NCBI GenBank assembly: GCA_947178505.1
Contig: CAMWYR010000003.1
Location: 1 to 64,000, forward strand
Source of the DNA: an uncultured Muribaculaceae bacterium
Lineage (GTDB): Bacteria; Bacteroidota; Bacteroidia; Bacteroidales; Muribaculaceae
Reading direction: 5' to 3'
DNA length: 64,000 nucleotides
Positions 1-64,000 of the stretch are shown piece by piece. Within the stretch, counting starts at the first letter, position 1; each line of letters begins with the position of its first letter. The position numbers were made by a program, and so were the translations under genes. The notes beneath the pieces are model-generated. The model saw only the letters and a program-made list of their open reading frames with translations. It was not told the origin of the DNA and made no database searches.

Positions 1-65
1 ACAAGAACCGCGAGGATGCCATCATCGACCGGATAGCGACGCTCGTGGAGCAGGGAGCCCTTTAG
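1..65 (+). CDS. C-terminal end of an unidentified + strand gene (partial, ...KNREDAIIDRIATLVEQGAL*)
   Basis: Open frame from the window edge to TAG at 63-65, convergent with the minus-strand operon. Confidence 0.35.
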   Translation, partial: KNREDAIIDRIATLVEQGAL

Positions 66-115
66 ACCCCAACCCACAAGAAATGTAATAACTTTATAAC
101 AAGTAAGGAACTTAC

Positions 116-1696
116 TCATATCAGATGGGTTACGTTGATTTTCTTGTACTTGCTACCCATGCCGAGGGCGAAAGCCATCTGGTCTTTGATTATGAGTTCG
201 CCCTTCTGCAATCCTGCAATAGCGGTGCGAATGTCGTGGAGTTCCTGACCGCTTACCCCGAATAGGTCTTTGATAACCTTGTCGTCGATTGTCTGTTGCT
301 TCATGATCAATGGATACTGCGCATTGGCGTAGAAGTCAAAGCCTTTATTTTTGAAGTCAGCCATATTTTGCGTAGCGAGGATGATTGATAATCCCTTGTT
401 ACGTCCTACGGCAATAAGGTTGCGAAGCGGTCGATTATCAAAGCTCAGCATATAGTGAGCCTCGTCGATAATCGAGAAGTGGCGTATCTGAACAACATCG
501 TCATTGACGGCTTGTTTGTCAAGCTGTTCGTAGATGTTGTTTAGTTTCGACATAAGGAAGTACACGATAGCTTTCGCAATCGGGCCGTCCTTTGGGTAGC
601 CATCCATTTTGACGATAAAACTTTCTCCTACAAGGTCTGCTTTATCCTCGGTCTCAAAGATGTTTGCTCTTACAAGCTGTTTCAAAACCGATGAAATACT
701 ATCATCCTTATCAGGGTCTTTCATACGAGCCTGATAGTTTTTGAGCATGAGATCAAATGTTATCGGCTGTCCGTTAGTTGAGTTATATGCGTCTACTATA
801 GCCTCACTCAATCTGTTGCTCATATTTGAACTTGCCGTAACTCTATCAAGAGAACTTAAAGCGGAAGCCATTTCTGTTGAATAGAGATTAATCTCATTTT
901 GTGGTCTTCCGGTAAAGTTCTTGAACGGAGTAAACGGGAGGGGACGTTCTATGGGGTCAAGTATGCAAGAGCGGTTTACATCGAATAGTGACAACCAGTG
1001 ATTATTCTGAATGTCGCTGAACTCTCCCTTATAATCAAATAGAAGGAAGTTAACAGGATAACTACTCTCTGCCGAAATTGAACGTATCTGTTGCATCAGC
1101 ACAGCAAGAAGATTAGTCTTGCCTGAACCGGTTGCGCCGGCTATGATAATTTGAGCATTTGTTATAGCACGGCTATTGATATCAAGCGAAGCTTCCATTT
1201 CTGCATCTCCATAATTACCTACAAGCAGATTAAGAGCCGGAATATCCTTGGCAAGTACAGCTCGTCCTCCGGATGAGAAGAAGTAGTTTTCGAGATTATT
1301 GTCAGCCATCAAAGTATCACGACCGCGATACATTTCAGTACCAATAATTCGTGATAACACGTTATTGTTAGACAAATCAAGAGATGTATCTTTATAACGC
1401 ATTTTAATCAACGCTGAATAGAGAGGGGCTAACTCCTGATGGGTAAAGAAACTTGCCTGAAAACGACTGCCTTTCTGCAACTTAATAGCCTCTACTGTCT
1501 TCTCGTCTCGTTTGCCAGGAGTGGAAAGGCCAACAAGCAGACAAATACGCATCAGTTTATTGTTCAGTATCGAATATCTACGCTCATTACCGACAGAGCG
1601 TGAAAGATTGATTAGATTCTCAATCTTGTCTTTTAGCGGAGCAAACTCAGTATTGAAGTTTTCCGGAAAGTATATATCTCCAAATAGTAATGGCAT
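116..1696 (-). CDS. HerA/DUF87-like ATP-binding protein of a defence-type operon
   Basis: Walker A GATGSGKTN, Walker B FSIIDEAH, motif VGRNKGLSIILATQ; 4-nt gap from the upstream gene. Confidence 0.8.
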   Translation of the reverse strand: MPLLFGDIYFPENFNTEFAPLKDKIENLINLSRSVGNERRYSILNNKLMRICLLVGLSTPGKRDEKTVEAIKLQKGSRFQASFFTHQELAPLYSALIKMRYKDTSLDLSNNNVLSRIIGTEMYRGRDTLMADNNLENYFFSSGGRAVLAKDIPALNLLVGNYGDAEMEASLDINSRAITNAQIIIAGATGSGKTNLLAVLMQQIRSISAESSYPVNFLLFDYKGEFSDIQNNHWLSLFDVNRSCILDPIERPLPFTPFKNFTGRPQNEINLYSTEMASALSSLDRVTASSNMSNRLSEAIVDAYNSTNGQPITFDLMLKNYQARMKDPDKDDSISSVLKQLVRANIFETEDKADLVGESFIVKMDGYPKDGPIAKAIVYFLMSKLNNIYEQLDKQAVNDDVVQIRHFSIIDEAHYMLSFDNRPLRNLIAVGRNKGLSIILATQNMADFKNKGFDFYANAQYPLIMKQQTIDDKVIKDLFGVSGQELHDIRTAIAGLQKGELIIKDQMAFALGMGSKYKKINVTHLI

Positions 1697-1700
1697 GATC

Positions 1701-3701
1701 TTACTGATTTAATTCGATTCCAAAATATCCGTCGCTAACAGTAGTCTTCTGTTCCTCTACGTCGCGATGGAGCGTAAATGTCTTTGAAATGAAAGCTTCG
1801 AGTTTCTTATAGTCGCTATCCGGGCGAACCTCCGATGTCGTACAAAGTAAAATAGTCTGCTCGGCAAGATTCGGGAAATACTCTTCAAATAGTATTTCAC
1901 GGCTCTCATTATCCAGCACGCCCATCACTGTATCAATCATTACAGGAGGATTATAGTCACCAAGATTACGAAGAACCTTCAGAAGTACCTGAATGAATAT
2001 CTGCTTCGATGCAGCGTTGAGCTGATTGAGGTAAATTTCATTCCCCTTTGTATGGAAAATCTTAATATTGAAATTCTCCATGCTATCGCTCAACTCTACT
2101 CGACCAATATGACCTTTATAAGACACAAGCAAGCGATTGAGTTGCTGCTGCATTTCACTCTCGATCTGAGCTTTTTTCTTTTTCAGAAGACTATCCGCAA
2201 CCTTCTCAAAGAATGGTTTGAGTTTAACAAGAGTATCGTATTTCAAATCAGGCTCTTGCTGAATCTGAACATCATAACGATGGATGCGGTTTTCGAGCTT
2301 CTGAATTTCCTGTTTCAACTGTCCTTCGTTGACCTTAGCCTTTTCAAGTTTTCGCTCACTTTCTTCATACGATGAAATAATAAACTCATTACCTCCAGCT
2401 CTTGTCTGTTCAAGATTTTTTTTCTCAGTACGCATTTCCTCTATCGTAGCCAACAGCACCTCAAGATCTTGACGCTGACGGTATAGAGAAACGAACTGAT
2501 TATTTGATGCTCTGTTCACAAGTGACTTTAATGCCGCTATCTCAGATGAGTCAAGGTAATCAAATGGATCTTGGCGATTAACAGTATTCTGAATCGCAAC
2601 CATGTGTTTTACAACATTCTCTTCATCGACCTCAGGCGAACACAAAGACAAATCTTTCAGATATTCAATGATCTTACTTGTGACATCACGAAGTGTTTCA
2701 AGAGGATATGCCCCGGTACTTGACTGTTGCAACTCATTCTTAATGCGAAGTATATTATTTATCTCAACGGATAAACTTGAAGCGATTTTGGGTAGGAAAA
2801 CGTTGATTTCAACATTCTCCATAAATCCTTTAATATCTTCTGCATACGATGCTGCCCGAGATATTATATCGTTTATCTTGGCTGAAATATCTGTGATACG
2901 CTTATTCAGACTTGCACTTTGTTGTGCGCCCTCCTTCGCTTTATGATATTCAGATTCCATCGATGTTAAATACTTGTAAAGAGAATCTTGTTCAGCAACA
3001 CAAGCATTTAGTTCGGCTGTCAGTTTATCCTTTTGGCCTACCAACTCATTATATTCTGCAGCCTCCTGTTCTGCCTGCAATCGAAGTTTTGCCCACTCCT
3101 GCTGAAGCTTTTCAGCGGCACGTTTCAGTTGCAGATATTTTTTGAAACCGAGTACATTTTCAAAATTATCTTTAATAGTTTGAGCGAACACATTCTTTTT
3201 CAGAAGTTCGCTTGACTGCATGGCATCAAATAAGAAATACTGGCTTAACTCCTGCGGAAGATTGGCCTTGATAATCTTGTTGACTTCTTGCTCGTTTTTA
3301 ATACGCTCCTTAGTGGCGGTCATAGTGCCATACACAAACATATTGCCGTTCATGTTAAGGCTGACACTCTCAAGCGGTTTCCCGGCAGGGTTGAGAACAT
3401 ACGTGCGTTTTAGGATATATTTCTGCTCCTGACCGAGTACCTTACCGCTGAATGTTATCTGCAAGGATATTTCAGGCTTGACCTGTCCGACGGCACCTTG
3501 ATTAACAAGCTCCATGAAATGGTCACGGTTCTCAATTTTAAGACCGTAAAGCGCACCGCTTATAGCCTCAAAAAGTGTTGTCTTACCACCACCATTTGAG
3601 CCACCTATAAGGATAATCGGGCGTTCCTCGTCAACGGTCAAATCAAGATCGAGGTCAAGGTATGTCTTATAATTGCTGACTTTGATTCTCTGGATTAACA
3701 T
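1701..3701 (-). CDS. DndD-like SMC/Rad50-type AAA ATPase
   Basis: N-terminal Walker A GGSNGGGKTTLFE, YFLFDAMQSSELLK motif, long coiled coil, C-terminal PPVMIDTVMGVLD. Confidence 0.8.
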   Translation of the reverse strand: MLIQRIKVSNYKTYLDLDLDLTVDEERPIILIGGSNGGGKTTLFEAISGALYGLKIENRDHFMELVNQGAVGQVKPEISLQITFSGKVLGQEQKYILKRTYVLNPAGKPLESVSLNMNGNMFVYGTMTATKERIKNEQEVNKIIKANLPQELSQYFLFDAMQSSELLKKNVFAQTIKDNFENVLGFKKYLQLKRAAEKLQQEWAKLRLQAEQEAAEYNELVGQKDKLTAELNACVAEQDSLYKYLTSMESEYHKAKEGAQQSASLNKRITDISAKINDIISRAASYAEDIKGFMENVEINVFLPKIASSLSVEINNILRIKNELQQSSTGAYPLETLRDVTSKIIEYLKDLSLCSPEVDEENVVKHMVAIQNTVNRQDPFDYLDSSEIAALKSLVNRASNNQFVSLYRQRQDLEVLLATIEEMRTEKKNLEQTRAGGNEFIISSYEESERKLEKAKVNEGQLKQEIQKLENRIHRYDVQIQQEPDLKYDTLVKLKPFFEKVADSLLKKKKAQIESEMQQQLNRLLVSYKGHIGRVELSDSMENFNIKIFHTKGNEIYLNQLNAASKQIFIQVLLKVLRNLGDYNPPVMIDTVMGVLDNESREILFEEYFPNLAEQTILLCTTSEVRPDSDYKKLEAFISKTFTLHRDVEEQKTTVSDGYFGIELNQ

Positions 3702-3713
3702 GTTGAGAGAGTA

Positions 3714-3932
3714 TTATTGTTTGATTTTCTGAATGGCAGCGCGGATTATATCTTCCGTAGTTGCATCGTCAATCTCTATCGCATCCACCTTTTTGGCATG
3801 ATAGGCTTTAAGAATATCCTCACTCAGCCATTCAAAATCAATCCCCTCAGCATCGCAGATAGCTTCAATCATCGAGAGGTCATCCTTACGGATTCCGTAA
3901 TGTACGAATTTCTGGTCTATTCCTTTTGCCAT
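3714..3932 (-). CDS. 72-aa small protein associated with a DNA modification-type operon
   Basis: Short ORF packed between helicase and DndD-like genes with minimal spacers. Confidence 0.7.
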   Translation of the reverse strand: MAKGIDQKFVHYGIRKDDLSMIEAICDAEGIDFEWLSEDILKAYHAKKVDAIEIDDATTEDIIRAAIQKIKQ

Positions 3933-3935
3933 AGC

Positions 3936-6314
3936 TTACGAATTTTCTTGTTTAAAATCGAGATATGCCCAGCCTTCATGGTCTGTTGTATTCTCTATCT
4001 TATATCGCGACCACACCCAGTTCATTCCGTCTTTAACAATTACGCCTCCCACGAGATTTGCTCCTTTCGCATTTTCTTCAACGATGTAGTCGTTGAGTGC
4101 ATTATGCTTTAGGTGTGCAGTCAGAGGCTCGCTTCCGGCTGTCTTCGTATCAAAGAGCATAATCTTTCCATTCTTCAACCGGATAACAAAATCGACATAG
4201 AACGGCGCTTTGTTTCCGGATTCATTGGTATACTCTACAGCATAGTGCTGGCGGCCTTTGTCACCATTCTTATACCACCAATCAATATATTCGCTATTCT
4301 CTTCAAGGAAATTAGCAAATGCTTTTTCAGGTATCGATGCTGAATTAAGTTCGTAGAACGGCTGGAGAGCATGATTATCGGCAAGTTGAAGACGATGAGT
4401 CTCATCTTCATAGAGTCTTTCCTCCGGCACACTCCACTGAAATTCTTTCATTGCACGAGCAGATGCCTTCTGTTTCTTTACTTCGCGCATCTTTATATAC
4501 CGGTCTAATGCTATGCGTAGCAATCGGTCAAACTTCGGACGGTTATCGTGATACAGGAACACCTTCTTCGCATCCGTATCAAAGATACCGAAGAAGTCTG
4601 CTATTGTTTCGAGCAAATAGCTGGCAAGTTTGTCTGCCGGATTATTCTTACTCTCAAAAGAAGACACATATTTTGAAATTTCGCTTATAAATACGCGGTC
4701 AATCTCCGCCGCGGTTCTCGCAAATTTTACATTTTGATTATCGACATTAATAGTCTGTATCTCATTCTGAAAATGAATATCCTTTGGAATCGGAATATTC
4801 ACATTCGGGACATTGAGACGCAATATGTTTTCTACCTTCCTGCGATTTTCATTTATCTGTTCATCGTCTGTGTCGGGCAATGATTTAGGAGCATAATCTT
4901 CACCTCGCATGGCTGCAAGTTCAGCAAGACTAAACAATCCGGCGGACGCTTGCTCTATATTCCAGAACTTTTCACTTTCAGCGTATAAAATTCTACGAAA
5001 ATCCGGACCGAAGTAGTTTCGGGTATCGTTAGGGCGATCAGCATATACTGATTTCAACTCTACATTATTGAGTTCAGGACGGCATACTGCCACCAGAGCA
5101 TATTTCTTGATGTAGTCAGCATCCGTGGTGACTATGTTGATCTTTTCTTTGGCAATGTCGGTATATACATATCCAATGTTCAGACGGTCATCTGTATAGT
5201 GATGTTGCTCAGGCATTCGGAGTATACGTCCGACGGTCTGTATGGTGAACTGGTCGCTTGACAATTTACGGAAAATAAGAAGTACGGCAGCGCGGGGGCA
5301 GTCCCATCCAAGAGCAATCGCTTCCTTGAATAGAAGAACCTGTACCATATTGTCGGGATTTTCAAGACCTTCAAGGTTTTTCTTCTCACCTGAAAGCCAT
5401 ATTGCAAGTCGTCCGTTATCGACAGTTATATCTCGCATTGTATCGAGATATTGCTTAACGAAATTAGCAATTTCGTTATCCTCTGCCGTCATGGTTTCCT
5501 TCTGGTCATTAGGAAGTTGGATAAGCAGCAAAGGATTAATGTTTACTCCAAGTTTCTTATATGTTTCTGCAAGCTGATCTCGCTTATCAAGGGCAAGTTT
5601 CATCAGGTGATTATTGAGAGTAGTCTCATCTGTTATACCGCTATCAAGCTCAGGATTGAGAACCACCTCGCGTTTGATCATTTCAGCATTGATAACCTTG
5701 TCGCGTCCGATACGTACCTTTTCATCAAAGCGTACTGTCTTGGGAGTAGCGGAAATTCTTATTTCAACAGCAGGATTGATTTTATCAAGTACCGCACAGG
5801 ATTTATCCGCTGTCTTTGACCAGAACATATGTTCTTCGTCGATGATAGCAACTATCGGCAATCCGTTTTGCTCTTGGGTTTTACGACAAATTTCATATAG
5901 CGATGCACTTGATTCACTATCACGCACCATAAGGTTCTTCTCTTTATTGACGCTCTCCCAGTTAACAAAGAGTATTTCGCCGGGTTGAATACCTTCGCTC
6001 TGCTCAAGGTCATCAAACATTACAGGACGGAGTTCACGACCATCGGCAAATGCCCCCTTCAGTTTCATATAGCTCTGGAGATGGAGTTTACGGGGCGCAA
6101 ACCATATAAAGGCAACCTCTTCATACCGATTAGTACCGTCTGATTTTAGCGTTTCAACTATGTTTACAAGTGTCTGACAAGCCATAACAGTTTTACCTGA
6201 TCCTGTTGGAGCTTCAAATACGACTTTCCGACGTGAACCACCTTCATTAAGCAGTCGTACGACCTTATTAGTTAATTCTTTTACTGCATCCTGCTGATAT
6301 GCAAAATCTTTCAT
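3936..6314 (-). CDS. DEAD/DEAH-box helicase, type III Res-like, with PD-(D/E)XK-like C-terminus
   Basis: FEAPTGSGKTVMA, IIDEEH, SATPKT, QTVGRILRMPE helicase motifs; C-terminal FYVDFVIRLKNGKIMLFDTKTAG. Confidence 0.85.
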   Translation of the reverse strand: MKDFAYQQDAVKELTNKVVRLLNEGGSRRKVVFEAPTGSGKTVMACQTLVNIVETLKSDGTNRYEEVAFIWFAPRKLHLQSYMKLKGAFADGRELRPVMFDDLEQSEGIQPGEILFVNWESVNKEKNLMVRDSESSASLYEICRKTQEQNGLPIVAIIDEEHMFWSKTADKSCAVLDKINPAVEIRISATPKTVRFDEKVRIGRDKVINAEMIKREVVLNPELDSGITDETTLNNHLMKLALDKRDQLAETYKKLGVNINPLLLIQLPNDQKETMTAEDNEIANFVKQYLDTMRDITVDNGRLAIWLSGEKKNLEGLENPDNMVQVLLFKEAIALGWDCPRAAVLLIFRKLSSDQFTIQTVGRILRMPEQHHYTDDRLNIGYVYTDIAKEKINIVTTDADYIKKYALVAVCRPELNNVELKSVYADRPNDTRNYFGPDFRRILYAESEKFWNIEQASAGLFSLAELAAMRGEDYAPKSLPDTDDEQINENRRKVENILRLNVPNVNIPIPKDIHFQNEIQTINVDNQNVKFARTAAEIDRVFISEISKYVSSFESKNNPADKLASYLLETIADFFGIFDTDAKKVFLYHDNRPKFDRLLRIALDRYIKMREVKKQKASARAMKEFQWSVPEERLYEDETHRLQLADNHALQPFYELNSASIPEKAFANFLEENSEYIDWWYKNGDKGRQHYAVEYTNESGNKAPFYVDFVIRLKNGKIMLFDTKTAGSEPLTAHLKHNALNDYIVEENAKGANLVGGVIVKDGMNWVWSRYKIENTTDHEGWAYLDFKQENS

Positions 6315-8132
6315 TCGTCGCCTCCTTCCTCTTCAAAGTCAAACAAGTTTTCAGCCGCACGCTCCTCTTTATCCTTATTCTCAGGATTGAGTAATATGTT
6401 TTTAGGTTTCGGAAGTACACGTTTGTAAGCATTATATATAGCTGCCGGAAGAGCTGTCAGACGAACTTTCTCGCTGACACTCTCAAACTCCACATTCCAT
6501 GCGTCATTTCCCGGCGAGAACACATATACGATTATAGGATTTTCTACATCCATAACCTCTATTGCATCAATCAAGTCATAGATGGCTTCTTCGTTATAAA
6601 CAATGAGCATTTGCTTCTTTCCGTCGGCAAAGTAACGGAAACCATTTTCCAACGTCGGCATTTCTCCAAACATATCATGCTCAGTATAAAGATTCTCTTT
6701 TATGCAAAGCATATCTGAAGATAGCAACATCAATCGACGCATATTCTGAGGAGTACGGCGACGACCCACGAAGTCAGTACGATAATAGCGTAGATTATTA
6801 TTGTGTAATCCTTCGACATACTCCCCATTTGGCTTTGTATAGCCCTCAATCACACGCTTATTACGCTCGTAGGTAACATTCTCGCAAATACCGTTTTCGT
6901 TATTTGTGCAGAGAATACACTGACGTTTGCCTCCATCCTCGGCATTCAACTGCATCACGGCGTGAAGCGTTGTACCTGAACCTGCAAAGAAATCAAGAAC
7001 TGTGGCGTTTTCCTCTCCAAACTTCAATAAAAATGAAATTAACTCTAACGGCTTCGGATTATCAAATAATCTGGTAACATTAAATAGATTCTTTAAAGCC
7101 TCAGCTCCCGAAGAAGTTGTTCCAACCTCAGTCATAATGGAACGAGGTTTATAACCTTCAGGTTGGCGTTGTTTAAAATGAACAGTCCATTTTCCTTTAA
7201 CTTTTACTATACGAGCTTCACCTTGAGAAAGGTCGGATAGAAAACGAGGTTTTGACCGTAGCCAGCTTATTGGTTCTCCATTTTCTTCAAATTCCAGAAC
7301 TGTACCGTCTGGACATTCTATTGGATAATATTGTTTGCCGGACTTCCTTTTAAAAGTATCCCAAAAGAATCTTCCAATTTCATCTCTTTCTTTATAACGT
7401 GAAAGATATTCTTCTCCATACGGAATAAATATATTTGGCAACTCCGCTACATTCTTAGCATATACTAAAACATATTCATGTTCTGTGGCAACGAATTTGG
7501 AATCATTACCTCCACCTTTTTTCTTTTGCCATATCAATTGGGCTATAAAGTTAGATTCACCAAATAATCCACAATCTTTATCATCACATAGAAGTTTTAG
7601 ATTGGAAACCTCATTATCATCTATGGAGATAAATATTACTCCGCGGTCAGAAAGGAGTTTTTTTGCTATACGCAAACGACGCGACATAAATGACAGCCAC
7701 TTTGAGTGACGGTAGCTATCCTCTGAGTCTACAAAAGAGTCATTGTAGATAAAGTCTTTGTTGCCGGTATTGTAAGGTGGATCTATATAGATTACGTCGA
7801 TTTTGCCTTCGTGAGTGTAAGTAAGGGTTGTGAGAGCCTCGAGATTATCCCCCTCAATCAGAATATGATTAGGATAACTATTTGATTTACACTCACTTAC
7901 CCCCCCCCGAATCAGCTGAAACGGGAGCGATAATGGCGCGACTCTTAACCTCTTTAAGAACCGGTAGCTCAGTGCACAGACGTTCCTCGACTTCTTCTGG
8001 TTTATCTTCCCACACAAGACCATAAGTTTTAGTCTCATTGAGAAGTCCGAGAAGCGCAGAGCGTTCATCATCAGTCAAGCCCTCCAAGGTCTTGATCCGG
8101 TCAATCAATTTATTTTTCTCAGTCGCCTTCAT
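6311..8132 (-). CDS. Site-specific DNA methyltransferase (beta-class, type III Mod-like), frame split by a G9 tract; probably phase variable
   Basis: DPPYNTGNKDF (motif IV) and LDFFAGSGTT (motif I). ORFs 8132-7893 and 8071-6311 join into one protein if one G is removed from the tract at 7900-7908. Confidence 0.85.
7900..7908 (-). repeat. Homopolymeric G9 tract (C9 on + strand) inside the methyltransferase gene
   Basis: Overlapping translations ...ADSGGGK* and ...QLIRGGVSECKS both require 9 G; the full-length frame needs 8 (or 11). Confidence 0.85.
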
Positions 8133-8296
8133 TATGGCAAATTTAATCTTTCATAAAAACAAGAAACATCCGAGTAGCATCTGAAGGCCGACCAAAGCCT
8201 GTAACGACTACAAGGATGTTTCAAAAGTTTTCGGCTCTCGCCGTATATCTCTGTATTCTAATTGGTCATTTTCCAGATTTATGTTACTTTCAATTG

Positions 8297-8304
8297 CAAA
8301 GATA
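8297..8304 (-). promoter_or_regulatory. Candidate Bacteroidota -7 box (TATCTTTG) for the methyltransferase operon
   Basis: Matches TAnnTTTG on the minus strand about 165 nt upstream of the ATG; no good -33 box seen. Confidence 0.35.
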
Positions 8305-8576
8305 AGAAATTTTTTCGAGTTTAATGGGTAGGCAAACTGGAAATATTATACTTTATAATGGTAAATATAATATACCTTAGTTGATGAAGCAAAGGGTAGG
8401 GTATAAAAAAGCAATGCTCCCCGACTAAGTGGTTAGATTAAGGCCCCGTCTCATAAAAAATCAGAATCTAACTTTTTCTGATAATATAGAACTTTATCCG
8501 GCGGTTATTGTATATAATATATGAGCTTTCGGGCTCACACTTATCAACTGCTTATAAACACAATATTAGAATAATT

Positions 8577-9281
8577 ATGAAGGCTTTTAAATCAGTATGC
8601 GCTGTCGTGCTTTGCGGCAGTATGCTTTTCGGCACGACATCGTGCAACATGAGTAATACGGGCAAAGGCGCTCTCATCGGCGGTGGCGGCGGTGCAGGCG
8701 TAGGTGCCGGAATCGGCGCAATCTTCGGTGGTGGCAAGGGTGCTGCAATCGGTTCGGGCGTGGGTGCTGCAATCGGTGCAGGTGTAGGCGCGCTTATCGG
8801 TAACCATATGGACAAGCAGAAGAAGGAACTTGAGAAGGAACTCGCCAACACCGCAAAGGTTGAGGAGACTCAGGACCCGGCAACCGGCCTGAAGGCAATC
8901 CGCGTCACTTTCGAGGGCGGTATCCTCTTCGCTACCGGAAAGTCTACTATCTCAGAGCAGGCCAAGGCCAACCTCGCTAAGTTCGCAGCCAACCTCAAGG
9001 AGAATCCCAACACTGACATCCAGATTCTCGGGTTCACCGACAACACAGGGTCGTTCGCAGCCAATGAGCGTGTATCGACCGACCGCGCGGCAGCCGTGCT
9101 CAGCTTCCTCGCCAACCAGGGTGTATCTCCCCTCCGTATGACGTCGAAGGGCATCCCCATGGCCGACTACGTCGCATCAAACGACACTCCCGAAGGCCGT
9201 GCCGAGAACCGTCGCGTGGAGATCTTCATCACCGCCAACGACCAGATGATCAAGGATGCTCAGCAGCAGGTGAACAGCTGA
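8577..9281 (+). CDS. OmpA-family lipoprotein with glycine-zipper domain
   Basis: Signal peptide and lipobox-like LFGTTSCN, Gly-rich zipper, OmpA C-terminal TDNTGS...NRRVEIFI; start placed at internal ATG 8577. Confidence 0.88.
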   Translation: MKAFKSVCAVVLCGSMLFGTTSCNMSNTGKGALIGGGGGAGVGAGIGAIFGGGKGAAIGSGVGAAIGAGVGALIGNHMDKQKKELEKELANTAKVEETQDPATGLKAIRVTFEGGILFATGKSTISEQAKANLAKFAANLKENPNTDIQILGFTDNTGSFAANERVSTDRAAAVLSFLANQGVSPLRMTSKGIPMADYVASNDTPEGRAENRRVEIFITANDQMIKDAQQQVNS

Positions 9282-9314
9282 TCCCCCTTCATAAAATAAC
9301 ACAACTCCATAAAA

Positions 9315-9355
9315 AGCAGGATGCGCCCCGCCCCGGGTCGCATCCTGCTTCTTCT
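9315..9355 (+). terminator. Rho-independent terminator after the OmpA-family gene
   Basis: Stem agcaggatgcg/cgcatcctgct followed by a T-rich run. Confidence 0.75.
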
Positions 9356-9384
9356 ATATCTCTCAAAAGTGTGGAGGAATGCGT

Positions 9385-9810
9385 CTATGTATTTGTTTCT
9401 GAAATATTGATTACGAGATCTTCTTTAAGGATAGTTGTGAGGTCGATGGGGGGTAAAATAAAATTCCTGAATTCAGAATCTTCAGTTTTAGCAAACATTA
9501 TTCCTCTGGCCACCCCGATGGTCTGATTTGCAAAGAACCCGAGATCATCTTTGGAAATTATGAGCACTTTATCTTTAATCAGGTTATCCCAATCTTCAGA
9601 AAAGATATCAAATTCGCAGTTGATTCCAAGTTTTAAAATGGTTCTTTCATCGTGTAGGAATTCCACAGAAACTTTGCAGGCAATTCGTTTGGCATTGCGT
9701 GCCGCTTTGAAGCCCAGATTGACTTTAAACGATAACCCTTCCGATGGGGCTTTATCGTTTAAAATTGCAAATTGCTCTATGTTTATTTTGGCCATTCTAA
9801 AACGTATCAT
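9385..9810 (-). CDS. SecB-like chaperone of a TAC-type module
   Basis: Small beta-rich protein; tail IGVARGIMFAK...NFILPPIDLTTIL resembles the SecB C-terminal region; ATGA overlap with the antitoxin gene. Confidence 0.6.
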   Translation of the reverse strand: MIRFRMAKINIEQFAILNDKAPSEGLSFKVNLGFKAARNAKRIACKVSVEFLHDERTILKLGINCEFDIFSEDWDNLIKDKVLIISKDDLGFFANQTIGVARGIMFAKTEDSEFRNFILPPIDLTTILKEDLVINISETNT

Positions 9811-10211
9811 GCAGCTTTTGTTTTTAATTCAACTGGAATAAACTCAAAACTATCGCAACTGGAGGTTTGTGTAAACTCGTTGAAGATACCCGGCATATAT
9901 TCCACATTTAAATCTGCATCAGGAATCTTATATTCTTTAGCATCATCAGCTATGACCTCCTTAATAGGTCTGAATTCAATTTTTGGAACGTAACCGAAAG
10001 CAAGTGCCAATTCAAAAAATTTGGAAAGTTTATGGTCATAATCTCCGTTTAGTAATTGAGATACGTACCCCTTGCTGACACCGAGATGATTTGCCAGTTG
10101 CACACGGTTAAACTTATGAGTCTCCATGAAATTTTCTGCACAATTATACAGGTTAATTTGTGTTTTGGCTATCCAATATTCCGGAGAACTTAATATAGTT
10201 TTCCTTTCCAT
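9807..10211 (-). CDS. Xre-family HTH antitoxin (HigA-like) with C-terminal extension
   Basis: HTH VQLANHLGVSKGYVSQLLNG; about 50-residue C-terminal tail; directly follows a toxin-like ORF. Confidence 0.75.
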   Translation of the reverse strand: MERKTILSSPEYWIAKTQINLYNCAENFMETHKFNRVQLANHLGVSKGYVSQLLNGDYDHKLSKFFELALAFGYVPKIEFRPIKEVIADDAKEYKIPDADLNVEYMPGIFNEFTQTSSCDSFEFIPVELKTKAA

Positions 10212-10219
10212 GTCTTTTC

Positions 10220-10597
10220 CTATTTGGTGAAATCCTTTATAAGGCTCTTTAATTTTTTAATATCCTTCTTTTGTGTGCCTTTATATCCGGCAATTACGAT
10301 GAAGAAGTTGGGTTTCTGCTTAATTACATATACCCTGAGACGATCTTTCTTGAATTCGAATAGATCAGAACGGTCCTTATCTTCAATATGGTTGAATTTC
10401 GTTTTAGGGAAGCGATTCTGATCTGTAAGATTATCCATGTAAGATATTATGTAATTAAACAGTTTTTTATCGGAGGCATTATGACTAATTTTTTGTAGAA
10501 ATTCGTCAAAGTAACACACTCCGTCAATAAACAGTTTATGGAACGTATATTGAGGATTGTTTACATCTGTGTATAATTCTGTTTTATATTCCGGCAT
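10220..10597 (-). CDS. RelE/HigB-like toxin
   Basis: Size, basic C-terminus, RLRVYVIKQKPNFFIVIAGYKGTQKKDIKKLK; start set to ATG 10597 because the longer ORF start overlaps the -7 box. Confidence 0.65.
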   Translation of the reverse strand: MPEYKTELYTDVNNPQYTFHKLFIDGVCYFDEFLQKISHNASDKKLFNYIISYMDNLTDQNRFPKTKFNHIEDKDRSDLFEFKKDRLRVYVIKQKPNFFIVIAGYKGTQKKDIKKLKSLIKDFTK

Positions 10598-10630
10598 TTT
10601 ACCGAGTGTTAAACTGATTATTTGAGGATG

Positions 10631-10662
10631 CAAAAATAATCTTTTTCTACTTCTTTTACAAA
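10631..10662 (-). promoter_or_regulatory. Bacteroidota-type promoter of the TAC operon (TTTG-N20-TATTTTTG)
   Basis: Minus strand TTTG (10662-10659), 20-nt spacer, TATTTTTG (10638-10631). Confidence 0.65.
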
Positions 10663-10709
10663 TTTCAAGAGGAAAAGTTTAGTTGCAACTAAACTTTTCC
10701 TCTTGAAAT
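10662..10709. repeat. Perfect 48-bp palindrome (24-bp arms, no spacer)
   Basis: atttcaagaggaaaagtttagttg|caactaaacttttcctcttgaaat. Confidence 0.9.
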
Positions 10710-10809
10710 GCGCCACAAAATTGAGTTTTAGGAATGATATTAATCAGTTTCCCTAGAATGATACGAGGTATTCAACTTAGTGGATGGAGCCTAAATAAAC
10801 ATGGGAGAC

Positions 10810-11799
10810 TCAAAGGGTCATGATTTTGTTGAGGAGGGGGCGGGGAAGGAGAAGCCAGGCGAGGGCGCCGACGCGGTTCTTGAGGCGGACGCGGGGATTG
10901 ATGAGTTCTTCTTTGGCGTGGGCCGTGAGATAGGCGCTGATGCTGTCAAGCCGGGAAGCATATTCGTCATGGCTTTCTCCGCGTGCGATTGCGCGAGTGA
11001 TCTCGCAGAGCATATTGTAGTTGGCGGAGAAGCGACGGTCGGTGGCAGCGGGGAGATACCCGGGTGCCTCGGCGCGGATATGCTCCTCTATACGGCGCGT
11101 TACCTCGAGCACAATCAGGCGGTCGCGGTTGAAGGTGCGGATCAGACTGCCGCCGCGCAGCCGGTAGAGATAGACCGGGGCCATCGTGAAAGCGACCCGC
11201 TTCATTCTCATCACAAGACGGTGGAAGCAGTCGAGGTCCTCATAGAGCTCGCCTGCCCGGAAAGACACGCCGTCGAATGCCTCGCGCCTGAATAATTTGC
11301 TCCACATCGACGAATTGACGCGATCCTGGTAGAGACTATCCTCCACGGCCTCCGGGCCACTCAGAACGCCCCATTCAGGCTCAGAAGCGAGTTTTTTATC
11401 GGCCTCGGCGAATGCCTTCGACATTCCTGTCGGCGTATCCTTGAAACTCAGGAACGTGCCCGTGGCCATCTCGGCGCCGGTGGCCTGCAATCCCTGCACC
11501 ATCCTCTCCAGGCTCCGGCGGGGCCAGAGATCATCGGAATCAATGAAGGCTATCATCTCACCGCGTGCGAACCCTATCCCTCGGTTGCGCACCTGTGCCA
11601 GGCCGCCGTGCGGGATATCCTCCACCCGTATGCGGCTGTCGCGCGTCGCATAGGCGCGGGCGATTTCGGCTGAGGAGTCGGTGCTGGCGTCGTTGACCAC
11701 GATTGCCTCCCAGTCGGTGTAGGTCTGCACCACGATGGAGTCAAGGGTCTCCCCTATCCAGGCCTCGCAGTTATAGCACGGGATGATGATGCTTACCAT
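10810..11799 (-). CDS. Glycosyltransferase family 2
   Basis: MVSIIIPCYNCEAWIGETLDSI, FIDSDDLW. Confidence 0.9.
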   Translation of the reverse strand: MVSIIIPCYNCEAWIGETLDSIVVQTYTDWEAIVVNDASTDSSAEIARAYATRDSRIRVEDIPHGGLAQVRNRGIGFARGEMIAFIDSDDLWPRRSLERMVQGLQATGAEMATGTFLSFKDTPTGMSKAFAEADKKLASEPEWGVLSGPEAVEDSLYQDRVNSSMWSKLFRREAFDGVSFRAGELYEDLDCFHRLVMRMKRVAFTMAPVYLYRLRGGSLIRTFNRDRLIVLEVTRRIEEHIRAEAPGYLPAATDRRFSANYNMLCEITRAIARGESHDEYASRLDSISAYLTAHAKEELINPRVRLKNRVGALAWLLLPRPLLNKIMTL

Positions 11800-11833
11800 T
11801 ATTCTCGGAATTGGCCGGAATTATCCGGAATTG

Positions 11834-11866
11834 AAAAAGAAACGAGGGTGTGAGCCCACACCCTCG
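11834..11866 (-). terminator. Rho-independent terminator of the oxidoreductase operon
   Basis: Minus strand cgagggtgtg-ggct-cacaccctcg followed by a T-rich run. Confidence 0.7.
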
Positions 11867-11888
11867 CCTTATTTGATTTCTATATGGT

Positions 11889-12425
11889 TCAGATTAGTGA
11901 GCCACCTTTCTCAATGGCCTGCTCATTAAGGGGGATGAGCTTGTGATGACGCTCGGGGAGCGACTTCTTGAGGCCCTTGATGACATTCTCCATAGGCAGC
12001 TTATAATCCATAGCCTTGAGGAGCGCACCCATCACTACCATATTGTATGCCTTGGAATTACCGAGTTCGAGGGTTGCCTCCATTGCATCAATGGGATAGA
12101 TCTTGATGTCGTCGCGGGTCGGACGCTTGTGGATACCGTTGGTGTCGTAGATAAGCGTGCCGCCGGGCTTCACCTTGGGGGCGAACTTATCGAGGCTCTG
12201 CTGATTGAGGGCCACGACGATATCATACTTGTCGAGCACCGGAGATGATATCTTCGAGTCGGCGAGGATAACGGTCACGTTGGCCGTGCCGCCACGCTGC
12301 TCGGGGCCGTACGACGGCATCCAGGTCACCTCCTTATCGTCCATCAGTCCCGAATAGGCGAGAATCTTTCCCATCGAGAGGACACCTTGTCCGCCGAAAC
12401 CGGCGATGATGATTTCTTCTTTCAT
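11889..12425 (-). CDS. korC: 2-oxoacid:ferredoxin oxidoreductase, gamma subunit
   Basis: IIAGFGGQGVLSMGKILAYSGL, MPSYGPEQRGGTANVTV. Confidence 0.85.
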   Translation of the reverse strand: MKEEIIIAGFGGQGVLSMGKILAYSGLMDDKEVTWMPSYGPEQRGGTANVTVILADSKISSPVLDKYDIVVALNQQSLDKFAPKVKPGGTLIYDTNGIHKRPTRDDIKIYPIDAMEATLELGNSKAYNMVVMGALLKAMDYKLPMENVIKGLKKSLPERHHKLIPLNEQAIEKGGSLI

Positions 12426-12443
12426 CTCTTTAATATTATCGGG

Positions 12444-13205
12444 TTACTGATTCTTAAGATCTCCAAGCGGATATTGGGGGAACATATTCTGCTCCATCCA
12501 CTCATTGGCCTTCTCGGGAGTGAGTTTCCAGCCGCTGTTGCAGGTCGACACGACCTCCACTACCGAAGTGCCGCGCTTTGCGATCGCATTCTCAAAGGCC
12601 TTCTTGATTGCGGCCTTTGTCTTGCGGACGGCGGCGGGAGTATGCACGGCCTGGCGGGTCACGTAGCAAGTGCCGTCGAGGATCGCCATAAGGTTGGTGA
12701 TTTCAAGCGGATGTCCGTTGAGGTCGACGCGACGGCCGTAAGGAGTAGTGGCCGTCTTCTGCCCTACGAGCGTGGTCGGAGCCATCTGGCCGCCGGTCAT
12801 ACCGTAGATAGCGTTATTGACGAAAATCATGACGATATTCTCACCGCGGTTGGCTGCATGGATTGATTCAGCCGTACCGATAGCCGACATATCGCCGTCG
12901 CCCTGGTAAGTGAACACCACATTCTCGGGCCAGAGGCGAGAAGCTGCCGTGGCCACTGCGGGGGCACGGCCGTGAGCGGCCTCGATCCAGTCGACATCAA
13001 TATAATTATATGCGAATACGGCGCAACCTACGGGCGATACGCCCACGGTCTTGTCGGTGATGCCCATTTCGGCAATGACCTCGGCTATAAGTTTATGGAT
13101 CACGCCATGCGAACAGCCGGGGCAATAGTGCATGTGCACTTCCTCAAGAAGCTCAGGCTTGCAGTAGACCTTGTTCTCTTCCCGGATAATGTCTTCGATA
13201 TTCAT
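12444..13205 (-). CDS. korB: 2-oxoacid:ferredoxin oxidoreductase, beta (TPP-binding) subunit
   Basis: YCPGCSHGVIHKL, TYQGDGDMSAIGTAE, NNAIYGMTGGQMAPTT. Confidence 0.88.
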   Translation of the reverse strand: MNIEDIIREENKVYCKPELLEEVHMHYCPGCSHGVIHKLIAEVIAEMGITDKTVGVSPVGCAVFAYNYIDVDWIEAAHGRAPAVATAASRLWPENVVFTYQGDGDMSAIGTAESIHAANRGENIVMIFVNNAIYGMTGGQMAPTTLVGQKTATTPYGRRVDLNGHPLEITNLMAILDGTCYVTRQAVHTPAAVRKTKAAIKKAFENAIAKRGTSVVEVVSTCNSGWKLTPEKANEWMEQNMFPQYPLGDLKNQ

Positions 13206-13219
13206 AGTGTCTTGCCTGA

Positions 13220-14302
13220 TTACTTGTTAATGATTTTGTCCTTGAGAGCCTTCACAACTTCTTCGGGGCTGGGGATAATACCGCCGAGGCGACCGAAATG
13301 CTCGACGGGAAGCGCATCATGGACTGCGAGGCGCACGTCTTCAATCATCTGGCCGGCGTTCAGCTCGACCACGAGGATACCCTTCTTGCCTTCGGCAGCC
13401 TTACGCACGGCTTCCGTCGGATAGGGCCAGAGGGTGATGGGGCGGATGATGCCCACCTTGATGCCCTCTTCTGCGGCGATCTCGCGGGCCTTGTCGCAGA
13501 TGCGGGCCACGGTTCCGAACGACACGATGAGATAGTCGGCATCCTCGACGCCGATTTCCTCCCAGCGGGTCTCATTCTTCTCGATTTCGCGGTAACGGGC
13601 CTGAAGCTGCTCGTTGATCACCTCCATCTTGGCCGATTCAAGCTCAAGCGAAGTGATGACGTTGCGCTTGCGGCCATCCTTGCGGCCGTCGGCCGCCCAG
13701 GGGCACTGCTTGCGGATTTCCTCCTCAGTGCGGCGCGGACGCTGCTCGGGGAGCACCACCTTCTCCATCATCTGGCCCACGATACCGTCGGCGAGAATCA
13801 TGCAGGGGTTGGTGTATTTGAATGCGAGATCGAAGCCGAGGCCTACGAAGTCGACCATTTCCTGCACGGTTGAGGGAGCGAGCACGATGAGATGATAATC
13901 GCCGTGGCCGCCGCCCTTGACAGCCTGGAAATAGTCGGCCTGCGAGGGCTGGATCGTGCCCAGACCGGGGCCGCCGCGCATTACGTTAAGGATCAGGGCC
14001 GGCAGCGATGCCGCGGCGATGTAGGAGATACCCTCCTGCTTGAGGCTGACGCCGGGGGATGACGATGATGTCATTACTGCCTTTCCGGTGGCGGCGCCGC
14101 CATACACCATGTTTATCGCAGCCACTTCAGATTCTGCCTGAAGCACCACCATGCCTGTCGTTTCCCAGGGCATGAGTTCCTCAAGAGTCTCGAGCACTTC
14201 CGACTGCGGGGTGATAGGGTATCCGAAATAGCCGTCGCATCCGTAGCGGATTGCCGCGTGGGCGATGGCTTCGTTGCCCTTCATTAATCTTACCTCTTCC
14301 AT
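13220..14302 (-). CDS. korA: 2-oxoacid:ferredoxin oxidoreductase, alpha subunit (VorB/KorA-like)
   Basis: MKGNEAIAHAAIRYGCDGYFGYPITPQSEV, MRGGPGLGTIQPSQADY. Confidence 0.88.
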   Translation of the reverse strand: MEEVRLMKGNEAIAHAAIRYGCDGYFGYPITPQSEVLETLEELMPWETTGMVVLQAESEVAAINMVYGGAATGKAVMTSSSSPGVSLKQEGISYIAAASLPALILNVMRGGPGLGTIQPSQADYFQAVKGGGHGDYHLIVLAPSTVQEMVDFVGLGFDLAFKYTNPCMILADGIVGQMMEKVVLPEQRPRRTEEEIRKQCPWAADGRKDGRKRNVITSLELESAKMEVINEQLQARYREIEKNETRWEEIGVEDADYLIVSFGTVARICDKAREIAAEEGIKVGIIRPITLWPYPTEAVRKAAEGKKGILVVELNAGQMIEDVRLAVHDALPVEHFGRLGGIIPSPEEVVKALKDKIINK

Positions 14303-14408
14303 AAAATTTTTGTGTTTCTGTTTCGGGCCCTGCTGTGCGGAGGATTTCCCGCCGGGGCCTGATGGTGATTAGTTAGGTTAGCGATTAGATGCCGGCGATA
14401 AGCCTGTT

Positions 14409-14639
14409 TTACTTCTCTACCTTACGGTAGACTTCGATACAGGCATCGGGACACACAAGCGCACAAGCGCAACAGCCGATGCAATTGGCGGGTTGCTCCA
14501 TGTAGGCATAGTGATAACCGCGGTCGTTGACCTCGTTGGGCTGGAGCGCAAGCGTGTCGGTCGGACAAGCTACCACACACAGGTTGCAGCCCTTGCAGCG
14601 GTCAATATTCACCACCACCGCTCCTTTTACTTTTGCCAT
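14409..14639 (-). CDS. 4Fe-4S ferredoxin subunit of the oxidoreductase
   Basis: Two CxxCxxCxxxC clusters: CKGCNLCVVACP and CIGCCACALVCP. Confidence 0.88.
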   Translation of the reverse strand: MAKVKGAVVVNIDRCKGCNLCVVACPTDTLALQPNEVNDRGYHYAYMEQPANCIGCCACALVCPDACIEVYRKVEK

Positions 14640-14744
14640 GATACTGCGTTTTGCTATTATAATTTAAGGTTATCTGGAAGTAGCCGGGGCGATGACGGGC
14701 ACCGCCCGGCCACATGCTTATTCTGCGGGATGTGGGCCGCCGGA

Positions 14745-15302
14745 TCAGACGGTGAGGATTTCCTTTTCCTTCTCGGCGAAGAGGGAGTCAATCTGCTTCA
14801 TGAATTTGTCGTGAAGTTTCTGCACCTTTCCCTCTGCATCTTTCTCGAGGTCTTCGCTGAGACCATTCTTGATTTCTTTCTTCAGGCCTTCGATGGCTTC
14901 GCGGCGGGCATTGCGCACCGATACCTTCGCTGTCTCTGCCTCACCCTTGCTTTGCTTCACGAGCTGCTTGCGGCGGTCTTCGGTGAGCGGCGGAATAGCG
15001 AGGCGTATCACCTCTCCATTGTTCTCGGGCATAATGCCGAGCTCGGAGTTGATGATAGCTTTCTCTATTTCCTTGAACATCGACTTCTCCCAGGGCGTGA
15101 TGGCGATCGTGCGCGCATCGGGCACGGAGACGTTGGCCACATTCGAGATCGGAGCTGCCGAACCGTAATAGTCCACGCGGATTCCGTCGAGCAGACGGGC
15201 CGAAGCCTTGCCGGCACGGATGTGTGAGAGCGTATCGTCGAGATATTCCACGGCAAGCTGCATCGAGTCTTCCGCGTTCTGGAGATATTCTTTTACTTCC
15301 AT
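14745..15302 (-). CDS. frr: Ribosome recycling factor
   Basis: [36 protein letters not shown]. Confidence 0.95.
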
Positions 15303-15389
15303 ATATTATTTTAATTTAATCGGGGGGATGATTCGCCCGACGGCCTTAGCGCCGGAGCCGGGCGGAGATTAATCCGGAGACTGCGTCTC

Positions 15390-16097
15390 TCAGGCCTTCA
15401 CGTAGGTGCCTACAGGCTCACCGCGGAGGGCTTTGCCAAGATTGCCGGGCACATCCATGTTAAACACGTAGATGGGCATGGCATTCTCCTTGCAGAGTGC
15501 CGTTGCGGTGAGATCCATCACCTTCAGGCCGCGCTGCATCACCTCGTCGTAGGTGATTTCCTCGAAGCGTGTCGCAGTGGGGTCTTTCTCGGGGTCGGCC
15601 GTATAGACGCCGTCGACGCGCGTGCCCTTAAGCATTGCCTCAGCCTCGATCTCGATGGCGCGGAGAGCCGAACCGGTATCGGTAGTGAAGTAGGGATTTC
15701 CGGTGCCGCACGAAATGATCGCTACTCCTCCGGCCTTCATCACGTCGATTGCGCGCCACTTGGAATACTGCTCCCCTATCGGGAACATATTGATGGCGGT
15801 GAGCACCTTTGCGGGCTGGCCGATTGCCTCGAGGGCCGAACTGAGCGCGAGCGAGTTGATCACCGTGGCGAGCATACCCATCTGGTCGCCCTTCACACGA
15901 TCGAATCCCTTGGAGGCGCCGCTGAGGCCACGGAAGATGTTGCCGCCGCCGATGACTATGCCGATTTCCACTCCGGCATCGACCATTTCCTTGATCTGCG
16001 CCGCATATTGGTTGAGGCGTTCAGTGTCGATGCCGTGGCCTTTACCGCCGGCAAGCGACTCACCCGAAAGCTTGAGAAGTACGCGTTTGAATCTCAT
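15390..16097 (-). CDS. pyrH: UMP kinase
   Basis: RVLLKLSGESLAG, GGGNIFRG, DGVYTADPEKDPTATRF. Confidence 0.95.
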   Translation of the reverse strand: MRFKRVLLKLSGESLAGGKGHGIDTERLNQYAAQIKEMVDAGVEIGIVIGGGNIFRGLSGASKGFDRVKGDQMGMLATVINSLALSSALEAIGQPAKVLTAINMFPIGEQYSKWRAIDVMKAGGVAIISCGTGNPYFTTDTGSALRAIEIEAEAMLKGTRVDGVYTADPEKDPTATRFEEITYDEVMQRGLKVMDLTATALCKENAMPIYVFNMDVPGNLGKALRGEPVGTYVKA

Positions 16098-16214
16098 TTC
16101 TGTCTTTTTTTCAAAGTTAAATTTTTTTTTTGAAAAAAAGAAATTTTACCCTTGATATTTTGTCATTTTTCTACGCCTTCCGCCACGCCTCTCACCGCCC
16201 CCCTTTCAGATTGC

Positions 16215-16910
16215 TCACTTGGCAAGAAGATGCGCAAGAGTGGCGACCCCCTTGGTGGCCGGTTCGCGGATTACGGTCACACCGGGAATGCCGGCTGTGC
16301 TGGCCGGATTCGGGTCAATATAGTAAATGGGCACGCCGGGGCGGACGAACTGCAGGAGGCCTGCGGCGGGATAGACCACAAGCGACGTGCCTATCACGGC
16401 GAATACATCTGCACGGCGCACGAGCTCGATCGCAGGCTCGATGTTGGGCACCGGTTCCTGGAAAAACACGATGTGCGGGCGCATCAGATGGCCGTTGCGG
16501 CCGCGTGTGGCCGGGGTGGTCTCAAGATGGTCTATGTCGAGGCTCTCCACGTAATCGGGATCGCTGACGGAACGGATCTTCATCAGTTCGCCGTGAAGAT
16601 GAAGCACGTGGCTCGAGCCTGCGCGCTCGTGAAGGTCGTCGACATTCTGGGTGATGACGTAGACGTCGTAATCCTTCTCAAGCTCCACAAGCCCGCGGTG
16701 TGCAGCATTAGGCTCGGCCCGGAGGAGCTGCTTGCGGCGTTCGTTGTAGAATTTATGCACGAGCTCCGGATCCTTACGGAAACCGTCGGCCGACGCCACT
16801 TGCATCACCGGATAATTTTCCCATAGTCCGTCGGCATCACGGAATGTCTTTATGCCTGATTCTGCCGAAATTCCGGCCCCCGTTGAAATGACAAGAATTG
16901 GTTTACGCAT
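16215..16910 (-). CDS. cobB: Sir2-family NAD-dependent protein deacylase
   Basis: STGAGISAESGIKTFRDADGLWENY, TQNVDDLHERAGS. Confidence 0.9.
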   Translation of the reverse strand: MRKPILVISTGAGISAESGIKTFRDADGLWENYPVMQVASADGFRKDPELVHKFYNERRKQLLRAEPNAAHRGLVELEKDYDVYVITQNVDDLHERAGSSHVLHLHGELMKIRSVSDPDYVESLDIDHLETTPATRGRNGHLMRPHIVFFQEPVPNIEPAIELVRRADVFAVIGTSLVVYPAAGLLQFVRPGVPIYYIDPNPASTAGIPGVTVIREPATKGVATLAHLLAK

Positions 16911-16936
16911 GATTATTCTGCTTTTATAAGGTTGAT

Positions 16937-17941
16937 TTATATAATATTTCCTGATTTATTCAGTATATTGATTGCATTTCGCATCAGACCGTCGAATTTG
17001 GCGCGCTTCACGGGCATTCCGCGGAAGCGTGCGGAGAATTGCCCGCTGGTCATTCCGGCTATTTCTCCGGCGGTCAGGCGGCGCATTGATTCATGCGGAG
17101 GCACGCCTGTGTTGCATTCAGGATTATTATGCGGACATACGCGCATGCACCGGTCGCAACCGAAGAGAGTTTCTGTCCCGCCCGGCGATGACATTGCCTC
17201 TTCATGGCGCCGGTCGGTCCAGGGGCCGCGGTGCTCGATGGTGAGATAGCTCAGACAGCGGTTGCAGTCGGTGGCGCCGTCGGCGTTGGCTTTCGTCGGG
17301 CATGCGCTCCGGCATCGGCCACATCGGCCGCAGTCACCTTCAAGGGGCTCGTCGGGGTCCAGTTCCAGCGTCGTGATAATTTCGGCCAGAAGCACTTCGC
17401 TTCCGACGCCCGGCACGACTATGCCGCCATGCTCCCCAATCCTGCCCACACCGGCCTTGCGGGCCCAGTAGCGTTCGTGAATCGGCGCAGAGTCGATGCA
17501 GAGGCGCCAGTCTTTTATTTCCTCGCCAAGCAAGGTGGGAATGCGGCTTTCTCTTATGCGCCTGCGAATTGTGTCGTGGTAGTCGGGAGAGAGTGCATAT
17601 TCGGCCACGCCTGCAGGGCGCTCATCGCCCGCACAACGGTAGCTGAAGGCCATGCTGACAATCGTGCGTGCCCCGGCGAGAAGAAGCCTCGGGTCGCGGC
17701 GCACATCGGCGTGACGGAGCATATAGTCCATTCCGGCATATTTTCCGGCGGCAAGCCACGCCTCAAAACGGCGCGTCTCCGCATCCTCCACCGGCCCTGC
17801 CTGCGCATAGCCAACGCGAAGCGCACCGGCCTCCCTGAGGGCCGCGGTCAGTGTTTCCTTCCGAAGTCGGCCGGAATCTCTCCCCATCTCTCCGTCTCCC
17901 ATTTCCTTATCTTTACGTCGACAGCATGCGAGTTGAGCCAT
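16937..17941 (-). CDS. queG: Epoxyqueuosine reductase (true start probably internal)
   Basis: CGRCGRCRSACPTKA and CDRCMRVCPHN clusters; N-terminal ORF part overlaps the RNase H gene. Confidence 0.88.
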   Translation of the reverse strand: MAQLACCRRKDKEMGDGEMGRDSGRLRKETLTAALREAGALRVGYAQAGPVEDAETRRFEAWLAAGKYAGMDYMLRHADVRRDPRLLLAGARTIVSMAFSYRCAGDERPAGVAEYALSPDYHDTIRRRIRESRIPTLLGEEIKDWRLCIDSAPIHERYWARKAGVGRIGEHGGIVVPGVGSEVLLAEIITTLELDPDEPLEGDCGRCGRCRSACPTKANADGATDCNRCLSYLTIEHRGPWTDRRHEEAMSSPGGTETLFGCDRCMRVCPHNNPECNTGVPPHESMRRLTAGEIAGMTSGQFSARFRGMPVKRAKFDGLMRNAINILNKSGNII

Positions 17942-18504
17942 GAAATGGCGCGCTCCATAAGTTGGAAACTCTTCTCGGTGCGGGGATTACGCTCAAGCTG
18001 AGTCTTGACCTTACGGTTACGCACCCATGCCATTCCGGTCTTGGAATCTGAATATATAGTGTGCCGTTCGCCACGGCTGAACATGAGCGAGAGCGCGTGC
18101 ACTATGGCGAGAAACTCTCCGATGTTGTTGGTCGACTGCTCAAAGGGTCCGACACGGAAAAGTTCGCGCCCGGTCATAAGTTCTACACCGCGATATTCCA
18201 TCTTTCCCGGATTGCCTGCGCATGCCGCATCGACTGCCCAACCGTCGAGGTCAATTTCAGGAAACTGCATATAGTCGGGCTTGCCGGTCTCGGGAATATT
18301 ATTCCGCTGCGCACCAAGCAACAGGCTCCCCAACTCGCGGCTTTCCTCACGGCTCACACCCTGACGGTAGGCCATAGCCGCTTCTTCAGAACTGCCGAAG
18401 CTCTTGAACGATGCGCCTGGATAGTCGTCGACCTGTTCGAGGGCATCTTCCAGATTATCATATATTCCGGGCTTACGGCCCTTCCAGACTACATAATACT
18501 TCAT
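17848..18504 (-). CDS. rnhA: Ribonuclease H with N-terminal viroplasmin domain
   Basis: MKYYVVWKGRKPGIYDNLEDALEQVDDYPGASFKSF, then WAVDAACAGNPGKMEYRGVEL. Confidence 0.9.
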   Translation of the reverse strand: MKYYVVWKGRKPGIYDNLEDALEQVDDYPGASFKSFGSSEEAAMAYRQGVSREESRELGSLLLGAQRNNIPETGKPDYMQFPEIDLDGWAVDAACAGNPGKMEYRGVELMTGRELFRVGPFEQSTNNIGEFLAIVHALSLMFSRGERHTIYSDSKTGMAWVRNRKVKTQLERNPRTEKSFQLMERAISWLNSHAVDVKIRKWETERWGEIPADFGRKH

Positions 18505-18534
18505 TGACGGCTTTCTTTTTTACTTTTGCGCTTA

Positions 18535-19530
18535 TCAGCTTACTTCCTCACGGTAGACATATTCGTTACGGAGCCGGTCGAATTCTCCGGGTGCACCCCG
18601 GAGCATATCGGTATCCACCTGAGGATCATAAGAGGCGGTGATGACTTCCGCGCTGAGATGCTCGGGCTCATTATAGTCGGGTGCAAGTCCGTCGGTATCG
18701 ACAGGGATTCCAAGGCCCTCCTTGAGGGCTTCGAGAGCCATGCGCGTGGCGCGCTCCTTCCCCTGACGCGAGTAGCCGGCGATATGGTATGTGCCGTATT
18801 TCACGGCGTCAAGAAGTTCGGTGTCGAGTTCGGGTTCAAATTCCCAGGTGTCGATAATGGCATTTATACGGCCCCCGACCACTTCCTTCTTCAGGGCATC
18901 GAAGTCGACTACGGGACCGCGTGCGGCATTGACGAGTGTAGCTCCGTCGCGCAAGAGGGAGAGCTCCCTCTCTCCTATCAGGTGATGAGTAGCGTGCGGG
19001 CAGGAATGTGTGAGCGGTGTGTGGAGCGTCACCGCATCGCTACGGCGGAGCAATTCGTCGAGAGGGGTATAGTCATCGCTGATACCGTCTTCCTGCCGTG
19101 GAGGGTCGGACACGAGCACGCGGGCGCCGAGGCGTTCGCCCCATTCGCGCACGATACGGCCGACGTTGCCGCAACCGACGATTCCGAGTGTATGGCGCGA
19201 CGGATCGAAACCGGTGCGCAGCAGGGCCGACCATACATACTGCGCCACGCCGGGCGCGTTGCAGCCGGGTGCGTTACGCACGGTGATGCCTTCCTTCTCA
19301 CACCAGTCCTTATCTATTTGGTCGGTACCGATGGTAGCCGTTGCCACCATCCTCACCTTCGATCCGCCGAGCAGCGCTTCGTTGCAGCGCGTGCGGGTGC
19401 GTATCAGCAGTGCATCGGCATCCCTCACAAGTTCGGGCGTGAAGCCCCACTGGTCGACAAACACTACTTCCGTGTCGGGCGCGAAGCGACCTTCGAGATA
19501 TGGAATATTTCTATCAGCGATTATTTTCAT
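18535..19530 (-). CDS. pdxB: 4-phosphoerythronate dehydrogenase
   Basis: MKIIADRNIPYLEGRF, TIGTDQIDKDWCEKEGI, LGIVGCGNVGRIV. Confidence 0.9.
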   Translation of the reverse strand: MKIIADRNIPYLEGRFAPDTEVVFVDQWGFTPELVRDADALLIRTRTRCNEALLGGSKVRMVATATIGTDQIDKDWCEKEGITVRNAPGCNAPGVAQYVWSALLRTGFDPSRHTLGIVGCGNVGRIVREWGERLGARVLVSDPPRQEDGISDDYTPLDELLRRSDAVTLHTPLTHSCPHATHHLIGERELSLLRDGATLVNAARGPVVDFDALKKEVVGGRINAIIDTWEFEPELDTELLDAVKYGTYHIAGYSRQGKERATRMALEALKEGLGIPVDTDGLAPDYNEPEHLSAEVITASYDPQVDTDMLRGAPGEFDRLRNEYVYREEVS

Positions 19531-20495
19531 AACATAAGCATAAAGCCGGCCACGTAAAGTGCACTCAGGGCTATTAGCCAGATGGGACCTCGGTTGATAT
19601 CCCACAGTGCGAAGAGATTGCCGAGCTGGATGGCGGCCACCACGTAGAGAGAGCTGACGTAGACAAGGAGATTATTGAAATCTATCAACATGCACATCAC
19701 CGTGACGATACCCCAAAGGTTGATGACCATATTGTACTTGCTCCGCTGCGTGTTGCCCGCATATAGCTTCACCATATTGTTGAGCGCAAGCAGTAGGGCG
19801 ATAAGGAATGTGACTGCCACGTTCACCAGCACGATGAAGAAATCGCCGTGAGTGGTATAATGGTAGAAGAAATTCGTAAGTGTCGGCATCCTGAAGGAGT
19901 CGGGGGATATAATTCCGAAGCCCAGGCCTATCCAATAAGGGGCGACGAGACCCACAAGCATCGCAAGGAAGCCCTTGAAGCTAAAGCATTTCAATATCAT
20001 CGCCCCAATTATGTAGACCGGGAGCATGAACAGGAACGCATACTGAATCATACTTCCGATCGCCAGAACCGTGGCGATTACGAAGAGCTCCTGCGTGGCA
20101 TTCTGCCGCCGGTAGCATCCGAAAAGGATGATCATGCAGAGGATGTTGCCCAGTGCCATTATCTCTGACGTTGTCAGCGACCGTGAGAGCCAGACGTTGG
20201 AGGCGGACATGACGAGGAACATTCCGATAATCACCGTGTCGTTACCGAGCACGAATCCGAATTTCTTGTTCCAGAGCCACAACGCGATGCTGATAGCCGC
20301 AACGAGGCCGAGGCTTGCTAAGAAGCTTTCCAACTGTGACAGCCCCCACTGGCCCGGCGAGAAGAAGCATATGCCCATCCCGGTTTCGCGCAACGGGTCG
20401 GCACCGAAGAAATATGCACCGGCGAACATGACAAGGGAGGCAATGATCGCAGTCACCAGGCCATCCCTGCCCATCACTTGGTGGCGCCTTATCAT
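19527..20495 (-). CDS. Multi-pass membrane protein, function unknown
   Basis: Many hydrophobic helices; overlaps adjacent genes by a few nt. Confidence 0.7.
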   Translation of the reverse strand: MIRRHQVMGRDGLVTAIIASLVMFAGAYFFGADPLRETGMGICFFSPGQWGLSQLESFLASLGLVAAISIALWLWNKKFGFVLGNDTVIIGMFLVMSASNVWLSRSLTTSEIMALGNILCMIILFGCYRRQNATQELFVIATVLAIGSMIQYAFLFMLPVYIIGAMILKCFSFKGFLAMLVGLVAPYWIGLGFGIISPDSFRMPTLTNFFYHYTTHGDFFIVLVNVAVTFLIALLLALNNMVKLYAGNTQRSKYNMVINLWGIVTVMCMLIDFNNLLVYVSSLYVVAAIQLGNLFALWDINRGPIWLIALSALYVAGFMLML

Positions 20496-22105
20496 TTTTC
20501 CTTACGCTTACGGAAACGCACGGGATTTATCACCTGCGTATTCTCTTCGGGAATTCTTGGGCCCTGGAAAGGCACTTCCTTGGCATCACGGCGGAACTTG
20601 GGAGCGCCCGGACGCGCCGGGCGGCGGTCATCGCGCTTCGCTCCGCGGAAATCTTCCTTACGCGCCGGGCGGTTAGCGTCACGTCCGGGCCCGCGGAAGT
20701 CATCTCTGCGCTCCGGGCGGTTGCTGCGGAAATTATCACGGTCACCTCCGCGGAAGTCATCGCGACGGTCGGATTTATTACCGCGGAAGTCATCGCGGCG
20801 ATCGGATTTGCGCGACTGCTTATGGTCGTGCTGTCCGAATTTACGCGTCTCGCGCTTCCATTCATCGTCGGAAAGGCGTTTCATCTTGCGCGGGCCCTTC
20901 GAAGCGCCATCCTCATCAGAGTCGCCAAATGAGAAATTCTTCACATGGCCCCCATCCTGACGGAAGTCGCTGTAACTGCCGCTGAAGAGCACATACTCGC
21001 GCAACATGCACTCCAGACTGCCGTTGAGCAACGGAATCTTCATCGAGGGCTTGAGGCCGATATTATCGAAGTCGGGGCTGTCGAGGCCTATGATCCATGC
21101 GTGCCAGCCCGCGAAATTGCGCTTGAGCGTGGTGCCGATGCCACGGTAGAGTTCCTCTATATCATCCGGCTTGAGACGGCGTCCGTAAGGGGGATTTGTG
21201 ACGAGTACACCCTCCTCGCTGTTCTCAGTCCATTCGCTGAAGGGCTTGCAGGTGATCTCAATCATATCGTCAACCTGGGCTGACTTGATGTTGCGGCGGG
21301 CGATCATAACAGCCTCCGGATCGATGTCGCCACCATAGATCTTATATTTGAACTCGCACTCGGCGCTATCGTCATTGTAGAGTTCTTCAAAGAGCTCCTT
21401 ATCGAAATCGGGCCACTTCTCGAAAGCGAAGCCCTTGCGGTATATACCGGGATTGATGTTTGCTGCGATGAGGGCAGCCTCGATGAGGAACGTGCCCGAG
21501 CCGCACATCGGGTCGGCGAAATCGCAGTCGCCGCGCCAGCCGGTCTTCATGATGATGCCGGCTGCCAGCGCCTCGTTGATTGGAGCCTCTGTCTGTTCAT
21601 CGCGATATCCTCGCTTGGAAAGTGGCTCACCGCTGGAGTCGAGAGAAATAGTGACGCGGTCTTCATCGATATGCACATTGAAAAGGAGATCCGCACCCTC
21701 CACGCGCACCGACGGACGCTCGCCGTTCTTGTCGCGGAAGTGGTCGACGATCGCATCCTTCACACGATACGTCACAAAGCGAGAGTGGGTGAATACACCA
21801 CTGTTAACTGTAGCCTCTATTGCAAAAGTAGTCTTCGGAGTCATATACCGGCTCCAGTCGATCTCACGCACGATGTCATAGAGCTCATCAGAATCACGGG
21901 CCGTGAATTTCTCGATGGGCACGAGGATGCGCAAAGCCGTGCGGCAACATAAGTTGGCCTTGTACATAAGTTCAAGGTCGCCTTCGAAACTCACCATTCG
22001 CCGGCCGATTTCAACGTTTTCAGCACCGAGCGATATCAGCTCGTCGCGCAACACGTCTTCGAGGCCCTGGAATGTCTTGGCCACCATTGAAAAAACTTTC
22101 TCCAT
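20492..22105 (-). CDS. THUMP-domain RNA methyltransferase (RlmL-like) with disordered C-terminal repeats
   Basis: DPMCGSGTFLIEAALIA, VTNPPYGRRL, then RDDFRG-rich tail. Confidence 0.88.
   Translation of the reverse strand: MEKVFSMVAKTFQGLEDVLRDELISLGAENVEIGRRMVSFEGDLELMYKANLCCRTALRILVPIEKFTARDSDELYDIVREIDWSRYMTPKTTFAIEATVNSGVFTHSRFVTYRVKDAIVDHFRDKNGERPSVRVEGADLLFNVHIDEDRVTISLDSSGEPLSKRGYRDEQTEAPINEALAAGIIMKTGWRGDCDFADPMCGSGTFLIEAALIAANINPGIYRKGFAFEKWPDFDKELFEELYNDDSAECEFKYKIYGGDIDPEAVMIARRNIKSAQVDDMIEITCKPFSEWTENSEEGVLVTNPPYGRRLKPDDIEELYRGIGTTLKRNFAGWHAWIIGLDSPDFDNIGLKPSMKIPLLNGSLECMLREYVLFSGSYSDFRQDGGHVKNFSFGDSDEDGASKGPRKMKRLSDDEWKRETRKFGQHDHKQSRKSDRRDDFRGNKSDRRDDFRGGDRDNFRSNRPERRDDFRGPGRDANRPARKEDFRGAKRDDRRPARPGAPKFRRDAKEVPFQGPRIPEENTQVINPVRFRKRKEK
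20590..20815 (-). repeat. Degenerate repeats encoding (K/E)xDRRDDFRG-type units in the methyltransferase tail
   Basis: SDRRDDFRGNKSDRRDDFRGGDRDNFRSNRPERRDDFRGPGRDANRPARKEDFRG. Confidence 0.8.
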
Positions 22106-22158
22106 TTCGGATTATATTCTTAATTATCAGATGATTGTATTCCTTAAATATTTGCTTT

Positions 22159-23526
22159 TCAGGAAGCGCCGAACGTAATTTCATTTCCGCTGCGGCCACC
22201 CTGCACCGCGGGGCGCGACTGCTCGGCAGCCGACTGACGGTGGACCGCCTTGTTATCGCCGATGCGGCTGAGTTCCTCCTTGATGAACTGCGGACGATTA
22301 TAGGCCGGCGTGCGTTCGAGCAACGCGATGACCTCATGGTCGTCGAACTGCGAAGGCTTGAGCACGGCAAATTTCAGGCGCGCGGCATCGCGTTCCTGCT
22401 CCTTGAGACGGTCTTTGCCGTATACCTCCTCTATCTGCTTCTTCTCCTCGCGCTCCTGCTTGGTAGGCTCCCTGTGACCCTCGGCCTCATCGGGACGGAA
22501 CACGAGCTTATCGCCATCATCGGAGATGGTGACGTCGAAGCCGGATGCGAGCACGGTGATCTTTACCTTATCGCCCAGACTTTCATCAGCACCGATACCC
22601 CACTTCACGTCGATGCTCGACGGGAGCTTTGATGTGAAGTTGGTGATTTCAGCAATCTCCTCGGCGCGGATGGCATGCTTGTCGTCGCTTGAGCAGACAA
22701 ACTTGAAAAGAAGGCGCTTGGAGGTCTTGACATCATGCTGCTTGAGCAGAGGGGAATGAAGGGCATTCTGTATGGCGTTGGTGACGCGATGTTCCCCTTC
22801 GCCCTCGGCCGTGGCGATGATTGCCGACCCCGACTCCTTGAGCGTAGTCTTGACGTCCTGGAAGTCGACGTTGATGTAGCAGGGCTCGGAGATAATCTCC
22901 GAGATGCTTCGCGCGGCGTTGGCAAGGGTGTCGTCGGCCTTGCTGAACGCATTGAAGAAATTGAAGTCGGGATAGAGTTCGATGATATTCTCGTTGTTGA
23001 TGATGAGCAGCGAATCGACATACTTCCGCATCTCCTGCGCGCCCGCAAGGGCCTTGATGATCTTCTTCTTACCCTCGAACATGAATGGCACCGTGACGAT
23101 GCCGATCGTCAGCATACCGGCTTCCTTGGCCTCGCGGGCCACGACCGGAGCGGCACCCGTGCCGGTGCCTCCGCCCATACCGGCGGTGATGAACACCATC
23201 TCCGTCTCATCGGTGAAGAGTGAGCGGATATCCTCCAGGCTCGCCTCGGCGCACTGACGGCCCACTTCGGGCACGTTGCCGGCTCCGCGGCCGCGCGTGA
23301 TTTGAGGCCCGAGAAGCACCTGATTAGGCACGGGCGACTTATCAAGCGCCTGCTTATCCGTGTTGCATACCACGAACTTAATCAGCGGTATGTTCTGTTT
23401 AAACATATAATTGACAGCATTTCCGCCACCGCCCCCGACGCCTATAACCTTGATGATGGCGCTGTCGGTGTCGTCGATTGAATATGCTGATGTATCCATT
23501 ATTTCAGGATGTCTGTATTCTTCCAT
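22159..23526 (-). CDS. ftsZ: Cell division protein FtsZ
   Basis: GVGGGGGNAVNYM, ITAGMGGGTGTGAAPVVA. Confidence 0.97.
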   Translation of the reverse strand: MEEYRHPEIMDTSAYSIDDTDSAIIKVIGVGGGGGNAVNYMFKQNIPLIKFVVCNTDKQALDKSPVPNQVLLGPQITRGRGAGNVPEVGRQCAEASLEDIRSLFTDETEMVFITAGMGGGTGTGAAPVVAREAKEAGMLTIGIVTVPFMFEGKKKIIKALAGAQEMRKYVDSLLIINNENIIELYPDFNFFNAFSKADDTLANAARSISEIISEPCYINVDFQDVKTTLKESGSAIIATAEGEGEHRVTNAIQNALHSPLLKQHDVKTSKRLLFKFVCSSDDKHAIRAEEIAEITNFTSKLPSSIDVKWGIGADESLGDKVKITVLASGFDVTISDDGDKLVFRPDEAEGHREPTKQEREEKKQIEEVYGKDRLKEQERDAARLKFAVLKPSQFDDHEVIALLERTPAYNRPQFIKEELSRIGDNKAVHRQSAAEQSRPAVQGGRSGNEITFGAS

Positions 23527-23569
23527 GTGATTGGGATAAATTGGAGTGTGAGATTAAGGAAGTTTACGC

Positions 23570-24901
23570 TTATTCGATTATATCCGAATCATCTTCTGCG
23601 GGATTAGAGAATATTTCAGATATACGGTCCTGGAATTTCGACCAGAGGCCGCCACTTTTCTTCTGACGGTGCGGCCTGACGCGCTGGATTTCGTCGTCGT
23701 CGGCCTCCTCTTCGTTGCCTTCGCCCGTGACCGGAAGATCTTCGGCTCCGGGCATTTCAAGGCATTCCTCTTTCGTATCGGCGGCTCCGGAATAGAGCAC
23801 GCTGGCCACCTCCACCATCTCGGCCGTGGCGGGACGCGCCTCGTCGATGTGGATATATGTCGGCAGCATACCACGGCGCACCGGGGAATCTATCTGACGC
23901 CCGAGCAGGTCGAGCATTCCGTTAAGCTTCGTGCCTCCGCCGATGCAGATGATTCCGGCCGGAAGATCCTTATCCTTCAGTCCGGCATATTTAAGCTGCT
24001 CGATTATATTGGCAACTATCTCCTCGGAGCGTGCCGAGATGAGATTTCCCACCTCAGCCATTGAGATTCCGTTGACGTTGAGCGTAGTTGGAGTCTCGCG
24101 GGCGATGGCGTTGCCTGAAGTGATCTTTATTTCCTCCGCCTGCTCCTCAAGGAGGCTCAGGCTGGTGAGGTCGCGCGTGAGGTTACGGCCCCCCATCGGC
24201 AGGGTCGCGAAGTAACGGAGGCCCCCATCCTTGTAGATCGATACGGTCGTTGTCTCCGCTCCCATATCGACGAGCATGCAGCCGAGACGCTTCTCCTCCG
24301 AGGTGAGGATCACCTGAGCCGTGGAAAGGGCGGTAACGACGAAACCGGCCACTTCAATTCCGATTTTATCCACGAGCGTGCGTGTAAGATTGCGGCGCAG
24401 CTCCGGACGGCACACGATGAGGTCGAACACGGCCTTGATATAATTGCCCACCGCACCCTTGGGCGAGCGGGTCTCCGACTTTCCGACGAAGTAGACGCGG
24501 GGAATCGCATCCACCACTTCGAGCGACGAGTCAATAGCCGTGGCGAGAGCCTGCTGACGCAGGCGGACGATGATTTCCTCGGTGATCTCCGTGTCGTCGG
24601 GGAGCACAAGCTCCACATCCGTGCGGATGCTTCGCAGCGAGCGCCCGGAGAGCCCTACGAAGACCTTGCTGATGATCTTCGGAGCCACGCTCGGCTTGAG
24701 CTGCAGACGCTCCAGCACGCGTGTGACGCGCATCGAGGTCTCCTCGAGATTCTGGATGATACCGTATCTGACGCTCTCGATGCCACGCTCCTGCTCGGTG
24801 GCGATGATATCGAGACGCCCGTCGGAATGCATCTTTCCGACACTTGCTATTATCTTTGAGCTGCTTATTTCAATGGCAGCGACATATCTTTCGTCGTTCA
24901 T
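23570..24901 (-). CDS. ftsA: Cell division protein FtsA
   Basis: VAAIEISSSKIIASVGK, CMLVDMGAETTTVSIYKDG; next to ftsZ. Confidence 0.95.
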   Translation of the reverse strand: MNDERYVAAIEISSSKIIASVGKMHSDGRLDIIATEQERGIESVRYGIIQNLEETSMRVTRVLERLQLKPSVAPKIISKVFVGLSGRSLRSIRTDVELVLPDDTEITEEIIVRLRQQALATAIDSSLEVVDAIPRVYFVGKSETRSPKGAVGNYIKAVFDLIVCRPELRRNLTRTLVDKIGIEVAGFVVTALSTAQVILTSEEKRLGCMLVDMGAETTTVSIYKDGGLRYFATLPMGGRNLTRDLTSLSLLEEQAEEIKITSGNAIARETPTTLNVNGISMAEVGNLISARSEEIVANIIEQLKYAGLKDKDLPAGIICIGGGTKLNGMLDLLGRQIDSPVRRGMLPTYIHIDEARPATAEMVEVASVLYSGAADTKEECLEMPGAEDLPVTGEGNEEEADDDEIQRVRPHRQKKSGGLWSKFQDRISEIFSNPAEDDSDIIE

Positions 24902-24911
24902 ATTATCTGGC

Positions 24912-25823
24912 TCAGCCGTTCGGCTGCTTTTGGATGGGGTTTTCTATCGAATCGGTGTTATTGGCCTGCGTGGCCTTCGGGGCCTGAGCGGATTGTGCGT
25001 CACGGGGTGACACTTCCGGAAGCGTACCCTCCTCAAGGTCAATATCTTCTATGTATTGCTCGGCATGGTTCAGCCGGGTTTTGTCGCGGCGTGTCGCCAC
25101 AATCTGCCCGCGGAATTTCACCGAGATAGTGTCATATTCCTCCCAACCCTTATAGGGGAGCACCTGACGGTAGAAGAGCGCCAGGGCCCGTTTTTTTTCC
25201 TCCAGGCGCGTGGTGTCGCCGAAATTGATGACATGGCCACGGATACGGGGCACGAGAATAAGGTTCTTGGCATCTATGGCATCGACCATGCTCACAAGTT
25301 CGCTGAGCAGGGCATCTTTCCTTACGAAGTTCACGAGCGGAAGCACCGACTTGGGAGTAAAGTTGCGGTTAAAGCGTCCGCTCACTACGGGCACATCGCT
25401 GAAGAACTCTGCCGTCGATCTCACGTGGCGCCCGTCCTTGTTGATGTAGTAGGAGTTATCACCGAAAAAGACGCGCATCACCGGGATGAGCGGCACTATG
25501 CGCACGATAAGCTTGCCGCGCGAGGTCACCATGCAGTTCACGCTCTCGAAGTTGCTGTGGCGTGAGATATAGCGTTCGAGGTCGGAAGTGTTCACCTCAT
25601 GGATCGGCGTCCCGACGATGCGGCGCGGATAGCGGTAGAGCTCTTCGCTGACACCGCGGCGTATCACGGAGTCCATGGCGTCAGTGCCCTGCACCTGGAT
25701 TTCTATACCGATGCACACGTGGTCGGCCGCCTGACGATGAGCCCACACGCTCATCACGGCAGTATAGGCCAGCAGGCTGCAGAGGATGCTCCAGGTCACT
25801 ATTTTCCGCGTCTTATCTGTCAT
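24912..25823 (-). CDS. ftsQ: Cell division protein FtsQ
   Basis: Single N-terminal TM, POTRA/FtsQ-like region, position between murC and ftsA. Confidence 0.85.
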   Translation of the reverse strand: MTDKTRKIVTWSILCSLLAYTAVMSVWAHRQAADHVCIGIEIQVQGTDAMDSVIRRGVSEELYRYPRRIVGTPIHEVNTSDLERYISRHSNFESVNCMVTSRGKLIVRIVPLIPVMRVFFGDNSYYINKDGRHVRSTAEFFSDVPVVSGRFNRNFTPKSVLPLVNFVRKDALLSELVSMVDAIDAKNLILVPRIRGHVINFGDTTRLEEKKRALALFYRQVLPYKGWEEYDTISVKFRGQIVATRRDKTRLNHAEQYIEDIDLEEGTLPEVSPRDAQSAQAPKATQANNTDSIENPIQKQPNG

Positions 25824-25869
25824 TATCCTTGAACTGCCCCCGGCTTGGGGCCGGGAGCTATCGGGGTGA

Positions 25870-27246
25870 TTATACGGGTTGTGCGCTCAGAATTTCCTTC
25901 ATTTCCGGCAACAGTCGGTCAATGTCGGCAGCCCCAAGCGTCATAAGAAGTTCAAAATTACTATTTTTTATCAGATTCAGCAAATCTTTTCTCTCACAGA
26001 GCAATTTTTCACCACAATTAACATTCCGCAAGATGATTTCAGAGGTCACACCCGGAATCGGAAGCTCACGCGCCGGATAAATCTCGGGCATAATCACACG
26101 GTCGGCCGCGCTGAGAGCTTCTGCGAATTCAGGAGCGAAATCACGGGTGCGCGTGTAGAGATGCGGCTGGAAGATTACTGTGAGCCGTCGCCCCGGATAG
26201 AGCTTCCTGACCGACTCGATGGAGGCCCTCACCTCGTTGGGCGAGTGAGCGTAGTCGTCGATGAGCACCGGGCCGCAGGGGCGTTCTGTTCCGTCGAGCC
26301 AGACCTCAAAGCGCCGCTTGGCACCCTTGAAGGTGGAGAGTCCGCGACGCACGTCGTCGGGAGTGGCTCCTGCGGTCAGAGCGGCCGCAGCGGCGGCTAC
26401 AGCATTGTCGATATTGATTTCCACCGGCACTCCGGGGCTCAGATTCTCAATTCTCAGGCCGTTAGGGCCTACGAGCGTGAACGATATGCAGCCTTCGCCG
26501 TAAGCGATATTCTCGGCATGCCAGTCGCCTTCGCCTATGCCGTAGGTCTGCACGGTGACGCCTGCCTGCACGTCGGGATGCATCTTTAGGCCGGTGTGCA
26601 TGATGAGCGTGCCGCCGGGGCGGACAAGCGACGTGAAGTGGCTGAATGCCTCCAGATAATGAGCCTCATCGCCGTAGATGTCAAGATGATCAGGGTCGGT
26701 GGAGGTGATTACGGCGATATGGGGAGTCAGATGATGGAACGAACGGTCATATTCATCCGCCTCGATCACGCTAACGCGCGATTGCTCGTTGAGCACGAGA
26801 TTTGAGTCGATATTGCGGAGGATCCCGCCGAGAAAGGCTGTGCATCCGACGGCAGACTCGCGCAGGATATTAGCCACCATAGAGGAGGTAGTGGTCTTTC
26901 CGTGACTTCCGGCCACGCAGATTGCCTCCGTGTCGCGGGTGATGCGGCCGAGCAGGGCAGCGCGCTTAATCACCTCGAAGCCATTGTCGCGGAAGTAGGA
27001 AAGTATCTTATTGTCGGCAGGCACGGCGGGCGTATATACCACGAGCGTTTCCTCCGGATTGCGGAAGTCGTCGGGAATCTCGTCGACCGAATCAGTATAC
27101 GTCATCAGGGCGCCCTCTTCGGCAAGGCGGTCGGTAAGGTTGGACTCCGTGCGGTCATAACCGGCGATCTGCGCACCGTGGCGCAGGAAATATCTTACAA
27201 GATTGGCCATGCCTATTCCGCCGGCCCCTACAAAATAGAGTTTCAT
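25870..27246 (-). CDS. murC: UDP-N-acetylmuramate--L-alanine ligase
   Basis: FVGAGGIGMANLVRYFL, CVAGSHGKTTTSSMVA. Confidence 0.95.
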   Translation of the reverse strand: MKLYFVGAGGIGMANLVRYFLRHGAQIAGYDRTESNLTDRLAEEGALMTYTDSVDEIPDDFRNPEETLVVYTPAVPADNKILSYFRDNGFEVIKRAALLGRITRDTEAICVAGSHGKTTTSSMVANILRESAVGCTAFLGGILRNIDSNLVLNEQSRVSVIEADEYDRSFHHLTPHIAVITSTDPDHLDIYGDEAHYLEAFSHFTSLVRPGGTLIMHTGLKMHPDVQAGVTVQTYGIGEGDWHAENIAYGEGCISFTLVGPNGLRIENLSPGVPVEINIDNAVAAAAAALTAGATPDDVRRGLSTFKGAKRRFEVWLDGTERPCGPVLIDDYAHSPNEVRASIESVRKLYPGRRLTVIFQPHLYTRTRDFAPEFAEALSAADRVIMPEIYPARELPIPGVTSEIILRNVNCGEKLLCERKDLLNLIKNSNFELLMTLGAADIDRLLPEMKEILSAQPV

Positions 27247-28343
27247 TTGCTTCCTATAATTTTTTCCACTTCATCCACAATGAGTTCGTCGCTGTCGCGC
27301 ATGGCGAGTGCGGCGATATTGCGTTTCATCTCTTCGCGGGCCTTTTTATCCTGCATGAGGCTGATTGCGGCATCCACAAGTTTGTCGGTAGCTTCCGCAT
27401 CGGGAATCAGGATTGCGGCGCCGCGGTCGGAAAGTGCGCGGGCATTCTTGGTCTGATGATCTTCCGACACGTTGGGCGAAGGCACGAGAATGCAGGGCTT
27501 GGCGAGAATCTCGAGTTCGGAGATTGCGCCTGCGCCTGCGCGGCTCACCACGACGTCGGCAGCGGCGTAAGCCGAGGCCATGTCGGTGATGAAGGGAGTC
27601 ACGACCGTACCCTTGAGCCCTTTGGCGGCCTTCTGGCCGCGGTCGCCGAAGTTCTTGCCCGTCTGCCATATCACCTGGATTCCGGCGTCGGTGAGACGTC
27701 TGATATCGCGCTCAAGGCTCTCGTTGAGGGTGCGCGCTCCCAGCGAACCGCCGACAATCAGCAGGGTAGGGCGCTCGGCTGCCAGCCCGAAGCTCTCACG
27801 TGCCTTTCCGGCGTCAAGATCACTGCGTGTCAGGTCCTTACGCACCGGATTGCCGGTCTTTATGATGCTTTCGGCCGGAAAGAAGCGCTCCATATCATCG
27901 TAAGCCACGCATATCCTGCGGGCTTTCTTGGCGAGAAGCTTGTTGGTGACTCCGGCGTAGGAATTCTGTTCCTGAATCAGCGTGGGCACCCCGGCCTTCT
28001 GGGCGGCCTTGAGGGTCGGCCCCGAACAATATCCGCCGACGCCGATAGCGATGTCGGGCTTGAATTCCTTCACGATATCGCGGGCCATGGTCATGCTCTT
28101 ACGCAGCTTGAGCAGCACGCCGAGATTGCGCCAGAGGCGCTTACGGTCGAACCCGGCTACCGGGAGCCCCTTGATGGGGTAGCCGGCCGCCGGTACCTTT
28201 TCCATCTCCATGCGGTTTTCGGCTCCGACGAATAGTATATCCGCGTCGAGGCGCCGCTTTATGGCGTTGGCTATCGAGAGAGCGGGGAAGATGTGGCCTC
28301 CGGTGCCACCTCCGCTGATCAGAATCTTATATTTCTTTGCCAT
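27243..28343 (-). CDS. murG: Lipid II synthase MurG
   Basis: ISGGGTGGHIFPALSIANA, IGVGGYCSGPTLKAA. Confidence 0.96.
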   Translation of the reverse strand: MAKKYKILISGGGTGGHIFPALSIANAIKRRLDADILFVGAENRMEMEKVPAAGYPIKGLPVAGFDRKRLWRNLGVLLKLRKSMTMARDIVKEFKPDIAIGVGGYCSGPTLKAAQKAGVPTLIQEQNSYAGVTNKLLAKKARRICVAYDDMERFFPAESIIKTGNPVRKDLTRSDLDAGKARESFGLAAERPTLLIVGGSLGARTLNESLERDIRRLTDAGIQVIWQTGKNFGDRGQKAAKGLKGTVVTPFITDMASAYAAADVVVSRAGAGAISELEILAKPCILVPSPNVSEDHQTKNARALSDRGAAILIPDAEATDKLVDAAISLMQDKKAREEMKRNIAALAMRDSDELIVDEVEKIIGSK

Positions 28344-28409
28344 TGTCGTGTGAAGGATTATCTGATTGAAATTAACTTAGCAAGCCCGGATTCCCGCCGG
28401 GATAAGGGT

Positions 28410-29885
28410 TTATTTACCGGCGGAATAGTTGGCTGCCTGCATATCTTCGGGGAGGGCATTCTTCTCGGCGTTGATATGCGAGCGGTCACCCGAGGTGGCG
28501 GCGAAGCGGGCCACTGAGAGCATGATGCCGAGGGCGGCCGACATGACTATCACCGATGTGCCTCCCTTGGAGATGAAGGGGAGCGGCTGGCCCGACACGG
28601 GGAAGAGACCTGTGACGATGGCCATGTGCACGAGCGCCTGGAACACAATCATCACCGCACACCCGAGAATCAGGAAGGCCGGGAAAGCGCGCGAGCATTT
28701 ATAGGCTATTCGCCCGGCGCGGGCCACGAGCAGAAGGAAAAGCACCAGCACAATGGCGCCGCCTACGAACCCCGTATCCTCCACAATAATCGAATAGATA
28801 TAGTCGGAGAAGGCGAGAGGCAGACGCGCACTCTCGCGGGAGTTGCCGGGCCCTTGGCCGAAAAGGCCTCCGTTGGCCTGGGAGAACTTGGCGAACATCA
28901 CCTGACGGTTCAAGTCGTCGATAGGATCGGAGGGCTTGACGCCACGCAGGAAGCGCTTCACACGGTTACCCTGCGTGCCGGTTCGGTCGATTTGCTTTGA
29001 TCCGCGGTTAACCACGCCTCTCCCGCCTGCCTGAACCATAAGTTCCTGACGCTCCACGACATCATCATATTCCGTGGCGCTCGGAGTCATGTATTTCACC
29101 ACAAACAGTCCTCCGGCGGCTACTGCATACACCACCATTACCGTAATGAACTTCTTCATCTGAATGCCTCCTATCAGCATCATGCAGATGCTCACGCCCA
29201 TGAGGAGCAATGTGTTGGTCAGACCATTTTTCCAGAGACAAGCGCTGAACACTACGACCACTATGGCCGCCGTGATGATACCTGTGTTCGTTACGCCTCC
29301 GCGGGTCTGATTCTTACCCAATATGGAGGCGAGCAGACACACCACCGTGAGCTTCACCATCTCAGCGGGCTGGATTGTGATTCCGGCGAATACGAGCGCG
29401 CGCTGCGCTCCGTTATATTCGACGCCGAACAGACTTGACGCCACCAGCAGCCCGAGCGACAGGATGGCGAATAGCCAGGCGAACTTATTGAACAGCGTAT
29501 AGGGCGTCTTCTGAAGCCAGAGCACGATTCCGAAGCCGATGAGCAGGAAGATGCCGTGGCGGATCAGCGGACCATACACATTATTGCCGGCCACTTCCGT
29601 GGAAGAGGCACTGAAAAGCTCCACCACGCTGATGATGAGCAAGAATATGTAGATGCCCCAGATGTAGGGATCAGGGCGACCCTTCTTCTTGTTGAGAGCC
29701 GCCACCTTGGCGCTCTCGCTCTTAGCGGAGGATCCGGCACCCGCCGCCGCAGTGGCCTTCGCATTAACATTCTCGGAGATGCCGGGGCGGTTCTTACCCG
29801 GAGGCTCCTGACGCACCGGGGGCTCTACCGGCACACCATCGATGGTCTCGCGGATTTCAAGATCTTCAAGCAGTTCGTTATCCAT
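28410..29885 (-). CDS. ftsW: FtsW/RodA-family peptidoglycan polymerase
   Basis: Multi-pass SEDS protein, GFVGGAIVLVLF, GLFPVSGQPLPFISKGGTSV. Confidence 0.93.
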   Translation of the reverse strand: MDNELLEDLEIRETIDGVPVEPPVRQEPPGKNRPGISENVNAKATAAAGAGSSAKSESAKVAALNKKKGRPDPYIWGIYIFLLIISVVELFSASSTEVAGNNVYGPLIRHGIFLLIGFGIVLWLQKTPYTLFNKFAWLFAILSLGLLVASSLFGVEYNGAQRALVFAGITIQPAEMVKLTVVCLLASILGKNQTRGGVTNTGIITAAIVVVVFSACLWKNGLTNTLLLMGVSICMMLIGGIQMKKFITVMVVYAVAAGGLFVVKYMTPSATEYDDVVERQELMVQAGGRGVVNRGSKQIDRTGTQGNRVKRFLRGVKPSDPIDDLNRQVMFAKFSQANGGLFGQGPGNSRESARLPLAFSDYIYSIIVEDTGFVGGAIVLVLFLLLVARAGRIAYKCSRAFPAFLILGCAVMIVFQALVHMAIVTGLFPVSGQPLPFISKGGTSVIVMSAALGIMLSVARFAATSGDRSHINAEKNALPEDMQAANYSAGK

Positions 29886-29946
29886 TGATTGTCAGATTGT
29901 AAGCTTATATAAAGATTATTTACGGATAAATAGAGGGGCAGGAGAA

Positions 29947-31302
29947 TTATTTAAGTTTGCGCACGGCCTCCTTGAAACGGTCGCCGCGGTCTTCATAACT
30001 CGTGAACAGGTCAAAACTTGCGCAACAGGGAGAGAGGAGCACGGTGTCGCCTTCGGCTGCCAGTTCTGCACATGCAGTCACGGCCTCCTCGAGTGAATGA
30101 GTATCACGGATTTCGGGCACCTTGCCGGAGAAGAAGTCGAGCAGCTTGGCATTATCCTTGCCCATGCAGACGATCGCCTTCACCTTCTCGCTGACGAGGG
30201 CCTCGATTTCAGAGTAGTCATTACCCTTATCCTTGCCTCCGAGTATGAGCACGGTAGGCGTAGTCATACTCTCGAGAGCATACCATGTGGAATTGACGTT
30301 GGTGGCCTTGGAGTCGTTGATCCAGCGCACGCCGTTGATGGTGTCGACCAACTCAAGACGATGCTCTACGGCCTCGAAATCCTCCAGAGCGTGGCGGATG
30401 GTGTCTTTCTTAATGTTGAGGATGCTGGCGGAGAGTCCGGCAGCCATGGAGTTGTAGAGATTGTGCAGGCCGGTAAGCGAAAGGCGGTCGCGGGGAATAT
30501 CCCACACTTCCATGGGAGTCTCGAAGCGCACGATGCCATCCTCCACGTAAGCCTTCGTGTCTTCCTGACGGAATTCACTGAAAGGCATTCGGATAGCCTC
30601 GATCTGCATCTGCTTTATCTGCTCGCGCACCACGGGATCATCCTGCCAGTAGATGAAATAGTCTTCCGGACCCTGATTCTGGAGGATACGGAACTTCGCT
30701 GCCACATAGTTCTCCATCTTATGGTCGTAGCGATCCATATGGTCGGGAGTGATGTTGGTGATGACAGCGATACCGGCCTTGAAATCATACATGTTCTCGA
30801 GCTGGAAACTTGAAAGCTCAATGACGTAGACGTCATGATGCTCGCGCGCCACCTGCAGGGCCATGCTCTTACCCACATTTCCGGCCAGACCGACGTTGAG
30901 TCCCGCCTCCTTTAGGATATGATAGGTCAGCAGAGTAGTGGTGGTCTTACCGTTGCTTCCGGTGATGCAGATCATCTTGGCGTCGGTATAGCGTCCGGCG
31001 AACTCTATTTCCGAGAGGATAGGGGTGCCCCTCTCGGCAAATTTTCTCACGAGCGGCGCCGTCGGAGGGATGCCGGGGCTCTTTATCACGATATCGGCAT
31101 TGAGAAGGCGCTCCTCCGAGTGGCCTCCTTCCTCGTAAGGAATTCCTTCTTCCTCAAGCATTTCCTTATAGCGAGGCTTTATCTCGCCCATATCGCTGAG
31201 GAACACTTCCATTCCTTTAGTCTTCCCCAGGATGGCTGCACCGACACCGCTTTCGCCACCACCCAGTATCACAAGTTTATCTCTTTTATTTTCGGTCATC
31301 AT
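29947..31302 (-). CDS. murD: UDP-N-acetylmuramoylalanine--D-glutamate ligase
   Basis: CITGSNGKTTTTLLTYHIL, NDSKATNVNSTWYALES. Confidence 0.95.
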   Translation of the reverse strand: MMTENKRDKLVILGGGESGVGAAILGKTKGMEVFLSDMGEIKPRYKEMLEEEGIPYEEGGHSEERLLNADIVIKSPGIPPTAPLVRKFAERGTPILSEIEFAGRYTDAKMICITGSNGKTTTTLLTYHILKEAGLNVGLAGNVGKSMALQVAREHHDVYVIELSSFQLENMYDFKAGIAVITNITPDHMDRYDHKMENYVAAKFRILQNQGPEDYFIYWQDDPVVREQIKQMQIEAIRMPFSEFRQEDTKAYVEDGIVRFETPMEVWDIPRDRLSLTGLHNLYNSMAAGLSASILNIKKDTIRHALEDFEAVEHRLELVDTINGVRWINDSKATNVNSTWYALESMTTPTVLILGGKDKGNDYSEIEALVSEKVKAIVCMGKDNAKLLDFFSGKVPEIRDTHSLEEAVTACAELAAEGDTVLLSPCCASFDLFTSYEDRGDRFKEAVRKLK

Positions 31303-32576
31303 TATCTAATCTTGAGCGTTACGAACGTAAGGGCAGCGAGAAGCATGCCGACAATCCAGAAACGAGTCACTATCTTATTCTCGGGCATTGCCTGAGAAGG
31401 GAAATTCCATTTCACCATCGCGCCGGGTTCGGCGGCCTTCTGGAAATGATGGTGGAGGGGAGTCATCTTGAAGATACGGCGTCCGGCGCCATACTTCTTC
31501 TTAGTATACTTGAAATAGCTCACCTGCATAACCACCGATAGATCTTCGAGGAAGAATATGAGGCAGAGGAGCGGAATGAGCAACTCCTTGCGTATCAGGA
31601 TGGCAAACACGGCGATAACGCCCCCGAGCGTAAGCGAGCCGGTGTCGCCCATGAACACCTGTGCCGGGTAGGCATTGTACCAGAGGAAGCCCACGAGCGC
31701 GCCGATAAACGAAGCGGCATAGACCACCAGTTCGGCTGAGCCGGGGATATACATGATATTCAGATAGCTCGAGTAAATCACGTTACCGCCCAGATAAGCC
31801 ATAATCAGCAGGGCGACGCCTATGATGGCCGAGGTGCCTGCGCAGAGGCCGTCGACACCATCGGTGAGATTGGCGCCGTTGCTGACTGCCGTGACCACGA
31901 TGACGACCACCAACACAAATACGAGCCAGCCGAGAGTCTCGGCTGCCTGGCGATCTTTTATCCACGACGTGAGCCACTGATAATTGAAGTTATTGTTCTT
32001 CACGAAGGGAATCGTGGTCTGAGGAGCCTTTATCTCATCCTTCGACACGGTGATTTCCGTAACCGTCTCATTATCATGGATTATCTCACGCTCGAAATTC
32101 TCGCTCATGGTAATCGAGGGTGAGAGCCACATCGTGATACCCACCAGCAGACCGAGACCTACCTGACCAGTGACCTTATATTTTCCCTGAAGGCCGTCTT
32201 TGTTGTGGAACTTGAGCTTGCGGTAGTCGTCGAGAAAACCAATAGCGCCCATCCATAGCGTGGCCACAATCATAAGTATCAGGTAGATATTGGAGAGATT
32301 GCCGATAAGCAGGCAGGGCACCAACGTGGAGAGAATGATTATGATACCTCCCATTGTGGGAGTGCCCTTCTTCGACATCTGCCCCTCGAGTCCGAGATTT
32401 CTCACATCCTCGCCGATCTGCATACGCTGAAGGCGGCGGATGATATGATGACCGAACACGAGCGCGATCACCAGCGCGATTGCAAACGAGATGCCGGCGC
32501 GAAAAGTAATATAGTTCATCAGGTTGTGACCCGGCCAATGCCAGCCTTCAACCACGTCTATCAGCCAATATATCAT
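31302..32576 (-). CDS. mraY: Phospho-N-acetylmuramoyl-pentapeptide transferase
   Basis: KKGTPTMGGIIIILS, NLTDGVDGLC, FKMTPLHHHFQ. Confidence 0.96.
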   Translation of the reverse strand: MIYWLIDVVEGWHWPGHNLMNYITFRAGISFAIALVIALVFGHHIIRRLQRMQIGEDVRNLGLEGQMSKKGTPTMGGIIIILSTLVPCLLIGNLSNIYLILMIVATLWMGAIGFLDDYRKLKFHNKDGLQGKYKVTGQVGLGLLVGITMWLSPSITMSENFEREIIHDNETVTEITVSKDEIKAPQTTIPFVKNNNFNYQWLTSWIKDRQAAETLGWLVFVLVVVIVVTAVSNGANLTDGVDGLCAGTSAIIGVALLIMAYLGGNVIYSSYLNIMYIPGSAELVVYAASFIGALVGFLWYNAYPAQVFMGDTGSLTLGGVIAVFAILIRKELLIPLLCLIFFLEDLSVVMQVSYFKYTKKKYGAGRRIFKMTPLHHHFQKAAEPGAMVKWNFPSQAMPENKIVTRFWIVGMLLAALTFVTLKIR

Positions 32577-32629
32577 TGCTGCTTAACTCTTTGAAGTTAT
32601 AATGATTAGAAATGATATTGGAACTGCCG

Positions 32630-34093
32630 TCACTTTCTGGCGTCAAGCTCACGACTCACTTCCTCACGGTCGTCGAAATGATGGCGCACGCCATTGACTT
32701 CCTGATAAGGCTCATGGCCCTTACCTGCCACGAGCACTACCGAACCGGGGGTTGCCATGCGGATGGCCGTGTTGATTGCCTCGCGGCGGTCGGTGATGCA
32801 GATTGTGCGGCGGAGCTCATCTTCAGTAAGCCCTGCGCGCATTGCCTCGATGATATCCTCGGGGCGCTCGGTGCGCGGATTGTCGCTCGTAAGAATAAGC
32901 AGATCGGAACGACAGGCTGCCTCGCGAGCCATAATCGGACGCTTGCCATGGTCGCGGTCGCCGCCGGCACCGACAACGGTCGTGATCTTACCCTCATTAC
33001 CAACAACTTCGCGTATAGTGTCAAGCACATTCACCAGTGCGTCAGGCGTGTGCGCATAGTCAACGATCGCAGTTACGCCATCGGCTGAGCGGAAGGTCTG
33101 GAAGCGTCCGGCCACAGGCACGAGACGGCTCATATTTACCGCTACCTCCTCTTCGGGGAAACCGGTAAGGATCGAGGCGCCATAGACGGCCGTGAGGTTA
33201 TAGGCATTGAAGCGGCCTGTGAAGTTCACCTCAATGTCGCGGCCGTTGAGCTGCAGGAGCGTGCCGTCGAGGCGAGTCTCAAGAATCTTGCAACGGAAAT
33301 CGGCTTCCGAACGCAGCGAGTAGGTGTAGACCTTGGCGCGCGTGTTCTGCACCATGTATGCGCTCGCTTTGTCGTCGGCATTGACGAGTGCGAAGGCATC
33401 GGCGGGGAGGGAGTCGAAGAAGATTTTCTTGGCGTTCATATAATTCTCCACCGTGCCGTGATAATCGAGATGGTCGCGGGTAAGGTTGGAGAAGACGGCA
33501 CCTGCGAAGCGGAGGCCGGAGATACGGTGCTGCTGGGCGGCATGGCTCGACACTTCCATAAACGCATAGTCACATCCGGCCTCAACCATCTCAGCGAGCA
33601 AAGAGTTGAGTGTCAGCGGGTCGGGAGTGGTGTGTGTGGTGGGAATCGCACGACCTTCGATGTAGTTGCATACAGTTGAGAGAAGTCCGGCCTTATAGCC
33701 TTCGAGGCGTGCCATCTCGTAAAGGAGGGTGGCTGTAGTGGTCTTACCGTTAGTGCCTGTCACTCCGACGAGTTTCAGATGAGTGGAGGGATATCCATAC
33801 CATGCGGAAGCCAGGAGGCCGAGAGCCTCTGCGGAGTCGGCCACACGGATATAGGTGATGCCCTGCTCGAGAGCCGCCGGGAGCTCCTCGCATACGATTG
33901 CCCCGACGTGAGTGCTGGCAACTACGGGAATATATTTATGTCCGTCGGTGGTCACACCGCGAACCGCAACGAAAAGCGAGTCTTTCTCTACCTTGCGCGA
34001 ATCGCTGTGAACGCCGATGATGTTCTTGTCAGTTTCTCCGATCACTTCAAGAGGTCTGATGTCCTCGATGAGCTTTGATAGTTTGATCGTCAT
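32630..34093 (-). CDS. murE: UDP-MurNAc-tripeptide synthetase
   Basis: GVTGTNGKTTTATLLYEMA, DNPRTERPEDIIEAM. Confidence 0.95.
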   Translation of the reverse strand: MTIKLSKLIEDIRPLEVIGETDKNIIGVHSDSRKVEKDSLFVAVRGVTTDGHKYIPVVASTHVGAIVCEELPAALEQGITYIRVADSAEALGLLASAWYGYPSTHLKLVGVTGTNGKTTTATLLYEMARLEGYKAGLLSTVCNYIEGRAIPTTHTTPDPLTLNSLLAEMVEAGCDYAFMEVSSHAAQQHRISGLRFAGAVFSNLTRDHLDYHGTVENYMNAKKIFFDSLPADAFALVNADDKASAYMVQNTRAKVYTYSLRSEADFRCKILETRLDGTLLQLNGRDIEVNFTGRFNAYNLTAVYGASILTGFPEEEVAVNMSRLVPVAGRFQTFRSADGVTAIVDYAHTPDALVNVLDTIREVVGNEGKITTVVGAGGDRDHGKRPIMAREAACRSDLLILTSDNPRTERPEDIIEAMRAGLTEDELRRTICITDRREAINTAIRMATPGSVVLVAGKGHEPYQEVNGVRHHFDDREEVSRELDARK

Positions 34094-34143
34094 GGGATTA
34101 TCCGTTTTTATAGTTGTTCGGTTGCTTTAATTCAGAAGTAAAA

Positions 34144-36273
34144 TCAATTGCGAAGAGTTAGGGTTATGTCATCACCGCGCTTGAAGACGGTGCCCGCGGG
34201 GCGCGACTGAGCCACCACGTGGCCGGCACCCGATGTGCGCACGTTGAGTCCCGACGACTCCAGCACCTTGAGAGCCGAGGGAATATCGAGCCCGATAACG
34301 TCGGGCACGCCGCCGTTTGACACTTCAGCAGGACTCTTGAGGCTCTTAAGTTTGTTTATGCCGAGAGCCGACGCCAGTTTATTGAAACTATGGCCGACGG
34401 CTGCCGCCAGCACCGGAGTCGACTCCTTGCGTTCTGCCGTGAAGGTAGAGGCGTTACGGAGCAGGCCGCGCGAATACATCTTGATGGCCATATTCTTCAC
34501 CACCTGCCCCGACGTGCGGTTGGCCGAACTGCCTGCGCCCGACATAACGAGAGCCATGCAGGAATACTGAGGCTCCTCATAGGGGAAGAACCCGGCGAAC
34601 GCATAGCGGCGCTTGGCAGTGTTATATACGCCTTTCTCAACGGGATAGGCCGTGCCGGTCTTGCCGACCACGCATACGCGGTCGTCGCGCACGAGACGCG
34701 CCGTGCCGTGTTCGCCCCACACGACTTCACGGATGCATTCGCGCACCTTGCGCGCCGTGGCGGGCGAGCAGATGCTGTCGCGGATATATTCTATCTTGAG
34801 CACCGAGTCGCGTCCATCCTCATCAATGAGACTCTTTACAAGGTGCGGACGCACGTACTTGCCATCGTTGGCGATGGCATTGTAGACGGAGAGTGTGAAG
34901 AGGGGAGGGAGCTCGGTATTGTAGCCGTAGGCCTGACGCGCCAGGTCAAGATGGCGTGCCGTCATGGTGATGTTGTTGCCACGGCTATCCTTGTCGACGA
35001 GGCGGCGGATACGCGGCGTGCACTCCCCTGCGATGCCCGAACGTATGGGCTCGAAGAAGCCGAGTCCGGCGAGCCGCTCATACCATTTCTCCGGATTCTG
35101 CGAATATCCGCGGAAGATAACGCGCGATATTCCGGTGTTTGACGATTGCTCGATCACCTGCTTCATATTCTTCATGCCGCCGCCATGCGGGTCGGACGTC
35201 TTCATGAACGGGCTGCAGTCGACCAGATCATTGACCGACTTCACAAGGCCATCTTCGAATGCGATCATCAGAGAAATAGGCTTCATCACAGAGCCCGGTT
35301 CGTATGGAAGCACGGCGCGGTTGAGCGCCTCGCCGTAGGTGCCGTTATCAAGCAGTTCGATATTGGAAATCGCTTTTATCTCGCCCGTCTTCACTTCCAT
35401 CAGGATTGCCGTGCCCCACTCGGCGTGGGCCTCGGCGCAAATCTTATGGAGTTCTTCCTCGAGCATATCCTGCAAGTCGATATCGATTGTGGTGCGGATA
35501 TCGAAACCACGGCGGGGAGGAGTCGTAACCCAGTTGGTAATACCCTGAGTGAGAGCCACTTTCTTAGCAAATCCCGGATGGCCGTATAGGAGCGAGTCGA
35601 GGTCTTTCTCAAGCCCTGAGTATCCGTGAATCTGTCCGGTCTCACGGTTTTCGTTCACACGTCCGACACTTCTGTAGGCCATTTTACCGAAAGGATAGAT
35701 ACGCACGTTGCGCCCCTCCTTATAGAGCGGGAGGCGCGAGCCCTTCCCCGGCATGTCCTTGATGAAGGGGAAATTGCGGATGCGGTCGAAGTCGTAAAGC
35801 GTCTTCTTCTGGGCCAGACGCAGCGAGCGGGTGCGCACTGTGTCGGCCTTCTCAAATTCCTTTTTCAGGCGCGTGTGCCAGGAATACTTGGCAATCGTGT
35901 CGCGGGGCTGGCTCATCAGGTTGCTGATGCGCGGATAATAGTGATCGAGAGAATCGGCGAGCGAGTCGATCGAACTCCAGGGAATCACCTTCATCTTCTT
36001 GATCTTATCGTGACGGAGGTCGAGCTTGATATCGTAGACGCGGAGATTGCATGCAAGTATATTGCCGTTGTCGGCGAGTATGTTTCCGCGTTCGGGGCTA
36101 ATCGTATCGATACGCGAGAGCTCGGCGCGCGCACGACTGTTCCAGGCGTTGGCCTCGATCACCGTCGTATTGAAAAGTTTGATGAGCACGAGCACGCCGA
36201 AAAATACGAACACAATCGAGAGGAGTCCGTATCGGAATAATATATGCGTCTTATTATTCTTCTTAGCTGCCAT
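34144..36273 (-). CDS. ftsI: Division-specific penicillin-binding transpeptidase with C-terminal PASTA domain
   Basis: PGSVMKPISLM, VGKTGTAYPV (KTG), C-terminal VPDVIGLDIPSALKVLESSGL. Confidence 0.92.
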   Translation of the reverse strand: MAAKKNNKTHILFRYGLLSIVFVFFGVLVLIKLFNTTVIEANAWNSRARAELSRIDTISPERGNILADNGNILACNLRVYDIKLDLRHDKIKKMKVIPWSSIDSLADSLDHYYPRISNLMSQPRDTIAKYSWHTRLKKEFEKADTVRTRSLRLAQKKTLYDFDRIRNFPFIKDMPGKGSRLPLYKEGRNVRIYPFGKMAYRSVGRVNENRETGQIHGYSGLEKDLDSLLYGHPGFAKKVALTQGITNWVTTPPRRGFDIRTTIDIDLQDMLEEELHKICAEAHAEWGTAILMEVKTGEIKAISNIELLDNGTYGEALNRAVLPYEPGSVMKPISLMIAFEDGLVKSVNDLVDCSPFMKTSDPHGGGMKNMKQVIEQSSNTGISRVIFRGYSQNPEKWYERLAGLGFFEPIRSGIAGECTPRIRRLVDKDSRGNNITMTARHLDLARQAYGYNTELPPLFTLSVYNAIANDGKYVRPHLVKSLIDEDGRDSVLKIEYIRDSICSPATARKVRECIREVVWGEHGTARLVRDDRVCVVGKTGTAYPVEKGVYNTAKRRYAFAGFFPYEEPQYSCMALVMSGAGSSANRTSGQVVKNMAIKMYSRGLLRNASTFTAERKESTPVLAAAVGHSFNKLASALGINKLKSLKSPAEVSNGGVPDVIGLDIPSALKVLESSGLNVRTSGAGHVVAQSRPAGTVFKRGDDITLTLRN

Positions 36274-36365
36274 TTAAGTTTTCCCTTTATCCCTGTGGGG
36301 TAGCGTTAAATATTGATGCGGTTAGTGTAGGTGGTTCATGCGGGCCTACCCGGGGCCCGGGGGGG

Positions 36366-36734
36366 TTATTCGTCGATAATCTCGTAGGGCGGTTGCTCCT
36401 GAAATTCAAGCGGCAGCCCCCGCTCGCGCACCATGCGGCGCATCTCCGTCTCGCGGATGAGCGACATATAGGCCGACTTTTCCTGAAGTTTCAGGCTTTC
36501 TGCTCGCGTAAGCTCCGTATTAAGCTTCTTGATCTCAGCCATCTTGGTCTTTGTCTTGTAGCGGAGACCGATAAGCGCGATCACTGCCACGACGATAATG
36601 ATCAGAAGCCAGGCATTGTTCTTGAAGAACTCCACGGAAATTGAGCGGCCATATCTCAGCTCGTTGAGGAAAGAATAGCCCTTTTTCTCAGCGGGCTTAT
36701 TCTCGGCTGATTTCTTCTTCTTTCTCGCTGTCAT
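36366..36734 (-). CDS. ftsL: FtsL-like division protein
   Basis: Small single-TM coiled-coil protein between rsmH and ftsI. Confidence 0.8.
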   Translation of the reverse strand: MTARKKKKSAENKPAEKKGYSFLNELRYGRSISVEFFKNNAWLLIIIVVAVIALIGLRYKTKTKMAEIKKLNTELTRAESLKLQEKSAYMSLIRETEMRRMVRERGLPLEFQEQPPYEIIDE

Positions 36735-36746
36735 CTTAATCTGCGT

Positions 36747-37655
36747 TTAAAGTTTTTCAGCGATTCTTAGTTTGGCGCTTCTCGATCTGGGGTTGGCTTC
36801 GATCTCAGCCTCGTCGGGAACTATGGGGGAGCGTGTGACGGCCTTCCAGGGTGTGGATACGCGTCCGTATATGTCCTGATCTATGTTCCCCTCTACGTTT
36901 CCGCTGCGGATAAAATTCTTCACCATTCTGTCTTCAATGGAGTGGTAGGTGATGATTGCGAGGCGCCCGCCGGGGCGGAGAGTCCTGAGCGACTGCTGCA
37001 GGAGACGGCGGAGGGAATCCATCTCACCGTTGACCTCAATACGGATGGCCTGGAACACCTGCGCAAGATCCTTCTTCTCCGACTTCGGATTGATCACGGG
37101 CCTTACGGCCTCTACGAGGCGGAAAGTAGTATCCACCGGCTGCTGAGCACGGGCCTTGACGATAGCGGCGGCAATCTGGCCGGGACGCTTCAGATCGGTG
37201 TAGGTGCGGAAAAGTCCTTCAAGTTCCTCCTTTGAATATTCTGCAAGTATATCGGCTGCTGTCTTTCCACCCTTTCGGTTCATCCTCATGTCGAGAGGCG
37301 CATCAGAGCGGAAAGAGAATCCGCGCTCCGGATCATCGAAGTGATGGAACGACACGCCGAGATCGGCGAGGATGCCGTCGATCGAGTCATGGCCGTGGTA
37401 GCGAAGGAAGTTGGATATATATCTGAAATCTGAATGCACGAAAGTGAAGCGTGTATCGTCCGGAGCGTTGGCGAGGGCGTCGGCGTCACGGTCGAAGCCG
37501 AAGAGATGACCGGCCTCATCGAGACGCGCGAGAATCGCGCGCGAGTGGCCTCCGCCGCCGAACGTGACATCTGCGTAGATGCCACCCGGCCGAATGTCGA
37601 GGGCTTCGATGGAGGCGTTGAGAAGTGCGGGAATATGATATGTGGATGAATCCAT
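36747..37655 (-). CDS. rsmH: 16S rRNA (cytosine1402-N4)-methyltransferase
   Basis: HIPALLNASIEALDIRPGGIYADVTFGGGGHSRAIL, ITYHSIEDRMVKNF. Confidence 0.96.
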   Translation of the reverse strand: MDSSTYHIPALLNASIEALDIRPGGIYADVTFGGGGHSRAILARLDEAGHLFGFDRDADALANAPDDTRFTFVHSDFRYISNFLRYHGHDSIDGILADLGVSFHHFDDPERGFSFRSDAPLDMRMNRKGGKTAADILAEYSKEELEGLFRTYTDLKRPGQIAAAIVKARAQQPVDTTFRLVEAVRPVINPKSEKKDLAQVFQAIRIEVNGEMDSLRRLLQQSLRTLRPGGRLAIITYHSIEDRMVKNFIRSGNVEGNIDQDIYGRVSTPWKAVTRSPIVPDEAEIEANPRSRSAKLRIAEKL

Positions 37656-37816
37656 CTCTGAGTTGCTGTCTTAGGTTTTTCGCCGGTTTTGAGACGCATC
37701 TGATTCCGATGCGAGTCTACTTCGGCAAATTGTCGGTAAAGTTAGTAAAAAATTTTTGACTTTCCATACTTCTTTGCGACAATAACCTAATTTAACAAAA
37801 CAGAGGGTCGGAGAGG

Positions 37817-38515
37817 CTATTTTTTCTCGTGGCGCTCCTTAGCACGGATGAGGTCGCTGACGGCACTTTCGGGAAACCCTGCTGCCTCAGCGTAGGAGCG
37901 GGCGAAGTCGGTGAATTCCGGGGTGAGATAGGAGAAACGCACGAGATTGGCATAGGCCTTGCTCCCGGAGATACCCCCGGGATAGAAATTCATTCTGTTG
38001 AGGTCGATAAGGCTGAATACCGGGCGCCCGCTGCCTGCGGCATTCACGCGGACATTGGTGGAGTTAAGATCCTTATGGAGCACTCCCTTGCGATGGAGCA
38101 GAGCGGCGAACCGACCGAACTCACGCCAGGCTTCCGGCCCGCTCTCCAGATAGTCGCGGAGATCGGTGGCCTCCTCATAACGACACAGGTACACCGAATC
38201 CTGAAGCGTGTTTAAGAAGCCACGCCGCTCGGCGTAGGCGAGAGGCGCGGGAGTATGTATGCCGAGGCGCGTGAGCTCTATGGCATAGAGATAACTACGC
38301 TCCGCCTTAGAGGAGAAGATAGAGTAGATAAGGCGGTTTTTCAGACTGTGCGAAAAGAATTTCACAGCCACGTCGATTCCGTCGGCCTGCAGTCTGAGAA
38401 TCCGGTTGCGTCCGGAATATATCTCTGACGCATCGGCCGGAATCTTGCCTTCGAGCAGGCGCGCCGCGAGCACTTCCCATTCGGGCGCGATGCCCGCTGC
38501 TTTTATTCGGATCAT
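37817..38515 (-). CDS. LPS kinase InaA/KdkA-like small kinase
   Basis: VAVKFFSHSLKNRLIY, GVLHKDLNSTNVRV, FSLIDLNRMNF. Confidence 0.75.
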   Translation of the reverse strand: MIRIKAAGIAPEWEVLAARLLEGKIPADASEIYSGRNRILRLQADGIDVAVKFFSHSLKNRLIYSIFSSKAERSYLYAIELTRLGIHTPAPLAYAERRGFLNTLQDSVYLCRYEEATDLRDYLESGPEAWREFGRFAALLHRKGVLHKDLNSTNVRVNAAGSGRPVFSLIDLNRMNFYPGGISGSKAYANLVRFSYLTPEFTDFARSYAEAAGFPESAVSDLIRAKERHEKK

Positions 38516-39279
38516 TTGCTTCGGTCTTTTTCGTTGAGTTGCGCCTCTGTCACTTTCGACATGAGCATCACTTTATATATCATTGCCGTATAAGCGTTTA
38601 TAAGGCCACGCCGCCCGTCGCGCCACGCACCGCGCAGAAGCCATACGCTCAGGAATGCCCACAGAGGCTTGAAAAGAAGCTTGAGCGTACCGAATTTCTT
38701 ATTTATCCGCCGGGGCACCTCATAGTCGCTGTAGCGGTTAAGTTTGTCGTAACGTTGGCGGAGGGTGGGATTATCAAGGTGAATCAGCGAGAGTCGGTGG
38801 CCGGTGGCGGGAATATCGACGACAGGCCCGGCTGTGGCGGGACGCGCGTGGATCACCGGCGGCCACGTCGCCTTGCTCTGCCGGAAAAAGCGCAGCTGAC
38901 GGTCGGGGCTTCCGTGGGCCGCACGGCTCATGAACTGATTCAGACGCGGCACGGCCATCGCGCCCTCAAAGCCGGAATTTATTTTCGCGTAAAGATACTC
39001 GCGGAGCGCGTCGGGCACCTTCTCGTCGGCATCGACAACGAGCACCCAGTCGTTTGAGGCCGAATGAATTGCCGTGTCGCGCGCAGGCTCGCATATCTTA
39101 TGGTCGCCTTTAGGGAATATCACTATCTTGGCGCCATATTCGGCAGCTATCTCGCGCGTGCGATCGGTGCTCTCCATATCGCACACTACTATCTCATCAA
39201 ACTCCTTCACACTCTCCAGCACCTCGCGGAGATGCTCCTCGGCGTTATATGTGTTTAAGACTACAGATATCTTCTCCAT
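38512..39279 (-). CDS. Glycosyltransferase family 2 (WaaE/KdtX-like)
   Basis: ISVVLNTYNAEEHLREVLESVKEFDEIVVCDMESTDRT, WVLVVDADEKV. Confidence 0.85.
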   Translation of the reverse strand: MEKISVVLNTYNAEEHLREVLESVKEFDEIVVCDMESTDRTREIAAEYGAKIVIFPKGDHKICEPARDTAIHSASNDWVLVVDADEKVPDALREYLYAKINSGFEGAMAVPRLNQFMSRAAHGSPDRQLRFFRQSKATWPPVIHARPATAGPVVDIPATGHRLSLIHLDNPTLRQRYDKLNRYSDYEVPRRINKKFGTLKLLFKPLWAFLSVWLLRGAWRDGRRGLINAYTAMIYKVMLMSKVTEAQLNEKDRSK

Positions 39280-39347
39280 ACTTTAGAAACACGTTATCAA
39301 CCTTATCTTATTATAAAAGACTGAAAATCTTAATTTGGGCTGCTGCA

Positions 39348-41216
39348 TCAGAGACCGTTGGAGATTTTCATATCGCTTACGCGACGCGCCTGCCTGATGT
39401 TTTTCATCGCATCGGGGCTGATGCGGGCCGTGTCGCCCTCAACCGTGCCGGTCATTGACGAAATAGCCACAGCCGCACGGGGCTGCGCCAGAATGTTCTG
39501 GCCCATTCCCTTCCACGAATATTCCTCCAGACCGAGGATTGAGAGTAGGGTAGGGTAGACGTCGATCTGGCCCATCACCTCATCGATACGGCCCCCGACA
39601 GGGGAATTGAGAAGAATGAAAGGCGTGTGCTGACCGGCGTCAACAAGCTGCGCTCCCTTCTTATCTTTCCTCACGTCGTCGCGATAGGAAGCAAGCCCCT
39701 CGTGATCGCCGGTGATAAGCACTACGGTCTCGGCAGCGTCCGGGCGGCTCTGGATATAGTCGATGAGTGTATGCAGTTGCGAATCAGTATAATGCGCCAT
39801 CTGAATATAGTCGGAGAGCACCTCGGGCATTTCCTTCACCGCATCCTTAAGGCGTGGATCCTTGAAATTCTCAGGCAGCCGGAAAGGATTGTGACCCGAG
39901 TATGTGACGAAGGTCATTATGAAGGGTTCGTCACCATGCAACACAGATCCGGCTTTCAGCTTCTCCACGCACTGGCGGAGAAATGATCCGTCGCTCAGTT
40001 TTGCGGGATTTCCTATGAGTTCATCCATCTTCCATGAGTCACGGAACAGGAGAGAGTCGTAACCCATTGCGTGCCCGATGACCGACTGATTCCACGTAAT
40101 CGGTTTGTCGCAGGTGAAGAGCACCGAACGGCCTCCCTTAAGCTGCTTCATAGCTTTCATCAGCGAGGGGTAATCGTAGTCAGGCGCCTTCATACTGTAG
40201 ACGGAATTGAGCATCGGCAACATGCCGCATCCGAGCAGCAACTGCGCGTCGATTGACCGTCCTGCCCCTACCTGCGTCAGCATGCGCGGAGCATAAAGCG
40301 TCGAAGGTCGCGCCAGCAGACTATTTATATAAGGGGTTATCTCCACCTCCCCATCCCCGGTCGGCAGGGTCGCTCCGAGCGGCCATGATTCAAAGGATTC
40401 GAGAAGAAGAATAACAAGATTCTTGCGCCGTGCTACCGTGTCAGATAACGCGACAAATGGCCTTGAATACTCTTTTTGCAACTCCCATTCCAACACTTTC
40501 TTTTTACATAAATTTATATCTGTTTTTGAAGTAGTCATATTATTATATGCAAGATGACCAACAACTGTGTAGGTTGGTAAACCGCACGTACTGTAGTAAC
40601 AGGATTGTGCAAATTTATCATAGCTTGCATAGAAGCCTCCGCGACATAGCAGACCGATCCAGACCACTACGGCCATCGCCGCAGTGAGTGCGACGACAAG
40701 CCATCGCCCGGGCCATTTTCGCGAGGCCGGTGTGAGATAAGCCCAGGCGCCCGTAATCATAGTGACAAGCGGAAGGGCTATGTCTTCCCAGCGCATAGCG
40801 TCGCGGACACTCGCCGTGAAATCGAGCAGGTTAGTCACCATGAAATAACTTTCCCACGGGATACCGGTGAAGTAGGTGCGGCAATACATGATGTTGGCAA
40901 TCCAGACGATGTCCACCAGCACCATCATCACCAGCTGCACCCAGACGCGCCTGCACAGAATTGCCGGGAGCGACAGAATGAGCGCGGCCAGAAGATTGTC
41001 GGCGTAGAGCATCCAGTCGCTCATCGCGCGGAAGGTGGTGGACGCACACCAGATCACGACTCCCGTAATCAGCGTGACAAACATTCCGATCAGGCAGATC
41101 CAGCCGCGGCTCAGTCCGCCGCCCTCTCCATTGCGCGGACTGAAAGCACGGCCGCGACCCGTATGCCGATGATGACTCGTGAGCACATTATTCAGATATT
41201 TGGTTGATGGAGCCAT
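39348..41216 (-). CDS. LTA synthase-like membrane sulfatase / phosphoglycerol-phosphoethanolamine transferase
   Basis: N-terminal TM helices then NLVILLLESFESW, ITGDHEGLASY, HTPFILLNSP. Confidence 0.85.
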   Translation of the reverse strand: MAPSTKYLNNVLTSHHRHTGRGRAFSPRNGEGGGLSRGWICLIGMFVTLITGVVIWCASTTFRAMSDWMLYADNLLAALILSLPAILCRRVWVQLVMMVLVDIVWIANIMYCRTYFTGIPWESYFMVTNLLDFTASVRDAMRWEDIALPLVTMITGAWAYLTPASRKWPGRWLVVALTAAMAVVVWIGLLCRGGFYASYDKFAQSCYYSTCGLPTYTVVGHLAYNNMTTSKTDINLCKKKVLEWELQKEYSRPFVALSDTVARRKNLVILLLESFESWPLGATLPTGDGEVEITPYINSLLARPSTLYAPRMLTQVGAGRSIDAQLLLGCGMLPMLNSVYSMKAPDYDYPSLMKAMKQLKGGRSVLFTCDKPITWNQSVIGHAMGYDSLLFRDSWKMDELIGNPAKLSDGSFLRQCVEKLKAGSVLHGDEPFIMTFVTYSGHNPFRLPENFKDPRLKDAVKEMPEVLSDYIQMAHYTDSQLHTLIDYIQSRPDAAETVVLITGDHEGLASYRDDVRKDKKGAQLVDAGQHTPFILLNSPVGGRIDEVMGQIDVYPTLLSILGLEEYSWKGMGQNILAQPRAAVAISSMTGTVEGDTARISPDAMKNIRQARRVSDMKISNGL

Positions 41217-41472
41217 TTTTATTTTCGTTTTTTATTTTTTCAATCTTTAATCGCGACTTCCGTTTGATCGCGCCTACAATTCAATAGCCTCAAAAAAATT
41301 TTATAGCTCATTCCGCAGGCGCCCAGACGTAGTGTCTCTCAGCTATTATTCTTCAATAGAAAGGCGGAACCCATGTCAGTGATTCCGCCACTATAACTTC
41401 TTGATATCTGATCTACAAGCTACTATATCCAGGTTTATATCTTCTATACCTATACGTTATCGGGCATCATCC

Positions 41473-41935
41473 TTACTTAACTTCACGCGTAAATCCCGGA
41501 CTGAAGATAGGGGTAAGAGCGTAGCCTTTGATATGTGATATGAAGCCGTCATCACATCCCATCTTTATCAGGTTGGTAGCCGTAAATATTTTTCCTCTTC
41601 CCGGCCTTTCTCCATACCCTTTTCAATACCCTGCAACAATGCCTGCTCAGCCACATAATCTATACGAGCCCGCATTGAGTTCAGCCGCTCCAGCGACTGG
41701 CTGTAGAGCACCATATCCTCAGCTACGAGATTCTCGCTTTCCGTAGCCTCAAATATCTCGCGGTAATTACCCTCCGGATAGGGTTTCGAATTTTTATTGA
41801 GCTTGTGCATATTCTTTATCAGATATAATAGCCGTTCCACCTCAGTCTTACAGTTATCCCACTCGGCGGGTACCAGCCACAAACCGAGCTCAGATTTATG
41901 AACGTTGTGATGTCAGAATCTTTTTCTTTATCCAT
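41473..41935 (-). pseudogene. Decayed Rpn-family (PD-(D/E)XK) recombination-promoting nuclease/transposase
   Basis: Rpn-like C-terminal segment (YREIFEATESENLVAEDMVLYSQSLE) in ORF 41568-41882; start (MDKEKDS...) and end (TNLIKMGCDDGFISHIKG...) lie in other frames. Confidence 0.6.
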
Positions 41936-42341
41936 AACAGACCGGTCTGGTAGTCGAAAGCAAATATAAAGATTCTTTCTCATTTTTCCAAATCAACCTG
42001 CTCAAACTTTTCATTACCCATAGGAAACCACTCTCATACTCTAATTTTCTTTCAGAAATTCCCTTATAAATTCCCGAACAATTTAAAATATTAAAACCTC
42101 AGAGCCTTAAGTTTAGCTTAAAATTAATGTATTTATATATCATATAAGCATTTACGTCAATTATCAACACTACGACATTCTATATCATTAAAAAGGGCAC
42201 TATGTTTCACTTTCGCTAACTTCGCGTTGATTTTATTATTTTAAGATGAAAGAATGTGTGCGAAAGCGACCGCTTCCGGGATCGCTCAGGCCTACTGGTG
42301 AATTTTATAATAATTAACTTTTTAATCTACTTCTGATTTAG

Positions 42342-42349
42342 TATATTTG
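42342..42349 (+). promoter_or_regulatory. Candidate -7 box TATATTTG for ybeY
   Basis: TAnnTTTG match 7 nt before the ATG; -33 box weak. Confidence 0.4.
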
Positions 42350-42355
42350 TAAGTT

Positions 42356-42823
42356 ATGACTACAATTACCTTCAATTGCGAGAACACCACGCTGCCGGAG
42401 CTCGATTACCCGCTGGTGAGAGAATGGATAGGGGAGGTGGCTGCCGAACACGACTTTCAGGTTGGCCGCATCTCTTATCTCTTTTGCGATGATGAATTCA
42501 TCTTGCGTGCAAACCGCGAATTCATCGATCACGATTATTACACAGACATCATCACATTCGATTATACGCGGCGCGACATCATCGGGGGAGACATCATGAT
42601 TTCGCTCGACACAGTCGGCTCCAACGCGCAGCTCGTCGCCACTTCCTTCAGCAACGAGCTACTGCGCGTCATCATTCATGGCGTGCTCCACCTTTGCGGC
42701 ATTAACGATAAAGGGCCGGGTGAACGCGAGAATATGGAAGCTCACGAAAACCGCGCCCTTGAAATATGGTATCAGCTTAACAGGAATGACGCACGTAAAG
42801 CTGACGCCGATAAAAGCAACTGA
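42356..42823 (+). CDS. ybeY: rRNA maturation RNase YbeY
   Basis: FDYTRRDIIGGDIMIS, HGVLHLCGINDKGPGERENM. Confidence 0.95.
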   Translation: MTTITFNCENTTLPELDYPLVREWIGEVAAEHDFQVGRISYLFCDDEFILRANREFIDHDYYTDIITFDYTRRDIIGGDIMISLDTVGSNAQLVATSFSNELLRVIIHGVLHLCGINDKGPGERENMEAHENRALEIWYQLNRNDARKADADKSN

Positions 42824-42849
42824 ACCACCTGACAGCATAAACATCAGAT

Positions 42850-44781
42850 ATGAAATTTGATTTTGACGTCATAGTGATAGGAGGGGGCCACGCAGGATGC
42901 GAGGCTTCAGTAGCCGCCGCCAAACTCGGTGCGTCGACCCTGCTCATCACCAAAGACATGAACCGCATCGCACAGATGTCGTGTAATCCCGCCGTCGGCG
43001 GGATCGCAAAAGGTCAGATCGTGCGTGAAATCGATGCCCTCGGCGGTATGATGGGTATCGTAGCCGATACAACTGCCATCCAGTTCAGGATGCTAAACCG
43101 CTCCAAAGGGCCCGCCGTATGGTCGCCCCGCGTGCAGTCTGACCGAGCCAAATATATCGACGAATGGCGAAGAATAATCGATGACACGCCTAACCTATAC
43201 ATGTTTCAGGACACGGTGGACCAATTGATAATCGACAAATCAGAAAGCGCAGGAGATACCGACGCGACCGCGTCTACAGAACCTCATTTCAGGGTCGCCG
43301 GAGTGCGCACAGCCCTCGGTTTCGAATTCCGGGCAAGCAGTGTCATCCTCACTGCAGGCACGTTCCTCAACGGACTCATGCACTTCGGAGCCACCAAGAT
43401 CGAAGGTGGGAGAATAGCCGAAGACAGCGCAAAAGGTCTTACGGAACAGCTGGTAGAACTCGGATTCAGGGCCGACCGCATGAAGACCGGTACGCCGGCA
43501 CGTATCGACGGGCGCACCATCGACTTCTCTAAAGCCGAGCGCCAGGAAGGCGATATGCGGCCATACGAGAAATTCTCCTATCTTCCCGAGATAAAGCGCA
43601 CACTACGTCAACGTCCATGCTGGATCGTACATACCAATCCCGCCGTGCACGAAGCAATGACATCACACCTCGATGAATCCCCGCTCTACAACGGCCAGAT
43701 TCAGAGTATCGGCCCCCGATACTGCCCGAGCATCGAGACAAAGCTCGTAACATTCGCAGACAAGGACAGTCACCAGCTTTTTCTCGAACCGGAAGGGGAG
43801 ACCACCGAAGAATACTACATTAATGGTTTCTCAAGTTCGATGCCCTGGCCGGTGCAGGTTGAAGCCCTGCAGCATGTGCCCGCACTGCGCGACGTGCAGT
43901 TCTACCGCCCGGGGTACGCAATAGAATACGACTTCTTCGACCCCACGCAACTCACACACGATCTGCAGACCAAACTCGTGAAGGGTCTCTATTTCGCAGG
44001 ACAGGTCAACGGCACCACAGGCTATGAAGAAGCCGCAGCCCAAGGGCTTATGGCAGGTATTAATGCGGCTCGCGCCGTCAGAGGAGAAACTCCCGTAATT
44101 CTCGGGCGCGACCAAGCCTATATCGGTGTGCTAATTGACGACCTCGTGACAAAAGGAGTCGACGAACCATACCGTATGTTCACATCGCGCGCAGAATACC
44201 GCATTCTGCTCCGTCAGGACGACGCCGATCTCCGGCTCACTCCAATCGGACATGAAATAGGTCTTGCCGATGACCATCGCTACCGGCAAATGCAATCGAA
44301 ATATGCAGAGCGCGACAGCCTGATAGAATGGGCCGGAAAATTCACCGTCAGGATGACTCCGGAATTCAATGCGTGGCTCACCGAGCGCGGCACAGCTCCG
44401 TTGTCTGCCTCCACACGACTTATAGAACTCCTCAAGCGTCCGCAGCTCGACTTCGCTTCCCTCAGCGAAAGCATTCCCGCACTCCGTAGACGCCTCTCCC
44501 GGATTGAGGAAGAGCGCCGTGAGGAGATTACTGAGTCGGCCGAGATCCTCATAAAGTATGACGGTTATATCCGCCGAGAACGCGACCTCGCCGATCGGCA
44601 GACGAAACTCGAACGCGTGCACATTCCCGAAGGATTTGACTTCCTTTCCGTAAACGCCATCTCAATTGAGGCCCGCCAGAAACTCGACCGCATACGCCCG
44701 GCCACAATTGGCCAGGCTTCGCGCATCCCGGGAGTCTCGCCGGCCGATATCAATGTGCTCCAGCTTCTAATCGGGAAGTAG
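42850..44781 (+). CDS. mnmG: tRNA uridine-5-carboxymethylaminomethyl modification enzyme MnmG
   Basis: VIVIGGGHAGCEASVAAAKLG, CNPAVGGIAKGQIVREIDALGG. Confidence 0.97.
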   Translation: MKFDFDVIVIGGGHAGCEASVAAAKLGASTLLITKDMNRIAQMSCNPAVGGIAKGQIVREIDALGGMMGIVADTTAIQFRMLNRSKGPAVWSPRVQSDRAKYIDEWRRIIDDTPNLYMFQDTVDQLIIDKSESAGDTDATASTEPHFRVAGVRTALGFEFRASSVILTAGTFLNGLMHFGATKIEGGRIAEDSAKGLTEQLVELGFRADRMKTGTPARIDGRTIDFSKAERQEGDMRPYEKFSYLPEIKRTLRQRPCWIVHTNPAVHEAMTSHLDESPLYNGQIQSIGPRYCPSIETKLVTFADKDSHQLFLEPEGETTEEYYINGFSSSMPWPVQVEALQHVPALRDVQFYRPGYAIEYDFFDPTQLTHDLQTKLVKGLYFAGQVNGTTGYEEAAAQGLMAGINAARAVRGETPVILGRDQAYIGVLIDDLVTKGVDEPYRMFTSRAEYRILLRQDDADLRLTPIGHEIGLADDHRYRQMQSKYAERDSLIEWAGKFTVRMTPEFNAWLTERGTAPLSASTRLIELLKRPQLDFASLSESIPALRRRLSRIEEERREEITESAEILIKYDGYIRRERDLADRQTKLERVHIPEGFDFLSVNAISIEARQKLDRIRPATIGQASRIPGVSPADINVLQLLIGK

Positions 44782-44847
44782 GAGAGAGGACCCTACTTAT
44801 TTTTCCACCAACCGGGAATCATGTCTGTGACACACCGAGACAAAGTG

Positions 44848-44863
44848 TGTTCCACGTGGAACA
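44848..44863. promoter_or_regulatory. parS-like ParB binding site TGTTCCACGTGGAACA
   Basis: Perfect 16-bp palindrome fitting the canonical parS consensus, downstream of mnmG. Confidence 0.85.
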
Positions 44864-44968
44864 AATCCATCCTAATCCCCACTGATAAGTAAGGTTTATA
44901 ACCGCACAGCCTACGCACCTCGCTCTATACAGAATCAATTTTAATAACAACACAAACAGAATCTAAAA

Positions 44969-45493
44969 ATGGAAATCAACGACCTCAGTCTTAAGATCAG
45001 AGAAATTCCTGATTTCCCCTCCAAGGGGATAATTTTCCGCGACCTCACGACACTCCTGAAGGACGCGGAGGCCCTTCGCGTAATGAGCGACGCGCTCGTG
45101 AATATCTACCGCGACAGGGGCGTGACAAAAGTTGTCGGCATTGAATCGCGCGGTTTCATCGGTGGTTCGATAATGGCATACGCCCTCGGAGCCGGTTTTG
45201 TTCCGGCTCGCAAACCGGGAAAGCTTCCGGCCGTTACAGTGAAGAAGTCATACGCGAAGGAGTATGGCGTCGACACGATTGAACTCCATAGTGATGCAAT
45301 CAACGAAGACGATATTGTCGTGCTTCACGATGATTTACTTGCGACAGGCGGCACAATGATGGCTGCTTATGAGCTGGTGAAATCGATGAATCCGAAAAAA
45401 ATCTACATCAACTTCGTTGTGGAATTAACCGCACTAAAGGGACGCGACGTATTGCCCTCCGACTGCGAGGTGACGTCGTTGCTGAAATACTAA
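44969..45493 (+). CDS. apt: Adenine phosphoribosyltransferase
   Basis: IPDFPSKGIIFRDLTTLL, VVLHDDLLATGGTMMAA. Confidence 0.95.
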   Translation: MEINDLSLKIREIPDFPSKGIIFRDLTTLLKDAEALRVMSDALVNIYRDRGVTKVVGIESRGFIGGSIMAYALGAGFVPARKPGKLPAVTVKKSYAKEYGVDTIELHSDAINEDDIVVLHDDLLATGGTMMAAYELVKSMNPKKIYINFVVELTALKGRDVLPSDCEVTSLLKY

Positions 45494-45511
45494 TCACCAT
45501 AAACTGACTAT

Positions 45512-47899
45512 ATGAAAATAAATCTTCTGATCTATGCCGGCGCTTTGACGGCACTGACAGCCACGACTGCTCTGCCTCTTCCTGCTGCCGAGAAGGGTAT
45601 GGCCGTGAAGCCCCAAATGATTCAGGCAAAGAATGCCCATGCAGTTTCAGAAAATAAACTGCAGCTCGCCCCCGGAGTGAGCATATCGGTTGTCAACGGA
45701 CACAAGCAGTTGCACGCGCACAGTCTGGATGCCATTAATCGTCTCTCACAGTCAACGCTGCGTGCGCCTCGAAAGGAGACAGCTTCAATGCCGGAAGGAT
45801 ACGTGCTCTACGAAAGTTTTGAAAACTGGGACGGCGAAAATGCAACCTGGGTACCCGACGGCTGGACACTTGAGCATCACGGCGACGCACCAACCGACGA
45901 GACCTGGCAACCGATGGCACCGGGATATTACCTTCCGCAGGCTCCCGACGGCCAGTACTTCCTTGCAATCAATTATGGTGAGGATCAGGATGAATGGTAT
46001 ATGTCGCCCTTCGTGACCGTGCCCGAGGATATGAATCTGTCTTACTGGCTCTGGCTCGAGCCTCTGTGGCTGATGAAGGTTGATGACAACGTCGACTGGG
46101 ACGCACTCGAGTGGATAGACACCCCCGAGGTAGCAGCCGACCTTCAGATATGGGTGCAGGAAGAAGGAGGGGAGTGGACGATGCTCCGCTCTTATTTCGA
46201 CCTCTACAAAGACTACTCTTTCAACGAGGTGGCGTCGATTCCGGGCGAGTTCAAAAAGAACACCATCAGCCTGGCCGACTACTACGGGAAGAGCATCCGC
46301 GTAGCCTTCCGATATGTCGGCACAGACGGCAACATGATGATGATCGATGCCATCGGAATCGGATACCCTTCGATCAATAATCTGGCATATTACGGGCCGT
46401 TCGATATGCAGTACTGGGGCCTTATCCGCGACCCGAATATGGTGGCCATCAATTCGCCCGTAGCCATATATCCGGTAGAGACCCCGGTTGTCTGGACCAC
46501 TCTCGAAGTCGAGGATAACGTGACTTACACCTGGACCTATGCCGACCCGGAGACCGGAGCAGACACAACTTCCGATGATCCCGACGAACTGAGCTTAACA
46601 TATCATCCTGACTACTCTACGGAGAACACTTCACGCTGTAATCTGCAGCCGGCTCCCGTGCTGCACGCTGAGGCTCCGAAGATGATTCCTTCAGAATATT
46701 CAGCGCCATATACTGCAGTACAGTTCGGCGGCACACCGGTTGAGGTCGCATACGCGGAAGATGACGAAGAAGAACCTGCTCTCTACCCCCTTACGGTGAT
46801 GCCTTTCTGCCTCCAGGACCGTGGACTCGGCATCCTGACGGTAGATGATGAGAGAATCGGCGACCTGTCGATTCCGGTTTTCGGCTATAATGTCAATACC
46901 GACCAGTACTGGCTCAACTATTCACTCCGCGACACCGATGGTGACGAGTCGACTTACTCCCATCTCATAGCAATTGCCAACCTTATCTTCCCCACAAGTG
47001 AGGCACCTCTCGTGGTAAACGGCGGTAACGTCTATGGTTATGGAGAGGTGGCCGACGACGCTCAGTTTACGATGACAATCCGTGGCATCAGTGCCGAAAC
47101 GGGAAGCACCGCTTACGATGAAATGGACATTATCGCCTCCAAGACTATCACCGGCGCCGACATCCTGAGGCAGGATCCGCAGAAGAGCTATATGTGCCTT
47201 CCCTTTGATTTTGATGCTCCGGTAGTGCTTCAGGCCGATGACAAATATATCGCATTCTTCGTAATGTTCGAGGGCTTCAATTCCGACAAGGTGACATACT
47301 TCGCACCGCTCCAGACAGCGACCAATGATCCCTTCGGTTTCTGCCAGGGTTACATAGTTAACCACATCGACCTTGAAGCCGTGTCGGGACGTCCGGCCTA
47401 TTACTCCACCAAGACCATGCGCTATCTCGAGAATGGTGAGGATATTGATATCGCAGGAGCCTTCGCCATCGGTCTGAATGCCGAATATCCCTGGCTCACA
47501 TGCGACGTTGAGTCGGTCGAACTCCCTTACGGAGGTGACGCCGTTGAAGTGGCTCTCGGCAGCTATTACGACGGCAGCAGCCTCACCGTAGATGCCCCCG
47601 CCGGGGTAGAGGCGTCAGTAAGCGGACGCTACGGCAACTGCGTGCTCACGCTTAAGCACGATCAGACAGAAGTCGAAGTCGAAGGTGACGTCGTAGTTAA
47701 GGGCCCGGGCGTTGAGGTGAAGATCGGGGTGACCGCGAAATCTTCAGGCATCGGGGCCATAAGCGCGGAAGGCTTGGAAGTAGCTGCAGTCTACGATCTC
47801 CTCGGCCGCCGTGTCAGCGCCAAGGAAGCAGCCGCAAAGCCGGGTGTCTATGTCGTGAAATATATTGACGGTAAATCAGGAAAGGTGGTCGTAAAATAA
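45512..47899 (+). CDS. Secreted protein with choice-of-anchor J-like domain and T9SS-like C-terminal tail
   Basis: Signal peptide; YESFENWDGENATWVPDGWTL; C-terminal VYDLLGRRVSAKEAAAKPGVYVVKYIDGKSGKVVVK. Confidence 0.75.
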   Translation: MKINLLIYAGALTALTATTALPLPAAEKGMAVKPQMIQAKNAHAVSENKLQLAPGVSISVVNGHKQLHAHSLDAINRLSQSTLRAPRKETASMPEGYVLYESFENWDGENATWVPDGWTLEHHGDAPTDETWQPMAPGYYLPQAPDGQYFLAINYGEDQDEWYMSPFVTVPEDMNLSYWLWLEPLWLMKVDDNVDWDALEWIDTPEVAADLQIWVQEEGGEWTMLRSYFDLYKDYSFNEVASIPGEFKKNTISLADYYGKSIRVAFRYVGTDGNMMMIDAIGIGYPSINNLAYYGPFDMQYWGLIRDPNMVAINSPVAIYPVETPVVWTTLEVEDNVTYTWTYADPETGADTTSDDPDELSLTYHPDYSTENTSRCNLQPAPVLHAEAPKMIPSEYSAPYTAVQFGGTPVEVAYAEDDEEEPALYPLTVMPFCLQDRGLGILTVDDERIGDLSIPVFGYNVNTDQYWLNYSLRDTDGDESTYSHLIAIANLIFPTSEAPLVVNGGNVYGYGEVADDAQFTMTIRGISAETGSTAYDEMDIIASKTITGADILRQDPQKSYMCLPFDFDAPVVLQADDKYIAFFVMFEGFNSDKVTYFAPLQTATNDPFGFCQGYIVNHIDLEAVSGRPAYYSTKTMRYLENGEDIDIAGAFAIGLNAEYPWLTCDVESVELPYGGDAVEVALGSYYDGSSLTVDAPAGVEASVSGRYGNCVLTLKHDQTEVEVEGDVVVKGPGVEVKIGVTAKSSGIGAISAEGLEVAAVYDLLGRRVSAKEAAAKPGVYVVKYIDGKSGKVVVK

Positions 47900-47925
47900 G
47901 CGACACACATCTTTCGTTTGTTAAT

Positions 47926-47965
47926 AAGGAGGCAGCCGACCGCGACGGTCACTGCCTCCTTTTGC
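47926..47965 (+). terminator. Rho-independent terminator
   Basis: aaggaggcag ... ctgcctccttttg. Confidence 0.75.
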
Positions 47966-48045
47966 ATTAGCTTCAGAACGACGCATAAGACGGAAATAGA
48001 GTAAGAATAAATAGAGTAAGAATATAAGATAGATTAAGAGCAAGA

Positions 48046-50022
48046 ATGGATTTGGATATTAAGAAGGATACGGACCCGACGGAAGAGATCCGGTCTGAGC
48101 AGGCGGCTGAGCCCGGAGTGGTGCTTGCCGGCAGCGGGCGCCAGATAGATGAGGAAGGCGGATTCGAACTGGAGATAAAGCCCGACCGCACGCGCGACGA
48201 CCTTCTGCACAATCGCCCGGGCAAACAGTTGCGGGCAAAGATACTGAATCTACCCGAATCGCCGGGCGTGTATATGTACCTCGACCGGAAGGGCCGTGTG
48301 ATATATGTTGGAAAGGCCAAGAGGCTCAAGCGACGCGTGTCGAGTTATTTCAACCGCCAGCATGACACGACGCGTACCAACCTGCTCGTGCGTAATATCG
48401 TCGACATGCGCTTTATCGTGGTAGCCACGGAAGAGGATGCGCTTCATCTTGAGAATGCGATGATCAAGCGTTATCAGCCCCACTATAATGTGCTTCTAAA
48501 AGACGACAAGTCATATCCCTGGATAGTGGTGACGAAGGAATTATACCCGCGTGTATTCATGACGCGCGAAAAGGATGTGGAGGGTCGTTATTACGGCCCT
48601 TATAGCAACGTGATGGCGGCGAAGATGGTGCTCAACCTTATCCGCGATACTTATCCGCTGCGTTCGTGCCGCCACGCGCTTGATGAGAAAAGCATTGCAC
48701 ACAACAAGTATTCACTCTGCCTCGACTATCATCTCAAGAAATGCGGAGGTCCGTGCCGCGGGCTGATGAGTCCGGAAGAATATGGGGAGTATATCAGAAG
48801 AGTGCGTCAGATCCTCAACGGTGAGACAGTCGAGCTTGAGAAGCATCTTCTGGAAGAAATGAATAACCTTAGCGAGAATTGGAAATTTGAGGAAGCGCAG
48901 GAGGTCAAGGAAAAATATGAGATCGTCAGGAAGTATAACGCTAAGAGTATCGTAGGGGAGACAGCGCGCCCTGACGCTGATCTTTTCGGTTATGTGGAGA
49001 ATGACGACAGGGCCTTCGTGAATTTCATGCACGTGCATCACGGAGCTGTGACGCAAAGTCTGAATCTTGAATACGTGAAGCGCAGCAACGAGTCGACCCG
49101 CGAGGAGATACTCTCAATGGCAGTGGCCGAAGTGATGAACCGCTTCGATCGCACGTTCGAGGAAGTGCTGGTGCCATTTATGCCGGATGTGGAATTCAGT
49201 AAGATTCGGTTCGTTGTGCCTCAGCGGGGCGATAAGCGCCGCGGGCTTGACGTGGCGATAAAGAATGCCACTCAGTATATGACCGACCGGGAAAAGGAGC
49301 AGGAGGCACTGAATCCCGACCGCGCCACAGATAAACTTATGGAGCGGATGAAGTCTGATTTCCGGCTCGCAACGGAGCCCCGGCATATTGAGTGTTTCGA
49401 TAACTCGAACATCCAGGGCACGAATCCGGTGGCGAGTTGCGTAGTGTTCCGCAACGGCAAACCGGCGAAGCGCGATTACCGCCATTTCAATATCAAGACG
49501 GTAGTAGGAGCGAACGACTTTGCATCAATGAAGGAGGTGCTTCACAGGCGCTACACGCGGATGATGGCTGAGGGGCAACCGCTGCCGCAGCTTGTAGTGG
49601 TCGATGGTGGTAAGGGGCAGCTGAGCGCGGCCGTCGAAGCATTCGATGAGATGGGCATCCGCGGAGAGGTGGCGCTTGTCGGCATTGCTAAGCGCCTTGA
49701 GGAAATATATTTCCCGGGTGATTCGCTGCCGCTGTATCTCGACAAGAAATCGCCGTCGCTGAGGGTGATTCAGGCGCTACGAGATGAAGCTCACCGCTTC
49801 GGCATCACGTTCCACCGGGCGCAGCGGAGCCGCGGACAAGTACGCTCCGAACTCGATTCGATTCCTGGAGTTGGGCCTAAGACGGCAGCGCTTCTGATGA
49901 AGGAATTCAAGAGCCTGAAGCGCCTGCGGGAGGCCCCCTTCGAAGACATCGAGCGTATTGCCGGGAAGGCCCGCGCCGCCTCTATCGAAGCATGGCGCAC
50001 GCAGTCAAAGAAACCCGACTGA
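48046..50022 (+). CDS. uvrC: Excinuclease ABC subunit C
   Basis: LPESPGVYMYLDRKGRVIYVGKAK, ECFDNSNIQGTNPVAS, HhH tail; acidic N-terminal extension. Confidence 0.95.
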   Translation: MDLDIKKDTDPTEEIRSEQAAEPGVVLAGSGRQIDEEGGFELEIKPDRTRDDLLHNRPGKQLRAKILNLPESPGVYMYLDRKGRVIYVGKAKRLKRRVSSYFNRQHDTTRTNLLVRNIVDMRFIVVATEEDALHLENAMIKRYQPHYNVLLKDDKSYPWIVVTKELYPRVFMTREKDVEGRYYGPYSNVMAAKMVLNLIRDTYPLRSCRHALDEKSIAHNKYSLCLDYHLKKCGGPCRGLMSPEEYGEYIRRVRQILNGETVELEKHLLEEMNNLSENWKFEEAQEVKEKYEIVRKYNAKSIVGETARPDADLFGYVENDDRAFVNFMHVHHGAVTQSLNLEYVKRSNESTREEILSMAVAEVMNRFDRTFEEVLVPFMPDVEFSKIRFVVPQRGDKRRGLDVAIKNATQYMTDREKEQEALNPDRATDKLMERMKSDFRLATEPRHIECFDNSNIQGTNPVASCVVFRNGKPAKRDYRHFNIKTVVGANDFASMKEVLHRRYTRMMAEGQPLPQLVVVDGGKGQLSAAVEAFDEMGIRGEVALVGIAKRLEEIYFPGDSLPLYLDKKSPSLRVIQALRDEAHRFGITFHRAQRSRGQVRSELDSIPGVGPKTAALLMKEFKSLKRLREAPFEDIERIAGKARAASIEAWRTQSKKPD

Positions 50023-50351
50023 CCACTCGCCCCCAATTTCAAAAGATGCAAATAAAATTATAATATTATACTTATAACCACCAGAATAGGCAAATTCGCA
50101 TAATGAAACGAAATATGGCAATTACATCTTCTTGCTAAGCAGACGCCAAACGCAGAATCAACATTATCATCTCCGCAAGTTGTAAAAATTCAATCAAGCC
50201 AACAATGACCTGAGAGAATAATTATTGGGCGTCAACAACTGCCGATTCACACATAAATAATCTCTCGGGAGAGGGAATTAAAAAAGATTTAGGGGAATAT
50301 GAGCCAAAGAGGGGTGAATTTGCAGAATTTTTGTTAATTTTGCTAATTCTT

Positions 50352-51326
50352 ATGAACCCGATGAAAAAAATAGTGGATCGACTTGGTCCGGAACTCGAAG
50401 AGATGAACCGCATCATCGCCGCCTCGTTGCACACGCGCAACGTGATGATGAATGATATAGTGACCCGCTACCTGCAGATCAAAGGAAAGCAGATCAGGCC
50501 GCTTCTGGTCATACTCAGTGCAAGGATGTTCGGCTCCGTCACCCGGGAAGTACTCTTCGCCGGGGCTGCCCTTGAGATGCTGCATAATGCCTCGCTGATT
50601 CACGACGACATAGTCGACGAAACCGAACTCCGCCGGGGAGTGCAGACCATAAACGCGCGCATGGGCAACCATATCGCCGTGCTGGTCGGCGACTTCTTTG
50701 TGTCGAATGCCCTCGCCGCCGGTATAAAGACAGGCGATATCCGCGTGATTTCAGCCCTCTCCGCTCTCGGAAAAGAACTCAGTCTCGGAGAAATTGACCA
50801 GATCTGCAACGCACGCGAACACTCTCTCGAAGAGGCGAGCTACATCTCCATGATCCGCCAGAAGACTGCCTCGCTCTTCATGAACTGCGTGCGCATGGGC
50901 GCCGAACTGGGAGGCGCCGATGAGGCCCGGCAACAACGGATGGTCGACTTCGCGGAACTCCTCGGCCTCTGCTTCCAGATAAAAGACGACATCTTCGACT
51001 ACTATAACGACACTGAAATCGGGAAACCGACCGGCAACGACCTGCGCGAGGGAAAAGTGACCCTTCCACTCCTTCATGCACTCTCATCAGGCCCCCGCGA
51101 CGAGGCGGCCGAAATGCGCGCCCTCCTGCAGCGCGGCAACCTCTCCACCGATGAGATAAACCGGCTCATCGAATTCGCCAGGGCCAACGGAGGAATTGAC
51201 TATGCCTACGACCGCATGCGCGACATGCAACGCCGTGCCGCAGAGATAATCAACGAATTCCCCGAATCCGATTCCCGCGAGGCATTCATTGAGATTTTTG
51301 ATTATATCATCGAGCGCAAGAAATAA
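50352..51326 (+). CDS. Polyprenyl (octaprenyl-type) diphosphate synthase
   Basis: LIHDDIVDE and DDIFDYYND aspartate-rich motifs; start set to ATG 50352 because a -7-like box (TAATTTTG) overlaps the longer ORF start. Confidence 0.9.
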   Translation: MNPMKKIVDRLGPELEEMNRIIAASLHTRNVMMNDIVTRYLQIKGKQIRPLLVILSARMFGSVTREVLFAGAALEMLHNASLIHDDIVDETELRRGVQTINARMGNHIAVLVGDFFVSNALAAGIKTGDIRVISALSALGKELSLGEIDQICNAREHSLEEASYISMIRQKTASLFMNCVRMGAELGGADEARQQRMVDFAELLGLCFQIKDDIFDYYNDTEIGKPTGNDLREGKVTLPLLHALSSGPRDEAAEMRALLQRGNLSTDEINRLIEFARANGGIDYAYDRMRDMQRRAAEIINEFPESDSREAFIEIFDYIIERKK

Positions 51327-51376
51327 GAGAGAACCACGCACAGCGCCGCCCTAAGCAAAAACAAGCCGCCAAAACC

Positions 51377-52027
51377 ATGTGCGCCAAAGCCATCAGATCC
51401 ATCTCCCACACCGGCTCTGCCCTGCTGTCATTCATGATTCCCGACATCATCGAAGCCGGGTGCGACGAGGCCGGAAGAGGCTGTCTGTGCGGCCCCGTAA
51501 GCTGCGCTGCCGTGATATTGCCTCCCGACTGGGACCATCCCCTTCTCAACGACTCAAAGAAGCTCAGCGCCGCCGCACGGGCGAAGTTACGTACCGTAAT
51601 CGAAGCCGACGCCATCGCTTGGGCCGTGGTAATGGTGGAAGCAGAAGAAATCGACAGAATAAACATCCTTAACGCCTCAATCACCGGGATGCAGCGCGCC
51701 CTCGACGCGCTCACCGTGCGTCCGCAACATATACTCGTCGACGGCAATCGGTTCAGGCCATATCTCGACCCCGTGAATGGAATTGACGTGCCGCATCACA
51801 CAGTAGTAAAAGGAGATGCCACATACCGCTCAATCGCCGCGGCCTCCATACTGGCCAAGACTCATCGCGACGAGCTTATGGAGCGCCTCGACAAGGAATA
51901 TCCCGGCTACGGTTGGGCCGACAACATGGGCTATCCCACGGCCGCACACTATGATGCCATCGAACGCCTCGGCATCACATCCCTTCACCGCCGCTCATTC
52001 AAACTCCACAAACTCCAGAAAGAATAG
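51377..52027 (+). CDS. rnhB: Ribonuclease HII
   Basis: EAGCDEAGRGCLCGPVSCAAVILP, NDSKKLS. Confidence 0.95.
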   Translation: MCAKAIRSISHTGSALLSFMIPDIIEAGCDEAGRGCLCGPVSCAAVILPPDWDHPLLNDSKKLSAAARAKLRTVIEADAIAWAVVMVEAEEIDRINILNASITGMQRALDALTVRPQHILVDGNRFRPYLDPVNGIDVPHHTVVKGDATYRSIAAASILAKTHRDELMERLDKEYPGYGWADNMGYPTAAHYDAIERLGITSLHRRSFKLHKLQKE

Positions 52028-52029
52028 CG

Positions 52030-53574
52030 TCAGCGACGGCGCAGACGGCGAAGCAACGGAGAGATCCGGGGCACTTCCTCGAACGTGCAGACCACTCCGA
52101 AATAGACCACAAGCAACAGCACACGCGTAGCGTAGATGAGCGCCGTCGACCACGGCGTGGTCAGGAAAATACTGTAAAAATCATCACCCCACACGCCTGC
52201 GGCCCATAACACAACCGCTAAAAGCGTATAGAGCCCCATACGCCCCATTTCATACGGAAGCGGATAGTAGTGTCGTCCGACAAAGTAGGAGAGCACCATA
52301 ACCGCAAAATAGGCTCCTAAGGCGGCCCATGCCGAGCCCATATAGCCGTCGGGAATACCGATCATAGGCACAAGCCAGAGGTTGAGCCCCAGCATCACCA
52401 CGAAGCATATCAGCGACATGTACATCCCCCATTGCGTACGGTCGGTCAGTTTATACCACAACGAGAGATTGAAGAACACGCCGAAACAGAGTTCGGCAGC
52501 CATCATCACCGGAACGACACGAAGCCCCGACCAATAGCCGGGAGCTACGAAATGCTTGAGCACCGGCAGGAAATACATCACGCCTAAGAAAATGAAGAGT
52601 CCGAATATCACGAAAAACTTCATCGCATCGCAATAGGCCTGTTTCTTTGTCTCACCGTCGCCCTTCGCCTGCGCGAAGATAAAGGGTTCGTAGGCATAGC
52701 GGAAGGCCTGCGTGAACATCACCATCACGATGGCAATCTTTATATTGGCACCATAGATACCCACCATCGAACGGGCCTCCTCCTCGTGGCCCGAAAATAT
52801 ATAGGGAATGATCATCTGGCCCATATTCTGCGAGAGCACCCCGGCAACCCCCAGGATGAGCAGAGGCCAGCTGTAGGCCAGCATCTTCCTCAGCAGCGCC
52901 ATATCAAACCTATAACGACGCCCGGTGAGTTCGGGAAGCAGGCAGAGCAGCACCATGGCCGATGAAATGATATTGGCCACGAATATCCAGCCGATACCGA
53001 ACGCATCTCCGCCGAGCGGCGCATAAAACCAGTTGATCACTCCCGGCGCGACGCGCTCGAGCGCCGGACAACCAAGCAGAAAAAGCAGATTGAGACCGAT
53101 ATTAAGCCCGACGTTCAGCAGCTTTATTCCCGCGAAGCGGAATGCCCGCTTCTTAAATCTCAGATAGGCGAACGGCAGATTCGAGAACGCATCGATCGCC
53201 ACCGTCACACCCAGCAGCCAGACGTAGGTCTTATGTCCGGGCAGGAGTATGGCCCCCGACACCGGGCCGATAAGCAACGTCAGAAGCACTATGAAGAGCA
53301 CCGATGTAAAGCCCACAGATATGAGCGACGTAGTGTACACCTGCTCAGGATCCGACTCCTTGTTGGCAAATCGGAAGAAGCCCGTCTCCATTCCGTAATT
53401 CAGGATCACGAGCGCGACGGCCGTGAAACTATACAGATAACTCACAATTCCATATTCCTGCGTAGGGAAGAGATAGACGTAGAGCGGAACGAGACACCAG
53501 TTTAGGAAGCGGCCCACAATACTGCTGAGACCATATACGGCTGTCTCTTTTGCGAGAGCTTTTATTCCTGCCAT
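52030..53574 (-). CDS. Oligosaccharide flippase / polysaccharide biosynthesis membrane protein
   Basis: Multi-pass MATE/Wzx-like protein; start set to MAGIKALAKETAVYGLSSIVGRFLNW. Confidence 0.85.
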   Translation of the reverse strand: MAGIKALAKETAVYGLSSIVGRFLNWCLVPLYVYLFPTQEYGIVSYLYSFTAVALVILNYGMETGFFRFANKESDPEQVYTTSLISVGFTSVLFIVLLTLLIGPVSGAILLPGHKTYVWLLGVTVAIDAFSNLPFAYLRFKKRAFRFAGIKLLNVGLNIGLNLLFLLGCPALERVAPGVINWFYAPLGGDAFGIGWIFVANIISSAMVLLCLLPELTGRRYRFDMALLRKMLAYSWPLLILGVAGVLSQNMGQMIIPYIFSGHEEEARSMVGIYGANIKIAIVMVMFTQAFRYAYEPFIFAQAKGDGETKKQAYCDAMKFFVIFGLFIFLGVMYFLPVLKHFVAPGYWSGLRVVPVMMAAELCFGVFFNLSLWYKLTDRTQWGMYMSLICFVVMLGLNLWLVPMIGIPDGYMGSAWAALGAYFAVMVLSYFVGRHYYPLPYEMGRMGLYTLLAVVLWAAGVWGDDFYSIFLTTPWSTALIYATRVLLLVVYFGVVCTFEEVPRISPLLRRLRRR

Positions 53575-53590
53575 AAGAGAGTGGATGAGA

Positions 53591-54634
53591 TTAGATGTCG
53601 AATAGATTGGGTTGTGCCGAGGCGGGAGCTTCACCGAGACGCCCGAGATGACGGTAAGCGAGTTCGGTCACCTCGCGGCCGCGCGGAGTGCGTTTAAGGA
53701 AGCCCTCCTTGATGAGGAAAGGCTCGTAGACTTCCTCGATCGTACCGGGATCCTCACCGATGGCCGTGCCGATCGTGCTCAGACCTACGGGCCCACCCTT
53801 GAACTTATCGATGATCGTAAGCAGGATGCGGTTGTCGATCCGGTCGAGACCATAGCGGTCGATATTGAGGGCTTCAAGGGCAGTGCGGGCTATTTCAAGG
53901 TCGATATAACCGGAGCCGCGCACCATAGCGAAATCGCGCACGCGACGGAGCAAAGAATTGGCCACACGAGGCGTGCCGCGGCTTCGGAGCGCTATCTCCA
54001 TCGCCGCCTGCTCATCAATGCCTATACGCAGAAGCGACGCCGAGCGTTTCACAATCGAACTCAGCAATTTATGGTCGTAATATTCCAGATGACACTGGAT
54101 GCCGAAGCGGGCACGCAGCGGGGCTGTCAGGCTACCCGACCGGGTGGTGGCACCGACCAGCGTAAAGGGGGATATCGTGAGCTGCACCGACTTGGCTCCG
54201 GGGCCTTTGTCGAGAAGGATGTCTATCCGGAAGTCCTCCATAGCCGAATAGAGATATTCCTCCACCACAGGATGCAGACGGTGGATCTCATCAATAAAGA
54301 GGAGATCGTGCGGTTCGAGCGACATCAGGATACCGGCCAGGTCGCCCGGTTTGTCAAGCACGGGCCCCGACGTAGTCTTGAATCCCACGCCGAGCTCATT
54401 GGCGATAATGTTGGAGAGTGTGGTCTTGCCAAGTCCCGGAGGGCCATGCAGGAGCGTATGATCGAGGGCCTCTCCGCGCATCCGGGCCGCCTTGACAAAT
54501 ACACTCAGATTGTCGATTATCTTATCCTGACCCGTGAAATCAGCGAAAGACAGGGGGCGGAGGGCTTTCTCTATATCCTTCTCAGCCCCCTGGGGTGAAT
54601 CCTGATTACGACGTATATCAAAATCTTCTGCCAT
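53591..54634 (-). CDS. ruvB: Holliday junction branch migration helicase RuvB
   Basis: [46 protein letters not shown]. Confidence 0.97.
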
Positions 54635-54690
54635 TCAGATTGCTTGCTAAATAATAAGTAGTTGGTTAGCAGCCGGGGAAAGCTGCGGAA

Positions 54691-55974
54691 TCAGCGTGTG
54701 CCGTCGGCGCCATACGACTCCATCAGTTCAAGCCAGTAGGAGCGCAGGGTTGACCAGGCCACATTTTCCGGACCGTTGACCATAGGGGATATCTTACAGC
54801 CGTTCAACTGCATCGACACGTATGGTGTGTCAGATGGCCCACGACTGACGATCATAAGCAGATTTGCTCCCAAGGGAGTTATATCCTGAACCCTCCAGGT
54901 ATTGCTCAGCGAGTCGTAGTCGTGCGGGAAAGCAAAGCATCCCGGGAGCCTGATGAGCGAGAAGAGAGGGAGCAGGGTCTCGGCATGGCCGAAATAGGCA
55001 TTCATCACCGGGCTCTGCGACGGGAATGTGAGGGCATGGTCGGTGGCCTCTATGATCTCATTCACGAGCGGAGCGGCCGTGCGTGCGGCGAGATTCGAGA
55101 GGGGAGTGATGGCATTACGCAGGTAATGATTCAGATTGGAGGCCTCCCAGCAGCCGCGATATTCATCCACCGACATCCAGCGCGTAGTCGGGGCATTATA
55201 ACCCATCGAGCGGTTAGCCTGGAGCACGCCGTACATATCCATCGTCAGGTTGCGCAACTCCACATCCGACAAGCCGGTCTTCGAGAAGAGGCTGCGCGCC
55301 GGCCTGACAGAAACGTGGCGGGCAACGAAGTCATCATAGACCCCCTTCCAGTCGCCACTCTTACGGTATTCATCAACCTGCTTATTCTCAGCAAAACCAC
55401 GCAGAAGATGATCGTAGCGCGGTCCTTCCGCCGTTGCGACCTCAACGTGATGATTCTCCCAGGCAAACTGATAGAGAAGCTGATACATAGTCATTACGCA
55501 TCGGGGCACGTAGGTCGATACAGCCTCTACCTTCACATTCCTGTGCATCAGCCGCGGAAATGCCCTCAGGAGGCGCGTTCCCATCATTTTCTGCTCCATC
55601 TCACCGACCGGAGAAAGGGCGCCCCAATTGGAGGCATTTAAGGCGCGCACGCTCTTGAGATATGATAGGAAAGCCTTGCCATGCTCGGAAAGAGTATGAC
55701 TTTTCTCTGCCTCGTCAAGTGCCTTCTGCAAAGCCGCGATTTTCTTCGGGCCCGAAAGATAGCGGGCGCCGTGACGCGAAATATAGACGGCATACACCGG
55801 ATGCAACGTGTCGGGCAATTCATACGGAGCCGTGAATGTCGCGAAATCAATAGGCATCATCGAACCGTCGTATTCGGTCGGGAGAGGCTCATATTTCTCC
55901 TCCGCCTTCAGCGGAGTCGCCGGAACGACTCCCAGCAGGCAGATTATCAGGGATAGGAAAAGGGGGTTGCGCAT
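54691..55974 (-). CDS. Secreted histidine-type (acid) phosphatase
   Basis: Signal peptide, YISRHGARYL (RHG), C-terminal FGHAETLLPL (HAE). Confidence 0.85.
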   Translation of the reverse strand: MRNPLFLSLIICLLGVVPATPLKAEEKYEPLPTEYDGSMMPIDFATFTAPYELPDTLHPVYAVYISRHGARYLSGPKKIAALQKALDEAEKSHTLSEHGKAFLSYLKSVRALNASNWGALSPVGEMEQKMMGTRLLRAFPRLMHRNVKVEAVSTYVPRCVMTMYQLLYQFAWENHHVEVATAEGPRYDHLLRGFAENKQVDEYRKSGDWKGVYDDFVARHVSVRPARSLFSKTGLSDVELRNLTMDMYGVLQANRSMGYNAPTTRWMSVDEYRGCWEASNLNHYLRNAITPLSNLAARTAAPLVNEIIEATDHALTFPSQSPVMNAYFGHAETLLPLFSLIRLPGCFAFPHDYDSLSNTWRVQDITPLGANLLMIVSRGPSDTPYVSMQLNGCKISPMVNGPENVAWSTLRSYWLELMESYGADGTR

Positions 55975-55996
55975 AGAGATCGGTTAGGTAAAACTT

Positions 55997-56331
55997 AGAC
56001 TCCATCCAATAAAAAATATTAAATGCAGGGCGGGCTCTTTTTGAGCTAAAATCTTGAATCTCTGAGGGAGCAGCCTTCGAGCTGTGACCGAAGAGATTCG
56101 AGATTTAAGCCAAAAAGAGGCCGGACGCAGGTAACTTTATTTTATTAGTACGAGCCATTATATTTAAATTGATTAAAATTAAAGTTTTTAAATTACTCCA
56201 TTCATCGCATCTCAGGGGCACATATCGCCTTTTGCCTCAGTCACATAGCACGCTATGCTCCTTCGTCTGCAAGACGATATCTGCTCCCTGAGATGCGACC
56301 CTGCATTAATATTTTTTATTGGATGGAGTCT
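55997..56331. mobile_element. ~335-bp non-coding foldback element with ~33-bp terminal inverted repeats (MITE/REP-like candidate)
   Basis: agactccatccaataaaaaatatta(a)atgcaggg (55997-56030) inverted at 56299-56331; two internal hairpins. Confidence 0.65.
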
Positions 56332-56759
56332 TAATACTTACGGCAGGTTATGACCGCGATGGGAGAGCGGAGCACCATCCTCGACGATGACACATGCTCA
56401 ATATCGAGGATGCAATATTTAGTGCCGGGGGCTGAAGAAGCGTCAGCTACGAAGCCATATTGCGCCAACTGCGCGTCTGTAGGATTATAACGGAAATCTG
56501 CCCCTATCTGTGCGTCACCCTTATGATAATTGAGCACTGCCGTTAGCTCCGGACCGGGACTTCCCATGTTGAGTTGAAGCAGTTCGAGCTGGATGCCTAT
56601 GTAGCGGTTAGGGGGATTCACAACGGAATTATCTGTTGTGTAACGGATTTCGGTGATTTTCCAGAAACCGTCGATTTTACCGTTGTCGGAGGCACGCCGG
56701 CATGCCGGAGCGGCAATAAACAACAGGGAAAGCAGCAATATAGCGATGTATTTTTTCAT
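56331..56759 (-). CDS. Small lipoprotein, lipocalin-like
   Basis: Signal peptide with lipobox-like LFIAAPAC; DGFWKITEIRY start of fold. Confidence 0.65.
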   Translation of the reverse strand: MKKYIAILLLSLLFIAAPACRRASDNGKIDGFWKITEIRYTTDNSVVNPPNRYIGIQLELLQLNMGSPGPELTAVLNYHKGDAQIGADFRYNPTDAQLAQYGFVADASSAPGTKYCILDIEHVSSSRMVLRSPIAVITCRKY

Positions 56760-56781
56760 TTTTCAATAATTAGATGGAGAG

Positions 56782-58269
56782 TTATTTAATCCAGCCGGTC
56801 TTAGAGATAGCGAGCTGCACGCCGAAAGAGTTGCCGAGGAGCTTACCGTGGTCCATGCCGAGCGACACCGAGGCATTCCAGCCGGGAAGCGACTGTGGAT
56901 GCCAGTTCACCTGAGCCAGCCAGCTGAAATTCTCTTCCGGATGGGGGAGAGGCAATGTATAGGAACCCCAGCTTCGCATCCACGTCACAAGCAGGCGGTA
57001 GTCGGTCTGGCGCGAGGGAGTGCCCTTTATGCCGAAATGATGAGAGATCAGACGGTTATGAAGGAAGTGCAGCCTGTGATTGTCATTATAGACAGGAGAG
57101 ATGAATAGGGGTGAGCCAATAGCCTGGCCCCAGTTCTGCCAGCCGTTATAGATGTAATGATTGTAATAGGAATCGCGGGCTGAGATCTGATAGTCAATCA
57201 CGGAAGTATGGTCCCAGTAGCAGGGTCCGGCCTGATCTTTCGAATAGAAGAATTCATAGAGGATATCCGAGACGAACGGATTTGCCGGGAGCTTTCCCTG
57301 CACGCCGTAGAGGCCATCCTTCCAGGGATAATCAAAGAAGAGCATCGAGTGATCTTCAAAGAAGTGCTGATAATAGAGGCGCACCATCCAGCCCGAGGGG
57401 TCCTGCCATTTAAGGCTCATGCTCCAGTTGCCGAGGAAGTTGCCTTCTACATTTGTCTGCTCTCCGGGAGCGGTGTCGGTGCCTCCGGCAGTCGGGATGA
57501 AGGCCTTGGCCCAGGCTTTCAGATAGGTAGGATGCTTTTCCCAATAACCTTCTCTGTTGCCCTCAGCCGGAATCCACGTCTTACCGCCGAACTGCGTATC
57601 CATCACGAGGCCCAGTTCTCCTTCAAGCGGAAATTTCTTCGCGTTACCGCCGCGGAAATATATCGCACGCGAGCAATAGAGCGTGTTGAGCGAATAGCGA
57701 TAATCGGGATTTGCCCAGCGGTTTAGCCACCAGTTGTCGTCAAACATACCATATGCGATATGGCCCTTGACGGCGAACATCTCCTTACAACCCCACACGT
57801 CGGCATAATCAAAAATGCCGATGCGCACCTGCGGAAGAGGACGGGCATTCCATCCCTGTGTGAGCGAACCGGAGGAAAGCGACTGATCAAGGAAACCGTC
57901 GGAGAGTTCCTTCGCGCCGATCATAGCGTCGAGACAACGGTAACGCACCTCGGCATAAAGCTGCTGCGGAATGAAAGTTGACTGCATGCGGTGAGCCACA
58001 CCGAGATCTACTCCGGCGCCCCAGGAGAAACGGGGCGCTTCATCAATATGCTTGAACGCTCCGACACGAAGCCAGAGATTATTGCGCTCAAGCCCGGAGA
58101 AGCCGTATTTATTAGACTGAAGCCAGAAAGGAGTGTGCGCGCCGCCCGAAAGCGTAGTGCCCACCTCTGCTTTATACTCAATGGAGTCGTGCCATTCATA
58201 AGCACGTGCCTCCACAAACGGAAGAAGGCAAGCCAAAGCAGCAACACAGGCGAATTTGCGAATGCTCAT
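56782..58269 (-). CDS. Capsule assembly Wzi-family outer membrane protein
   Basis: Signal peptide, beta-strand pattern, FWLQSNKYGFSGLERNNLW, YQHFFEDHSMLFF. Confidence 0.85.
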   Translation of the reverse strand: MSIRKFACVAALACLLPFVEARAYEWHDSIEYKAEVGTTLSGGAHTPFWLQSNKYGFSGLERNNLWLRVGAFKHIDEAPRFSWGAGVDLGVAHRMQSTFIPQQLYAEVRYRCLDAMIGAKELSDGFLDQSLSSGSLTQGWNARPLPQVRIGIFDYADVWGCKEMFAVKGHIAYGMFDDNWWLNRWANPDYRYSLNTLYCSRAIYFRGGNAKKFPLEGELGLVMDTQFGGKTWIPAEGNREGYWEKHPTYLKAWAKAFIPTAGGTDTAPGEQTNVEGNFLGNWSMSLKWQDPSGWMVRLYYQHFFEDHSMLFFDYPWKDGLYGVQGKLPANPFVSDILYEFFYSKDQAGPCYWDHTSVIDYQISARDSYYNHYIYNGWQNWGQAIGSPLFISPVYNDNHRLHFLHNRLISHHFGIKGTPSRQTDYRLLVTWMRSWGSYTLPLPHPEENFSWLAQVNWHPQSLPGWNASVSLGMDHGKLLGNSFGVQLAISKTGWIK

Positions 58270-58363
58270 AATCTTAATATAGGTAAAATTTTAGTGAAAA
58301 GTGTGAAATACGCAGTGCAAATTTACAAATAAAACCTCAAAAATCAATAAAATTCAGAAATGA

Positions 58364-58395
58364 TTTGGTTGAAAAGAAAAAAATTACTATTTTTG
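58364..58395 (+). promoter_or_regulatory. Promoter of the tRNA-Glu/rpsT unit (TTTG-N20-TATTTTTG)
   Basis: Exact spacing and consensus about 50 nt before tRNA-Glu. Confidence 0.7.
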
Positions 58396-58447
58396 CAGTC
58401 GCAAAGCGCACGAAACGCGAATCAGCGATTCGGCGCCGGCTTGAGTA

Positions 58448-58522
58448 GGCCCATTCGTCTATCGGTTAGGACGCAAGATTTTCATTCTTGAAAGAGGAGT
58501 TCGATTCTCCTATGGGCTACCA
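58448..58522 (+). tRNA. tRNA-Glu (anticodon TTC), CCA encoded
   Basis: Cloverleaf ggcccat...atgggct; anticodon arm caaga-ttttcat-tcttg; GTTCGATTC T-loop. Confidence 0.93.
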
Positions 58523-58551
58523 AATATCAATCGAAAAAGAAATTTTTAAAG

Positions 58552-58806
58552 ATGGCAAATCATAAATCGTCATTAAAAAGAATTCGCCAGGCGGAAAAGC
58601 GCAGACTTGAGAACCGTTACTGGGCAAAAACAGCAAGAAATGCAGTGCGTCGCATACGCAAGATGACCGACAAGGCTGAAGCTGAGGCAGCTTACAACAA
58701 GGTTAGCTCTCTCCTCCAGCGTCTTGGTCGCAAGAACATCATTTCTAAGAATAAGGCTGCCAATCTCTGCAGTGGTCTCGCTAACCACATCAACAAGCTT
58801 GGCTAA
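58552..58806 (+). CDS. rpsT: 30S ribosomal protein S20
   Basis: [37 protein letters not shown]. Confidence 0.95.
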
Positions 58807-58856
58807 AAAATATTAGGCAGTTTCACGGTCGTCACGCGTCCGGAAGCAGTCAGGCC

Positions 58857-58928
58857 GGCCCATTCGTCTATCGGTTAGGACGCAAGATTTTCATTCTTGA
58901 AAGAGGAGTTCGATTCTCCTATGGGCTA
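58857..58928 (+). tRNA. tRNA-Glu (anticodon TTC), second copy, CCA not encoded
   Basis: Body identical to the 58448 copy; followed by ccc rather than cca. Confidence 0.93.
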
Positions 58929-58949
58929 CCCAAATCCATCCTACCCCGT

Positions 58950-58988
58950 GAGGCTGGTGTCGCTGATGACACCGGCCTCTCTTTTTTT
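58950..58988 (+). terminator. Rho-independent terminator after the second tRNA-Glu
   Basis: gaggctggtgtc-gctgat-gacaccggcctc followed by tcttttttt. Confidence 0.8.
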
Positions 58989-58989
58989 C

Positions 58990-60324
58990 CTAAAGCAGCA
59001 ATGAATCCAGATCTACGGCCGTGGCGTCAGCGAGAGCCGCAGCATTAAAACTATCCTCCCAGCGACGGCGGGCAGCTTCACCCTTCATCTGCCGGCCGCA
59101 TTCATCTGCCGCCACACAGACTATCATACGCGCATATTCATGCGGAGTCAGCCCCGGAGGAAGAAGCAGAGCAGAATCCTCACCGGTGAGTTCTGACACA
59201 TCGCCTACATCCGTGGATATCACCGGAATACCATGCGACATCGCCTCGCCCATGCTGACCGGCATCCCTTCTGTACGGCTCATAAGTATGAACCAGTCAC
59301 TCCCCTCTTCACTATAGTAACGATGCACATCCGCATTGCTAAGCGCTCCGCAGAAATCCACAGTAAACGAGGGCACTCGCCGACTCAATTCCTCAGCCTG
59401 TCGATGCAGCATATCCATGCACTCTCCGTCGCCTATCAGTGTCCACATTATGCGTTTTTCGCCAAGCAGGAGTGTAAGCTCAGCCAGAGTCTCCATTATC
59501 AGAGAGAGCTGCTTCACCGGATCCAGACGTGCTACCGTGACAAATCGCACTTCTTCGCTCCGATCGCTGCCGGCGGCGCCTGAGCTGTTGGCGCGACTCT
59601 CCTTGCCCGTGAGGACATCCGGCCCTGATGAACCTAAATGACGCGCAGAAATGCGTGCGGACGCCGAAGGATAACGATTTTTCAGATATTGCGCTCCCTT
59701 ATCCGAGATACAGATCACCCGGCGGATACCATCAAGCATACGTGCGCGAAGCCGTCGCGACCTGAACTCCTGACGCTCGTCATATAAATCTGACGTATGG
59801 GCGCGCGTGGCCACTTTCCAGCCTTGCTGAAGCGCAAGACGCGCCATGGCCGTAGCTGTGTCGGCAAACCACATACTATAGAACACAGTGTTAGCGGGAG
59901 TCATGCCGTTGCGCGCCGCTAATCTCTTTAAAAGATAGCCTATACGCACGCTATTTACGGCCTGATAGAAGCCTTTCAGCCATTGCCGCACACCACGGGC
60001 CTCACCACGCATCATCACAAGCGCACGCCATACGAAAGGATGCAGGATATAGACCGCTTTGAGCAGCCGTGAGTGAAACACAGTGTCGTCGGCTAACGAC
60101 CAGTCGACCGTCACCCCCTCCGGCAACGCATCGGCATAACCGGACTCCCGAGGAAATCTGTCGGTAGGAAAGAGGATAATCCGGTCAAACTTATCTCTGA
60201 GAGCCTTTATCTCCGGCTCGATAAATGCTTTTTCAGAATAAAGATCGCCCGGAAAACCGAGTGTAGAGAATAGCAACTGTCTCATTTCCGGAGTCGATTT
60301 ACAATCCCCCATAATGCGGGACAA
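58990..60324 (-). CDS. Glycosyltransferase family 4
   Basis: FVTVARLDPVKQLSLIMETLAEL, SRTEGMPVSMGEAMSHGIPVISTDVGDVSE. Confidence 0.88.
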   Translation of the reverse strand: MSRIMGDCKSTPEMRQLLFSTLGFPGDLYSEKAFIEPEIKALRDKFDRIILFPTDRFPRESGYADALPEGVTVDWSLADDTVFHSRLLKAVYILHPFVWRALVMMRGEARGVRQWLKGFYQAVNSVRIGYLLKRLAARNGMTPANTVFYSMWFADTATAMARLALQQGWKVATRAHTSDLYDERQEFRSRRLRARMLDGIRRVICISDKGAQYLKNRYPSASARISARHLGSSGPDVLTGKESRANSSGAAGSDRSEEVRFVTVARLDPVKQLSLIMETLAELTLLLGEKRIMWTLIGDGECMDMLHRQAEELSRRVPSFTVDFCGALSNADVHRYYSEEGSDWFILMSRTEGMPVSMGEAMSHGIPVISTDVGDVSELTGEDSALLLPPGLTPHEYARMIVCVAADECGRQMKGEAARRRWEDSFNAAALADATAVDLDSLLL

Positions 60325-61271
60325 CGCATGACCGCCATATATAGGCGCGCCTTAAGCGGGAGTGGAAGTTGAAACTGCCTTATCAGAGCCTTCAGACGCG
60401 AAATGCGACGTTCTGACGGCTCCGCCTCATTGTCCGGGCCCGATCTCAAGGCCATGGCGGAAAGGTGATTCACGCGCCTCGCCGCAGCCTTGTCGAGCGC
60501 CGCGCCTGCCACATCGAAATGGCGCTGGAGCAACATGGTCTGCCGGAGCGCACGGAGGGAATATCTGAATTTGCGGGCATAGTCGGCGGGGTGCGACACC
60601 GAGTCATGCCCTACCGAGTAATGAAGCGTCACTTCCGGAAGCACAACAATATCCCCCGCTTCAGCCATTGCGAGGAGAATCTGCTGATCCTCACACGAAT
60701 ACTCACTGTCGACATATATATCAGGATTTTTATCGACGGCGTCGGTGATGATATCGCGGCGGTATAGGGCGGTGCAGAGATGAATGATACGCTCCCCGGC
60801 CAGCAGGGGGAACGTGAGAGTTCCTGCGGCGAAGCGTAGCGGCGTGGTTGCGGAGGGATTGGCCGGATGACGTGACAGCTCGCCCGAATCTGAATCCCGG
60901 CAGAGCCAATCGGTGGCCACAAGACTCACGCGCGGGTCAGAGTCAAGCAGTTCCACCTGCCGGCGGAGCTTACCCGGATCGACCCAATAATCATCTCCGG
61001 CGCAGTCAGCAAGGTATTCGCCGCGCGCGCGGCGTATGCAGTCGAAATAATTCGCCGTCACGCCGAGGTTCCGTTCCCGCCGGAGATAGACTATCCGGTC
61101 GGGATACTGCGCGGCATAACTTCTGCATATGCGCTCCGTGCCGTCGGTCGACGCATCGTCGCCGATCACAATCTCATAATCGGCCCTCAGATCCTGCGCG
61201 AGAATCGAATCGAGCGTGCGCCCGATCGTGTGCTCCTGATTGTAGGTGACTACAATTACAGAGACTTTCAT
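60282..61271 (-). CDS. Glycosyltransferase family 2
   Basis: KVSVIVVTYNQEHTIGRTLDSIL, IGDDASTDGT, DCAGDDYW. Confidence 0.9.
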   Translation of the reverse strand: MKVSVIVVTYNQEHTIGRTLDSILAQDLRADYEIVIGDDASTDGTERICRSYAAQYPDRIVYLRRERNLGVTANYFDCIRRARGEYLADCAGDDYWVDPGKLRRQVELLDSDPRVSLVATDWLCRDSDSGELSRHPANPSATTPLRFAAGTLTFPLLAGERIIHLCTALYRRDIITDAVDKNPDIYVDSEYSCEDQQILLAMAEAGDIVVLPEVTLHYSVGHDSVSHPADYARKFRYSLRALRQTMLLQRHFDVAGAALDKAAARRVNHLSAMALRSGPDNEAEPSERRISRLKALIRQFQLPLPLKARLYMAVMRCPALWGIVNRLRK

Positions 61272-62494
61272 TTAAACTTTTTACGGATGTCAGAAGGCAC
61301 GGCATCCTTATGAACGCCTACACCGAGAGTCTTCTCAAGGAAGAAGGGCATCGACACGTAGAGATAGCCGTCGTAAAGCTGGTTGGTGTCCCAGGAATTC
61401 TTGACCTTGTAGTATCGGTTACCCTCCTGGTCGGTGGCGGTGCCGACGATGACCATACCATGGTCGTCGGTAGTCTCAAAATTATCGAATGTAGTCTGAC
61501 GGCTCTCCTGCGTAACGCTCTTCTCCTTCACCGGGCCCTTGATATCAAACTTGGAGTTCTCGCGGTCCTTATCGGAGAGTTTCACCCAACGGCTGAGCTC
61601 AGTGTCGGTCATGTCTTTCTCCTCCTTATCTTCGGGAAGCACGGCATAGCCCTTATTCCATTTGAATCCACCCTCCGACACATCAGCGGCCCACATAACC
61701 GTCCATCCCTTCTCGAGGGCATTGTCGACGATCTTCTGCATCTCTTCCATAGGCACGTTCATGCTCTGAGTCCATGCCCAGTTGTCGGGGATTTCGAGGA
61801 TAAAGTTCTGATAATAGGGATGATGCGTATAGCTGGTGACGTTGATGAAGTTCTCGGGTTCGAGACCCATCTCCTTAGCCCACTGCTGAGGGGTGTATGT
61901 CTTGCCGTTATACTGGAAAGATGCGGGCACGGGGCCGAGATACGCATCGAGAATAGCCTCGAAGCCGGGGAGCCACGCAGTGGTCAGCTTCTTGTTTTTA
62001 GTTCCGCGGTTGAGCACGGCGCGGAGATAAGCCTCGAGAGCTTCGGCGAGCTCGTAATGCGAATGCTTCTTCTCGCCGTAGTTGAGGCCGGGATAAGCCT
62101 CCTCGGGCACAGCTCCGTAAGCCTCAGTCATATTGAGCACGTCGCCCCATGAACCGCCCTGAGCGAAGTTGATGGTGCCGTTCATGCGCATGAATTTCTT
62201 TGCCTTGTCGATATAGGCGTTGCGCACGATATACATTTCAGAGATATCGAGTTCGGGACCACCCTTCCGCATGACGTTATCCTCGAGCGTAGAGACGCCG
62301 GAAAATGCCCAGCACGTGCCCGACTTATTCTGATCTTTCACGGAGCCGGTGCGGTTGATCTTACCGTCGGTAAACTTAAACCCGGTAGAATCGGGCACCT
62401 CAATGACCGGTTCAGTGGCCGGGGCGATAAAATCAGTGGCGAACGCCGGGGCCGTCATGACGGCCAGCACGGAGAGGGCAAATATCTTTTTCAT
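61268..62494 (-). CDS. Secreted C1-family peptidase (PepC/bleomycin hydrolase-like)
   Basis: Signal peptide; NKSGTCWAFSGVSTLE (Cys), DHGMVIVGTA (His), VKNSWD (Asn). Confidence 0.88.
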   Translation of the reverse strand: MKKIFALSVLAVMTAPAFATDFIAPATEPVIEVPDSTGFKFTDGKINRTGSVKDQNKSGTCWAFSGVSTLEDNVMRKGGPELDISEMYIVRNAYIDKAKKFMRMNGTINFAQGGSWGDVLNMTEAYGAVPEEAYPGLNYGEKKHSHYELAEALEAYLRAVLNRGTKNKKLTTAWLPGFEAILDAYLGPVPASFQYNGKTYTPQQWAKEMGLEPENFINVTSYTHHPYYQNFILEIPDNWAWTQSMNVPMEEMQKIVDNALEKGWTVMWAADVSEGGFKWNKGYAVLPEDKEEKDMTDTELSRWVKLSDKDRENSKFDIKGPVKEKSVTQESRQTTFDNFETTDDHGMVIVGTATDQEGNRYYKVKNSWDTNQLYDGYLYVSMPFFLEKTLGVGVHKDAVPSDIRKKFK

Positions 62495-62622
62495 AATGCT
62501 GTCAGATTTGATTCAAAGTTAAGCAAATATTCAGACGCTCGCGCAACGCTCATCTGAGCGGCGGAGGGCTCCTTGACTGCAATATTAATAAAAAAAACTT
62601 ACATCTGCAAGCCTGCCGCAAA

Positions 62623-63528
62623 TTATTGCGGCAGGGAGATTAGGGAGCCGAGGGAGGCGAGTGCAGAGGGAGTGAAGTAGCGGATGCGGGCTGACCCCAT
62701 GGTAAAGGTGAGTTCGCCGAAGTAGATGCGTGCGCCTATGCAGTAGAGGTCGACCCTCACTATGGGGAATCCCTGTGAGAGCGTCTCCGCGATGTGAATC
62801 ATTTCTTCGAGTTTATCGGGACGGGGAGGCACATTGACGGGCCGGTATGACTCCACGACGGCCTCGCGCCATTCTTCCCAAGCGGGGAGCCGAAAGAGCG
62901 ATAGCGATGTGCGGAATGTCTTTTCATCTCTCTCACTGCATACGAGGCAGTAGAGCGGACGGCCGTCAAAGCAGAAGAACTTATAGTCGGTGGCCATGAC
63001 GGGGCTTCCGGCTTCATCAGACAACGGGAGCATTTCCTCGGCCATTATCCGCGGACGTATACGCGTGTAATGAGGTTCGGCTCCTGCAAATCCGAAACGT
63101 CGCCCCAGCCATTGCGAGAGCCTCCGGCGCACCCGGGTTTGATCCAGGCTCCTACGGTCGCGCACAAGGATGGTCTGCATAGTGCCGTGGGTCGATTTGA
63201 TGGCGAACTTATCTGGCAGCTGACTGAAATCCACAGCCTCGGCATCCTCCCAGATGCCATAGGTGGCCGGCACGATCTCCGGAAACCCTGCATCGGCCAC
63301 AAATTTCTTCACCTCATATTTATCAGCAAGCCGCGACCACAAGGTGGTGTCGGTGTTGAATTCGAGCCACAGTATCTTCTCGTTGAGGTCGGTGGGATTT
63401 TTGATATCAGCACGTCTGCGCGTTTCGATGCGATGCAGCAGCAATGCTGCGCGCCGCGGCGATATCATCTGCCATTCGGCCAGCTGACGCACCATGCGCC
63501 GGACCACACTGAAAAGAGGATTCGTCAT
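62623..63528 (-). CDS. TupA-like ATP-grasp glycan-modification protein
   Basis: DLNEKILWLEF, DKYEVKKFVADAGF, FAIKSTHGTMQTILVRD, VRVDLYCIGARIYFGELTFT. Confidence 0.85.
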   Translation of the reverse strand: MTNPLFSVVRRMVRQLAEWQMISPRRAALLLHRIETRRRADIKNPTDLNEKILWLEFNTDTTLWSRLADKYEVKKFVADAGFPEIVPATYGIWEDAEAVDFSQLPDKFAIKSTHGTMQTILVRDRRSLDQTRVRRRLSQWLGRRFGFAGAEPHYTRIRPRIMAEEMLPLSDEAGSPVMATDYKFFCFDGRPLYCLVCSERDEKTFRTSLSLFRLPAWEEWREAVVESYRPVNVPPRPDKLEEMIHIAETLSQGFPIVRVDLYCIGARIYFGELTFTMGSARIRYFTPSALASLGSLISLPQ

Positions 63529-64000
63529 CAGATGTCAAGTTGCGAGGAGAGGGTGAGTTTCAGCGTTTTAGAGACGGCGCCGATCTCCTGAAGCACAGGC
63601 ATCAGATCGGCATAGGCGTGCGCGAGCACCACGAAGTTGAGTTCCGTCACGTCGCGCTCATAGTCATATTCTACGAAAAAGGTAGAGAGATGGATTCCGT
63701 TTTTATCAAACACCTTTCTGTAGGCCTCGATATCGGGGAGGATGCCGGAGACCTTTAGATTAATCACCTTCGACACCTGACCGACTCCGCGGCTCTTCTC
63801 ATAATGCTCGAATGCTACGAGCGTAAGCAGGATCAGCACTGTCGCGCTGATTGAGATCAGGTACATACCAATTCCGACGGCCATGCCGATGATGGCGGTC
63901 ATCCAGATGCCTGCTGCCGTTGTGAGGCCACGCACGGCTCCCTTCATGTGAATCATCGCGCCGCCGCCTATGAAGCCGATGCCGGTGATCACCTGCGCGG
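63528..64000 (-). CDS. MgtC/SapB-family membrane protein (N-terminus outside window)
   Basis: ITGIGFIGGGAMIHMKGAVRGLTTAAGIWMTAIIGMAVG; frame open to the window end. Confidence 0.88.
   Translation of the reverse strand, partial: AQVITGIGFIGGGAMIHMKGAVRGLTTAAGIWMTAIIGMAVGIGMYLISISATVLILLTLVAFEHYEKSRGVGQVSKVINLKVSGILPDIEAYRKVFDKNGIHLSTFFVEYDYERDVTELNFVVLAHAYADLMPVLQEIGAVSKTLKLTLSSQLDI

Follow-up and report, generated by a model that had tools for sequence, protein, structure and literature searches.

A HigB-HigA-SecB-type toxin-antitoxin-chaperone operon predicted in an uncultured Muribaculaceae bacterium

Organization of the operon and its upstream palindrome

We analyzed a 64,000-nucleotide stretch of DNA (the window) from an uncultured Muribaculaceae bacterium (contig CAMWYR010000003.1). 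Its open reading frames include three co-directional genes on the minus strand, extending from 10597 to 9385, that encode a toxin, an antitoxin, and a chaperone (Table 1). A prior sequence-only reading of this DNA had described the same order (RelE/HigB-like toxin, Xre antitoxin, 141-aa protein) and had noted that the last two genes overlap by ATGA and that the antitoxin extends ~50 aa past its helix-turn-helix (HTH). We found all three genes in place; the antitoxin stop and chaperone start share the 4-nt ATGA, and 54 aa follow the end of the HTH domain. The gap between the toxin and antitoxin genes is 8 nt. The toxin ORF begins with ATG at 10597 and stops at 10220. Since relatives support this ATG, we preferred it to an alternative TTG start at 10633. 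Relatives keep the toxin-antitoxin-chaperone gene order.

Table 1. Features of the operon and its flanks, in window coordinates
Feature	Position	Strand	Basis
48-bp perfect palindrome, likely operator, core AAAAGTTTAGT-N4-ACTAAACTTTT	10662..10709		conserved core 5′ of module
Toxin gene, predicted RelE/HigB (BECR) fold, 125 aa	10220..10597	-	ORF, AlphaFold2, Foldseek
Antitoxin gene, Xre/Cro-type HTH plus C-terminal tail, 134 aa	9807..10211	-	sub-cut-off HTH_3, homologue L073, alignment A5
Antitoxin HTH DNA-binding domain, residues 33-76	9984..10115	-	PF01381 match
Candidate chaperone-addiction (ChAD) tail, residues 81-134, end ...KTKAA	9810..9971	-	tail length and aromatics track chaperone
Candidate ClpX-type degron, Lys-Ala-Ala end	9810..9818	-	terminal Ala pattern; analogy to Mtb HigA1 and CmdA
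SecB-like chaperone gene, 141 aa	9385..9810	-	AlphaFold2, Foldseek, PADLOC PDC-M64C
Chaperone LPP motif, residues 119-121	9448..9456	-	by-eye alignment with Mtb SecB-TA L154-P155-P156
Likely intrinsic terminator, AAGCAGGATGCG / CGCATCCTGCTT plus T run	about 9311..9350	-	3′ of chaperone gene, read by eye

Six distinct loci (the window, L002, L003, L038, L073, and L075) have the palindrome core AGTTTAG-N6-CTAAACT 5′ of the module. Outside those six module loci, there was no instance of the core in about 1.0 Mb of loci, while permuted half-site inverted repeats averaged 0.02. The genome has a single copy of the inner core. Judged from its sequence, the palindrome is a likely operator that the antitoxin would bind, which fits autoregulation.

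Predicted folds of the toxin and the chaperone

The AlphaFold2 model of the toxin, made from an alignment of ten close homologues, had a pLDDT of 95.8. Foldseek matched this model to HP0894, YafQ, RelE, YoeB, ParE, HigB, and M. tuberculosis (Mtb) HigB1 (7awk). The E-values were weak (best 7.9e-3) but the superfamily was consistent across matches, and Mtb HigB1 had the highest query-normalised TM-score among the toxin matches listed (0.53). Fold comparison alone succeeded in placing the protein: a profile search for PDB relatives found none, and family searches returned weak matches to TIGR02683 and phrog_3445 ('toxin'). The model and the superfamily matches agree with the RelE/HigB-like toxin proposed from sequence, and we assign the toxin a predicted RelE/HigB (BECR) fold. 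Conserved residues are E81, R88, Y90, G104, K106, Q109, and D112. By eye, the spacing of K106-x-x-Q109-K110 is similar to that of K95-x-x-Q98-K99 in Mtb HigB1, which belongs to the catalytic pocket (PMC9098466). We infer that the toxin motif resembles this pocket.

The end of the 141-aa protein had been said to resemble the C-terminal region of SecB. At the level of sequence, this was not borne out. Neither the window chaperone nor 20 homologues matched PF02556 (SecB) or another meaningful Pfam family, PDB searches with the single sequence and with a profile returned nothing significant, and hhalign against E. coli SecB aligned only LPPIDLTTIL with LAPVNFDALF, which was not significant (P 0.34, 0.21). 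Comparison of folds did reveal the resemblance. The AlphaFold2 model (pLDDT 94.7, from a 20-sequence alignment) is made up of four long strands and, after them, a long helix. When this model was compared to the PDB using Foldseek, the best match was 5mtw, which contains M. tuberculosis Rv1957 and the HigA1 addiction peptide. The top 17 matches were all SecB or SecB-like chains (probability 1.00, TM 0.39-0.60), with E. coli and Haemophilus SecB ranking behind 5mtw. TM-scores to SecB and Rv1957 were moderate (0.51-0.58). The 17 include two streptococcal structures of unknown function, 2o2a and 2hng, which we take to be members of the SecB-like superfamily.

Since no homology to SecB could be detected in the sequence of the chaperone, its assignment rests on the predicted fold, and the resemblance to SecB is one of fold rather than of sequence. 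Whether the third protein folds like SecB was a point at which the sequence-only reading had declared itself open to refutation; the predicted fold is that of SecB, with 5mtw as the best solved match. A weak match to RaiA/protein Y was rejected as the identity of the protein because of this fold. As 33 TAC chaperones reportedly fall outside PF02556 (PMC4257090), the failure to match this family is compatible with membership in a toxin-antitoxin-chaperone (TAC) system. A canonical export SecB is solitary and recognised by PF02556, while this chaperone gene is linked to a toxin-antitoxin pair and is PF02556-negative. The genome contains a single copy of the operon's SecB-like chaperone, and a Pfam search of the genome found no PF02556 protein. 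Within the LPP motif of the chaperone, P120 is invariant among the 20 homologues. In Mtb SecB-TA, the residues L154-P155-P156 touch the antitoxin peptide at Tyr114 (PMC6377645).

The antitoxin tail and its alanine end

The match of the antitoxin to Pfam HTH_3 (PF01381) fell below the cut-off (E=5.9e-4), while that of its homologue L073 was above it. To characterize the region beyond the HTH, we compared 104 distinct antitoxins encoded directly 5′ of a SecB-like gene with 17 that had no detectable chaperone, the latter being antitoxins of the same toxin family. In the non-redundant sets (90 versus 14), the median tail length was 56 aa for chaperone-linked antitoxins and 25.5 aa for chaperone-less antitoxins (p=2.6e-7, phylogeny ignored), and tails contained 6 versus 0.5 aromatic residues (p=6.5e-8, phylogeny ignored). 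Of the small set of 14 non-redundant chaperone-less controls, a few bear hydrophilic or other tails themselves. A matched pair shows the difference more clearly. The viral contig L220 and the cellular loci L152 and L153 encode toxins of one family (44-48% identity) and antitoxins that are 45-55% identical. In L220, where a SecB-like gene follows, the antitoxin has an additional C-terminal tail that ends in LKVA; in L152 and L153, which lack the chaperone, the antitoxins reach no further than the HTH. In these sequences, a C-terminal extension is present in chaperone-linked antitoxins and, those few controls aside, absent from chaperone-less homologues. The tail sequence itself is poorly conserved, and there was no clear instance of an Mtb HigA1-like W-x-R...Y motif in the window tail.

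Alanine was the last residue in 49 of the 104 chaperone-linked antitoxins (43/90 in the non-redundant set), compared to 10/178 flanking genes, and in all 15 antitoxins of the closest clade, regardless of how the antitoxin and chaperone genes overlap. In the chaperone-linked set as a whole, about half end in another residue. We rejected the idea that the alanine is an artefact of the ATGA overlap, since it is kept at gene gaps of -4, -1, +1, +2, +4, and +5 nt. We first noticed this ending in an alignment, and published work then revealed it as a known TAC feature. The final Val-Ala of M. tuberculosis HigA1 is a ClpX recognition sequence that lies within the addiction region (PMC8165232), and CmdA ends in LAA and is degraded by ClpP, in which it is described as resembling other TAC antitoxins (PMC11618068). 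The Lys-Ala-Ala end of the window antitoxin is a candidate ClpX degron, and the tail, its association with the chaperone, and its Ala-rich end fit a putative chaperone-addiction region.

Distribution, known relatives, and proposed function

Chaperone homologues were found in 20/297 family genomes by sequence search and in 59/393 order and 57/297 phylum genomes by profile search. A genome scan with alignment A2 yielded 72 named loci with a chaperone homologue, mostly from Bacteroidota; relatives retrieved by name came from Muribaculaceae and other Bacteroidales. Using an iterated HTH profile to recognise antitoxins, we found that 104 of 135 distinct chaperone ORFs lie directly behind an Xre antitoxin, with 6 of the remaining 31 cut off upstream. 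Phage records contained no match and plasmid records one. On each of three viral contigs (L219, L220, and L222), the chaperone gene is preceded by a toxin and an antitoxin. In the flavobacteria L090, L091, and L094, type I restriction-modification operons harbour the module, with hsdS on one side of it and hsdR on the other; L088, L096 (with an extra gene), and L122 have the same kind of setting by homology. This placement in all six loci suggests a guard or co-regulated role.

The sequence-only reading had placed the operon beside a methylase operon, in a small defence island. The two are near one another but not directly adjacent: an OmpA-family gene (8580-9281, plus strand) separates the TAC operon from a type III restriction-modification pair, and the island is thus looser than had been implied. 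Unlike the window, relatives show true embedding in restriction-modification operons. When we looked for an empty site, OmpA-family homologues in the same genus were flanked by neither glycosyltransferase nor restriction-modification genes.

PADLOC files this module family as the unnamed defence candidate PDC-M64, with A, B, and C models. PDC-M64C matched the window chaperone (E=2.6e-7) and was the only model matched in the window, as the toxin and antitoxin missed the M64 models at E 0.1. All three genes of L090 match PDC-M64A/B/C, and toxins and antitoxins of close and distant relatives match as well. The name PDC-M64 was not found in the literature searched. The PDC-M64 models, the hsdS/hsdR placement, and the copies on viral contigs suggest, through linkage, a connection to defence.

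The likeness to the mycobacterial TAC, which had been proposed from sequence, holds for the predicted structures. In the M. tuberculosis system (HigB1-HigA1-Rv1957), the gene order, the toxin superfamily (with HigB1 among the toxin matches), and the HTH antitoxin with a C-terminal extension are alike, and SecB-fold Rv1957 is the single best structural match of the window chaperone. Both antitoxins have hydrophobic, alanine-containing C-termini, Val-Ala in HigA1 and Ala-Ala in the window. The two systems differ in that the chaperones are 11-13% identical in structural alignment and the window one is unrecognised by PF02556, the HigA1 tail is unrelated in sequence, with its WHR...Y motif missing from the window tail, and the host phyla are different. 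CmdTAC (PD-T4-9), which had been cited for a role of such modules in phage defence, has a SecB-fold chaperone and an unstable, LAA-ending antitoxin with ClpP-dependent release, and the window operon would be like it in these respects. The toxins differ: that of CmdTAC is an mRNA ADP-ribosyltransferase, and the window toxin has a predicted RelE/HigB fold. Further, CmdA reportedly has two helices at its N-terminus and an unstructured tail after them, while the window antitoxin is an Xre HTH protein. As the CmdTAC toxin is unrelated, HigBAC of E. coli C496 is the better comparator and, by analogy, may be the closest functional model. This phage-sensing TAC (Mets et al. 2024, as described in PMC11980606) consists of a HigB toxin, an antitoxin, and a SecB-like chaperone. 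Disruption of HigA-HigC by the lambda major tail protein switches HigB on, and release of the antitoxin upon chaperone hijack is proposed, which would be the same logic. That trigger has no known counterpart for the window locus.

The three-gene arrangement is thus confirmed, and its interpretation is supported by predicted structures and comparative genomics. We consider it very probable (roughly 0.87) that the operon is a tripartite HigB-HigA-SecB-type TAC that functions as follows. The toxin would cleave mRNA in the ribosomal A site, and the antitoxin would neutralise the toxin and repress the operon at the palindrome. The tail would make the antitoxin unstable and a ClpXP substrate, and the dedicated chaperone would bind and shield this tail. 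In this way, the SecB-like chaperone probably protects a fragile antitoxin from loss and holds a ribosome-targeting toxin in check. If another client, which for E. coli TACs is a phage capsid or tail protein, drew the chaperone away, the antitoxin would be degraded, the toxin freed, and translation stopped. The most likely outcome would be abortive infection. By analogy with these systems, the antitoxin would depend on its chaperone and the operon may act in phage defence.

It is conceivable, at somewhat under even odds, that the operon is a TAC module that serves genome stabilisation or a stress response, as in selfish addiction, rather than phage defence. The patchy distribution (20/297 family genomes) would fit such a role, as would the several relatives in which the toxin gene is interrupted while antitoxin and chaperone persist, as selfish modules decay, and the Mtb TAC has been discussed as a stress system (PMC8165232). 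However, the module family is a defence candidate in PADLOC, several flavobacteria have the module embedded among type I restriction-modification genes, and the well-studied E. coli TACs defend against phage (PMC11618068 and PMC11980606).

The remaining alternatives concern the third gene. It is unlikely that the locus is an ordinary two-component HigBA followed by an incidental SecB-fold protein for general chaperoning or export. Relatives found with the same profile that lack an upstream antitoxin do exist, including Chlorobium proteins and genes near rho, but the overlap of the chaperone start with the antitoxin stop, the direct antitoxin linkage of 104/135 chaperone ORFs, and the association of a long antitoxin tail with the chaperone all argue against this reading. 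We consider it very improbable that the protein is a hotdog/thioesterase-like enzyme or another alpha/beta protein. While no sequence family supports SecB, and thioesterase and dehydratase folds do appear in the Foldseek results, they rank after the SecB matches (E >= 0.035). All 17 best structural matches are SecB or SecB-like, with a TAC chaperone first, and hotdog folds mostly align over ~70 columns, compared to 122-147 for SecB and SecB-like chains.

The TAC is an already known type of system that is often found beside or inside phage-defence genes; the operon is a new member, from a branch missed by standard family searches. Through this branch, which PF02556 misses, chaperone-addicted toxin-antitoxin systems extend across Bacteroidota, a group prominent among gut and environmental bacteria. 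Natural pairs with and without the chaperone provide material for asking what makes an antitoxin chaperone-dependent, and the presence of the module in restriction-modification operons and viral contigs adds to the evidence for SecB-like chaperones as infection sensors. More speculatively, and with less than even confidence, we propose that a single lineage of SecB-like chaperones in Bacteroidota works with several toxin-antitoxin pairs unrelated to one another (at least two HigB/RelE subtypes, and a HEPN-like protein whose antitoxin is unrelated). These pairs would share a transferable Ala-degron tail, and the chaperone would be a sensor of phage proteins that is sometimes wired into type I restriction-modification operons.

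Several additional features emerged. The type III mod gene of the window is split in two frames on the minus strand (7893-8132 and 6311-8071). The frames part at nine consecutive G (about 7900-7908): a Mod-like N-terminal piece of 79 aa terminates just past them, and the methylase domain is read onward in a different frame. Such a split resembles that of a phase-variable poly-G tract in its off state, or may be an error of assembly. Directly 3′ of the type III genes are genes for a HerA/DndH-like ATPase and a DndD/PbeC-like AAA protein (116-3701, minus strand), possibly forming a composite defence cluster with them.

Among relatives, the toxin is interrupted (by a stop, frame change, or contig end) with antitoxin and chaperone open in L148 (the same locus as L003/L077), L151 (L005/L082), and L150/L155 (from the genome of L004/L078). 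SecB-like proteins without an upstream antitoxin (L062-L072 and L117, from a clade with Chlorobium among its members, and L051 and L052, adjoining rho) are possibly solitary SecB relatives able to root the TAC branch. Lastly, a SecB-like gene follows an unrelated pair in L011, L085:2181-3423, and the viral contig L221:3154-4423. One member of this pair has no Pfam match and is presumably HEPN-like, given its RxxADY motif; the other is an antitoxin without an HTH, ending in EIAA, RKAA, and KEAA, respectively. These loci may represent a TAC type that has yet to be described and that shares the Ala-ending tail.
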